Shown here piece after piece: positions 1 through 64,000 of a stretch of 64,000 nucleotides of DNA. The notes under the pieces were generated by a model, which ran no database searches, was not told the origin of the DNA, and saw only the letters and a list, made by a program, of their open reading frames with translations. The translations under genes were made by a program, and so were the position numbers. Location: assembly GCA_015178975.1 (NCBI GenBank), contig WHVD01000006.1:992001-1056000 (forward strand), read 5' to 3'. The DNA is from Hysterangium stoloniferum. Taxonomy: Eukaryota; Basidiomycota; Agaricomycetes; Hysterangiales; Hysterangiaceae. Every line of letters begins with the position of its first letter. Position 1 is the stretch's first letter.

Positions 1-345
1 TTGAAAATGCATGATTATATGGGGTTTGTAGGTGTACGATTAGATATATGATAATAGACCAACAAAGATCCTGCTAATTTTTATTTACTTAAACATTCTC
101 GTCGTAGCAATGCAGATATCGTGTGTCCAAATGAAGCGATCAAACCTCCCTGATGAGTATTTCTCGCTTGCACAGGTGGTGAATTGCAACTGTTCACTTC
201 ATGTTCACTACAAAAGCTCAGCCAGATCACTGAACTTAATGCATGACGTATAATTTTGCTGTATATATGGCTTTTTAAAAAGACCATCTTAAATTCTTTC
301 TGATTATATTTTCGTCGAGGTACATTGACTGTACGACCAACAAAC

Positions 346-1661
346 TCAAACCTGAACTGATGAGATGTAGAACCTGGAAAAAGATAAGGCACGCAAGTGC
401 AAACAAAGGAAAGTGACTTGCCATTTGCTAACTGAATATAATAATCAAAATAGGAAATTACGATCAAAATGGTAAGTCTTACTGGTTGGGTCGATAGGAG
501 CTGGGGGCTTCCTGGAGTCTGGAGGGAGGCTTGTGTACGTCTGATCAGTTTTTTTAACTTGAAGGGGGGAGCCATCAACGGTCAGGTTGTAGCTAATAAC
601 AATTAAACACCAATGGGATACTAAGCCTTGTGGTAACGTACATGGACAGGTCGTACGACGGAGTCTTCGCGAGGGCCTCGCTGGCAATAAGACGACGCCA
701 CGCTTCGTGGCATTCATGGATGATTTCCGTGGCGTATTTCTTATTCTTCGCTTCCCCGGAGAACGCAAAAGCATTTTCAGGCTTCCCGTCGGCTGTTCAT
801 TCAAAAGTTAGTGGGGCGGCACAAGTGCAAGCAAGCGGCACGTGCTACTTACGGATCTTGTAGATGCTAAAGTAATAGGGTGAGGCGTCACCCAGGTTTT
901 ATACATGAAAATACTAGGATTGCGCACCGGAACCACTCATTGGTAGCCCTAATCAAGCCGGGTAGGTGTCTCTCGACGTCTTCGATGTCGTTGAGTCTGC
1001 CGGCGAGCGGGTCCTGAATATCGACGACGATGACTTTCCAGTCGGTCTCACCCTCGTCCAAGAGGGCCATGATGCCAAGGACCTTGACTTGTTTGACCTG
1101 GCCAACATAGCCGATCTGCTCACCGATCTCACAGACGTCTAGTGGGTCATTGTCGCCCTTGGCCTTCGTTTCGGCATGGGTGTGGTGAGGATCTTCCCAG
1201 GTCTGCATGATGACATGGGTTAAAAACCAGGCATATGGATCATGACTGGGTGCCAATACCTGAGGGAAAGCACCGTAGTTCCAAATGTAGCCATGGTGGG
1301 GGAAGCAGTTACGGACAAAGCGCAGTTTGCCTCGCTTGACATCCTGCTTGATGGGATTGAAAGTTTCCTCCTTCGAGATCTCCATCTTGGCATTCGTCCA
1401 ACGGGGAACCTCGACAATCATATTGAGAATGCTATTCGCCTGATCGGCGAAGAGAGGGATGTCATGGAAAGGGGAAACGACCGCTCCATTCTGTTCAGTA
1501 TATACTCTGTGTTCTATTGATGATGGGTCAAATAGTTTGCATTGCACCACGTAGGGACCTACCGAGTGTGTTTGGAGCACCAATAATACGGGTGCTGTAT
1601 TCTAAAATATATTAGCCAGTGAGACTTCACAAGCACAATGGACAAGGGACGTACGAGCCAT
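346..1661 (-). CDS. IPP1: Inorganic pyrophosphatase (family I, soluble)
   Basis: Hydrolyses pyrophosphate to two phosphates, which drives biosynthetic reactions forward. Exons (complement): 1655-1661, 1563-1601, 928-1513, 853-866, 642-792, 483-592, 422-431, 346-373; 945 nt, 314 aa, all phases consistent. Family blocks visible in order: [15 protein letters not shown] near the N-terminus, the metal-binding stretch [11 protein letters not shown], then [21 protein letters not shown] (interrupted by an intron) and a C-terminal KWFYIS. The last intron (374-421) has a GC donor; it is the only way I found to restore KWFYIS and the stop. One exon is only 10 nt. A second in-frame ATG at 1725-1727 would add 22 Arg-rich residues without acidic ones, resembling a mitochondrial presequence. 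The family call is secure; the tiny first exon and the start choice are inferred. Confidence 0.9.
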
Positions 1662-2525
1662 TTGTGATGGTAGGTTGGGGTTAAGATGTCGAGCCTGCTG
1701 GGAAAGTCGTCTAAGCGCCGTACTCATATATTGCAATGACGGATCGATGCGTTCCCGGCTGCAGGATTGAGGGTCGACGTAATAAGATACGAGGCTGATT
1801 CGAAACAAGGACTTTTGGCTTAGTCATTCATACGTCTGCACGACGGTAGACCGATTCCGGCTGGTCTCGGAACGATGGCGGGAGGAAGCGAGCCTAGTAT
1901 TTCATTATACTATCGGGCGCTGAAGTGATGTATAGACCATGTAGAATTCAAAATATTGTGTTATAATTACGGTGCTTTGCAGCCCCACCACCTTGTGCGT
2001 CCTTTTTTTTGTCGTGACAGCACTAACTAAACAGGCCTAGGCAGGGGGGTTTTCCTCACGGACCACTCAAATAATGAAAGTATACCAAATTGAAAATATT
2101 CTATGAACAGTTTTTTAAAAAAAAAGCCCAGGGCCCAACGTTTTGGGATGTGCGGAAAGAACTAGAGACTCATATAGCTTTGGGTCTTCTGAAAGATGAA
2201 AATAGGTTATTAAGAAATTTCAATGAAGAGATATTTATTTATTTTATTCGTCTTTGGGTCGGTGGCGTGTCACCAATGTCTCAGCGTCTCTTAAGATTCT
2301 GCGTAAACCAAAGCTTATTTTTATATGTACATAATTAGCGAAATACATCGATGAGATTTTTAAAGGTATGAAAATAGAGTGCCGTGTACAGATGCAGGCC
2401 AGCAAACATGCTAATGCGAATGTGTGTTTTGATGTCATGTATCATGTCGTGGTGGTGGGGAAATATATAGTGCACGCTTGTTCTCTTCCGCGCAGTCAAA
2501 TAACCAACGTATCGTTTTCGCAAAA
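1662..2525. other. Intergenic region upstream of IPP1
   Basis: About 860 bases separate the pyrophosphatase start from the 3' end of the next gene. The part nearest 1661 is the presumed promoter and 5' leader of IPP1. ORFs here are short, low in complexity or AT-rich, and I recognise no gene, RNA or repeat. Confidence 0.5.
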
Positions 2526-5500
2526 TCATATCAGGAACGCCGCATTATCCTGAGTGCGGTCACACCTCTGCGCAATCCTCGTCGCGCCATCTAACGCTCT
2601 TTCCACCATCGCCCTTTCGGGTGAGTTTATAGGCGTTGAGCTTAACAGACCTACAACATAAATAAAACGTCATCGTCAATAAAACATTACCACGACAAAT
2701 GTTTACAAAAACCACCTTTGTACAATAACACATAGCGCATAACCCGCTGCGTCGGCTGTATCGCCAAATCCTCCACGGAAGGTACTTTGCCCCCAATGGA
2801 ACCCGATACAGTACCAGTACCAGTACCGGTGCCCATTCCGGTGGCGGTGGTGGTGCTTGAGCTCGCGCCAATAGAATAACGAGACTTGCGCAGAACCATG
2901 CTGCGCGAAGACCTCTCACGCCACGTCGACAGCGTGCGCGCGCCCTCTCCGGGAGCCGTTGAAGTAGGTGTGCAGCTTTCTTTCGTCGGCGAGCTAGGAG
3001 GCACATCCTCCGTAGCCCTCCCACAAGGATTGTCTTCCAAAATCAACCGACTCGGAGCTTGTGTAGGCGCATCCTTCAAGTTCAAAGCTCCCTTGACCAA
3101 TTTCGGCGTCTTAGAGCTCTTCGCCGCCCCAAACGCACCAAGACTTAGCCTCCGAGTTCTTTCCCCCCTTCTCCGGCCCTCTGGGTGAAAAAGCTCTCCC
3201 ACAATGCCCGACCATGCGACAAAGGCGCTCTCAAGAAGCTCCTGTACGCCCAGGAATGCGAGACTCACGCCCCATGCAGAGGGGTCGTCCGCAAATCGCA
3301 TTGAGAGCGCCTCGGAGGCGGTTACGAGAGCGGGGAGGTATTGGAGCAGAAGTGGAGGTGGATTGGTTAGCGTCTGTCAGGAATCGGGGTGGAGATTAGT
3401 AGTTGTATGTGATGGGAATGAAAAAGGTAGCGAAAGCGAAATAAAAAGGACATACCTCTCCCCTTCGAAGCTTCTCCAACCCCTCCCGGTACGTCGTCTC
3501 AGTTCTTACAATCTCCCTACACACCATCAACGCCTGCCTGGCGCTTAACCACGCCTCCGTCTCCACCTTTCCCCACTCGCACCTTTCCGGTTCCTCTTCC
3601 TGTCCTTCTGCCGTTCCCTCTCCTGGCTCGCCTTTTTCTCCCACCTCACCCGACAATCTCTCCCTCTTTTGATGGGCATGGGCATGGTCAATAAGCTCAC
3701 CACTCCACCCCAGTCCCCAGCCCACACTCCGCAGTCTTTCGAGCTCAGCCAAGAGGGCTTCTTCAGAGGCGTCAGAGACGGCGACGGTCCAGCGGCGGTT
3801 GGAGACTGTACGGAGGAAGGAAGGTGGTGGGGGGTGGGGGGTGGAGGTAAGGTCGTCGTTTGGAGATTCGAGTTCGGGTGTATGTTGCGATTGCGGACGA
3901 GGTTGTGAATGAGGTACCGATTGATAGTCATCACATTTGGATTTGACTTGGAACTTGAGTTGTGTGGAAGGCGAAGCGGATGTGAACCCTGTATATTGTG
4001 CTTGCTCTTGAGATTGGGACTTGCAGAGTGTAGAAGTATGTGCGAAATCAGGTGCGGACTGAGACCGTGCCGTCTCGGAAAACTATGATATTATATTATT
4101 GTAATATGACAAGTCAGTTTCACAAACTCAAACGAAACAAAAAAAATATTTAGACAAGATAAAATAAAACTCACCCTCGCAGCCGGCTTCTCCAACTCAT
4201 CCACCTCCACCTCCCCGCTCCCACCTACCTGCTCCCTTCCAACCTTCCCAGATAAAAACCCCTCTCCTTTACTCCCCTCCAAATCAAGTACCAAAGGCGA
4301 TACTCCCTCGACGGACGGCAATGACAACGATGCCTCCTTCGTCACTGGCCTTTTCTTGATTAATTTTGCGGGTTTGCGGAAGTTTGGCTGGGAATTGGAT
4401 GAAAGTGGTGCGAGTGGTAGGTCGCAGCTGATTGGAGATACGGATAATGATGTTGGAGGTACCGCATTGGATTCTGATGTCGAGGACACGGCCTTGAATA
4501 GTGATGTCAGAGATGCGGGGGTAGATACCGACATTGACATTGACGTCGAGCGATGTATATGTAGGTGCGGGTGCGGGTGCTGCCTCGCCGACCTAGGAAA
4601 TTGGATTTCCGTTTCGACGCGCTGTTCCTTTTTGCTTAAAAGGATGGGAAGTTGGGAGAGCGAGAGAGGTGTGGGAGAGGTATGCGGGTTGACTGGTGTG
4701 GTATTGCCATGACCGTGGTGTGAGTATGGATGAGACGTCTGCGTGCCATGTTCATGTACATGATGAGAATACGAATACGGAGTCTGCGTCCCGTTAGAAT
4801 ATGGCGTACATGCGTCATCGTGATCATATTCCAAGTTCAGGAACTCATGCTCCCGCCGACCAGCGGCATTATGGCCCAATCCTACTGCCGGTACATTAAC
4901 ACTCGTTCCGGAGACATACCCACTCCTATCAGTATCGCCAGTAACTACATCCACGCCCATCTCCATATCCGATATCGAAGGCGAGCAAAGCATCACGCTT
5001 TCACGCCGTCGCTTTTTAAGCTTTCTCTGACCATGTTCGTGCACTTGTGCGTGACAACCGGGGAAGGCACCCGGGCCTGTGGTATCAACGCAGCGAACAG
5101 ATTCTGGGAGTATACATGACATCGGTCGAGGTATGACGTCGTTGTGGTATAAATCTAAGTCGGGCTGCGTGTGGTGGCGATGGTCGTCATCTGAGCCTGA
5201 GATGGGCCACCTGTACTGGTATGTTCCACTCCTCGTTCGTAGCCTATGATCATGACCCGCTACAGTCGCGGCACGTACGATTCTTGTCTTCTCCCGTAGA
5301 AAACTCCCGGTTAATGTCCGCTTGAGACGTTTGCTCCAGGAGAGTTTGTGTGACAACGTAGGTTCGGGTTCGGGCTGAAGTATAGGTGAAGAGGCAGTAG
5401 GATGGGAATACGGAGTCTGACGATGGCATCCGCTTTCTGAGACTGAGCATCCATATACACTATCATGTCCAGTCTCTGAATTCGAAATGGAGTATCCACC

Positions 5501-6268
5501 TATGATTGGAGAATGAGTATAATTATGAGACAGCGTCCAGGTGTGCATACCTCCACTCTTATTCACTGGATGACCGAGCTCAGAGCACCCATAAGCACCA
5601 TATATGCACTGAGGCTCAGAGAGAAATTGACCAAATCTGGATTCGGCTTTCTCTTCCTCTGTTTGGGAGGATATACGGTGCGGGAGATCAGGGGCGGTGA
5701 GTTGAGAAGACGGTTGAGCTTGAAATTGAGGTTGAAGCTGAGGTTGGGCACGTGGTTGACTAGTTGTAAGTTTAGAAATCGGAGTAGGGGCCCTGCGAGG
5801 AAGCTCCGGGAGAGGCTTGTTTAAACGGATATGTGGTTGTCGTGGAGAGGGTATTAGGGTTGATGTAGAAGTCAACGCTGGTGTTGTAGTTATAAATGTC
5901 ATTGAACGACGGCGCGTTGCCAGATGGACATCCGGAAACGACGAGGGGTATTGACCACGACCTCTGTGGATATAGCCGTCTGCTCGAGACTCACGAGGAG
6001 TAAATAAACTCCAACGCCTGTAGTTAACAACAAAGCCTGAGGGTACAGACTTCCGCAGAACGCGTGATTTCCGCTTCTCCGCGGAATCAAGAGACATATT
6101 CACATTTACAGTAACAGCATCGCTGTCACCTGCGATTTTGTGTTTTAGCTGCTGTTCGTAGTGGTAACTAACGCGTCCGTCGTGTGAGGGAGACCGATCG
6201 GATTCGTGGGAGGCGGAAGTATCGCCGCATGTTGATAAATTGGAATCTGCGCGATGAAAAATACGCAT
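2526..6268 (-). CDS. RhoGEF (DH/Dbl-homology) domain protein with long disordered N-terminus
   Basis: Predicted guanine-nucleotide exchange factor for a Rho/Cdc42-type GTPase. Exons (complement): 4175-6268, 3456-4082, 2716-3373, 2526-2650; 3504 nt, 1167 aa, phases consistent. The first ~700 residues are Ser/Pro/His-rich and low in complexity. The DH domain begins around the segment ALMVCREIVRTETTYREGLEKL, runs through LLQYLPALVTASEALSMRF, and ends with the conserved QPTQRVMRYVLLYK followed by a final helix (ERAMVERALDGATRIAQ). Between the middle and last helices lies a ~110-residue low-complexity insertion containing a (TG)n peptide. No PH domain follows; the protein stops soon after the DH domain. 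Function is inferred from the DH motifs only. The start is the first ATG of a long open frame and could lie in an earlier exon. Confidence 0.75.
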
Positions 6269-6878
6269 TGAGAAGCGGTTGCTATGATCGTAGTCGTCGT
6301 GCTCGTCGTCGTTGGAAAAGCAGAAGTAAGTACACTCAGCCTGTCGTCATAGCCAATACACGTACTGCGGACACCGAACATCCCTTGGCTTATTTGCAAT
6401 TTCAAATATAATGACACTTCGAAATAATGTGATGAGTGTGACCAAATGTGGTTTTGTTCACCGTCGAACTTTTTTCAAGTGTCATTATTTTTGAAAATTG
6501 CAATAATATCCCTTCCTTTCATCTTTACAAATATTTTATTCTAAGTAAATCTCTCCCTACACTACCCGCTATTCCTTGGAGTTCCTGAGGTCCTTCGGCG
6601 TGAATTATAACATGAGAATCTTGTATTGGCGTTCAGTCACGGAGTTCACAATACATGCCAATATCCGAACGGTATTACCCTTGTCTCCGGACACTATTAG
6701 ATCTTCACATTAAATATAGCAGATATGTAACTTAGGTAGCTTGCTGAAATTACTAGTGCACCGCAGGAGCTACATACTAGCATAAGCGCAGGATCCATAT
6801 TTCCAGGAGTGATATTAATCAAGTAAAGGCTTGATCAGGCTTGGTCGATCAAGATATTACGTCATCACGAATTTACTC
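6269..6878. promoter_or_regulatory. Divergent intergenic promoter region
   Basis: About 600 bases between two divergently transcribed genes (RhoGEF-like on minus, thioredoxin on plus), so both promoters should lie here. I see no clear TATA box or named operator. Confidence 0.4.
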
Positions 6879-7632
6879 ATGTCTACCATCGTGGACCTCA
6901 CATCCCTCCAGCAGCTCTCGTCAATCCTCTCATCTTCAAAAGATAAACTCACAGTAAGAGCTGCACACTTTGATCTTAGGAATAGAACTCTTCATTATCA
7001 CGAGACTTAGGTTATAGATTTCCATGCGTCATGGCAAGTACCCTGGCATCCCTTGCAGACACGAAAGCTGATTGTTGGTACCAACTCGTCTATTTTCTAT
7101 AGGTGTGGCCCTTGCCACGCAATTGCACCAGTTTATGAGAAGCTTTCCAAGGAGTATAAGAATGTGAATTTTTTGAAATGCGATGTGGATGCGGCGCAGG
7201 AGGTCGCTGGAGAGTATAGCGTCAGAGCGATGTGAGTATTCATATTCATTCTGCCAATTTCTTGTGTTGATGTTTGCCTACGATGGCGTGCAGGCCAACA
7301 TTCGTGTTTTTGAAAGGATCAGTGAAGGTCGATCAGGTCCAGGGTGCCAATCCCCGGTGAGTGATCGGTACAATACTCGTTTTATTTGCATATGCCCTAA
7401 TCTCCCCGTAAGAGCGCTCGAATCAACGATCAAAACTCACGCTGGAAGCGGGCCTGCGTCGACCGGTGCATTCACAGGGAAAGGCCAAACACTCAGCGGT
7501 TCATCATCAAAGTCAAACGTAACATCCACGCCAGGGCCTGTCTCTGGGTTAACCAACCTAGACCCTCAAGTGAAGATATTCCTGGGCTTAATTGGAGTAT
7601 ATCTTGTATTGTGGTATTTTAATTCTGCGTGA
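6879..7632 (+). CDS. Thioredoxin with C-terminal membrane anchor
   Basis: Disulfide reductase of the thioredoxin fold. Exons: 6879-6953, 7011-7033, 7103-7231, 7294-7356, 7413-7632; 510 nt, 169 aa. The active site is WCGPC. The Trp codon is split by an intron (7034-7102) with a GC donor; only that splice gives WCGPC. The conserved cis-Pro follows in MPTFVFLKG. After the ~105-residue thioredoxin domain comes a Gly/Ser-rich linker and a hydrophobic C-terminal helix (KIFLGLIGVYLVLWYF), so the protein is probably tail-anchored with the thioredoxin domain in the cytosol. Which membrane is unknown. It is longer than the usual ~105-aa cytosolic thioredoxin because of this tail. Confidence 0.88.
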
Positions 7633-8102
7633 TGAGCTACAGGACTGTTGGGAAGGCGTGATGTAAATCGTTACATATATAAACCTTTTTATTATCTACT
7701 ACATGGTTCAATTAGTCGTTTGCCCCTATACAAGTTCAATGGCTTGTTGGTGGTTGGTCTTTTTATTTAAAAAAAAAATTAAACTATATTCTCTAAAGGG
7801 CTGCGCCATGCCATGCCGTTGACTTTAAATACACATTTATATAGCTATGTTTGTGTCCAATGTGACATAGGTTAATTGTGCATCGGCCCTAAGGGCAAGC
7901 GAGTCTCAGTGAGAGAGCAAACATGGATGTGGGAGTGGATGTGTGCCTCAACAGCCGTGTTGGCACTGTCTCTCTTCTCTGGCAGCTTTGAGCCTTGCGT
8001 TGTTCCGTTGCACAAGGTGAGGAGTCCATCACTTTCTGGCCTTCGTGCTGGTCTATGCCGCCGGGTTCTTCTGGTCTACCAATCTGGTAGCAAGGTGTTC
8101 TG

Positions 8103-8567
8103 TTACAGTGATCCCATCTTTGCAGGTTTTGGTCGATGTTCATAAACCACTTCCTCGTCCCATGTGCCCTCTGTGTCGGCAGTGTTTCGTTTAGGCTTCT
8201 TTGCATAGTCTCCCTTTCGCCATGCTGTCTCGAGAGTCTTTGCACTTTTGTCATCACCTCGTACATTTATTTCATTCTGATTCAGCAGATCCGGTATGTC
8301 TCGCTCGTCTCTCAAATCTGCCCAATGAAGGAGTTGCTGTCGTCTCCCGCATTCCGTCATATCGCTCCGAGGTTTTCGGGGTTGCACAAAAAAATTTGCG
8401 TGTGTTGTCAGGGTAACACTTTTGATATCGCGCGTTCGCTGCTTTGAATACAAGACATTCGCGCCACCATGGTGTGTGCCCTTGAACCTAGCAGTTTGCA
8501 CACCTAAATTTGGTTTCTTTACGTTGTGAGGATCGATGTGAACCTGCACAAGTGCCCCATTCATCAT
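8103..8567 (-). CDS. Possible small hypothetical protein
   Basis: A 154-residue open frame lies in the ~1.5 kb between the thioredoxin gene and the TFIIB-like gene. Its C-terminal half is strongly charged and soluble (for example WRKGDYAKKPKR and EEVVYEHRPKP), which looks more coding-like than the competing frames. I recognise no family. There is no clear intron or promoter evidence, and a shorter antisense-frame ORF overlaps it. The rest of 7633-9106 shows nothing else I can support. Confidence 0.25.
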   Translation of the reverse strand: MMNGALVQVHIDPHNVKKPNLGVQTARFKGTHHGGANVLYSKQRTRDIKSVTLTTHANFFVQPRKPRSDMTECGRRQQLLHWADLRDERDIPDLLNQNEINVRGDDKSAKTLETAWRKGDYAKKPKRNTADTEGTWDEEVVYEHRPKPAKMGSL

Positions 8568-9106
8568 TGTCTTGTATGCAATCTTCCGCTAGGTGTCTGG
8601 ATATACCTTGATGTTTGTGACATCGGGGCACAGGGCTCAGAAGCATAGGGTAATTCAATTCATGACCGACTAGACCGTCGCTCACTTAGACCTATAAACC
8701 AGACACTCTAGATAGCGTTAGACGAGCATTGGATGACTGCTAATATTAATAGACTCATTCCCAACGCCAGGTGTCGTACGTTGAATAATGAAATTGAGAC
8801 TTACTTGAATAGAAAATATCTTGGATAGCGAAATAGTGGTTTTGCCCGAAACCACGCATCTAGGATTGATAATTTTGTATGACGTCAGATCACTCACGTA
8901 GATGTTTGCGAACAGACCGTCGCGAAAAAAATGAACGCGGCGTCTGGATGGATCCAAGAAGGTATAAAAATTTAATGCTCATGTCTATTATATTCATAGC
9001 AAAACATTCGGATACTCACATCAAGATGGAAATTCGCCCCCTCGAAAAATAGTCCAGAAAAGTGCCTGGATAAATCCTACACGAAAAATATATAGTAGGA
9101 AGGGCA

Positions 9107-10936
9107 TTACCACTCGCCCATAACATCAAAATTGTCAGCATCGCCAATGGTTTTGTCAGCGAACGGTGAAGCTTCCCTCCATTGCCCGATAATATGTTCA
9201 TCAGAAGATAACTCGGCGTCGATGTCGTCCTTATTACTTCCGATATTTTCCCAAAAGGTAGGATCTATACCATCTTGATCCCCAGGTAATGATGATTTCG
9301 AGAAGACCTTCTCTGCTGGTTCAGAGCCGTTCCAACCGAGTATATGTTGCAATTTTTGCACCTCATCTTCATCCCGTATGAGGCTCTCTAGTTCATCTAC
9401 CCCAAACAATTCATCGTCCGTGATTTTATCCTCCCCTCCTCGCGCTTCGACTAGTAGCTGTAGACGAGTGGGTCTACAAGCACCGGGAAATGTTGAGGAT
9501 GTCAAGATCCTCTGCAGTATGTCGTCGTTTGGACCTTCGACCATACGTCGATTGCTGTAATCAGCTGAAAGATGCATTGGGGAGAGCAAAGAAAGAGATG
9601 CAAGATCGACCTGAGTCAGGAGTGGTTTGCATCGTGCGGGGCGAGTGGGACGGAGCGCTCTAGAGCAGCGAGAAGGCTCAACGTCTTCGGAGCGTTTCCG
9701 TTTCCGTCCAGATCCATCCGTTGACTGCAACAATTCATCTGCACTTGTGGAGTCATCCGAGTCTTTAGCATATTCCAGTGCTGTAGAGTATGGACTCGCC
9801 ATCTGTCGTGACCTCCGTGACAATTGAATATTCTCCCGAAATTGTACGATATCCTTCATTCCCATCGCTATCATGTCTCGCTGACTAGATTTTCGCCTCT
9901 TCTTTCCCATAATGTTGTCAGGGTGATTTGGACCGATCAACCAAGGCACATCTGTCAACCACTGCTCAAGGACTTTGGATATATCGCGATAATGGCAAGT
10001 CACAAGATGTTTCGTCGCACCAACTTTCGCTCCAAGCTCCTTGGCCAGGACTGGATAAGAAGGGAGTGAAGACGCCGCCTGGCCTTCTAGAGCCAGAATA
10101 AATATGGCACAAGCCATGGGGCATACGGATGCTCCCAAGTAAGATGAGAATTCTTCCAACTGTGAGATAAGAGCGGCAAGGGATGACGCAAGTCGGAGTA
10201 CAGATGCAGGAGAAAGTGGTTTCAGTATTTCAACAAGTGCCCTGGGAAGTAGAGAGTTCGTCGAGTTAACCAGAGCGGCCACGTAGGCTTGGAGAGTAGG
10301 CAGGAGAGACAACGGCTCAAACGGTGGGACTTCAATATTAAGGAGGGTGCACAAATATGTGAATTTGCGACATAGGGCCGTTGGAGAAACGTCCATGAGT
10401 GACTAAATAGCGTAAAACATGAGATTAAATAAAGGAAGGTAACATCGTACATACTGCGACATGAGTAAAGAGTGCACTCTTCTTGTTTTCCCTGAGGACA
10501 ATAATTATACAGGCTCCGGCCACAAGAACAGACGTCTTCCCCCATCTGTAATTATGACGGGACTTTGCTTGTTCAAAGAGTGTACGAGCACGGGGTGCCA
10601 ATCCAGCGCATGATAGCCTTGTTAAAGTGGTAACAATAAACTGATCCATCGCGGTCTACGCCTTAATCAGTATGGGATCTATAGCAGCAGCCTCTTAACA
10701 CATACCATATATCGCCTATCTCTATCCTCCTGATTCGACTGTCCTACAAGCCCGCCACCCACTCGTCTCAAGCTCTTTAGTGTTGTAGGTCCAAAATAGA
10801 GGGAGCTGCCACTGATTTCATCATGACTGAGGACATCTCCATTGGCCACTGTCCCACATGTTGTACATAGAACTGCTTGAGCACTTCCTTCGAATTCTGT
10901 AGCGCCTTTACATCCTGGAACCCTACAACGGCCCAT
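9107..10936 (-). CDS. TFIIB/BRF-like transcription factor
   Basis: Predicted general transcription factor of the TFIIB/Brf type. Exons (complement): 10706-10936, 10455-10655, 9107-10402; 1728 nt, 575 aa. The N-terminus has a zinc ribbon with pairs C-x4-C (CRVPGC) and C-x2-C (CTTC). Two cyclin-like repeats follow: one around RARTLFEQAKSRHNYRWGK, then LMDVSPTALCRKFTYLCTLL and an adjoining helical region. The C-terminal half is acidic and disordered; I do not see the Brf1 homology block, so a Brf1 assignment is not made. The 3' end is uncertain. An alternative donor (GTTATG) just before the stop starts a 48-nt phase-0 intron leading to further candidate exons down to about 8720. Confidence 0.65.
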
Positions 10937-11290
10937 GAAAATTGGAAACTTCAGGAAGACTGAAGCTTAAAGGTGGGCTCTGACTAATCTTCTATTCTGT
11001 CATGTGATCTGAATTTTTTTAATAGTTCGCGTTGATAACGTGTTGCGTTGCAGTGTGATAACCCAAGTAAGAAAAACGATAGACTGAGGTTTAGTGTAGC
11101 CTCTTCAGTTTAATCACGGGTCATGTCACTACTTCGCTTTCTTTGAGAGCTAGAACCCAGGATCTCATAGGAAATTCTTTTACGTGTATATTATGAGTCA
11201 CATTGTAGTACATTATGGAAGGGTAGTACGTCTGCTCTCGACCTTTTTTTTAAGATGTCAAATCATACAATGCATTCGGTGGACGAAGCC
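10937..11290. other. Intergenic region upstream of the TFIIB-like gene
   Basis: About 350 bases between the start of the TFIIB-like gene and the end of ALG9; both genes are on the minus strand. I see no motif I can name. Confidence 0.4.
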
Positions 11291-13699
11291 CTATCGCCAC
11301 ATGCGTTTCTCCCTTTCCGCTGCCCGCTGTCTATTTCGCAATAAACAATAATCGCCGAAAGAATTTCTCCTTGACCAAGACGAAAGTGGGACCCATAACG
11401 TGCGCGTTATGAGGGGTGAGTGTCTTGGATCGAGAAATGGTGCGCAGAACGCACGATCCCAAGTCGAAGATTGAATCGCATAACGCGGCTCATGAATTGA
11501 GGGTGTCAATGGTGGATGTTCCGGGAAGTCAGAATCAATCAAATAGTCGCAGGTTGAAATGTCCACCTGGCGGGGCCTTAACACTAAGCCGGGTAAAGTA
11601 GTCAATGAACTTACATATTGGCCGACTTCTTCCTTGTTCAAATCATTCAATCCCGATGGGACAAGTCTCGTACCGTCCCGTCTCCATACCCGTCCTTGAC
11701 CGCTGCTCAGGCCAAAATGCCTAGGTAACAGCCCATCGAATTCGCTCTTGATGAACTGAACGTCCACACCGTCGGGAACGAGGTAGTGGCCAGGGAACCT
11801 ATACCACTCCTTCCCAAAACATAGTCTCAAACCGAACTGCTTGATTGGGGCCAAGTCTACACGAGGTCCATTCTCATCAGAATTGCTATTATCGAGAGGG
11901 AGATATGCCAGTAATCCTGTAACATTCAACAATCGAGGCAATTCTTCAGCTTCTAGGTGATGGACCACATCCAATGGCGCATGATAGTAGCGACTAAGCG
12001 CGAAAATCCGAGACACTGAGAGCGCAATAGAAGCAACGACGAGAAATGAAGTAAAACCACGAAATATGCGGGATTTTGAAGCCTGTTAAAATGACGACTT
12101 AACTCCATGGAAAAAGGTAAATCGGAAACAGACGTACCCTATATGGCGAATTAGTAGACTTGATAAAGATGACTTCTAGCCAACCTCGCATAAGATACAC
12201 GGAATTCGCGGCATTAAAACATATAAGAGGATAAATGGGGAACATGAAACGCTCCTCCTTATGTGGTTGAGTACTCAATACACCTAACCAGAGATAGAAG
12301 GGCGCCAACCGCAATGCCAGTAAAACAAAAGGTGAGCTCTGGTCAGGACTGGGTTTAGTAAGGCCAAGTCTTTTACGATCAAAGAAATATGTGACGGTCA
12401 GAGATGGAATTGATAATAAGGCAAGAGGCAAAAGTATGTTGAAGTTGAGCAGTAAGTTTAGAATGTAAAAGTGCCAGGGTTCGGATCCATATAGATCTGG
12501 ACCACGCTCTGCCCCGCCAAAGATGTTATACTTAACAATATTCCAAGGGACAATGACAAGCCTTCCATACACTTCCGTATCGACCAAAATGACAGGGATC
12601 TAGAGACATGATCAGCTTACTCCGTACAAAAATTAAAGAATACGTGCAAAGAGGGACGCAGCAACTAATCCACTGAATACCAGCCTCTGCAGTCGGCTCA
12701 GTTGCCAGACTCGATATGTACTCGAGGAGACACGATCAAGACCACGAACGAAGAACTCGTCCAATACAAAAGGTACTGCAACAAGTAATGAGAAGGGCCA
12801 GCCAATAATTGCGCCAGCAGCAAATGAAAGGGTCGCAAGGAGAGTTCGTCGGTTGTCACCTCTACTAGATAGTTGCATTGCGTATGAGAAAGCGAGCAAA
12901 TTTGCATACATCGCAAAGGATGATGGCAAGAACGCTACCAATGCTAAAGGTAAGTGTGGCTCTGTATGGACGATTAATCGTATGTCATACCGGTTGATGC
13001 ATTCCACATCCCAGTGCTAAATATCAACATAAAAAGCATATAACGACCCACTCGATCATTCAACGTGTCCGCAATGCTACGGTAGAATCTCGCCTCGCAA
13101 AAAGAACTGACAAGAGCTAGAAAAATGCGAACGGCAAAAAAAGCTTGTCTCTGTCATAGGTGTCAACCGCATGTCGGAGAAAAGGCTTCAATTATTGGAC
13201 GAACTTTCTCGAGCGAGAGTAATCGTACAGGACCCCATGCAGGTAAAAAGTGCAGGATGATGTATGCCCAACTTCGTATCGCATATTTCGGAGAAACCTC
13301 CCATGTTTGGAAGCCTACTCCTCTATCCAGATAGTGCAATGGCTCCCAGAAATTAAATACTTTGAGTCCCTTTCAGGGCGGATCCGAGAAACGGAAGGGA
13401 ATGGAATGAAACACACACCTTCATCACAGTCTTGAATGTTAGAATACATTGCTGCACTGACTCGGAGTAGTAACAGCATTCGAAATGCGAGAGAAAAGCT
13501 CGGCGTCCATGGTGCTTTAGCTGACCTGCATAAGGGATTGTTGGTATTCGAATATTCGATGCAATGATACTCCGAACAATAAAGCTCACCGTCGTAATTG
13601 ATCCTGCAAAATGCCTTGATGACGGGGCTTTGTTGGAGTTTTGACCGCATCTGGCTTTCTTAAACGTATATGTTGCACATTAGCAGCAGTTTGAGCCAT
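11291..13699 (-). CDS. ALG9: Dolichyl-phosphomannose alpha-1,2-mannosyltransferase ALG9
   Basis: ER-membrane mannosyltransferase (GT22) that adds alpha-1,2-mannose to the lipid-linked oligosaccharide of N-glycosylation. Exons (complement): 13590-13699, 13419-13525, 13205-13359, 12991-13150, 12648-12943, 12138-12599, 11615-12082, 11291-11566; 2034 nt, 677 aa, phases consistent. Diagnostic segments: DCDEVFNFWEPLHYL and GFQTWEVSPKYAIRSWAYI early in luminal loop 1, ALVAFLPSSFAMYANLL, GPDLYGSEPWHFYILNLLLN, PHKEERFMFPIYPLICFN, and C-terminal CFGKEWYRFPGHYLVP and CDYLIDSDFPEH. Many hydrophobic segments fit a multi-pass ER protein. The junction 12600-12647 works only as a 48-nt intron with a GC donor; the nearest GT donor shifts the frame. 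Confidence 0.92.
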
Positions 13700-13811
13700 T
13701 GCTTGTTGCTGATGTTGAATGTCACACAACTTTAACAAGGCCCGATTCGTGGTAATCTGACGCCCGAATTATAATAAAGTGCTTTGTACATATCCTATAA
13801 CCTCTGAATCA

Positions 13812-15622
13812 ACGTCTAGGAAAATACTAATAGGATTCGGAATTGATGTTGATGCTGTCGCTGGATGGTAAAAATATTTCCTTTGACTTTCTTGAGTCAA
13901 GCGTCTTGAGTTAGCCTGGCTCATATGGCGAAATTGCTCAGGGAGTATTTGCAAACGAAGTTGGTGTACCTCGTTTCCTGAAGCTATTGGCAACGTATGA
14001 CATCAAGGCCACATGGTTCATACCAGGTAATAATGGCCTTGGGAATACTATTTCACCAACTTCAGGAATAATGTATTAAGTGTGTAACCTTAGGACATAG
14101 CTTAGAAACTTTCCCAGAGCAGATCGCCGCCGGGCACGAAATGTATGTCCGGAGAAAATTCAATTCTGCCAGCTCCCAATCGCTAACTATAATCTGGCAC
14201 TCAAACAAGAGGTCTTAATGGCTATTCTCATGAGATAAATAGACGCATGTAGACTCTCAAGAGGGCCCCGAGAGCTAAAATATTTATCCAGAACCCTACT
14301 GCGATGACTACTGAGCAACATAAGGAGATACTTGATTGATCACACGTTCCAACTCCTGACAGATTTCTATCATGGCACCTCCCCCAAAGGGAGCGTTGCT
14401 CCCTAGTGGAAAACAAGCAAAGAGGGGACGCTGCTTCTGTTAGAGAAGGGGACTGAATACGGTACTGGCCTTAGTATCATATTTTGTCCCGCTTTACGAC
14501 TCACCCGCATGACTTAGATCATTCGAATATTGCCCATGACTGTCAAATAAATACATCTTGGATAATTCCTTGTCATTGAATAACGCAGCTCACCCGCATG
14601 ACTTAGATCATTCAAATATTGCCCATGACTGTCAAATAAATACATCTTGGATAATTCCTTGTCATTGAATAACGCAGCTCCTGTAGGCCTATTATTTGAG
14701 GGACCAAGATACTTGGAAAAGATCTCCTACGACCAGAAACCAGATACTTGGATGAAACCACTAATTCGTGGTTAAGAGACCAGACTTATTGAAACACTTG
14801 CCAATTGGTCCTTAGAAGACATGACACCTATGATGTTCGTCGTACCATGGGACAAAATGATACTGCGATACACTGATCTCATAAATTATCCTCCTAGGTT
14901 CATCAAGAATTTCGAAAACTCTCATGGATCATCAGGAAAGTGGGAAGATCAGTAAGTATGTCGTCTATATTGTCTAGAGCCATCTAGGAGAGCTAGCTCG
15001 GCTCACACTACTTTCGCGAGATGCCTATTTACTAGTCGGTATAAAGGCTTACTATAGATCTAGGGAGGCTAGGGAAGTTAGGGAGTCTATATAATGGGTG
15101 TAGACATTCCCAAATCCCTGATGATGGGTATGCAAGGTTATCACGTCATTTGCTTCACATGCTCACTTCTCGCCTCAAGGTTAATACGCGCGATGTGGAG
15201 CAAATATGGAAGGATACCTTCACGTACTGTTATCGGTGTGAGACATAATTTCGTCGTTTAATTAATTATACCGATGATTAGGATTCAAAGCGAGGAGAAA
15301 GGCTTATTATATTACCTTACTTATTTAATATTGATGCAAGCCTACCTCATTATCAGACTTCAATTTTCCCATCACGATACATCCAGATGTCAGTGGGTAT
15401 GTAGATTTATCCATACACCATGGCGTTTTTTGACTTCGTATCCCTCAGGCGTCCTCGTGTCCTGTTAATGTTGGTAAGTGAACGACACCTCATGGCAATG
15501 GTCTTTTATGACTTTGGAATAGGAATCGTTCATTGAATGGGTCAACACACACGAAGTAGGGAGTTTAGGCGCAAGAATGGGCCTGTATCGGGTGCACGCA
15601 TGCCGAAGCGTTATGATCTGAA
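13812..15622 (+). pseudogene. Polysaccharide deacetylase pseudogene (copy A)
   Basis: A broken copy of the deacetylase gene that follows at 16066. The same exon order can be traced by translation. Lesions seen: the start ATG is ACG (812-814 of this kilobase pair range, i.e. 13812-13814); the first splice no longer keeps frame; a TTGATTGAT 4-bp duplication at 14332-14340 shifts frame after EQHKEILD; a Trp codon is TAG at 14404-14406; the HSNIAHDCQ exon is duplicated in tandem; a base is missing after [11 protein letters not shown]; the last exon has lost about 30 nt. An extra ~190 bases sit where the live copy has a 49-nt intron. Clearly non-functional; the parent is a tandem duplication with copy B. 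Confidence 0.88.
14500..14677 (+). repeat. 89-bp tandem duplication inside the pseudogene
   Basis: Two adjacent 89-bp copies (14500-14588 and 14589-14677) differ at a single base (g at 14524, a at 14613). Each copy carries the small exon encoding HSNIAHDCQ and part of the flanking introns. The near identity shows that the duplication is recent compared with the divergence from the live gene. Confidence 0.92.
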
Positions 15623-16065
15623 GTATGGTTGCAGCATCATCTTCCAGTATATCGCTCACACGAATTTTGATCAAGTGAAGCCCAATGAATGTTTCCTTAC
15701 TAATTTTACTGATGCCGTTCAGCCGACTGGATTCAACAACAACCTACAAATTGCTGTGGGAACAGAGTTTCTTAAAGCTTTGTGTGATATTGATATATAC
15801 ATAACCCTTGACAAAAGCATGTCTATATTCCGAGTAATACAGAAGGTACGATAGTACTGCTTATCATATACAATACTGAACAATATCAGTGCTTTTCCTA
15901 GTTATCATAGGTAAGGACAACTATCTTGACTATGTGCCCCTTGGCATTTTAGATTATCAATTTACGTCACGCTATTGATGCTTTATTTGGCATTCATCAG
16001 CTTCGGATTAGATTAGATAATTTGGTGGGAGTATCTCTGAGGTCGCTGTTACTCTACCCACCTTC

Positions 16066-17695
16066 ATGACTCGAAGAATTTTGGTAGGATTTGGTGTCGA
16101 TGTTGACGCTGTCGCAGGATGGCAAGTCCCGATCAGTTTACTCACAGCTTCAAGTCATCAATACCGTTCATTACAGGCTAGGGTCATACGGGGGAGAAGA
16201 CTCTCCTCTTGATATCTCTCGAGTACGTGGGATTCTCGTGTTCGCCACAGGTTTTGAAGGGACTGAGGGAGACATGGATTTTTTTATTAGGGAATGTACG
16301 CTGGTGAAGTTGGGGTACCACGACTTCTAAAGTTATTCGCGAAATACAACATCAAGACAACCTGGTTTATACCAGGTCTGTGCGCCAACGTCGTCATGAT
16401 CATTACTTTTGTTTGATGAGCATCCCCAGGTCACAGCCTGGAGACGTTTCCGGAACAACTAGCTGCTGTAAGAGACGCGGGGCATGAAATGTAAGCAGTC
16501 AGAGATCTTGGCGGCAGATGCTTTTCTCTTGAACGATATTGTCACCTAGTGGCCTTCACGGATATTCTCACGAGGTTATTGCAGTATGAACGTCTGGATA
16601 ATATTTAATTGATGTCTCGAACAGAATCCAGTTTCAATGAGCGTTGAACAGCAAAAGGACATCCTTGATCATACTTTCAAGCTTCTCACAGACTTCTGTG
16701 GGGGTGTTTCGCCCAAAGGGAGTGTGGCACCTTGGTGGGAAACAAGCAAGGAAGGAACGATGCTGCTCCTGGACAAAGGCATTGAATATGGTAGCCACCG
16801 GGATTTAAATATTGTCCTTGAATTCACTGACTATTTGGTAAAGACCATTCAAATATGGCACACGACTGCCAGGTGAGGTGCTGCACTGGTATCAATTCTC
16901 ACGTGTTTCTTATTATCACCGAAGGCATATTATCTCAGGGATCAGGACACATGGCATAAGATCACCTATGAGCAGAAGGCGGAAACATGGATGAAGCCTC
17001 TCAGCCGTGGAAATGAGACTGGTCTTGTAGAGATTCCCGCGAATTGGTACCTGGACGATTTACCTCCCATGATGTGCGTGATATGCGCTTGATACTTATA
17101 TTCTCATCTAATATCGATTTTCTCTCCAGGTTTATAAAGAGTAGTCCAAATTCACACGGATGGGTGAATAGCTTTCTCGGGTCTTTTTTCGTGCATAACG
17201 TCTTATTTTTAGGTTAATACCCGTGACGTCGAGCAGCTCTGGAAGGACACTTTCTCTTATTGTTATCGGTGGGTTAAATATATTGCCATATTATTAACTA
17301 TCCTTTGACGGCGATGGCTCCCACAGGGAAGAAGAAGGTTGGATGTCATCGACATTTGTCTTATAACCGGGCCTTACTCCACGTATACAGATTTTATTTT
17401 CCCCGTCACTATCCACCCTGATGTCAGCGGGTAAGCTATATAGATGTTTAGAAATGAAGGAAACAGAGATAATCTTTCCCACAGAAGACCTCATGTCTTG
17501 TTGATGCTAGTGAGTTGCCGAGCTATCACATATACGATAGGGCTCATGATACTCTAGGAACGATTTATAGAGTGGATTAACACGCACGAGAATGTTCACT
17601 GGGTACCCATGATCGAGATGAGTAGGGAATTCAGACGGAAGAACAAGGCGAAAGAGGGTGCCGTTATGCCTCACGGTTTTGTACCCGAAGAGTAA
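16066..17695 (+). CDS. Polysaccharide deacetylase family protein (copy B, intact)
   Basis: NodB-fold polysaccharide deacetylase, closest in motifs to the peptidoglycan-deacetylase/allantoinase-like branch. Exons: 16066-16121, 16177-16222, 16291-16375, 16430-16490, 16550-16574, 16625-16790, 16844-16872, 16925-17073, 17130-17163, 17213-17268, 17327-17337, 17391-17430, 17484-17508, 17558-17695; 921 nt, 306 aa, phases consistent. Motif 1 is [11 protein letters not shown]. The metal-binding His motif is GLHGYSHE. Also seen are [17 protein letters not shown], the segment HSNMAHDCQ and the C-terminal [18 protein letters not shown]. The first intron has a GC donor and one exon is 11 nt. No signal peptide is seen, so it is probably intracellular. 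The substrate cannot be told from sequence. Confidence 0.9.
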
Positions 17696-18351
17696 GAGAG
17701 ATTAACCACTTAGAGTCATCAGGATCCGTTTGAAACGAAGGGCAAGTTAAAGAGCTTAAAAATATTACTACCTCCAAAACCAAAAAAAGGGGAAAAGAAC
17801 ATTTATGTCTGAATCCTCGTGACTATCCCAGATCGCTTCCCGTACCTGTAGTAAGACAGATGCAGATCTTCCTCGCACCTCTTTAATTTCGCCTTCCGAA
17901 TTTAAGACAAAACATTGCTTAATAGCATCAGGAAGGCATTGAAAGAGGGCTCCGCAGTCTTTTACATGAAATATTTGTACTCTTGCACCGTGTCAACACG
18001 TCCTAAGTAGTAATAGAACTTTTGTCCCACCGCTTGACTTCTGAGCAGTGACTCAGAAAGGCCAGCTTCCTGGGCGTACAAAATATCATTGATGCAGCCG
18101 TTTTGACCCAGCAAATAGGTATGTGAACCCGAGAATTGAGTGTGCGGTGCCTGGATACTCAATGGACATACATGAACCAGGATTGAGTAAAATTCAGATG
18201 TTACCACTAATAGTAACACCCATGTGCATCAGGGATACCCCCTATGTAATCTACCTAGGCTCTCTAGTGCATCTATCAAAGATGTGACCCGACAAATTCA
18301 GAATATAAACCCCACCTCGCCAGGGCTATTTTCTATTACGACGCTCGAATA

Positions 18352-18802
18352 AAACGGAATGACCGGTCCGAGGTTTGTATACAAAGACATGAAGGAGGTT
18401 GCGTGGACTGGGTTGCTGTATGGCTTTAATTTCGATGTCAACCGTCAAACCATCAAAGATAAAGCAGTCGAAGATAATTTCACGATATGCATCAGCTGTG
18501 GCGGAACATTGGGAAACACCGAAGATTAATTGATGACAAAGGTGGTTGTTCGTGCTTTCTATCCCTTTCTACTATAAACCACGCACAGTACGGAATGAGC
18601 GGTTCATTGCAAGGTTTGTATGCAAACAGAAGACACGAAGGAGGCTTGGAATGTTTTGATGTATGGGCTTAAATTCGATCAATCGTCGAACCATCGGGGT
18701 AAAGGTAATTTCATGATAATTTATAACGAAACATTGGGAAACACCAAAATTGAAAAAGTATTATATGATGACAAAGGTAGTTGTTCGCCCTTTATATCCC
18801 CT
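18352..18802 (+). repeat. Diverged ~225-236 bp tandem repeat with decayed coding potential
   Basis: Two related units start with CGGAATGA at about 18355 and 18591. They share GAAGGAGG, a GGTTTGTAT block, GGAACATTGGGAAACACC-type blocks at about 18502 and 18726, and a GATGACAAAGGT block. Translated, both give a similar peptide pattern: KE-AW--LLYG-xFD near the start and TLGNT near the end, with unit 2 continuing to YDDKGSCSPFIS. Unit 1 has a frameshift after TLGNTED. This looks like a degenerate two-repeat gene of unknown family rather than simple satellite. Nothing else in 17696-18983 is supported. Confidence 0.6.
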
Positions 18803-18983
18803 GAAAGCCTTTGGGACAGAGCTATTTTTGTAATGTGGAGGAGGGAAGGAAGAAGACATAAATACAAGTAATGATCACCAGCAGAGAGCCAAACATGCGG
18901 CATAAACCATATTTTTCCTGTGTTTGTGTCTGTATACTGTAAGTTAATCCAAGAAAACCGCCAACGCTAAACCCAACGGTCGC

Positions 18984-20881
18984 TCAAGCATACACGATCC
19001 GTGCCACACGCAACTTCTGTAGTCGTCTCCGTGCTATCAAGGAATGGTTATTGAAGTTCTGGAAGGCCCAAGTCGCATCTTTCCAAATAAAATCCTCCCC
19101 TATTCCGCGCAATGAGTGTTTCCCCAGAATTGTGGCCCCTCCAGGCTAAAGAGTGGTATAAAGAAATTAGTGTATGTTCTTGAAATAAGCTATGGAAATG
19201 CTCACGTGATCTTTTACATACGATGTTACATCCACTAAAAAGTCATCCACAACTAATAAGCATAGTTTTCCGTGACTTTCTACGTATTTTTGCACTTGAG
19301 TACGTTCCCAAACCGGACCATTCCAGGCCCGTGCTTCCTCTTCATCAGTTGACATGGTATCCTGTCTATGATGGTGTTGAGAATTCGCATGCTTGCGCTT
19401 CATGTATTCCATTGCAAACTGGACATCATCTTCTGGGGCTCGCCTGAGACGGTCAGCTAACTTTAAATGGCAAAGAAAATTTATAAGCCATTTTGAAGGG
19501 TCCCAATCCAGCAGGGCAGGTCCGCATCGAAAGTCATATGGAAAGGCATGCTGTCGACATATCAGACAAGTGGCGTCGAAATAAGGGTAAAATTACGTGC
19601 TGTGATGAAATTAGCTTTTGGATACCCATACGAAAATCGCACGACGTACGAAGTTGTGGTTTGCCTCTCCACATGTCCATAAGGCCATTATCTGGATGGC
19701 AGGGCTCCAATAAGCCACCATTAATGCGTGACGTGGACTTACAAAGTTTCCTCGAGCACTCATTTCGTCTGAAAAGTCTTGCAGACCTTCCCAGTGCGCG
19801 AGCCTGATAGTTAAGGAAAGGAAAGAATTGTCGAAAGCGAGATTCATTGATACTTACGAGTTCACCAAAAAGGTACAGTGCCATGCTAAGCAGAATATTA
19901 AGAGTGAAATTGATTACACGCGTGAAGGGACTGACTAAGAATCCTGGCAACTAGACCTGCCCATATAAATGCTCCAGATACATCTCCCCATAGTAACCCA
20001 ATTAGGGTGGGTGTTGCGAGGCCAAATGTTAAGGCCAAGGGTACTGTTAAATAATATCATCTTTAGGGACGGTCACGACTCATCGTGCGTACCATAATAT
20101 TTGTGTTGGAATCTCACGACTACATATATTTGTCAGAGCCACGGAGAAGCCATTCAAATAATTATGAGGTTAATGACCTGGATCCCTTTCCAAGTCAGTT
20201 TTGTCAATCGAGTCCATTCGCGTGTATGAAGGTTTATAAAATATCCACCCCATGTGGGAGAAGAAAAGGCCCCGAGTAGCTGAATAACTAGTACCTGGGT
20301 AAGCACTCTGAAAAGGAGAATTGACCGCTTCAACTTACGGGTCGTGTATGGGATCATCGGTAAACCTCTACAAGTCTAGCCATCTGCAAACAGTCTAGGG
20401 GAAACACTAATGATTACGCACATGATGCAGTCTATGCCTAAGGCACCACCACTGTAAGGATTAGGAGATTAGCCTGCCACATAGGTATTTGTTCAGCCTA
20501 GGGTCACCTTTATAGAACCTTGAAATGCCATTGAACCCAAAATGGCTAATACTATTCTGACACCAAAGGTCGCCCTGAAGGAACGATGGGAATAAAGACG
20601 GTGATATCCTATAGTGATACTAGATAATGAAATATAAGACTAAGCTGCTTGCCACGTCTTGGCTCGGGTACACACCCGAAACAAGAAAGCTGCCACAAAG
20701 CAAACGCCAAGAAGAGAGATTTTGTAGGAGTTGAGCTAAACGGAGAAACATATAGAACTGCGTAGAGCGCTACAGCATGCATCGTGAAGAAGAACATTGC
20801 GTTTGACCACCATATTGGAGTTTCTGATCGCGGCGGCTTCGAGGTTCGATCGGGATGAGTGCAGGGATGAGTGCAAGACAT
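18984..20881 (-). CDS. Delta-9 acyl-CoA desaturase with cytochrome b5 domain (copy 1)
   Basis: OLE1-type stearoyl-CoA desaturase; introduces a double bond into acyl-CoA at the ER, using its own fused cytochrome b5. Exons (complement): 20676-20881, 20508-20619, 20422-20451, 20339-20367, 20178-20287, 20093-20119, 19936-20043, 19858-19885, 19743-19803, 19650-19691, 19597-19599, 19206-19550, 18984-19145; 1263 nt, 420 aa. His boxes: HRLYSH, HRLHH and HNFHH. The fourth position of HNFHH comes from a 3-nt exon (19597-19599, CAC) between introns of 50 and 46 nt. The b5 domain has the usual HPGG, split by an intron, and a second His in FNNHS. Downstream of the b5 domain the protein ends quickly. Exon sizes match copy 2 almost one for one. 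Confidence 0.9.
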
Positions 20882-21328
20882 CTGATCAATATATATAGGA
20901 TCAGGGTTCTGAGGGAAAAATAAGACAGTCTAAATGGGATTTGGGAGAAAAATCCAGGATGGGCGTTCGTCAACACTGTTTTTTTGGCAAGACTCTTCGG
21001 AATCAGTGGCCAGATTGAGTGGTAGCATATAACTCCGCTCATCAAGAGCACGGCGTCTAGTAGACGGCGTTGAATGACGGAAGCTGGAGATGGTAGCTAA
21101 TAACGTTTGAATAAGCGTCTGCAATGACTGATGCAGTCTAATTCCACCATTTCGCATTGCCAGGATCTATCATGTACTGCTGATTTCACAAAGAGCCTTT
21201 GCAATCATCAACTTCACGACCCATTCAAATCTTTGCGCCACTTTGTCCCAACAGCAACCGTCTGTCAGTCCTCTTACATAAGCCACTACAGCTTAGGACT
21301 CAGAGCCAATCTCTATTATGAGCCTACC
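20882..21328. promoter_or_regulatory. Divergent promoter region, desaturase copy 1 / TBC gene
   Basis: About 450 bases between two divergent genes. A TATATATA-like stretch at 20889-20897 sits only about 10 bases from the assigned desaturase start, which is very close for a TATA box. An upstream ATG at 21131, in frame with the TBC gene, could extend that protein by 66 residues. Confidence 0.4.
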
Positions 21329-23685
21329 ATGACAGTTACAAGGCCATCGACGGACCTGACTGTCTCACACGATGAGCAAGTATACACGGATGAGTTATAT
21401 GAGACGTCCCCTCCCTCGCGGCTACAGCAGACGCTCGACCTCGACGACGCTTTCACGGCAGACGACGATGACATATCCACTTCATTCAATTTCGACCCAG
21501 ACTCATTCTTCAAAGAGCTCAAGGCTAAATCTACCTTGGGAGTTAGTGAGGAGGAAGTGTCAGATGACGCAGAGGAGATTGACTTACAAAATGGAAGCGA
21601 GGCTACCCACGATTCCACAGATGCCTCTGTGTCTACATTAGATATTGGTCCTCCAGTAGCAACAAACGAATCGCCCACGTCTTCGCGGTCATTGAAGTCT
21701 GACGATGGTCCGCCCACTACACCCACTGACGACTATGATTCTCCCGCCCATCTACACTCACAGCTTGCTCGTGTAGCCCTTTCATCATCGCCTTCACCGG
21801 GCTTGGACGGCTACGGGGCCAGACAAATATATCCCTTAAACTCTCCTATCTCACAATCTGCCAAAACCGATGAAAGCGCCCTCGAAATATCCACATCTCG
21901 TCAATCTCTACAATCGAATCCTACTACTTTTGAACTAACTAGGGAGGGTATCTCAGGACAATCAGTGCCAGTCGATATCAATCAGCCCCAGACGAGCGGC
22001 TCTAGTGATCTGTTCCCTCCTGTATCGGAATCCACCGCCTCCAAACCTACTGGTCAATCCAAACCATCTTTGGGCGCAGCTGGACAGAGTCATTCTGTCA
22101 GTCCTTCAGCGTTTCAGAAAATCGTTTCCAAGACTAGACCCGCACATTTACCCCCAAAGTCCCCGGATGAAGACCAAAAGCATGCCAAGGAGTGGGAACA
22201 AATGATGCAGCGTAGTCGAATGGCTGGTGTGTAGTAAATTATTACTATACTTGCACTCACTGAACTCACGTCTACATTGCCTTCCTACCAGAGCGGAAAC
22301 GTCGGGAGGAACTGCAAGCGCGCCGCCTTGCTCGCGAACTGTCAGTTGAAGCGAGTACAGTACTATGGGAGTATACAATTCTTCCAGATTGGAAAAAAGC
22401 CGTCAGAGATCCGGAATTGCGAAAGTTATGGTGGTCCGGTGCGTGTCTTTTTTTCCCTTTTCCTTCACTTCTTCGCTTAACGCGTGCTACTAGGGGTACC
22501 AACAAAACTTCGTAATACGATATGGGAACGTGCCGTAGGTAATGGATTGGCATTAAGCAAGGGTACGTATAATCACGGTTCTGCCATTGATAGGTGATTT
22601 CTCAAGTACATTAGATTCCTATGGAACTTCGCTAGCGCGTGCCAAAAGTCTGCTAGCCAGTCGACGTTTTCCAACAACGGCGCTTTCACTAATGGAATCG
22701 GATATTGCAACAACGTTACCACAATTGCATATCTTCAATCGCCAATCCGGACCTTTGTACGATGATCTTTACAATCTTCTTTGTGTCTGGATTGTCTCAA
22801 GAGCAGACGAAGGCTTGGGATATGTAGAAGGAATAGCCAAAGTAAGAGACCATGGTACCGTTTTTTCATGAAGACAACTGACAAGCGATGTTTCCATAAT
22901 CAGATCGGGGGAATGTTACTGCTAAATTTGACAGGCCCGCCACAGGCGTTTATTGTAATGCGGAACCTGCTAGAACGGAGTTGTTTGCGTGCGTTCTACG
23001 GTGGGCATGCGGCTCGAGACGATGTACGTGCATAATATATACATCATATATGCAACTTTAGCCACATCTTAATTTTCGTGATTTGTAGGTTGAGGCTTAC
23101 TATCGGTAAGTGAACAGTCTTTGTTGTCGATGAGGTGATATACATGCACACTTTTTTAAAAGGATATTTGATACCTTATTAGCTGATGGAATGCCGAAAA
23201 GTCTGTTTTTATCCTCACCATCCTAGCATCTCTCTCTCTAACCACGATATTAAGTCTACTTCAACTTCAAGCAACATCAAATATCCCCATCGGAATATCT
23301 ACCTGATTGGTTATTACCGCTGTTCCTGAACCATCTTCCGCTTGAGGCATGTTCTCGGATATGGGACGTTCTTCTACTCGAGGGAGATTCATTTCTTTTC
23401 CGGGCAGCTCTCGCCCTTCTAGCATCCATAGAATCGCGCCTCTTCTATCCAGATCGCCGGGAGCTCATGGAAGTCCTTAAAGGAAAAAGTCGGGCCGCGT
23501 TGGAGGTCGCCAAACGAGAGCTGTGGAGTCCGATAGGGGCGACGCACGGGGATGTTGTTGGCCCACTCTATGAAATATATGGTCTCAATGAGGAGAATGT
23601 TTGGGAACGGGTAGTGGAGATGGGGGAGTGGTGGAAGGAGAGCACCTGGGAACGGCTTATTGTGCGAGAACTCCCTGATGCTTGA
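21329..23685 (+). CDS. TBC (RabGAP-like) domain protein
   Basis: TBC-fold protein, expected to act on Rab GTPases in membrane traffic. Exons: 21329-22226, 22292-22438, 22494-22562, 22594-22841, 22904-23023, 23089-23105, 23163-23200, 23255-23685; 1968 nt, 655 aa. The first ~300 residues are acidic and disordered. The TBC domain starts at GVPTKLRNTIWERAVGNGL and continues through GLGYVEGIAKIGGMLLLNL, AFIVMRNLLERSCLRAFYGG, RIFDTLLADGMPK and LPDWLLPLFLNHLP to WDVLLLEGDSFLFRAAL. The positions of both catalytic fingers differ: the arginine finger region reads ESDIATTLPQ and the glutamine finger region YVEG. Exon 3 may end at 22562 (31-nt intron) or at 22538 (55-nt intron); both keep frame. An in-frame ATG at 21131 is possible. 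Confidence 0.85.
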
Positions 23686-23921
23686 GTGGAATGGTTATCG
23701 TTAGGGATATGGTAGCATTGCCACGGCAGCATGGCTGGGTATACTTCGAGTTGTTTAATATATTTCATTCATTTATTTACGATGCAGTGGGATGCCGAAA
23801 ATTACAATGGATATTCATTACACCATAAAGTCATTGCAAGAGAATGTCACTAGTAGTACAGGGAAACATGAGATCCAAAGGAGAACGGTGCAGACGAAAA
23901 GAGATATGAAAGGATTGTACG

Positions 23922-24684
23922 TTACTTTCCGAGTTCCTCAAAGAACAATTTCAGCTTGCGAACACCGGGACAAATAGCCAGCCGAACTCTCTCGTTCTCT
24001 GGATAGAAACGAGCATTGCCTTCTACCCAGCTCGTGGCTGCTTCCATACTTCTGTACTTCTTTGCTAAGCGGTCGCGTTGGAAATTCCACTTCAGTTTGT
24101 GGACAGTAGGAAGTAAAGCGCGTGAGATGCGTGACGAGGAGGATTCAAGATCTGGCCGAACTATTCGAGCCATCTTGAGCGGGTCAGAGGGACGGTTCTC
24201 CAACATGGACCTCAGAATCTGGCTGATATGAGCCCGGTCAAGGCGCTGGGTTGTCCAGTACAGCTTCACGGACTAGCATGGATGCAATATATAAACGAAG
24301 TAGTGTTAACAGGCATGAAATCGCGCACTTGGGGAGAATACAGGTACAGCCCGTTCTTCCACCTCCGTTCCAGGCCAAAACCGCGCATGACGCCTCGGTG
24401 AACAAGGTCCCCGACGGTCGGTCGAAGAGTGCGGCTTTCAGGACACAAGAAGTGGTCAATCCTGGATGGAGCCACCTTGAATACGCGTAACCTATTTAGT
24501 GCGGGGTCGGAGGCGATGTTATTGAAGAGAGGAGATATAGAGGATAGCTGAGCCAGATCAGGGAGGTCTAGGTAGATGACTGCAAAAAGGTCAGTAATAA
24601 TACCGTATAATAGGCCAGAACAAACTCACAGATGCGTAAAAGCACCTCAGGGGGTATATTTAGTAGCGTCGCGGCAAGAACCAT
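23922..24684 (-). CDS. F-box protein
   Basis: Likely substrate adaptor of an SCF ubiquitin ligase. Exons (complement): 24630-24684, 24329-24579, 23922-24272; 657 nt, 218 aa, phases consistent. The N-terminal F-box reads NIPPEVLLRIFIYLDLPDLA followed by QLSSISPLFNNIASDP. The rest is basic and helical (KLKWNFQRDRLAKKYRSME) with no repeat domain I can name, so the target is unknown. The first 18 residues are on their own exon. The gene is tail-to-tail with the TBC gene, about 240 bases apart. Confidence 0.78.
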
Positions 24685-25180
24685 TGAGGTGTTGAGGATA
24701 GAGGCTCAGTTATAACTCCTGAGTGGTGAAATATATAGTGTTCACACAAGCTAAACATTCGGCAACAAGCAGCACGGAATTGCCGCGTTACATAGGAGCA
24801 GTTGCCACGATGCAAAGCTACGCATCACGTGATACTGCACTGGACTTTCAGAGTTTTTCTCGAATACTCATCCTTTTTAAAAAAGATAATAAAATATTCA
24901 CACGCTCGAGGCCATCAAGAAAGGGGGTTACGAAATGAGTGCAAATGGCATTTGAAGGTGTCTTTCAGTTGTGTAAGCAGTTCGTGGAAAATTGTAAGGT
25001 ACATCAGCTAACCGAACGACACCACTAAGATTCTATATCTCTCTACAAATATTTAAATACATGAAAACACGAGACTTCATTTGATAGATGGCATGCCTCG
25101 ATCACTTTCGAAAGTACTTATGATGGAGACAAGATGTCATTCAGGTCCTGCAGAAGACAGGCTTCCATAGCGCTGGGCTG
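24685..25180. other. Intergenic region between F-box and CorA genes
   Basis: About 500 bases between divergent genes, the upper part of both promoters. ORFs here are short and unsupported. Confidence 0.4.
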
Positions 25181-25196
25181 TTTATATATATATAAG
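25181..25196 (+). promoter_or_regulatory. TATA-like element upstream of the CorA gene
   Basis: A run TTTATATATATATAAG lies about 140-155 bases before the CorA start codon at 25338. The downstream stretch up to the ATG is C/T-rich (CCTCTTGG, ACTCTTCCCTC), as is common in fungal leaders. Called from sequence alone. Confidence 0.5.
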
Positions 25197-25337
25197 TATC
25201 AGCCAGCCGTCCCTTGAGACGGACCACTCTTCCCTCACGACGCACACCCAAATACCCCACTCTGCATTCCATTTGAACCCTCTTGGCTACTAACTATCAA
25301 GTCTATCCTTTCAAACAAATTTATCAATCTTTAAAAG

Positions 25338-27829
25338 ATGCCCAAAACCAACAGTGACAGCGACTTCGGCGGATCTTTGACGAGCGACGAGAGCGATGTC
25401 GATATCGGTCCTTCCTCCCCCATTAGTGGAAATATGCCTGTCCCAGAAGGCATTAAAGTGCCAGCCTCAACACCCGTTACTCTCAAGACGGATACACGAG
25501 CCAATCATTCACCATCAAACCTCGTTTCACCTATCACTGTCGCTTCCCCGACTTCCCCGACAAAGTCAAATAGAGAACGTTGCGCAACACTCAATGATGT
25601 GTCTGGAGCATCGACTCTGAAGGGCGCAGCCCTTTTTCGTTCGACAGTCCGTAAGGTGATGGCCATCCACAGAACGTCCTCGTTCATGGGCGCATTCCGA
25701 GGCGCCGGTGCCGAACCAGGCATCGACCCGCGGCGCTCATCTGCCTTCGTAACCTGGGGTCATATTAAAGAGAAATGTTCTATTGAGGTTATGGATTACA
25801 GCTCGGTCCGAAGCAAATCTTGCACATACGATAATCAAGGATTTATCAACTTTCTGCAAGACAATGGCCCCGCGAAGGAGTCCTGGGCGAAGGTCCGATG
25901 GATTTGTGTTGGGGGCATAAGCTGGGATGTCATCAGTGCCCTCGCGTTGGCATATGGTGAACATCGTCGTATACTTGATAAAGCACTTCTCCATACTCAT
26001 ATGTACTACAGATCTTCACCCTCTTTCGCTGGAGGATGTCCTTCATCGACGTGGTCACATCCGTTCCAAGGCTGATTACTATCCAAAACATCTCTTTATC
26101 CGTGCGCTTTGCCACTCCCTCGGTGATCCGGACGCCATAAATGATTTAACTGCATACACTGGAGCCCAGGCTCATAATATCACAGATGCCCCGCGATCCT
26201 CATCCCCTGGCGGCATGTCCAAGGTTAAGTCGTTCGAAGATAAGGAGATCGATCTTGGCTACGAAACCAATGACGAAATGAACGGTTCATCGTATGGAAT
26301 ATTCCGCCGAGCGCGAGGGCGAAGTGGCACCAAGAAGACTGTTGAGCGAGAAATGGAAGAAGGCCCCCAGACTTTCCCCAATCAAAGTCGCCGTACTGTA
26401 AGCCCCCGCATTGATAATTCGTTTTTATTTATTTTTATATTTGCTTCAAGAACTCACATTCCACTGCCGAAGCCCTTCTTATGCTTGAACAACTGAAGGC
26501 TGGACAACGTATAAATGTATTAAGAAGGAACTTATTCATGTACTTACTCCGGGATGGCACATTCATCACCATCCATCAAACAAATACACCGGACTTTGCA
26601 TCACCCATCATGAATCGTTTACATTCACGCGATACCCTCCTACGCAGCACAGCTGATGCCTCCCTACTGCTGGAGAGTGTCCTCGATCTTGTCGTAGATC
26701 AGGCTGTGGAGGTTGTAGAAGAATATCAAAAAATGATTCTCAAATTGGAACGTGACATTCTTTTGAAGCCCAAAATGAAGAGCGTGCGGCATTGTGCGTA
26801 GTTCCGGACTCCTACCCTCATTCTTGTTCTTTGTCTCTAAATTGCACGCTGATCCTTTCAAACAGTGCACATTCTCTCCGGTGATCTCACTTTACACAAG
26901 CGTACGTTGGGGCCTTTGAAGCCGTTAATTTACGGGCTGCGACGATACGATCTTGATCGTTGTATCGCCGTTGCTGAGGCCGTTACCGAGATGGATGAGG
27001 ATGCAACTGGTCGTAAGATCAAGGGCTACATGAGCCATAAGAGCAAGGTTTACCTTGCGGACGTTCATGACCATGTCGAATATGTGCTATTAAGCCTCGA
27101 CATGTTTGCCAGTGTCGCAGAAAATTTAATAAACTATACGTTTAACGTTAGTGTGCTGAAGTACTTCACGCATTGTTTTTTTTAACATTTATTTGTAGAT
27201 GGCAAGCTATGAGATGAATGAAGTCATGTAAGTCACCATGCATCGGAGCAAAGGCGTCCTGCAAAATGACTTCTCTAGGCGGCGACTGACACTCGCTACA
27301 ATTATTTTCTTGCCCCTTACCCTTCTCACTGGATATTTCGTGAGTGACTCTATATTATTGAAGTTGACCATGATTGATAACACCCATCTCCTAGGGAATG
27401 AACTTCGCAACACAACGTAAGTGACTACTCTCTTTTCCCTTTCTCTTCGAAATATCATAATTCAATTGCCGACCCTCCAATTTTCTAGCGAGCGTACAAG
27501 AACGTGAGTCTTGTCACATCCTCAGCATCCCGTCATATTCTAACTATCGCTGGGTCCCTAGATTCTGACGTATTGTATGCTATGGACATTGCTATATAAC
27601 TATTCTTGATTACTCACACCCTTTTCTAGATTCTGGGAGATTTCGATCCCTGTTATGATAGTAGTCGTCTCTTTGTTTATGTGGGATGACGTCATTCGCA
27701 TGAAACACTACCTAGAAAAGAAAACGAAACTTGGTTTACTTCGGAAAAATACCGCGGTATGTCTTAATGCCTGTCCATGCTCAATACTCCTCACATAGTT
27801 ATTTACCGTAGACTCGACACTTATTGTGA
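25338..27829 (+). CDS. CorA-type Mg2+ transporter (ALR/MNR2-like)
   Basis: Two-TM magnesium channel of the CorA superfamily, in the plasma or vacuolar membrane. Exons: 25338-25956, 26012-26397, 26451-26793, 26866-27146, 27199-27227, 27279-27339, 27395-27416, 27489-27503, 27562-27574, 27630-27756, 27812-27829; 1914 nt, 637 aa. The N-terminus is disordered and Ser-rich. The cytosolic funnel includes DLHPLSLEDVLHR, LMLEQLKAGQRINVLRRNL and the long helix ending YTFNMASYEMNEVMRRLT. TM1 is ATIIFLPLTLLTGYF, directly followed by the signature GMNF, then HSDVLFWEISIPVM and TM2. The stretch between GMNF and FWEI is assembled from exons of 22, 15 and 13 nt; this restores the conserved HSD-FW block. The last exon is short and less certain. 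Confidence 0.88.
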
Positions 27830-28821
27830 TAATTTGTGATCCTCATCTTGATCGGACCGGACTGCTGAACTGTCCTCATTCTGACTTCCTCATGCATCTT
27901 CAAATCTGTATACTGCCATTGGTATTTGCTATTCAGTTTTAAATTTCTATATTCAGCGTATACTTTGAGGCAATGTGTGCGAGTTGTTAGCGCTTGCCAG
28001 TCCCGTTTGACAATAAAGGGCCTCCTATATATAGAAAAAGCAAATTGCACTCGGAATTCCAAGTCGGGGTTCACTTTTGACTGCCGTCTTCTCTTTGCCA
28101 TGAGATGTCACTTGTCAAACCTTGAAACATTAAGTCACACGGACGCGATAATGTTCTACGCGAGCTTGCACTTAACTATGATCCACCAGGTTTTTTAATG
28201 CCCACCAGGATATAAAAGTCTAAAATGGTACAAGACAATTGTCCGTTGGGTATGCCAAGTAGCTAACCTATGTACCTAGTATACCAGTAAGAATATCTGC
28301 ATTTATTTGGTTATATACACCTGGTGGATTGTACGCCAAAGCCGCGACTTCAGACGGTGCCTTATTATATGGAGTTATACAAAACTCGGTGATTTATATC
28401 CGGAGAAAGGCTGAGTCCTGTCTAGTCGTCGTTGACATCTGTCAGGTCATAACAAGGAAGTACGCATACTGGTACTATCTGGGACGATGACTAGAGAATA
28501 AACATACCCAGCGACCCAGCGCGACACTTGACTTCGCTCTTATAGTATGTTCGAACGATCTACGAGAGAAATTGCCATTAGCTACAAAACACAATGATGG
28601 CTGGGGAACATCCTGGTGTGTGAAGCTTGCAGCTTGATCACCAATACTTTACAAATGCCACGCGTTATCTCCACGGATTGAATTGATTATGCATGTCAAT
28701 CATCAATTCCTACCCTGGTGCAACTGAAAGGCGTTGTACAAAGTTAGACCAGTCCCCAAATGGACTAACCATCGAATATTCTTATATATATGGGTACGAC
28801 TCCCCAAAGTGACTGTAGGAT
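27830..28821. other. Intergenic region, CorA to desaturase copy 2
   Basis: About 1 kb. It holds overlapping small ORFs on both strands that I consider noise. Just before 28822 there is a TTATATATATGGG stretch (about 28780-28792) that could be the TATA box of desaturase copy 2, about 30 bases from its ATG. Confidence 0.4.
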
Positions 28822-30868
28822 ATGTCTTCCTCTATCGTGGAAGTCCAGACGTCTGCCAGTGTTCAGCCTCCTTCGAATTCCTCTTCTCCATCTACGAAAT
28901 TACCTCACAATACGACAACGGATGTAAACAAATCCGAAACTCTGCCCTCAGCTCCGATACACTGGGGAAATACTATAACTTTCCTGGGAGGGCATATTAT
29001 AGGGATTTATGGGGCTTTGTTCATATCACCTATCACAACGACTCCAAAGGCAACTTTAATCCTTACCTTGGTTTTGTATTACTTTGTTGGCACGAGGTCT
29101 GTCCCAACAAATCCAACAACTTTCTCCGTAATTGATATGTTCCTCTAGCATAGGGATCGGCTACCATCGTTTATATTCTCACCGCTCATTTGAGGCTACG
29201 AAGCCCTTGAAAATATTCATCGCCCTCGTGAGCCCAATGGGATGGCAGCGGTCCATTTTGGTACGAGTTATTGAGATTATATGGGATTGCCACTGCTCAT
29301 CAAATTATTGCTAGTGGTGGTCCGTGTTTTAGTTACCGTATGGTGTTGCATAGCACTGAATTGTGATTATAAAAGGTCTGTTAGACACAGACTACACCAT
29401 GTGAGTATTATGTCCTCGTATTGACCACGATGTTGGGTATGCTCATGTAATGTCCTATTCTCTATAGAGATTTACAGATGATTTGATCAACGACCCGTGA
29501 GCCATTTATTCTGATCAATTTGATTTCAGGACATCACTCCTTTTCTAACATATGGCAATAAGATATTCCGCCGCTAGAGGATTATACTTCTCACATGTCG
29601 GATGGTTGTTCAGAAGACCTTTCTACCCACGGATGTCTTCAATTGATATAAGTGACCTGATGAATGATCCAGGTCCGTACACGGAACATACAATTTCCTC
29701 AGTACATTAACATTTCGTATTCCATCGACAGTGGTAACTTTCCAGCACAGACATTATCGTATGTCCTTTGTAAGGATCATGTCAGATCGCTAATATGCTT
29801 TGTAGAAAAACTAGCCCTTGTCAATGGGCTTTTTATCCCCCCTTTGATCGCTTGGACTTGGGGAGATGCCTTGGGTGGATTTATTTGGGGCTCTATGGTC
29901 TGCAAAATTATGTGTGAGTATTTTATATATATAGGAAGTCATTCCATTGTCCAACTTTGCACAGTATGGCACGGTGTTTTCTTTGTTAATTCGTATGTAG
30001 AAATTTATGTACCTCGAATCGTTGGTGTGCTAATAGGTTGGAAATAGACTTGCCCATTGGAAAGGTTTTCGGCGATATTCCGACGAAGTCAGTGCCAGGG
30101 CCAACCTCGTGAGTCCATCCCTTCCCTTTTCAATTCGTCGGCATTCATATCCCACAGTTCGTCTCCATTACTGCTGGTGGGGAAGGGAACCACAACTATG
30201 TAAGTCAGCAGTTTTACGCATCCAGTCCCTCAGTAATTCTAATCACCCTTATTAAAGCATGTATGAATGCTCTCCTTTCACGCAGAGTTACAATGGCTCA
30301 TTCTATAATAGCACGCCTTCCCACAAGACTTCCGTAATGGTCGCGATTGGCATGATTGGGACCCCTCTAAATGGGCGATTTTCTTCCTTTATAAGGTGGG
30401 ACTGGTAAAATCTCTCAAGCGTGCTCCCGACGAGGATGTGGAATTCGCCATGGACTATATGCGGCGCAAGAAAGGGGGAGTCCATCATAACGGTGAACCT
30501 TACTCGGTGGACAAGCAAGAGAAAGAGTTTGGAGAATGGACAGGTCCTGTATGGAGTCGCATCAAAGCTGAAGAACATGTTAAGCAAGCACGCGGCAAAT
30601 GTTTCGTATTCGTCAACGATTATTTGGTGGATGTCACAGTCTTCATGAAGGAACATGTGAGATCATTTTTTATTTGTTAAACGACTCGTGTAACCTGCAT
30701 ATTTAGGTGGGAGGCGCAAAGATCCTTCGCACCTACTCCATTCGGGGCGAGGGCGAGGATTTCAACTTCCAAGACGTCACCTGGGCCTTCCAGAGCTTTA
30801 ACAATCATACCAGAATCGCACGAAAGCGAATGCGAGATCTAGCTGTCGCCAAGGTTCTTTCTGTATGA
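28822..30868 (+). CDS. Delta-9 acyl-CoA desaturase with cytochrome b5 domain (copy 2)
   Basis: Paralogue of the desaturase at 18984-20881. Exons: 28822-29096, 29149-29260, 29315-29319, 29376-29400, 29468-29496, 29563-29672, 29732-29758, 29806-29913, 29965-29992, 30048-30108, 30158-30199, 30258-30260, 30312-30656, 30707-30868; 1332 nt, 443 aa, all phases consistent. His boxes HRLYSH, HRLHH and HNYHH. As in copy 1, one His of box 3 comes from a 3-nt exon (30258-30260, CAT) between introns of 58 and 51 nt. A 5-nt exon (29315-29319) and a 25-nt exon replace the single 30-nt exon of copy 1. The b5 heme motif reads HVGG instead of HPGG. Its 3' end was copied to 33.9-35.2 kb. Confidence 0.88.
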
Positions 30869-31159
30869 GTCCTTCGACAGGCATAGTTCATAATTAGAAT
30901 GTATACCAGTTTCTTTCAAAGAAGCAAGTGGTCGAAATTGGTCTGGCTATTATGCGTTTGTACCACTAGTTATTGCAAGTGAACATACTGCTCTGGACGA
31001 GCTTACATAAATACATTGATATCTCTATCATCAAATCCTAAAATGGCCGACATCTCTGTTATTGAAACTGCACATATACTTACAATCCACCCTATCCAGA
31101 TGTTTCATAACTAAAAAAATGTACTTGGGTTATGGGCCCCATCCCAAGTTACTAGAAAC

Positions 31160-31275
31160 CAAACTAAATCTGAATTAAACTGAACCTGAACCAAATTGAA
31201 CCTGAACCTAATTGAACTTGAACTGAATTGAACTTGAACCAAATTGAACCTGAACTGAACTGAACCCTAAACCTG
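31160..31275 (+). repeat. GAACCTGAAC-type minisatellite
   Basis: Degenerate tandem repeats of AAATTGAACCTGAAC and related words fill about 115 bases. They lie directly before the putative retroelement terminus at 31282. Similar CCTGAACCTGAAC words recur near 33500, in the leader of the gag remnant. Confidence 0.65.
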
Positions 31276-33348
31276 CAGACGTGTTAGGAGGATATCTGAA
31301 AACTATTAAGTATACCAAATTCTAATATACTCTAAAGGTCATTTAAACATCTGGGATGTGATTCAAACATAATTTGGTTTTTAAAACTTTTTGAAAGTTT
31401 TAAACTCTCTAGTACATTACAAACTAAAGAATCTTTCCAGACACAAGTAGACAAATAAAAAAATTAGTAGTTTGAAACACTAATACTTTTAAAAAATAGA
31501 TACCTTTAGATAGTCCATTCCATGCATATGTATATCATTGGCACCTCTAAATACATATATATTACTTTCGAAATGGATCTGTCAATCTGAACAGATTTCT
31601 ACTTGATTCAACATACTCAGAATATATAGGGGGTTTTACTTAATAAAGACAGCTGTGGTATGAAAAATTTCCAATAATATTTTAGATATTTTACATGGAA
31701 ATAACTACATTACAACTTTTAAAAAACAAAGTACTAATAAAAGTATTAGTAGGCATCTGTAAAAGGAAGGAAATTATATACAATGGAATTTGTTAAATAA
31801 CTATGGGTTGTATAAGATGTAATATGGAGAACTATTTCTGATGGTTGTTTTTTGATGATATAATTGTTTCAGAATAGATATCACTATTTAAAGATGGAGT
31901 TTTGTAAAAATAAGACTTTTATTAGTAAATATTTGAGATTATAGTAATTATACATAAACACCCTCCTTGTTAAGAACTAAAAACTGACTAGTGTTGGTGG
32001 GCCGACCGAGACCAATCGGAAGAACTTGGCTTCAGCGTATGTGCTGCGCCCTTGCAGTTAACCGTCGGGTGTCCTTAAATTTCGGGCGGGTGAAGACTAG
32101 TCCTAACGAATACCTCTCGGCAAAACTACTCATTGGAAATGAGGGATAAGTCAAGTGTCGGGCCAAGGGGTTGGGGACCAAGAGTGGGCGAGTGCACGTG
32201 AAGGTGGATAGCAGAGTACTTAGTATGAGACTTCTATAGATGTAAGAGGGTATTCTGAGTCGATATTCTGATTGCCTAGTAACTACAACTACAGCGGGTT
32301 CATATACAAGTATCAGGCATCTAAAAAACACTAACTAGGAGAAGAGCGGAAAGCAGTATTGACAAATAAGCTTGACTAGAAACGGGAAGGTTACAATTAG
32401 TTTGGAGGCCGTGAGATAACCAATAGCAGAGTTACGAGAAAAGGAAATAGTCCGAGGATTACAAGTATATTTAGACATATGTGAAACATTGAGTAGAATG
32501 GATCATCATAATAAAAGGGACGTATCAAAGTTTAACCAGATAGTACGAGTATATTTCAACGGGGGCGTAAACAGAGTTTGATCACCGTGAAGGCATATGT
32601 CAGCATCAGGAAGCCGACAGTTTCTGATGTGAAGACTTGAACGATGACTTGAATCGTCAATAGGAGGCAATAACCTTGGGGACCATCAGGTTGCGACATG
32701 GTTGTAACACTCCTTAAGGGTTGTGCAAAGCTTAGTGGAGGGTTTCTGGAGAAACCTGCAGGTATTCCAGTAGGACTTGGCTTCAGCTTATAGGCTGCAT
32801 CCTTGTGAGATTGTAGTGTCCAATTTCAAACAGGTGGATGGAAAACCTGGGGAGTCTGGGTGTAGTTGATAGGTTGAAGGTTGATATTGAAGTTTGATGT
32901 TGAAAGACCAATCAGAAAGCCCACAGGCTCCGACGGGATCAATAGCATTGTGAGATGAGAGGTGGAGATAGAGTAGAATAGGTACTAGGGTTACTGGGGA
33001 AATTTGGTTGATTTTCTGACTATATTGTATGTACAAACATCAGCTAGACTATGTATATAGACTGTGGACTGTATACAATACTAAATCTGGTATTAATAAA
33101 AGCCTAAACAAGTAAACATAAATCGGGACAAATAAACACCAAACTAGGTGTTAGGGAGTGGGGGTGGAGTCTGAGACATGACAGGTCATTTGACCATAAC
33201 AGGAGTGGAGCTCAGTTAGAGAGCTGATGGGTTGTCTGGGTGGAGTCCAGTGACTGGTGCATGGAATGGAGTCAGACATATACAGGTTTGATGTGCATGG
33301 GTCCCAGTGGGTTGTCCGGTTGTGAACTTCAACTTGGTGGGCATAGAG

Positions 33349-33463
33349 TCAAGTGCATATAAGGTGGGGTCTGGAGCCCAGCGGGTTTTCCAGTTAGCTA
33401 TAACCTGGTATAGAGAGTCAGGTGCATATAGGATGGGGTCTGGAGCCTGGTGGGTTTTCTGGT
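33349..33463 (+). repeat. Direct repeat within the candidate LTR
   Basis: Two ~49-base copies, at about 33349-33398 and 33414-33463, share GAGTCA-GTGCATATA, then GGGGTCTGGAGCC and GGGTTTTC. They differ at a few positions. A second, weaker pair sharing ACTTGGCTTCAGC lies at about 32024 and 32777. Confidence 0.65.
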
Positions 33464-33661
33464 CCTAACAGGACACCTCATTGAAAAGTGTCACACACCA
33501 AACCTGAACCTGAACTGTTAGCCATGCCTCATCAAACAGGGTGCAGAACCACAATATGATGATAACATTGACCAATTGAGCTGAAGTTCAACCTGAATAC
33601 AACCTTGACTACTAACCTTCAAAAACACTGACCCCAATAACTGATCTTGAAACTGTGAACC

Positions 33662-33932
33662 ATGTCCACACAGCCGGCTTTATTCCAACTCCTTACAGAT
33701 GAGCATTTTGATGGAAACAAATGGTATTCCTGGAAAGAAATAGTCCTTTCTGCAGCTAATGCCAGAGAAGTACATGGTTACTTAGATGGAACTATCAGTA
33801 AACCTATCTCCTCCACAATGAGGCCAATTACTTACTGGGGTTCCACATCACCAACACTAGATGAGTGGGCACAGCATGACACATGCCAAAAGCATGATTA
33901 CCCTCAATGTTAAGAACCCACTCAGTTTTGGA
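33662..33932 (+). pseudogene. Gag N-terminus of a copia-like element (broken)
   Basis: The open frame starts with ATG and reads through LTDEHFDGNKWYSWKEIVLS, GYLDGTISKP and YWGSTSPTLDEWAQHD, the typical start of Ty1/copia gag proteins (UBN2-like). After HDT the frame breaks. A shifted frame then continues with AKSMITLNVKNPLSFGIK, as expected for gag, so a single-base indel near 33885 is likely. The gene ends where desaturase sequence is joined. Confidence 0.7.
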
Positions 33933-34411
33933 ATCAAGGCTCACTCTACAATAGCACGCCTTCCCACAAGACTTCCGCAGTGGTCGCGATTGGAATGATT
34001 GGGACCCCTTTAAATGGGCGATTTTCTTCCTTTATAAGGTGGGACTGGTAAAATCTCTCAAGCGTGCTCCCGACGAGGATGTGGAATTCGCCATGGACTA
34101 TATGCGGCGCAAGAAAGGGGGAGTCCATCATGACGGTGAACCTTATTCGGTGGACAAGCAAGAGAAAGAGTTTGGAGAATGGACCGGTCCTGTATGGAGT
34201 CGCATCAAAGCTGAAGAACATGTTAAGCAAGCATGCGGCAAATGTTTCGTATTCGTCAACGATTATTTGGTGGATGTCACAGCCTTCATGAAGGAACATG
34301 TGAGATCGTTTTTTATTTGTTAAACGATTCGTGTAACCTGCATATCTAGGTGGGAGGCGCAAAGATCCTTCGCACCTACTCCATTCGGGGCGAGGGCGAG
34401 GATTTCAACTT
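33933..34411 (+). pseudogene. Desaturase 3' fragment A
   Basis: Nearly identical to the 3' part of desaturase copy 2. It starts in the intron just after the 3-nt exon, contains the full 345-nt exon (33955-34299; HAFPQDF to MKEH), the intron, and the start of the last exon up to GEDFNF. It then joins fragment B. It lacks all upstream exons, so two His boxes are missing. Confidence 0.85.
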
Positions 34412-35225
34412 TGGTAAAATCTCTCAAGCGTGCTCCCGACTCGGATGTGGAATTCGCCATGGACTATATGCGGCGCAAGAAAGGGGGAGTCCATCATGAC
34501 GGTGAACCTTACTCAGTGGACAAGCAAGAGAAAGAGTTTGGAGAATGGACCGGTCCTGTATGGAGTCGCATCAAAGCTGAAGAACATGTTAAGCAGGCGC
34601 GCGGCAAATGTTTCGTATTCGTCAACGATTATTTGGTGGATGTCACAGTCTTCATGAAGGAACATGTGAGATCGTTTTTTATTTGTTAAACGACTCGTGT
34701 AACCTGCATATTTAGGTGGGAGGCGCAAAGATCCTTCGCACCTACTCCATTCGGGGCGAGGGAGGATTTCAACTTCCAAGACGTCACCTGGGCCTTCCAG
34801 AGCTTTAACAATCATACCAGAATCGCACGAAAGTGAATGCGAGATCTAGCTGTCGCCAAAGTTCTTTCTGTATGAGTCCTTCGACAGGCATAGTTCATAA
34901 TTAGAATAGACACCAGTTTCTTTCAAAAGAGCCGGTGGTCGAGATTGGTCTGGCTATTATGCGTTTATACCACTAGTTATCGCACGTGAAGATACTTACT
35001 AGATTCTTCCACAAGATCAGAGTTAGTGTGGATTGAGATAACGAGGAGAAGCGGGGCAACCAGATAATTATTCTTTTGTGCCTAAGAAAGAGACGCTCTG
35101 GACGAGCTTACATAAATACATGATCATCAAATCCTAAAATGGCCGACGTCCCCGTTATTGAAACTGCACATATACTTACAATCCACCCTGTCCAGATGTT
35201 TGATAACTAAAGGAAATGTACTTGG
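34412..35225 (+). pseudogene. Desaturase 3' fragment B plus 3' flank
   Basis: A second copy begins inside the 345-nt exon at LVKSLKRAP. It contains the following intron and the whole last exon, which has a 3-bp deletion in the GEGED region and changed residues such as APDSDVEF. About 350 bases of the 3' flank of copy 2 follow, with an ~85-base insertion near 35000-35090. Not translatable as a desaturase. Confidence 0.82.
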
Positions 35226-35559
35226 ATTAATTGGTACATAGTCTAAAAGGAATTACTTGATATGTGAACAATACCCAATGTGCTTCTCCAAGCGTCATTT
35301 TAGACTTCAAATACTTAGTGAAGTAATATAAAATGAGTAATGTTTATCATTCCCCAAATATCCGGCGGAACAAAAACTTCTGGTAGTTGTTGTAGTTTGT
35401 TTGTTCCCAGGAGTTGGGATCCGATCATCACAAATGTGACATTTAGCTACTGAGTCACGTGATGAACCGCCTAGTACTCTTCCACACACTACTGAGCTAT
35501 TGATCATACTAGTTCTCTGTTTCTTTTTCACCTTGTTGAGGGATTTAATAGTTCTATCA

Positions 35560-37684
35560 ATGAAACTGAAACGGGAGCTCGGAGCAATCGATGCACTTGA
35601 TGTTTCCGTTGACCAACCCAGACCCAAGCGGCGCAAGCGGGGGTCCTCAGTCGCGTCACCTTCAATAAACGAAGATATCGAGATGGCCAATCAAAGTGAT
35701 GGTGAAGAAGAGACAGATGAAAAGGATCAGGATTCTGTAAAGGAGTTAGGCATGAAAATATGGAATATTCTAAAGAACGCAAAGGGAAAAGAGTGAGTCG
35801 AGACGGTCAGTGTTTTTGCTCAATGCTTAATTCTTTATTAGTGGGCGCATTCTATCTCATGATTTCATGCGGTTGCCCTCCAAACGCCAATACGCGGATT
35901 ACTACGATTTGATAAAAAGACCAGTTGCTCTTGAAGATATCAAGCAACGGTTCGATACCAACTCGTATTCTACGCTTGAGGCTGCAAAGCAGGATTTTGA
36001 CACGTGCTTCAAAAATGCCAAGAAGTACAATATGAAAGACAGCCAGATATGGAGGGATGCCAGGACTCTCCATGTACGCTTTGTGCTTTATCGTCGCTTC
36101 ATAGGCTCATTTCTCCTAGAAACTGGCAACTGCTGAGTATAAGACGCTCACAGGTACGGAGGACGACGTCGACGTTATTGGCACCGAGGGTGGTGAGGGA
36201 TCGGACGAAGATGGTGACAAGACGAAAAGTCCCAAAAGCCGTCCTGGCAGACCGACAAGTTTAACTCGTTTGATCAAATCTCGCCTGCAAAAACTTTCTG
36301 AAAAGACTGATCATGAGTAAGTGTACTGTTGTTTGTCACAAGACGTTTGTTGTTTACAAAGTCTTGTAGAGGTCGACTGCTCTCAGAGGTTTTTATGGAG
36401 CTCCCTCCTAAAAAGATTTATCCTATCTATTACAAAACGATCAAAAAATTGATGTGCTTCGATACGATTTTCGTGGGTAAAATGATTATGCTACCATAAG
36501 CAACTCACCTTTGAACACAGAAAAAAATCAAACGAAAAGAATACCCCACGGCTGGGGATTTTGCGGCTGATGTCGAACTAGTTTTCACCAACGCTTTGAC
36601 ATTCAATGAAGAGCACAGTATTATCTGGGAAGATGCTACAACGTTAAAGGTTGGAAAAATATTTTACCTTCCTGGCAAGCAAACCTACACGATTTTTTTT
36701 TAGGCTTACTTCAAACAACTTATGTCTGACCTTCCTCCGCCCTATTCGCTGCCACAATACAGCGGCACGACGCAGCCAGGTCCCCCACAAAATGGCAAGC
36801 TAAAGCTTCGAGTGCCCGTTTTGAACAATGAGATGGTTGTAGTGAATGGCTCTACTTCTTTGAAGGTAAAGTTGCCTCCTCTTGCATCCGCTTCATCCAC
36901 ACAGGGTGCTGCTGCCCAACAACAATCTGGGCAATCGACACGTCAAGCCACCTCCGCGAAGGATTCGCGCTCCCCTCAAGTGTCTGGTTCCCAACCGGCA
37001 TCTACTCAAGTGCAGAATACCTCACAAGTTACAACTCCACACCTGCGTCCTGCCACGTACTCTCATATCAATACTCTCCAGCCGCAACCCCAGTATCAGT
37101 ATCATTCCCAGCCGGCATCTCAGCCACAGTCTACAAGTCATTCGATATCGCCATCTCCACTGCCATCTACACCCGCATCTAATATTGTGTTCGATCATCC
37201 GCTTCGGTCGATCACATTGAGAACGCTGCCTTTAGGACGAACTTTGCGGCTCGACTCTTCGGAGGGCGTACGGACGTGGGTATTGAGACTTGGTAAAGGC
37301 GAGTTGACAGTCGATATTCGTGATGTGAGGTTCTTTGAGGTAGAAGAAAGTGATGAGGAGGAACAGGATGATGAAGAGGCGACGAGGAATGATGATGACA
37401 ATGGCGAAGCGAAGAAGGGTGATAAAGTCAATGGGGAGGCGAAGAAGAGTGACGAAGTCGATGAGGAGGCGGAGAAGGGCAGTGAAGTCAATGGCGAGGC
37501 TAAAGCAGAGGTTATCGTAAAGGCTAATGGGCTGCCTGTCAATGCTAAAGTGCCCAATCAAAAGGAGGGAGAGGGAGTATGGGAAGTTACAGAACTTAAG
37601 TCTGGGACCAATATCCTAGAAGTGGGGGAGAAGGCTGGCGAAATTTGGAAGATAGTTTTACAGCGGATTGGTACGAAAGGGTAG
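35560..37684 (+). CDS. RSC4: RSC chromatin-remodelling subunit, tandem bromodomains (RSC4-like)
   Basis: Subunit of the RSC remodeller that reads acetyl-lysine on histones in the nucleus. Exons: 35560-35792, 35842-36073, 36120-36316, 36370-36472, 36521-36649, 36704-37684; 1875 nt, 624 aa, phases consistent. Bromodomain 1 (about residues 60-155) includes FMRLPSKRQYADYYDLIKRP and FKNAKKYN with the acetyl-lysine Asn. Bromodomain 2 includes FMELPPKKIYPIYYKTIKK and VFTNALTFNEEHS. A Pro/Gln/Ser-rich linker follows, and then a C-terminal fold containing an acidic Lys/Glu repeat (GEAKKGDKVN, GEAKKSDEVD). The start is the first ATG after an in-frame open stretch. Confidence 0.85.
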
Positions 37685-37779
37685 TCCTCGGGCATTTTCT
37701 AGCTATTGGTGTCTATCCAGTAATTAATTGTATTGCGAGTGTATATTAAAGAAATGTGCTGATAATGGTTTGTAAGGTA

Positions 37780-39779
37780 TCAAGTGGCAGGTGGATTGTC
37801 TGAGTGTCGCTCAAAGGCAGCCCTATCATCTTTGTCATCATCTCCGTCTTCGTCATCGTCCGAGGCATCCTCAGGTACATAGCGCTGATAACGGCCATCC
37901 GTCTCCCCTATACTCTCTAGATATCGACGTAAGAGCTCCTCTCGATCTGGCTGGTGAACTTCCCAACCTTCGGAGCCTCTCCGAACTAATGGTGCATTTG
38001 GACGGTCCTCATACTCGTCAGAGGAAGAACGTTGAGATGACGTCGAAGAAAGTCTTCTTAGATCGTTTGTCGTCTGGTATGCAGGGTGGTACGGCGGTAC
38101 ATTTGACCGGCCGCTTTTGAAACGATTGTAAGTATTCGAGGGCTGCAGATTCGGATTGATGCCATCGCCGTAAGTCCAGGGAGAGATGTCTTGGGTAAAA
38201 TCGTGCGCAGGTCCAGTGTACTCTTCTATTTTGTATGGATCCTCCGGTGGCCATACCTCTTGCGATTTCGGATCTGTAGAGATAATGTTCGTGTTAGCTA
38301 ACAATTTCACAACTTATTGAGACAAGTGCACGAGAAGAACAAGGACTGGTAGGGAGTATAATGAGCAATATGATCTGTCGCTTCAATAATACCCACTTCG
38401 GTTCGTTACACTTCCAAGAACCGCTCGCTATCTATGTCTTTAACATAGTGTCGCTCGCGGAGGGGTAGATCTTCGACATCATGATGTCTGTCACGATGAA
38501 ATTCGATCCATTTACCTTCGCCATCTGCTATTTTAAACTTCAATCCGCTCGAGGTCTCTTTGATCGGGAAGGGCCAGTACAATACTGATCGACCAAAGAC
38601 GGAATACACATTTTCTAGAACACCGAGATTCTGTCCAATATGTAAGGTAGTGAAGACAGGGTCAGCTGTGAAACATACATAGGGAAATTTAATCTAAATA
38701 ATTGTGTCAATAAAATAGTAATCTGAAGTCGCAGCCTGACATACTTCTCTGATTTTGCCACGCCGTATTAAGGTTGCAACTGTGTCCTTTTCCCAGCCTT
38801 CAATGGTCGTTGTGTTGGTTAGTAAGCAATATATATGATACATGCTGTCAGGATGGTCGAGTTAGCCACCGCTTCGTAATGAAATATGAGCCATTTACCT
38901 GAAGCCACCGACCGCCAATAAAACGGGTACACAGGCAACATAGTTCAATATAATGAAGACAAGTTCTCTGACGGAAGGTTCAATCTGTATTATATATGAT
39001 CAGTGGTAATAACTGATACAGGTGTCTTGAGGCATTGCCTACCCAATAACCGTGTTGTCTACTATACGCATTAAACACGCGCGTGGTGAGCATCCAGATG
39101 TGGTAAATACAAGAAATGTCCACATAAATAAGGAACCGCAAAAAGTGCGCATAGTTGAAGTGTCCTACGCAATTATTTATCCAAGGACAGTGGTGATCTG
39201 CCACGGTTGGTATTGGAGTTACACCCGGGCTCAAAAAAGCATGAAGCTCACCCATGCGCAGAATACATCTAACCTTCTGTAATCAGCCTACAAATTGAAT
39301 CAAGGCTAATGACGAACCGTTTGCATTGCCGACAATGATGAGCTCGAGGAGGTTTGTAGTTATCGCATGTCCGGCAATATCTCGGTCCTCCTGTTAGCTT
39401 CTTCACCTCGATATCGTCACCCTCTGGCTTCTGTAATACACAGACATTCGATTTCAGGAATTGCCAACGAATAGGCGGAATAGACACGCACCCATCTATG
39501 TGGTACACTTCCTGGTTCTGTCATAACACATTTGAAGTAGTTCAAATACAATAGCCCGATCAGCAAGCTAAAAACATGAACACCACATACGAATGGATGA
39601 ATCAACACACGGACGTACTTAAAAGGAACCAACAGCTTGAGAAGGTCTATGGATATCTCTGAACCATACCATGGATATATAACGAATACTTGGACCGAGT
39701 ATGCAATGAATGCAATTAGAAGAGTCGTGCCGGTCACCCATATTCGTCCGGCGGTGCTGTAGTTTCGAGCGGTGGTCAT
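37780..39779 (-). CDS. PFA4: DHHC palmitoyltransferase, PFA4-like
   Basis: Protein S-acyltransferase of the ER/Golgi membrane; PFA4 in yeast palmitoylates chitin-synthase chaperone Chs7. Exons (complement): 39619-39779, 39492-39567, 39318-39430, 39252-39268, 39043-39197, 38899-38984, 38745-38844, 38679-38693, 38516-38630, 37780-38273; 1332 nt, 443 aa. The Cys-rich domain reads [17 protein letters not shown], then [20 protein letters not shown] with the catalytic DHHC. Four membrane segments flank it. A TTxE motif is present (TTTIEGWE). The C-terminus is acidic and soluble. The last intron (38274-38515) is 242 nt, much longer than the rest, and is open for 34 codons at its start. Confidence 0.85.
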
Positions 39780-40067
39780 TCCTTGCCTCCGATCTTCTGA
39801 TGAACGAGTGAAGTCTATGGTTGCAGATAATAAGTAATGGGTAAATGTACGCGACGGGAGGGGCGCGGGAATAAAAGTAGAAGAACAGCCTTAAGGCTTG
39901 TGGTGCCACATGTACTACATGCTACCTCTCGCAGTGACTGCGGTTTGACCACAATGACCGCGTCTCCATTAAGCTGGGAGGCTGACGGACATGTATACAA
40001 TATTATTGGTTAAAAATACATGGGGGGTTAATTCGCGTGGTATCTAATGTATTTTGTGTTCCTGCAT
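39780..40067. other. Short intergenic region, PFA4 to EF-Ts
   Basis: About 290 bases between two minus-strand genes; the part next to 39779 must hold the PFA4 promoter. No named element seen. Confidence 0.4.
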
Positions 40068-41150
40068 CTATAACGCCTCGCCAACTTCCCATCGCGCAAA
40101 CTCAGCCACGTTGACTCCCTGCATCTCACTGTCATCGGGGTCGACTTCGGTCATCTTGTGCTCGTCCGACCAATCCTTTAAACACTGTGCCACGGTTTGC
40201 CCGCCTGAGGTGGCTAGCATATCGAAGGACTGGTGATAAAGGACGTCCTCGCCCTCTCCAGAGACATTCTTGGGGCGCATTCCGACGATCTGTCTCGCCA
40301 GTCCACGTTCTAGAGTCCCCAGGTCGCTCTCAAATGTAGAATTTTCAAATAATTCACCAAGGCGCGAAGGTGGCGCAGCTCGAAGGGCTATGGCAACCAA
40401 TGCGCCAATCCTGCCTTGAGCTTCCATCGCCACTGTACTGTTTGGGAAGGATGTCGGGAGTGAACCATGCATGTAGCCGGCTGCTCGCAGACCGAGACCG
40501 GAAGCTATGGGCATGGCGCTGTGTACGAACGAAGCAGCCCGACGGAGCTGGATGTTTTCTCCTACCGCGACCATTAAATCGCGAACAGCTTCTGCGACAG
40601 TCATCGGCTTGTCTTCATTCCCAGCGCGGATGAGTGGCGCATTTTCTAGGTATGATAATTCCACGGGACAGATAAACGGCTGGGAATCGTAATCCGCCAA
40701 AAGTGGCGGCTCTGCCAAAAATGCAGCTGTGAAGGCAACATCTCGGGCAAGGTTTTGGAATAATTCATTCCGACCTACGAAGTCGGTCTCGCAGTTGAGC
40801 TCGATCATGGCAGCCCGGACGCGCATACTCTTTACCGTATTGGACGTCCCTCTACTCAGCACGGAGAGACCAATTAAGCCTTCTCCTGCAAAGCGGTTAC
40901 CAATCTTCTCTACCTTCCGCTGACCTGTGGCGACTTTATCCTTCTGTAGCCACTCCAAAGCAACGGAAACATCTCCATTGGAGGCGGTGAGGGCCTCTCG
41001 GGCTTTTTGGATAGATACAGTCGTGAGTTTTCTGAGCTCTGCGACAAGTTTTAATGAGGCATGAGATGGTGGTGAAGACGACGAATGTCGGACCAAGTTG
41101 AGGCCGGAACGAGATAAATATCGCGGGATTGAGCAGTACACCAGGTTCAT
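40068..41150 (-). CDS. TSF1: Elongation factor Ts, mitochondrial
   Basis: Nucleotide exchange factor for mitochondrial EF-Tu. A single exon, 360 aa from the ATG at 41150. The N-terminus (YLSRSGLNLVRHSSSSPPS) is basic and Ser-rich, a likely mitochondrial presequence. Next is the UBA-like domain LVAELRKLTTVSIQKAREAL followed by ALEWLQKD, then the EF-Ts core with IELNCETDFVGRNELF. The length and motifs fit the family. It is one of the few intronless genes here. Confidence 0.92.
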   Translation of the reverse strand: MNLVYCSIPRYLSRSGLNLVRHSSSSPPSHASLKLVAELRKLTTVSIQKAREALTASNGDVSVALEWLQKDKVATGQRKVEKIGNRFAGEGLIGLSVLSRGTSNTVKSMRVRAAMIELNCETDFVGRNELFQNLARDVAFTAAFLAEPPLLADYDSQPFICPVELSYLENAPLIRAGNEDKPMTVAEAVRDLMVAVGENIQLRRAASFVHSAMPIASGLGLRAAGYMHGSLPTSFPNSTVAMEAQGRIGALVAIALRAAPPSRLGELFENSTFESDLGTLERGLARQIVGMRPKNVSGEGEDVLYHQSFDMLATSGGQTVAQCLKDWSDEHKMTEVDPDDSEMQGVNVAEFARWEVGEAL

Positions 41151-41357
41151 AACCAAAGGAATTACCAAACCCAGAATTTCTTCAGCTTACGTAAGGCATG
41201 GATTGACGATCAAAAGTTAGAGTTGTTCAGCCACTTCCCACGAAGGCTTATGGGAATTCCTGACAAGTATGTTTTATTTTACTGTATATTGAACAGCAAA
41301 TATCCATTTTTTTCTCTCCGAGCCATGGACTCTCGACAGTGACTTAGCACTTGGTGT

Positions 41358-41911
41358 TTATCGTAGTCTTTGCTTCGCACCCCGACCACTAGGCGCAGAA
41401 ATTTGGCGCAACAGATACCGTAATACACCCCCCGCCTTCGCCCGATCCAGAGGAAATATTCTGCCGTTTAGCGTATACTCGCTCAAGGCTCGCTCACTGG
41501 GAAAGCGGTTGATTGGTTTTCTGCTTATAGTCGCATCGACCAAGTCGACGATGTTCACGAACACCCCTTTGACTTTCTGGCGCTATGGTCAATCAAATTA
41601 AATGCCAGAACTGGAACAATGCGTACTTTACGACATGCGCTGATAGTGTCTGGGACAAGGTTTATCTGCAATAGAACACAAAATGATTGCCAGACATTTA
41701 TATCATTGACATTCGTGCCATATATGAGATTAAACTGTTCTGTGGCTGCGGTCTGTAGTAGTCTGTACGCTTTTGCTCTTGGTTTGCCGTTTCTTCCCCA
41801 TCGTCTGGCCTCAGCCAATCTTTCGAATTCCTCCGGGAATGAATTCGAACTGTCGTAGTCGAATCTTACATAGTTCGCAAAGAAAGCCTCGATAGGACCA
41901 CGTTTCGCCAT
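41358..41911 (-). CDS. Conserved-looking small fungal protein of unknown function
   Basis: Exons (complement): 41627-41911 and 41358-41582; 510 nt, 169 aa. The intron (41583-41626) is 44 nt and phase 0. The N-terminal part has aromatic-rich GPIEAFFANYVRFDYD and a regular helical pattern, then VWQSFCVLLQINLVPDTISA, a VFVNIVDLVDA segment and a basic tail. I recognise the general pattern as a widespread fungal hypothetical but cannot name a function. No signal peptide or TM segment is seen. Confidence 0.6.
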
Positions 41912-43000
41912 AGCGAGAATTCTGCTGGGTGTATAGCACCTTGGAACTGTGCTTCCATGTCAGCAGGAATTGACGTTCTTCGGTAGACAGACACGCACAG
42001 TAGAAGTGGGATTGGGGATTTTTAACCTGCAGAATTGATGCTTCACAAGCGGAATAGTTATAGCATGGCGAATGTAGGCTGCGGGCAGCGCTTTTGCTTC
42101 GTGGTTAGCTTTTTTTTCGATATTAAGCCTGCCTTCTAATCCCCCACCTAACTCAAGGCGTCATTCTTGAAACCCTTCATTCGCCCCACCTCCGCAGTTT
42201 CGCACACGAAGACCCGCCTCACGCACCGCCACGATCGTGTCGTCGAAATCGTCTTGTATTTCTCGTTGAGTGGCCTTCTTGAGTTCCACGTTCACTCAAG
42301 CGTAATTTATGCATATGAATCTCCTAGGATTTACGTGGCGTACTGTTAGCAATTATATCATACCCCTTAATGTGATTGACAAGGCGACATCTCTGTTTTT
42401 GTTTACTCAAGCCCATCACCATCTCACTCTACTTCTTTTAATAGTACATCTGCCAATCTTACACCGCGGAGCGCAAGAGTAGAATTCATATCTAAATCCA
42501 ACAAACAGAAACCGAATGCGGGTGGATAGTCATGAATTCACTATTACAACACTCAGTTGACTTGCACGCCGATGCCATGTGAAGATTCAACAATCAGTTG
42601 ACTTGCACACCCTTGGACCTGGCAATGCATGGCTTCCATTTACATTCGTGCCAAGGCTCTGACTCCTGTGGTAGTTTGTTTTTACATGCGTGATCGAAGT
42701 GTAAATGCGGAGTGGGACGTGTTATGATAGTACAGAAGATACCCAATACATGAAAAAAATCCCATTGTCATTCCCCATTCGATACTTGCAGTGAGGCAAC
42801 AGCACACAGAGATGGGTATCCTGGACATCAAAACCTACTATGTAAAACATTTCATTATGAGCAAAACTAAAATGTTCGAAAAACGATGTGTCGTGATAGC
42901 ATTCAAATGAGAGACGACAGGATTAAACGACTAGTCCAAGGAGTGTTCGGAAGTTTGATGCATCATTATAAACATACAGGAACGTCAACATAAATTTACC
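41912..43000. other. Intergenic region upstream of the small protein gene
   Basis: About 1.1 kb without a supported gene. A 14-base word CAGTTGACTTGCAC occurs twice, at about 42552 and 42595, 43 bases apart. Otherwise unremarkable. Confidence 0.45.
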
Positions 43001-46000
43001 TCATCTCCCTCCATCACGATATTGGTATATGTTCGGAGCCGCAGCACCAGGAGGCAACGATGATGCAGGTGAGCTGCGGGAGTAACGATTGGCACCACTC
43101 GGTGGCGGATTTTGTTGCGACGCTCTCCTGGCCTGAGGTCTTGCAATCCGTCGCACACCTTCTGGACCAGGAACAGGTCCGTTATCCGCAAGGCTTACAC
43201 CCCGTCCGCCTCTATCACCACGGCTAGGAACAAATGCGGTGGCGCTGTTGGGCTCATCATACTCTGAATTGAAAGCATAGGGCTCCTCGTAGCTTGTTGC
43301 AGCCTGGGCTGCCAGTGGCTCTGAATACCGATAGGGGTTCTGGGTCTCTCCTGGATATTGCGATGAGAGTGTTCCTTGGCGGAGAACGCCTCCCATACGG
43401 GTCATGTGTGATTCGATAGACGACTGGTTTGGAACAGGCTGGGAATATGCTTGTTCATAAGAATTATCGTCTAGTTGGTAATCGGCATGGGGTATTAACC
43501 GCTGATGTGAACTGTCCGGGCCACCTTGCACAAACGTATCTTCACTGGAGCGCGAAGGGCTCATATTGGGCACTGGCGAGCTAGAGTTGGGGCCAGAGCC
43601 ACGACCTAAAGGTGCAGGTAAATGAAGTAGAGGCGCTCGTCCATAGCCGTTGGATGAATCTGCTTCGAAACCACCTGCCCCGTAGCCAGCCAGCGGCGGA
43701 GTAAACGTTTCAACAGTAGAGACCATAGAGAAGCGGTTGTTATTCTCCTCGGCACTTTAATAATAACGTCTGTCAATATAACTACGAAGGGAATATAAGA
43801 AAAACCATACCGCTTAGGGGAATTAGAACGGTCATAATACACAGAATCCCGCGAGTTACTCCCGCTCTTCCACCGCCTATCCCGCTCGAACTCGGCCCAG
43901 CGTTTCATAACAATATGCGACGAGTCAAACTCGCCCTCCTTGTCACCGTGATTCTTGCCTTCACCTCCAGAGATCTTTCGTGTCTGACCCCACGAGAAAT
44001 CGTCAAAGTGCCAGAATGCATAAGCAGGGAGGACGAAATTCCATATTGGCAGGGAAAGCAAATAGATAAACATCCATCCAACGTACGCAATCTTGCGCGA
44101 TGTCAGCACGATAAGAAGACCGGGAAGACCGAGAATAATGCCAAGGAGGACAAGTGGAATGGTGGTATTCTGGTGGCCTGGTATAATGGAAATGACGACA
44201 AGATAAATAGTGAACGAGATGGCAGCGGGAAGCACCAATGTACCCATGAGTTCCATGAACACAACAAATTGCATGGAGAAACAGAATGTGCCACAAAGAT
44301 CGCGAACGAAGAGTAGCTCTGCTAAATTGTGAACTGTTGAATTGATCCATCGACGACGCTGCGAAAGGAGAACGCCAAAAGTGTCCGGTACGATCGTCTT
44401 GCACACAGCCTGAGGACAAAACATCATCTTCCGCTTGGGGAAGGTCTTGAGCATCAGTGTCGTCAAATAACGATCCTCTCCGAGAAGAAGTAAGTTTTTC
44501 TTGTGTAATGTGTCGACAATGTTCTCCGAGTAGTGTTCAATAATATCGGGGTTAGCAAGGACGGGTACCCAGTAGCCTTGTGTGCCTTTGGGAGCCTTGA
44601 CACGGTACATGCTGAAGCAACCAGGCAAACATGTAACACCACCAAACATAGACTCGAATGCCTTCGTAAGATGATGCGAAATGTAGTACTCGAAGACTGA
44701 AAAGATATCAGCCTATGCACATAGGTTGGATGATTACTATGCTCACCTTGAATCATCGTTACCCACGTCTCCGCCTTGTTCGCAATTTTCGTCTCCCCAC
44801 ACAAACCCATAATTTCCTCGTCATGCGCCATACATGCCGCCATTCGTGTCAAAGAATCCGGGAAAACCTTCGTATCAGCATCTACGCAAAGCACATACTC
44901 ATATCTGTCGGGACTAATGCCAGTCACTCGCCATATCGCATTAAAGAATTCGTATTCCATAGTCGTCATCCGTTCGTCAAACATCACTTTTTGCAGGAAG
45001 GCCATGAGGACGATCTGCGAATCACGCTTTCCACGGTTACCAGGCTTGGGCTCGTTAATCTCGAGCGGGTTTCCGCACTTGGCAACGAGTACCATAGGTA
45101 CTCGTTGCTGCTTTGACATCTCGACGCTGTTGTCATTATAATCATAGAAACCAGCATACACCTTAGCCATGTTATGCCGCTTGTGTCCATCGGCAATTGC
45201 TACATAAGAATGAGGTTCAACGTCGGCGGGATGGACGATAAACTCCTTCATCATCGATAATAATATATCGGGAGTTGTACGGGTATTTCCAGATCCTTTG
45301 ACCATGCCGTCTGCGATAACCAAGATGAGCTTGTGGGAATTAGGATAATCTGTGGTGGCGAGGGAATCAAGGGTTGTGCGTAGACCTTCAACAGACTCAG
45401 AATATGCAGTGACAAGGCATATCGTGTGAGCAAGAGGAAAGTTGAAAGGTTCGTAATCAGCCGGCGGTTGTGGTACAACATTGTGCAGTGGAAATGGGCA
45501 AGAAGATAAGGAAGGGTCCGAGGTTGAATGGCGTCCGGCCTCGGACTTGTCAGCGAGCGAGGTCGATGACCGCGATCCACGACCGCCGTAAGCAGAGAGC
45601 TCCGGAGGTGACAAGTGCAAGGGTGTCTTACCACCAAACCCAGGTTGTAATGTATTACGTCGAAAGCTGACATCAGAAACACTGTATGTGGTGGCAGGTC
45701 GCCCACCCTTTAGGCCAGAATCTTTAGTGAATCGACTAGTGACTGGGAGGAATGCATTGCTCTTTCGGACGTTTTGCTTGTGGAGTTTTTCACTCGGAAC
45801 ATCCTTGTGTACGGTAGGACGGTATCGGCCAGGGGCAGGGCGGTAAATGTCCTCTGTCCAGTTCTCAATTTCAGCAGCGCGTTGCATACGTTGTGCGTAT
45901 GTTTCACGCTTAAAAGACCCAAGACGCCATGAAACAAACCAGCCGAAAATGACAGCCATAGCGAAACGAATAGCAACGACACCAATAATGAAAACGAGCG

Positions 46001-47570
46001 AGATGACAAGAACGACTTCCGAGGCTACGCAACCAATAGTGTTGGTATCAATAAAACCTACAGTTATAATATCCTGAAGGCAACGAAAGTCACTCTTCTG
46101 CTGAGCGCGGTAAACCGACATCGTAATATCGTGACCGGACATGCTATTGTCTGTTTTAAGACGATCGAAAAGAGCGGGGTATGTCACTTGACTTTGGTCG
46201 AGCCACTGAAGGAGGTCTAAATCCAGAACCGACCTAATGTTGCTTTGAGTGAAAACTAATAATTACAGGGTCGAGTTACTCACGATTCGAAAGTAACAAG
46301 ATTACGTTGTGGATTCTTGACGTCGTCCCAGGTATAAAACACCTGACCACTTGGAGTCAGAGCTCTCAACTGTTGGCGGGATTTTGAATCTGTATGGCAA
46401 AAGGTGGCTTGATCGTAATCAGATATGTTGGGGCGCGTCGTGCCAAACTGATTAAACAGGTGGCATGGGAAGTACCAAGCGAGATCGCCATTCTGGTGAG
46501 TAATTGCACTGTTTGGGGCAACAGTTATTAGATTCCTGCAATTCAAGTTGACATTTTGAAATAAGAAAGAAGCGTCCATCCCCCCAGCATTGTATGGGTC
46601 GATGAATAACGGATTTTGCTGGCCATTGAAAAACCCGGATACAGCTGGATGGTTGAATTTTGATAGATCGTACGCTTCTCCATGGATCAAGAGGAATCCT
46701 TTGTCGACACTGCCTGCATGGTACCGTAGCGGTGGTTTTCCGCAAACCGTTTGAGTGAAACCAAAAGTCAGGAAACCGACTGCGGCCATTAGAACGAGAA
46801 CATAGGATAGTAGGCCCATTTTTTCCCGCCAAGCGCGTTGCTGTTCGGGAGTACGAATCCCACACGCTTTCAGGAGGAAGGAAGGTACCCAACATGTAAT
46901 TAGCCAACTATAAATCATAAACCAATCCTTGGGTCCTGGAGCAATGTTATCGAAGCATCCTCTCTTCTGTTTGGGCTCGGAAGTAGCAGCTCCGCTCTGA
47001 GAGCGTGGTCGACGAAGAGTAGTACTTCGTTTGAAAATTGAGAGACCAGATTCTGGCATATCTTCTTCTCGAGCGAGAAGTGACTTCCCACGGCGGAGCC
47101 CTGATGACTGGGGATAATTCCCGGTGGCTAATGCAGCCAGATTACTAGAAGACAATAGCTGTGAATTCTGTATACAACTCACTGGAGGGCATAATGCGAC
47201 CATCGCCCGTCATATGAGCGACATGGTTGCGGTAATGGAATTGTCGATGACCAGGATCGATCTTCTCTCTGTCAGGCCTGACGAGGCTCTTCTTCCTGCC
47301 CACCCTTGCGCCAAATGAACCACTTGAGGAATCCTCGTCAGCGTCCTGCATGAGCTCGAGTGGAGTTGGAGGAAGTGCTTGTTCTTTGTGTGTTGTTTGG
47401 GGGTGAGAATAGCGGGATTGGATGGGTGCAGCACGATCTCCTCTTTCTGTTGGCTGAAATGAGACGGAGCCAGATGAGCCCACTGATTGAGGATGTGGCC
47501 TGGAATACTGCATGTTAGCGGTTGACTGCCTGCCCGGTTGCGCTGACCGCGAGGGATGTCGAGATGACAT
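43001..47570 (-). CDS. Chitin synthase, class IV/CHS3-like with cytochrome b5-like region
   Basis: Processive GT2 membrane enzyme polymerising GlcNAc into chitin. Exons (complement): 47183-47570, 46284-47127, 44747-46233, 43811-44696, 43001-43754; 4359 nt, 1452 aa, phases consistent. Two N-terminal TM segments ([37 protein letters not shown]) flank the region before a b5-like segment containing [14 protein letters not shown] further TM ([18 protein letters not shown]) precedes the catalytic domain, which shows [46 protein letters not shown] and the product-site motif QRRRW. Four or five TM helices and a long disordered Pro/Ser tail follow. No myosin motor is seen, which separates it from class V. 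Confidence 0.93.
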
Positions 47571-48228
47571 AAGGGGAGGGTGGAATGAGTGAGGCGGCGG
47601 CTTACAACGCCGGGATAGAGTCGGACCTTAAACTGTCACGACGCAGTTTTGTTTAACGCCTTGAAATCTCAAAGGAGACGTTGCTCGAAGTTGAAGGGAG
47701 AGAGAGGTACCTATTTAGCTGAAAACCTTGCGATGATGTGAATGATGCGTTCTCGTTAATAGTATATGTCGAGATACTTCGGAGGACCGATAGATCACAC
47801 AACAATGCCGACGGATTTCCGGGTGCACTGGACTCAAACTGGACTGGGCGACAAAAATTAATTATGGCTGTTCACGCGTATCCATGATTGTCAGCGAGCG
47901 ACTAGCTACATTAACTCTTCATGTCTACATGTGACCCCTCCGGCAGCAGCTTATTAGTCTATGAGTTTGATCATATGTGGTTGCTTTTAGGCTGTTCCCC
48001 AGGAAATATGAAATATCACCAAAATCATTCAGTTTGTGTAACGCCTGAATGATGATAGCTAAGCAGTAGTAATACTTGTTGACCAACCTTGTACCGTTAC
48101 CACCCCCTGTGACGGATGTGACAGTTCGTGTCAAACGCCGTTGCCAGTAATTTGCCATTGCACATGGTCCATTCACGCAAGTACCCTCACATTATGCATC
48201 CATTCTTCTTGTTGATTCAACTATGTAG
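47571..48228. promoter_or_regulatory. Divergent region between chitin synthase and BRCA2 homologue
   Basis: About 650 bases upstream of both genes. It probably also hides a small first coding exon of the BRCA2-like gene, which I could not place: candidate acceptor at 48227-48228 and several weak ATG/donor pairs near 48150-48175. Confidence 0.4.
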
Positions 48229-51200
48229 CATCATCGTCGCCTCTTCGCAAGAAACAGCGCCTCTCGTCCCCAACCTATGATCTGCTATTTGACGAACTCG
48301 ATAACACTGAACTCGAAGCATTAGACGAAATTGAACTATCTCAAAGCACAACTTTATCTCCTCTTTCAAAGTTAACTCAGACATCCTTTCATGCGCATGA
48401 GCAACCACAAAAACGCCAGGAGCTGGATGATCCCTCCGAGATGGCAGATTGCGGCGACTCAGGTATCGTACTGTTTGGCGATGAAGCTCACATAGCTGTA
48501 TCAACGATGACTACTTCTGTCTCTGCCGCTCCACAAACTAATTTACCGGAATTTGTGCCCCCGTCGTTATTATCTGAACATGCCAAAGAGCCTACTTCCA
48601 TGGCAGCCGCAGCCTCTTTTCTCCCAGTATCCATGATGATATCTGCCGCTGATCTCAGAACTGAAATACCACGCTCTCCGTCACCTGAAGAACCTCCCCA
48701 TGCGAATCACGATGATTGGTTTGCCCCGGCAAGCACCCCACTACCAGCAGCCTTCGGATCTGCATCTGCGCTTTTAGGTCTTCCTGCGAGTGTACTTAAA
48801 GGCGCCTCTATGCCCATTAAAGCCGGACCAACAGCAAATCTACTACAACGTCCAGGTTTGAGCTGGGCGCTTCCTTCTCTAGACGCTCTGGAGAGGGCAG
48901 AGGAAAAGCTCAAGGCCTGGGAAGCAGAAATAGAAGGTGAACTGGAGGGAGAGATTGCTGTCCCACAGAAGGTGCCCAAAGTCAGAGAACCATTAAAAAT
49001 TGTCGGCAATTCGCTACACACTCTAACACAGCCGCTGGTGAAACACGACATACCCACCACTCCGCCTCTTCCTGAGCCATTTAATCCACCAACAGTTTCC
49101 ACTCCACGCATTGACACTCCAGACTCGGTTACTTCTTGTCATGATCTTCCTACTTTACCCAATCCTCTGTTGGCTCGGAGCAGCGCCGCTGTCGAATTCG
49201 CATTCCCCGGACGATCTCTGTCCCAAACATCTCCCTCCACACCAGTAAGACCGAGCCCCACAATTCCACGACCACCTTTTAGGGCAGCCATAGCTCAAAC
49301 GCCCCCTCCCAAGAAACTTGACGCATTTCAACCTCCGAGAAGTACCCCTCGGAAGATCATACCATTGGGGCTTACTCCTCGGGCTCGTGCATTTACCGGC
49401 TCCTCAGGAAGACCAAAGTTTGTAACACCATTTAAGAAAGGCTCAAAGGAGGAAAATGTGATTAAACCTTCGCCACTCAAGACGCCTCAAGTCCAGCTTA
49501 GGTATGTGGACAAAGGCAAAGGGCGGGAGGTCCCTCCACATCCCACAGTTAATACGCAGCAGTCGGATAAGGAAACTGAAGTTTTTCGTAGGTCCTTTAT
49601 TTCTTGCAATTTCACACTTTAACTTCTACCTAGCAAAACATCTGGTCCGCCTGACTCTGGCAAACTCCGGGCTTCTTCCTCAGACTTACGATAATGATGA
49701 ACTGGAAATCATGGGCATGTCAGTACTTCAACTAAATCATCTTTTCTTCTTCTTCATCCACGCCCACCGGGGCCCTGCCCCATGCAAGACGATACATCAT
49801 ACTACATTCTAAATCCATCCTTTTGTACTGAATGATCTGTTGTGGTACTTACGCACCTATGATTCTTCAGTGATACTGGCCTATTCAACCTAACGACCGT
49901 TTCACACTTTCTATACTATCGCTTCAACCTCCCGAATATGGCAAACCCTTCAACGCAAATGTCACTAGGGCCAGATTCAGCGCTAGAAAAACTTTTAGAT
50001 ATGGGCTGCCACCTTGTCACGAAAGAATGGGTTGACAATCATTGGTCTCTGATTTTATGGAAAATGATTGGAATGGCGTGTTTAGAGCCTGAGAAGATCG
50101 CAAAGAAGTGGAGTTGGGATGAGGTTATGCGGCAGCTACATATGCGGTATGATTGTTTTTGCAACTAATGAACTCTGCTCATGGAAGAATGTTGATAGAT
50201 ATCAACGCGAGCTTGCCGGTAGTTCCCGTCCTGCATTACGCCTCATAACCACACAGGATGCCCCGCCATCGGGGCCAATCGTTCTGTGTATATCTAATAT
50301 ATTCTGGACAGATGAACATATTGACGATGCTGGTCAATCGGTCCCGGCACATCCTGAACTGGAGATCACGGATGGATGGTACCGTCTTCGCGCGAAAGTC
50401 GACGAATCACTCGCACGTGCCGCTCGAAATAAGGTCTTGCGCACTGGGAGGAAGATTGCATGTAGTGGGGCTAGGGTATGTATCGTTCTTACTGAGAATG
50501 AAACTATGTATGAAGATCTCTACTGCCAGCTTGATTCATCGAAGAAGGACCCCATGGAAATCTTAGAGGCTTACGATAGTGTACGTCTTATACTTTCCGG
50601 AAACTCGACGCATTTAGCTTCATGGCATACCTCGCTTGGGTTTCAATCCACGCCGTTTGTGGCCACTTTGCGAAGCCTAACGCCAGATGGTGGGGGTGTA
50701 CCTCTGCTAGATCTAATTATCACAAACGTGAGCCGTCGCCCGCTGATTAATCCGTTATCACTCACGTTACCTTCAAGATCTATCCAATCGCATTCATCGA
50801 ATTCATTACCTTGTCAACTGGCGAGATTATACGAGAAGGACCCCGGATCGAAAAGGACGAGGCAATTGAGGAGGCGCGGTGGCAGGTATGCCAACAATGC
50901 ACATCACCTTATACGCCACTTACCCTCTGCAGGCCAAGCGAACACGCGAAGCAGCAAAACTGCAAGAGAGCCTAGAGAAAAGGCTAGACAAACTTGAATC
51001 GTTCGCCGATCGCCTCGATCACATAGCGGGTGGCTTCAACCCTTCTGCCGAAGGTTTGCTATGAAACGTATTTTATATGATTCTCATACAAAGTATCACT
51101 ATTGTTAGAATCTCCACCAGATAATCTTGATAACTTGGTCGATGAGTTAGAAGATAGCGAAGACCCTACCTCGATTCTTAGCACTGTTCCAAAAGACAAT

Positions 51201-51669
51201 GCTGGCTGGTTGGCATTGCTCTTACGAAAGAAATGCGAGACAGACAGAAATCATATCAGCGAACAAGTCGATCGAGAACTGGCTGTATGTAGGAATCCAG
51301 CTACCTCTCATTCAGATTTTAACATTTTCTTAGACATCATTCACCCCGCGACAGGTTCGCAATTTTCGTGTTTTATGCATAAAGGACGCCCGAATTGCCA
51401 GACGGCCGTCCACCAGAACTGCTCAGTTAACTGTGTGGGATGCAATGTCTATGCAGAATGATGATGGCGGTGGTCCGGCTGGTTCATTTCGTGTCGGTCA
51501 GAGATATTTGGTAACGTATCACTTTACAGTATCATTGAAACGTAACTGATGTGTGAACCAGGTGTCCAATCTTATACCGACTCAGCAAAGCGCGTGGATG
51601 GGGTTGGAACCCGGTTCAGAAGTGTACTTGAGCACGAAAAGGGATTCCAAGTGGAGGCTTATTTCATAA
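48229..51669 (+). CDS. BRH2: BRCA2 homologue (Brh2-type), 5' end incomplete
   Basis: Recombination mediator that loads Rad51 on single-stranded DNA. Exons found: 48229-49587, 49634-49718, 49871-50146, 50199-50475, 50530-50727, 50778-50885, 50933-51053, 51109-51284, 51334-51510, 51562-51669. The helical domain/OB1 shows LVTKEWVDNHWSLILWK, RPALRLITTQD, ELEITDGWYRLRAKVDES and LASWHTSLGFQSTPFVATL. OB2 shows NIYPIAFIEF and EGPRIEKDEAIEEARWQ, entering a short coiled tower region (REAAKLQESLEKRLDKLES). OB3 ends with TRTAQLTVWDA. Two BRC-like stretches are possible: LPSLDALERAEEKLKAW (about 48870) and FTGSSGRPKF (about 49390). The first coding exon is not resolved; the open frame starts after an acceptor at 48228, and the first in-frame ATG is 48441. 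Confidence 0.85.
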
Positions 51670-51776
51670 ATTATTGATAGTGTAGGTCTTGCACTGATTA
51701 CATGATAGGAGTCACGGATAGACAATGAGATCGAAATCATATGCCTAAATTCTTCTCTTTGAATGTCTGATACGTT

Positions 51777-53136
51777 TTAATGCTTGTATTTGGCAGTAGC
51801 TTGCCGCGTGACGTGCGGGACGTAGTTGAATTTCCATTCCAATCCAAAATTCTTTTCGCCTTCCTTGAGACACAATGTCCTGTAACAATAATAACATGAA
51901 GTAATATTCAATAATATGCTGAAAAACCACAAACAAATCTAATATGTAGTCAATAAATTAGTGCAAAGAGAAACATAGACATAAAGACTTACAGTGAACT
52001 CCAACCAACATCAAATACACCCCAACGGCCTAGATATGTAAGAGACGAGTTTAATGCGCATTATTTGAGCGTACCGTTAAGAAATGCCACCAGGCATGAC
52101 CTAGTAAATAGTCACAAATATCAAACGCCTTGTAAACGAAGTAGGGGATTCCATAATAGCCTACCTTCCAATAGAAATGCGATAGGCCACCCCAAAGCCA
52201 GTTTCCAGCTTTGCAGCGTGTCGCAAAACGCATTATCAAGATTCCAAACGATGAACCCAACGATGAACGAAATTGACCCCGTCCAAAATATTTTGATAAT
52301 AGTATTTCTAGTTTCCGGCGAAATCGGACTACTGGATCGACGGCATAGGATAGTGGATCTGAAGGCAACGGTCAGCATTAAAATAGCGAACGTGACCTGG
52401 TGGAAAATTGGATTGCGATAAATGGCGCTATATAAGCATCATCATATCATCATTTTATGGAAAACAAAGTCACTCGGTGTGTTCACGTACTATGAAATGG
52501 TAAAGATTATGTCAAACAGGATTATGCCCGCAGCAAGCGGTATGCGACGGCTCGAGTTCTTGACTGCTCCTGGAACAGTCTCGAAGAGAATATATACGAT
52601 TTGAGAGCAGACATAGCTATATCAGAGCATGGGTAGGACTCGGATACGTGTGGTAAGGGAGCGCTCACATCCTATAAAAATAGACATGAATATACAAGGT
52701 AACGGATGTTTTTGGACTAGACTGAATTACGCACATAGGTAATTCATCAGTCAGCTGCGCTTCATACAACAAGGTTGCATGAAATGCTGAGCTCCCTAAT
52801 CCGACAAGTGCGAAACCCTGTTACGACATTATGAGTTTCCTCAAATATATTCCCCTGTGCTCCTGATGACTGACCACATAACTTGCGAAGTAACGCGGTG
52901 GCAGTGACTGTGAGAGTGCCTTCTGACAGCCATGAACAGCCAACGACACAGTGAATATGTTTGATAGAGTATTAGCAAGTTCGGCGATGTACGATGAAAA
53001 TTGATAGTTATGCTAAGAGGATATTCGATCGTTTGTTAGTCACCAAGACCTCAAATCATGATAAATCGAGACGTACTTCACACCAGTCCAACGTCGAAGT
53101 AACTTCTCCCCAGTATGGTATGTATTTCGGGATCAT
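51777..53136 (-). CDS. Alkaline ceramidase (YPC1/YDC1 family)
   Basis: Seven-TM ER/Golgi hydrolase releasing fatty acid from ceramide. Exons (complement): 53077-53136, 52875-53012, 52735-52817, 52669-52671, 52491-52616, 52165-52427, 52075-52100, 51993-52029, 51935-51938, 51777-51879; 843 nt, 280 aa, phases consistent. Family motifs: TSTLDWCEHNYQFSSYIAE at the N-terminus, SSAFHATLLYEAQLTDELPM with the metal-site His, WNLDNAFCD, and GHAWWHFLT. A 3-nt exon (GAT, 52669-52671) completes DELPMIY and a 4-nt exon (ATTT, 51935-51938) restores the reading frame into the C-terminal block LCLKEGEKNFGLEWKFNYVP. Both are flanked by normal-sized introns (63/52 and 54/55 nt). It ends about 110 bases from the BRCA2-like gene, tail to tail. 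Confidence 0.87.
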
Positions 53137-53335
53137 GGCTCTTTTCTCAAGATTTGTGTGATTAAGGTCTAAGGAGGTCGGTCTTCTTGATTTATTCAAT
53201 CATGCCAATTTCTCCTATATACCATGGCTTAGTAAGCAGACAGATGTGAGATTAGTCATCAACAATCCGTCTCACTAAAATACAACATTTATTATATGTA
53301 TAGGGTGTACATAATAAGTAGTTCCAGGAATAAAT

Positions 53336-55616
53336 TTAGTGACCAGATCCACGGATTTCGGCGGTCGCATGACGAAGGAGGCTCGCTGCATCTCGCGAGT
53401 AAGGCTTGATAGCACATTGGAAAGGAACTGGATGGCTAGGAGTTTCTTTTAGCAGGCAGTGACAACATATATCAGAATCATGAACTAACAGTACGAGAGT
53501 CGGTGTAAATTTATTTTCGATCGGAATCTCTATTCCATCTTCACTACGACAAGGTGTAATTTCGCAGGTCGCCAATACCGTAGCCATTATAATCAGAAGA
53601 GATGCTTCTGCAAAATGCATGCCGGGACAAGACCTATAATAGCACGGGGGGGAAAGTGTCAGTCATCAGGAGAAATTCCATTTGACGTCCGAATCTACCT
53701 TCTTCCAAAACCAAAAACATAGGCCGAAGGGAAGTAAGGAAACCCGGATCTGGATTTCTCGTGCGATCCAAGGAACCGTTCTGGCCTAAACGAGAACGGA
53801 TCCGGGTAGACGTTCTCATCGTGCATCATTTCCCTTCAAAGACTTGGTCACAAACCACGGGTAAGATGGACTCGTATGTAATTACCAAATATTAGCAATG
53901 ACAACTGAACCCTTCGGGATCCAATATCCATCATACGTATCGTCTTCCTCCAAAAGATGGGGCAGACCTATTAATTATTCAATAAGGCTGAAATTCTTAT
54001 TATTTAAGTCAACCCTGACCCAGAGGCGCCGCCGAATGAAACCTGAGCAGCTCCTAAAGTAGTCATTAGAATTGGAAGATCATGAAAATAACCATGAGAT
54101 AACAAACATTCTGAACGGCCGTTAAATAGACGAAAGACTTCCTGTCCGAGAGATTTGGAAGTCTGTGATCCCCCACCACGGACAGAATTTCGGCTCGAGC
54201 TTTAGCCTGAATATCTTGGTGAGTAGCCATTATCATGAAGAAGGCGTGTAATGATGATGCTGTCTAAATATCATCAAAATTAGTTATCAATGTCATCGAC
54301 ACGGTGAAGTAAGGAACCGTTTCTTGTCCAGCTATATCATTTGCTACACTGAGGCTAATAGCGCTAAAAAAAAAAGACATGGTACGAACGCGGATATGTT
54401 GAACCAAGGAACATCTTGATTACATCTTCACTTGTCTTAGTGTGAGGTCGCCCATTTATACCTTCGTTAAGAAGAGTTGCGCAAAGGGAGCTCCCTGGCG
54501 AGTAAATCCCTTGTTCATTCTGTAAAAAAGTACGTTGGATCGTTGAACTTCCAGGTAAAACGCACATACCGTTTCAAGACCTCGCTTAACCATATTGAAT
54601 GGAATGTCGAAGACGTAGTCTCTTATTCTTCCGAGCTCTTCCGCTTTGCGTTGGAACGAGATAAGGGGAAACCAAGGTGGAATATGTCGCACTACGCGAT
54701 ACCGAGACCAAAGCTTAATCAACGACTATAAAGTTTTTTAAGGTAAAGTGCCATACAAACTGGGAATACATCTAATATCCTCGATTTGTTGGAAATAAGT
54801 GCCTGGGACTCGACGACTAATTTCTGGGCCGCAGTGTTGATCTTGTCCAACTCGAGTGACGGGGAATAACCATAAAGTAGCCTAAGCATGATGACACTCG
54901 AGACTCTGCAAAAATGGTATGAACATCCGGGGAATAATCTCATTGGATTCCAGGGGAAACATGTTTCCAATCCTCACCGATTTATGTGATGGACCAAACA
55001 TTCTGATGAACTCAGAATAGCGCGAGTGAAGCAACGCGCCTCTTCTTCTTGTACGAGTTCATATTTCTTGATAGCTTGGATGCTCATAGCATAATGTCCG
55101 AGTCTCCGAAAGTGACGGAGAGTGTCTCCATATGGGAGAAGCGACCATGTCTCATCGAGGCGAACCCTAAGCAAGCAATTTGCAGCCCATGGATGACTAG
55201 TAATCAGTGTAAGAACCTACATCTTAACCATGACGGATGCGGGCCTGCCTGAATAAGCCTTACCACGTTTTTCGAGAAGGTCAAATGCAGCCTGAGCAGA
55301 GTTTAGTATCACAATATGTTGTCCAGCCGCGGTAAGGTGAACAATATCGCCTGGTATGGAGCATGGCATTAGACCATCCAGTCGAAATGGCTGCAGTCGA
55401 GGTAAACGCACCGTATCTCTCATACCATTGACGATACTTCAACTGTGGGTCTTTAGTAGGCAGCTGCAGGGCATTTCCAATCACGGGTAATGGAACAGGA
55501 CCTGGGGGGAGTGGTCCTAGAGAAGAAACCCTCCTACGTAGCAAGAGCGATAAGATGAAGCAAATAACCACGAGCACGAGTACAACGTCGGGATCGAAGA
55601 GAGAGAATACGTCCAT
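53336..55616 (-). CDS. Cytochrome P450 monooxygenase
   Basis: Membrane-anchored microsomal P450; substrate unknown. Exons (complement): 55412-55616, 55221-55350, 54978-55166, 54757-54905, 54570-54691, 54413-54519, 54318-54363, 54108-54263, 54020-54053, 53886-53967, 53699-53833, 53490-53633, 53336-53435; 1599 nt, 532 aa, phases consistent. N-terminal anchor [16 protein letters not shown], then the Pro hinge [16 protein letters not shown]. Helix [13 protein letters not shown]. Helix K ExxR: ELLR. PERF-like RPERFLG and the heme loop FGFGRRSCPG with the Cys ligand. The last intron (53436-53489, 54 nt) is a multiple of three and open, so it could be mistaken for coding. A TATATAG-like element (about 55691-55697) lies about 75 bases upstream. 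Confidence 0.92.
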
Positions 55617-55768
55617 CGGTAACCTTGTAGATACAGATTGGCGAGACGATAGGGGAGGGTCGCTTCCTCAACGTCATTTTTAAACTGCTGCTATATATCT
55701 TTCCTAGCGCTAGGTCGGCTTATGGTAGGCTGCACAGTAAGGTCGGATCCCAATGTAATAGGAATGGA
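55617..55768. promoter_or_regulatory. P450 upstream region with TATA-like element
   Basis: On the minus strand an AGATATATAG stretch at about 55690-55699 sits some 75 bases before the P450 start codon. No other element is recognised. Confidence 0.45.
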
Positions 55769-56444
55769 CTAGCACCGGCGTCTTTTCCACATGAGTTGCC
55801 TGCGCATGTACCTGTCATGGGTTTCTGGATAGATTTGTATCAGCTGTCTGGATTCACCTAAATTAAGCGTGTTCTCAACTTTACTCTTTTTCGACTGCGC
55901 GGCCAAATATACTTCAATTGAACCTCGGGATCGTCGATGGCGACGGTTGGCACGTGGGCTTAATTTCCAGCGGATAGGGTATTCAGAAATAATTATTCCA
56001 GATAACACCCAGACATACCCAAATACTTTATCAGAAATCAGAGGATATATACAGCCCCGGAGAACCGACAAATTAGCCATTGTCACATGAGAAGCATTCA
56101 GTCTTCTAGCCTGGGCGGGTATATCAGGGAACATAGATCGGGGAAACTTCGAGGAGAACATCGATCGGATGATCCTACGATGAGAGATGGACGAAATGAT
56201 GTAAGAGATCTGAAAATGGCATCCCTGGGCGACAGAAGAGCGATCCCTGCTGGCACGATACTGTTGGGATAAGGGACAACAATATGTGCCGAGAAACGTT
56301 TTCGGAGCTATGAGCGTCACTCGTGAATAAACTGGCCCTTACCGACTCGGATGTAGAACATTTGCTCGATCGGCTCGGATGCCAACTTTTCCGAAATGTG
56401 AATTGAATGGGAAGTGGCTGGTGCAGAAGGAGGTTATGAGCCAA
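55769..56444 (-). other. Coding-like relic of unresolved identity
   Basis: Overlapping minus-strand open frames of 183 and 89 codons. The part SDKVFGYVWVLSGIIISEYP is hydrophobic, and good-looking donor and acceptor sites occur (for example a GTAAGG donor near 56340). I could not build a frame-consistent gene. The hydrophobic end resembles the last helix of fungal wax-synthase-like acyltransferases, but that is a weak impression only. Confidence 0.2.
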
Positions 56445-59133
56445 TAACTATAACTAATTGGTTTGTTGAATCTAGCCAATTTCTGCGAATTAATTTCATC
56501 AGGAGAAGAAGGGGTATTACGTAGGTATTCCTTTTAAGGATGGGGGCTGATACTGATGTCCCAAAATTGACCAGCAAGTAGCCAACCAGGTTGGTTTCAC
56601 GGTTCCGCTAATATAAGGCCTGAATCTCTGTCGCATTTCCCTACTAAATAGTATCAAATCAAATCAAACTGTCTCGGATGTCCACTCACAGACACCCCAA
56701 TACCAACCGACAGCAAACAACAACTTCCCAGCCCTGATTAAGATCAGCTGGGTAGTTTCATGAAGAAATAGCTCATATACCCTTTCGAAGTACAGATAGT
56801 GGTCGGTGAAAACTTCATCGGTTCCCAGCGACACCGTCACGTGAAGGTAAATAAATAACTCCCCTACGCTGGTCTCGTTTTCATGCATTTCACCGACGAA
56901 CGCCCTTCTTCAGAGTTACATTAACTATTTGCCCCAGTCGAGAGTAGAGAGATAAGTAGGAAGCAGGGGAGTTAGTAGTAATCAAACAAAGTATCGTAGG
57001 ATCAGTTGAGCCGATCTCGCGTATGGGATCCAGATCTGCGGCACTGCACGTCTTTTTTGAGCAAGCAAAAGTGTGTCTGTGCCGCCACAACAAGATCCAC
57101 TCGCTTCCGGATGCCATTGCCGCTGCTTTAGGAATTTCTCCCTGGTATCTCTGTCTCGAGGATCAAGGGCCCATTCTCAGGCTCTGTCTGTCATTGGCTC
57201 TCCACCTCACACCCGGGTGAAGAGACTTGACTTGAAACTAAACATTTATCGCAGTTTTTCACCAGCCATCGCCCACCGTGACACTCTCATATTTATCTTA
57301 TCTTTCCGTGCTTCTTGACACTATACGGCCTACTTCCATCGGAACCTTTGGCTTCCTTCCGTGGCCCCCCTTCACTAGTACCGAAGCTCCACTTCTTCCT
57401 TGAACAGTTCACCCCGCCGTTATTCAAGTAGTTCACCGCTTCCTCTGCGCTTGGGAATCGTATCAGCTATTTAGCGAATCTTCATTGAGCCAAAGTAGAT
57501 TAATGAAAGGCCAGTCTGTGACTTATCCAAATGCATATGACGGGATGGCTCCCTCTTAGTAGAAAGCTTGTTCAATAGAAGCGTGTCATATTTTCTATAA
57601 GATTCTTAGACAGCTCATGGATTCATGCCGTTTCTTTCCTAGCGCTATAGTGTAATCTCTCAAGTCCTACAGAGGGCAACTTAAAAACGTTCTATATTGG
57701 AACTGAACTGTCATACTCGACAGACATCGCATCAGCGCGCAACTAATAAACTTACGAAGCGGGTGGCAAACTACCGAAATTTCATGTGTATATTTGGCAA
57801 TGGAGTCGACACATGATACTGATTGGGGCACTCTCAAGAAAATTTAACGAAGTTTGCCAAAATGCTTCTTCGTCGCAAGGCCAATGGCTTGCGTTATTCT
57901 CACCGCCAGCAGTGGCAGTGGATAATATCACATGTTACCGACGTTGGGACATGTCCTCGAAATCCGACCGGAAATGCGCAGATGCAGGAGATTGCGGACT
58001 AACGGACATGGCGCCAGTCACGATAGCATAGCAACATGCTGATTCCTCTCCGGAACTCCGCGTGTGCTATCATCCTCAAGTCGTGGGAGGCGTAAGCCAG
58101 ACCTTATCACACCGGGGGATTGTTCATCTAAGCCACCGACACGTCACGGTCAAGGGAGGAGATAGGAACACCGATTACGCCCTGTTTGTCAAGGACTACT
58201 ACTACCTGTCTGGCTTACTGATGGAAGTGCCTGACTACAGCTAGACATCGAGCCCCCGAGTGAGGTGGATGCCACAGTAAAGGGGGTTAGTTGCCTTGCG
58301 ATTTCTCACACAGTCAGGCGACAACCTCCACGTCTCTAGAAGGTGAAGTGGGAGAGAGCGTCGTCCGGAAGCTCTTACGCCAGACTGTTGGGCGGTGTCT
58401 ACAACGTGTCTCGGCGGGATTAGCCAACCTCACGGCTCTATCCGTCTCTGCGGGACTCCATCCATGCATGGTTACTAATGCCAAATTAGCGTTATCAAGA
58501 TAAAATTCTGTATAATTATTCGATAATTTTTTTGAAAGAATAAGCATTGTTGCTTCTACCAATAAAAATGGGATTATATGTGCATCACGTGACATCAGCT
58601 TCCCACGGCTTTTAAAGGCTTTCGGACTCGAATTTGAAATACGAAATCTATCCTTCCTCGTCTTGTTGTTCCGCTTATAATAGGGCTTGCGCAAAACAGA
58701 ATAGCATCTTTCCAATGTCCACTCCAACCGGACGCCGTAATCGCACCATGTGGCAGGCTTACACTAGTACGAGTTCCCCTATAATATTTTTCCAAATACC
58801 AAGGATGTAATTTAGGGGTACTTTTATAGATCTACCGCATCGAGTTAGGCTAATGTTGGGGCTTTCTTTTGGCATTACCGGTGCCATCGGTCTTGCTGTG
58901 GCAGATAAACTGGAGGACATCTTGCCCGTCAAGAAACAGGAGACTCCAGTTTCAGCAATTGAGCACGAAACCCGGACGTTGCCCCAACACAAGAAATAAC
59001 ATGTGGACAGCGTATCTCAAGTAGTATTAGAAGACGAACAAGAAAATCAATGGACGGTGTAATGGGTGGTATGTGATATGTAACACGTGCGTTATGATAT
59101 TGAATAAAGAGAGAATGGCGTGAAAAAAGGGTA
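56445..59133. other. Gene-poor intergenic region
   Basis: About 2.7 kb with only short, mutually overlapping ORFs on both strands. None shows a recognisable motif, a consistent exon chain or a repeat structure I can support. Confidence 0.45.
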
Positions 59134-61042
59134 TTATGAGCAAATGTTGGGGAATTGACGGTTCGTAGGATTTTGAGGTATCCAGCCACCAGCCAGCCCC
59201 GCTTGGTATGACCAGTCGTCCGCATTCTCAGCCTTCCATGTCCTAACGACCACATCTGTTAGGCTCTTGATCTATATCACCAAATCAGCACTTACCAATA
59301 TATCCATCCTTGGGCGCCTCCTTCATATGAGTCAATCTGTTGTTCCATACGCTTGACTGAGCACTATTCCGTGTGAACAAACTACCACAGTGCTTACCTG
59401 CGCCTCGAAGTACTGCCGCAAGAATGTCTTATAGCTAGAGCTAAAGCCGCTACTGCTGCCTGTAAGGCCGGTGCAACTTCCCACTTTGGTTGATCCGGGA
59501 AATGTGCCATCAAATCGGGCCCCGATCCCGCGGCCATTCAGATTCCTTGCACAGTCGGTCCTGGCGGTTGTCCATTCACCAACCACGGTCCACAGGGTGG
59601 TAAACGACGATAGGGTCGCCCGCTGCGAGCATGCGTTCTGTGATGTAATGATTGATGTGAATATTCGATAACGGACCAAAGCATGCGGAACATACGGAAA
59701 TATGCTGATCTTGAGTTTGCGCAACGAGGTCGTCTGAGAAGACTTGGTAAATGTGCGTATCCATCATGACACCTTGAAAGGAGGGTGCTGCCATAAACCC
59801 ATTCCACGTGCTAAGGGGCTGGAACGCGTCGTGAATGAGCACCATGGTGTTAGACTCCTGAGCCGTGCCGAAAGGGAAGCGGATATTCCCATACGAGTCA
59901 AACCAATACTGTTGTACAACGGGAAGAACGCCACTATCGAACCCTGCAGGCCTGGGCAAACGTAAGACGCGGTGCGTCTTGGCTCAATGGGATACATTAC
60001 TTACTCGTTCAGCGGCGCGATGGTCGTGACGACATTGGTCTGTCCCTTGAACATGTTGGCTGACAATCGACTGGTCAAATCGACGTTCACTTTTGGTGCT
60101 AATATGCGAACATACCAAGGGTCTTGATGATCGCGTCCGTGCGTTGGACGTTGTTGCTGTTCGACTGCCACTCTGGAAAGTCCATCTTCTGTCCGGAGTT
60201 GTCGAAACCGTTCTGGCTACCAGGAGCACCATCTTCAGACATGCATTAGCGTCTCGCTATTAATTAATTTGAAGCAGAATTCCTACGGAGATCGACGATC
60301 AGCTTTAGTCCGTGGTTGCTCGCCCAGGTGACAGCCTTGTTTAGAAAGGTAATCTGGCCTTGGTGGAAGGGTTCACCACCACTGACGTCGAATGCCCAGT
60401 ATCCAATCGGAAGACGGACGTGGTTGAGTCTGATGAAATGTCAACGGGTAAGGCTTGTAATTTAATTATGTCACGGAAGAAAACTGACCCTGCGGCAGCA
60501 ATAGCAGCGAAGTCTGCACCATATTTATAATTAGAGATCAAAACATATTACACCACACATGTTTCATGCACCTGACTCTGTGATCCATGTGTTCCAGTGG
60601 TCTTGGAGTACAGAGGCCGCCGTGTCACGGTCGACGAACTGGCCAAACGTAAATTCATCTATAACACGATTGTCTCCGGTGTTGTCGAAAATGCTAGGCG
60701 TGATCCACGACTGATGGGACGCGTTCGCATGAGAAGATTACTTAATAAGGCTAAGCGAGACTTGCCTCGAGCACTAGCCAGCCACCAAGATTGACACCTC
60801 GAACCTTCTGAGAGCCATAGGGAAAGCCAGGGCTAATGGGGGTATCGCGAGTAAAAAGGCGAGACGTATTGGTCTGGTGAGATGATTGAACACATGGTGA
60901 GCAATCTGGGGTAAGCATAAATAGAGGTTCGATGGATTACATTAGAGGCGGACGCGTCGGCAGCGGGTTGATATACCGGAGTAGCGACGCATATGTGAGA
61001 AAATGCCACTAGGGACGTCGCAAGTGCGATAAAAGGTAGCAT
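59134..61042 (-). CDS. Secreted glucan 1,3-beta-glucosidase (GH5 exo-beta-1,3-glucanase)
   Basis: Releases glucose from beta-1,3-glucan in the wall or medium. Exons (complement): 60941-61042, 60766-60873, 60572-60710, 60489-60513, 60287-60429, 60116-60232, 60005-60059, 59696-59951, 59398-59637, 59296-59351, 59134-59242; 1350 nt, 449 aa, phases consistent. Signal peptide MLPFIALATSLVAFSHICVA. Then [50 protein letters not shown], the acid/base Glu in IAPLNEPAG (its codon is split by an intron), DTHIYQVFS, the nucleophile Glu in WTVVGEWTTA, and WIYWTWKAENADDWSYQ. The intron 60711-60765 starts with GC (GAG|GCAAGT). Family length is normal. A TATA-like ATTATATAC (plus strand, about 61106-61114) lies about 65 bases upstream. 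Confidence 0.93.
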
Positions 61043-62708
61043 ATATAGGATTGGAGGGCGTGTGGGGGAGAGGACGGGGATGGGGGTGGATGAAACGTTG
61101 GAGCATTATATACTCGCACTCGCATCATGAGTGATTGGACACCCCTTGTATAGTCTAATGCGGGAATGATTGAATTGAATTGAGAACACATGAGCACAAA
61201 GGCCGGACAAGTACCACATTCATATTTTTGAAACTCCGTCGAGGCGGCATTGAACGGTACTGTCTGCCGTTTGAATGCCGACGCCATTACCGTCCAGGCT
61301 CACCTTGGGCAGCCAACGGGACACTCTTCCCCTCCTTCATTCCTGTTGCACAAAAATTCCCGCGCCTTCCGTATGCTTCTTGCCCCTTTTACGTTGCATT
61401 TTTAGCTCGGGATCGGTCAGCGTTGGACTATTTTGTAGCGGTCTCATGCGTTTCCTCCGACATTTCTCTCACATTTGTCCACGAGACGACAACCCGTGAT
61501 GAATTCCTGTCTGTTCGTGCGTAAAACGAGCTGCACAAGTCCCAGATTTTTTTGAAGTGTTATCTTTTCCCCCACATGTTCTCAGTTGCTCGTCCAATTC
61601 AAGTGGCGCACATTACACGTCATGTGCTAACTTTCGCGTACCGGCATTCTTCCTATCTTTTCTTTCTATTTAAATACGGTCGAGACCCGACTTGGTCGCA
61701 CGAATATGTTCTACAATACCATGCTTGCCCCATCCCATGAGTCGGAAGGTTGACACGAGTGTCTGCCAGCGAAGGGTTCTATCGCAGTGTACCGGGATCC
61801 TTGTGCTTCGTCCAGGGACAAGAACAAGCACTGGATGTGGGGGCTCACGGGAACCTCCTCCAGCCTACTTGCTGCTCATCCATGCAATCTCTAGGTCTGT
61901 CATGTTTAAACTTTTGGTGGGTGTATGCGAATTAATACGCTCAGTCACAGTCAGCCACAGCCAGCCACATATGTGTGGGAGCCGATCATGGCGATCATGT
62001 TAGACACTCTTGGTATTGAAACATGATCCGGTATATTGCTTGGGTATTGTACAAGCTATATATAGATGATCATGATCATGATATGAAGTCTCTTATAAAC
62101 ACAAGGGTGGAGCAAATATGCGTTCACGTATCAAGTCGTCGTGCTTCCGTATGGGTGCTGCACGGCCAACGAAATGAATAGGAAGTGAGCTAACAATTCA
62201 TTTAACCGATATAGTTTCATGGTAGATGCATAGGTTATTGTACATACTTAATGTAATTTCTACTCAAGTGAAGGGTTCCCCATGTTGGATGTGAAATGTA
62301 TTTGCTCCGTTAATTCGATGAAGCAAATGAATGCTCATGTTTGATTCTCGACGACACTCATGAGCTATCTCAAAATACATTAGTACTTGACATCGTCCAT
62401 CAGAGAGGCTGCTCGCACCATGAGATGACACGGGAATGGCCGCGCTGTGTGATTCTAGCAGGTGCACCATTATTTATGACTGAATTTTGTCAGGCGCCTG
62501 TATCAAAAATCTATAAATCCCGCCACTAGTTCATCATCACACACGGAATGAGGAATTGTCAACCACTCGGAAACGGACATGTAACGTCGTTCTCCCAACC
62601 TCCGTGAAGCATTGCTGAAGCGTCTCGTCGAGGCCATGCCATTCAGTTAGTCTAAATCAAGTCGTAGAAATACCAAATATTTTCCAATGATGCTGGAGAA
62701 GGCTGTAG
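61043..62708. other. Intergenic region upstream of the GH5 gene
   Basis: About 1.7 kb. The first ~300 bases are the GH5 promoter. The remainder shows only short ORFs. A short array of CAGTCACAGTCAGCCACAG words occurs near 61940, and a GATCATGATCATGAT stretch near 62066; both look like simple sequence. Confidence 0.4.
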
Positions 62709-63420
62709 TTACGCCGCCAAGAATCTCGAGAAGAATTCGGTGGGGACGCCTTCCAAGATCCGGTCATGCATTGGCATCATGTCGTGCTTCTTCTTCCTGA
62801 TCAACGTTTCATACTTCGTGTAAAAGGCTGGCATGCTTGTCCACCACGACTCTTTCAAGGTGCGCCAGAGAGCACTAACGGGCAACTCGTTGCCCCCTGT
62901 GCATTGATGCTGGAAGGAAGAAATCATATGCAAGTAGCGGACGTTCGGCGGAAAGTACTCGTAAGGCACTTTATCCATATCGACGCCCTTCGCAAGGTTC
63001 TGGGCACGTCGTTGATGATGTGATGGCTGGGCTGCGACGGCACAGCCAGAACTATTTGTCCGACTTTGAACCACCGTAATCTGAAGCTTCGACTTCCTTC
63101 ATCATCTGAAATGAGGCAAAGATCATTACTCGGAGAAGCTCTTGGAGGCGTCCTTGTCTTTTCCCTGCTTTTTTCGTGGTCACACAGACGAAAATGGGGG
63201 GACTCGAAGCGCTTGTAGGTGCATGCTCTTTCCCTGCGATCAGCCTTGGGTGGTGGGAGTTGAAAGCCATATATTGGCTGCCACATTTCCGGAATTTTAT
63301 TCTGACATCAGTCACGGACTAAAATGAGGAAAGTATCAGCAGGTGAACCATATGGCAGACTCACCGTTCTTTTTGACAGTGAAGGAGAGCCTGGACGACG
63401 GGGTCACGAGGGGAGCCATG
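62709..63420 (-). CDS. Unresolved minus-strand gene, unknown product
   Basis: Several open frames line up on the minus strand. A start candidate at about 63418 begins MAPLVTPSSRLSFTVKKN and meets a clean GTGAGT donor. A following frame (about 63052-63315) reads VTDVRIKFRKCGSQYMAF and GKRQGRLQELLRVMIFASF. A last frame ending at 62709 reads VDMDKVPYEYFPPNVRYLHM and ends TEFFSRFLAA. I could not connect them in one consistent phase, so exon borders are open and it may be a pseudogene. No family recognised. Confidence 0.35.
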
Positions 63421-64000
63421 GGGAAATAGACACAGATTTCTTTTGAAGGGTATTATAATATGTGAAGCTGGGAAGACTGGTAGAAATCCTTTAAAAATGG
63501 ACGTTTCTCGTTGACTTCAAATTTTTTTAGAAGTCTTCGCATTTATTTTATTTTTTGCTAATGCACGGACGGTGATGAATTTCATGTAAAAATGCACGCA
63601 CTTTACCACGCCAAAAAGGTTACATATCTGTAGAAGGATGCCAATAAGTTGATATGGCCCCAGTGCAAATGAAATCATTTATCTAATTAGAATCGGAATT
63701 ATTTGCGGAGATATTTATATTTGACAAAATATTGAACACATGAGCAACACACACCACAGGCCGTCCGGAAGATCTGGATTATAACCCGCCCAAGAGCAGT
63801 AAGTTGTAGAGCGGCGTTAAAATGGCAAAGATACATCCATCTGTACGAATTGGACCTGTAAGTCCAAATTTAAAATAATACTGAGAGTGATAATGAGAGT
63901 GAGCGTGTGTCTCCAGCTTTATTGGAACTTTTGGACTGCATTCTTGATGCAGCAGAAATATACGGGCCACTTGCGGTGTAGCCGGGTTGGACGTCCCGCC
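63421..64000. other. Window end without supported gene
   Basis: AT-rich in parts. The only ORFs are under 65 codons and show no motif. Confidence 0.4.

Follow-up and report, generated by a model that had tools for sequence, protein, structure and literature searches.

Does this fungal desaturase gene carry one of its metal-binding histidines on an exon of only three bases, and, if so, is that exon simply included during splicing or does it act as a switch on enzyme activity? We addressed these questions in a 64,000-nt stretch of Hysterangium stoloniferum DNA (the window).

The desaturase gene and its third histidine box

The gene in question (copy 1; 18984..20881, minus strand) was modelled with 13 exons and encodes a 420-aa protein with an FA_desaturase domain and a C-terminal Cyt-b5 domain (Pfam, 2.3e-14 and 2.3e-05, respectively). 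The model was assembled by hand and by script, taking as start codon the first in-frame ATG, picked by eye; it has GT-AG at all borders and a frame open to the stop. Among PDB desaturases the protein matched 4zyo (E 2.7e-42) and 4ymk (E 6.3e-41), and an NCBIfam scan returned only a match to DesA family desaturases, far under cut-off (55.3 vs 400 bits). Judged by its sequence, copy 1 is of the stearoyl-CoA-desaturase type, with delta-9 desaturation of acyl-CoA predicted from similarity only. It differs from 4zyo and 4ymk in its C-terminal cytochrome b5 domain, a feature that yeast Ole1 has. In the SCD1 structure, the two neighbouring histidines of the third box are both metal ligands. The HxxxxH, HxxHH and HxxHH boxes of copy 1 read HRLYSH, HRLHH and HNFHH and align with HRLWSH, HRAHH and HNYHH of 4zyo, with HNYHH opposite HNFHH; passages of PMC10240347 give these same three motifs for animal SCD and have the conserved histidines taking part in the di-metal centre.

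The third box of copy 1 is complete only with a modelled 3-nt exon, CAC, encoding one histidine (exon 11 of 13; 19597..19599, minus strand). Upstream lies modelled exon 10 (19650..19691, minus strand, 42 nt; IMALWTCGEANHNF), which ends …AACCACAACTTC at 19650; downstream, modelled exon 12 (19206..19550, minus strand, 345 nt; HAFPYDFR… to VKDH) begins CATGCCTTTCC at 19550. The initial annotation had placed a CACAG|CAC|GTAATT context at 19597-19599, and the minus strand does read TTC|gtacgt…cacag|CAC|gtaatt…gacag|CATGCC. Its further claim, that joining 19650 straight to 19550 leaves HNFH-AFP, one histidine short, was reproduced from the sequence: the direct join encodes NHNFHAFP, and inclusion of CAC gives NHNFHHAFP. 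A by-eye search of copy 1 found no single-intron splice choice that yields HNFHH.

The CAC exon is a single phase-0 codon between two introns, both of which have a GT, a branch-point-like motif and an AG of their own. Intron 10 (19600..19649, minus strand, 50 nt) runs GTACGT…CACAG (GTACGT…CATCACAG) and contains CTAAT; intron 11 (19551..19596, minus strand, 46 nt) runs GTAATT…GACAG (GTAATT…GTCGACAG) and contains CTGAT, the A of either motif standing 11 nt before the 3′ end. Both splice forms of copy 1, with or without CAC, are in frame to the identical stop.

Paralogues, exon layout and a second tiny exon

A whole-genome search with the spliced copy 1 protein gave 20 matches, assigned to five genes: copy 1, paralogues A and B, a partial copy C and a more distant OLE1-like gene on contig C87. 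When the HNFHH stretch of A served as the query instead, each of these genes was hit once, for five matches in all; both searches score only the best candidates, so five genes is a minimum that more distant copies may raise. Pfam FA_desaturase matched eight times in the genome, other desaturase-like loci among them, and a scan of IMG/VR viral contigs found no relatives. Hydrophobins gave 18 matches at E<=0.001, in keeping with a filamentous and, more speculatively, a mushroom-forming fungus. Paralogue A lies on contig C511 at 954.9-956.8 kb, ~35 kb before the window; paralogue B (28999..30868, plus strand) was modelled with 14 exons from inside exon 1 to the stop, its N-terminus lying farther upstream. 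Copy 1, A and B all sit on one contig of one genome, and the models of both A and B begin inside exon 1. All three models score above the Pfam cut-off for FA_desaturase and contain the three histidine boxes and NSLAH.

At the place matching the CAC of copy 1, both paralogues have a 3-nt exon reading CAT, a synonymous difference. In paralogue A (C511:956165-956167) the context is …CATAATTTT|gtaggc…tctccag|CAT|gtgagg…tatccag|CACGCATTTCCC; in paralogue B (30258..30260, plus strand) it is …CACAACTAT|gtaagt…ttaaag|CAT|gtatga…ataatag|CACGCCTTCCC. The flanking introns measure 50/46 nt in copy 1, 58/49 nt in A and 58/51 nt in B, so that exon size and GT-AG borders alike are those of a micro-exon, for which the available text of PMC11121469 gives limits of 3-30 nt, or up to 36. 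Retention of either or both of these introns leads to an early stop in every one of the three models. The OLE1-like gene encodes the same stretch uninterrupted in one open frame (GEGYHNFHHQFPMDYRN, HNFHHQFP).

Partial copy C (about 33.9-34.9 kb, 33938-34996, plus strand) resembles paralogue B and is apparently an incomplete gene. Its similarity to B starts within the second of the two introns flanking the 3-nt exon, and it repeats its own 3′ part at a spacing of 366 nt; the two-intron pattern is absent from it, which, as copy C is without the relevant stretch, says nothing on the exon. The B/C duplication and unrelated repeats were the only direct and inverted repeats in the window. At 14500-14677 we also observed a head-to-tail duplication of 89 bp with copies 99% identical. 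Near its C-terminus (30707-30868, plus strand), the haem-binding motif of paralogue B reads HVGG where HPGG is expected, and the Cyt-b5 domain scores slightly too low for the Pfam cut-off (21.3 vs 23.7 bits); its electron-transfer domain may be altered.

Eleven exon lengths are equal in the three models (112, 29, 110, 27, 108, 28, 61, 42, 3, 345 and 162 nt), an agreement that is partly by construction, as knowledge of the protein family guided the manual placing of borders, although GT-AG and the frame additionally constrain every border. The paralogues are old: protein identities are 56.2, 51.3 and 50.5%, dN values 0.34, 0.39 and 0.41, and dS by NG86 was not computable (returned -1), which we read as saturation. 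Against single-base shuffles of introns trimmed at both ends, the real pairs were equalled or bettered by 104 (copy 1-A), 25 (copy 1-B) and 262 (A-B) of 300 shuffles for the intron before the 3-nt exon, and by 293, 72 and 169 of 300, in the same order, for the intron after it. The flanking introns are thus without clear similarity among the three genes; the copy 1-B comparison of the preceding intron (25/300 shuffles as good) leaves a possible trace of common descent. The exon itself is kept beyond this loss of similarity in 3 of the 3 paralogues that are complete over the stretch and have introns there.

A second tiny exon lies ahead of the second histidine box. Paralogues A (C511:955237-955241) and B (29315..29319, plus strand) each have a 5-nt exon, TGGTG, which completes WW before that box (before SVRHRLHH in B); the introns on its two sides measure 50 and 62 nt in A, 54 and 56 nt in B. 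Copy 1 has in its place a 30-nt exon 3 (20422..20451, minus strand; WWCLRHRLHH), equal to the 5-nt and 25-nt exons of A and B together. A four-sequence tree, which rests on one split and includes an OLE1-like sequence with one exon junction joined by eye, separated copy 1 and A from B and the OLE1-like gene, with support from 88% of 200 bootstrap replicates. Because the tree groups B with the OLE1-like gene, the simplest reading is that copy 1 lost one intron; the 5-nt exon is then probably ancestral, with the following intron lost in copy 1. Skipping the 5-nt exon would break the frame, and because it cannot be skipped in frame the tiny exons look less like a set of switches. This suggests that they arise incidentally where introns crowd into conserved motifs, a view similar to that taken of P450 motifs in passages of PMC12940212.

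A probable included exon and rival readings

We consider it very probable, on comparison of these genes, that CAC is a genuine and normally included 3-nt exon with two ordinary short introns around it, and that it predates the duplications of copy 1, A and B. The initial annotation had called introns of 50 and 46 nt normal size here, and they are: the 38 modelled introns of the three genes span 46-67 nt, and those that flank the 3-nt exon, six in all, 46-58 nt. Those six contain CTAAT, CTGAT, CTCAT or CTCAC with the A 11-15 nt before the 3′ end, on a simple home-made branch-point score under which most short introns have a motif of this kind.

Chance accounts poorly for the arrangement. In each of the three gaps, just one AG-NNN-GT site divides the interval into introns that are both 40 nt or longer. 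Of 20,000 dinucleotide shuffles per gap, 41 for copy 1, 10 for A and 151 for B produced an AG|CAY|GT with an intron of 40 nt or more on either side; any AG|NNN|GT turned up in 495, 412 and 1,935 of them. The 64-kb window has two instances of AGCAYGT-N36-62-AGCAYGCNTTYCC, one in copy 1 and one in B, whereas 100 shuffles averaged 0.00. The two-intron pattern was found in 18 of 32 loci, these being stretches that overlap one another around the three genes copy 1, A and B.

Under this reading, splice sites would pair across each intron, making recognition of the exon itself unnecessary; such pairing would suffice because each flanking intron is complete in itself. The two introns would probably be removed successively, since both sites around 3 nt could hardly be bound simultaneously. 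Intron definition and two-step removal of paired ~50-nt introns are described for fungal stwintrons in the available text of PMC5639578. Going by the desaturase family, inclusion would complete the HNFHH box of the di-metal site; comparison of the paralogues suggests an exon older than the duplications that produced them and maintained by selection on the enzyme.

The initial annotation had gone further and proposed that skipping, by removing a catalytic ligand in frame, could switch activity on and off. Conditional skipping would leave the reading frame intact but impair the metal site of the desaturase, an idea we regard as improbable. Skipping does preserve the frame, as had been claimed for copy 1, and does so in all three copies, but the same is true of any 3-nt exon and is no special sign. 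The skipped form would need a single intron of 99, 110 or 112 nt, against 46-67 nt in the 38 modelled introns; the histidine codon is retained in all three copies, and the 5-nt exon of A and B does not lend itself to in-frame skipping. Trichoderma Xlr2 lends the switch some plausibility with a 20-nt micro-exon reported as glucose-dependent, but passages of PMC11121469 describe no reads joining exons 1 and 3, so the precedent is not one of plain skipping. Were regulated skipping to occur after all, which we doubt, one gene would yield both an active HNFHH desaturase and a metal-site-deficient HNFHA form, frame intact; equally doubtfully, the inactive form might compete for membrane partners or mark a regulatory state common to the three paralogues. 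In sum, the part of the annotation concerning completion of the HxxHH box was well supported by two old paralogues, the common exon layout and the unbroken OLE1-like gene, and the on/off switch found no positive evidence.

It is scarcely credible, by comparison, that the 99-112-nt interval is a stwintron, two nested introns removed in turn, of which nothing is kept, leaving an enzyme that reads HNFHAFP. Passages of PMC5639578 document stwintrons in fungi that measure 99 and 109 nt and consist of ~50-nt introns, and the overall size matches; yet a stwintron here would delete a third-box histidine in all three paralogues with the other boxes kept, would leave CAC or CAT between AG and GT in three of three unexplained, and sits badly with a 5-nt exon that likewise completes a conserved WW. 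Decaying gene copies in which CAC is a coincidence within one long intron deserve next to no credence: partial, internally repeated copy C and the weakened Cyt-b5 region of B (HVGG, sub-threshold match) would fit, but the three models have open frames through 13 or 14 exons, dN is 0.34-0.41 and silent sites have diverged past what NG86 can handle, the histidine boxes are kept in all three, and the shuffle counts make three such chance sites together most unlikely.

Comparison with known micro-exons

The probable 3-nt exon of the desaturases adds to a known kind, as fungal micro-exons of 1-20 nt have been reported before; passages of PMC12940212 also mention Arabidopsis, Drosophila and humans as having exons of 2-5 bp. 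We found no prior report of this desaturase exon in the open-licence literature. One candidate report of micro-exons, PMC4462047, was set aside as 'microexon' there, in the available text, is an aligner setting. The exon suggests that fungal intron-by-intron splicing can carry a catalytic residue on three bases. There is a practical side: gene predictors may label such enzymes defective, and a missed exon would leave an enzyme described without a metal-binding histidine. These genes also allow one to ask directly whether inclusion is the whole story for such exons or whether they serve regulation as well.

Several fungal systems share features with this one, as far as the available text of each source goes. 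P450 genes of Phanerochaete chrysosporium, a white-rot fungus, likewise form a multigene enzyme family in which introns of 45-55 bp are common and very small exons occur, although the shortest exon there is 6 bp and the enzyme family is different (PMC1184071). The 20-nt micro-exon of Trichoderma Xlr2 resembles the desaturase exon in deciding whether a key domain is complete; Xlr2 is a transcription factor whose glucose regulation is reported from RNA data, whereas regulation of the desaturase exon is hypothetical (PMC11121469). Fungal stwintrons also make up ~100 nt of intervening sequence from two ~50-nt introns, but leave nothing behind, whereas the desaturase interval is predicted to leave one codon (PMC5639578).

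CYP621A of Fusarium is similar in more respects, being a fungal enzyme gene in which two introns surround a tiny exon, of 1 nt, inside a conserved motif; there, too, the exon was inferred from related genes and an intronless relative, and automatic annotation copes poorly (PMC12940212). That exon was argued by comparing genes together with RNA reads, and the study drew on 24 genes in many species (PMC12940212), against three genes of one genome at the DNA level here. The 1-nt exon of CYP621A belongs to a codon for glycine in the PKG motif, and the frame is disrupted without it (PMC12940212). The desaturase exon, unlike it, is a whole codon for a metal-box histidine, and its loss keeps the frame. 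What distinguishes the desaturases is an entire exon that consists of one codon, for a predicted catalytic metal-site histidine, and that appears to have outlived the divergence of three paralogues.
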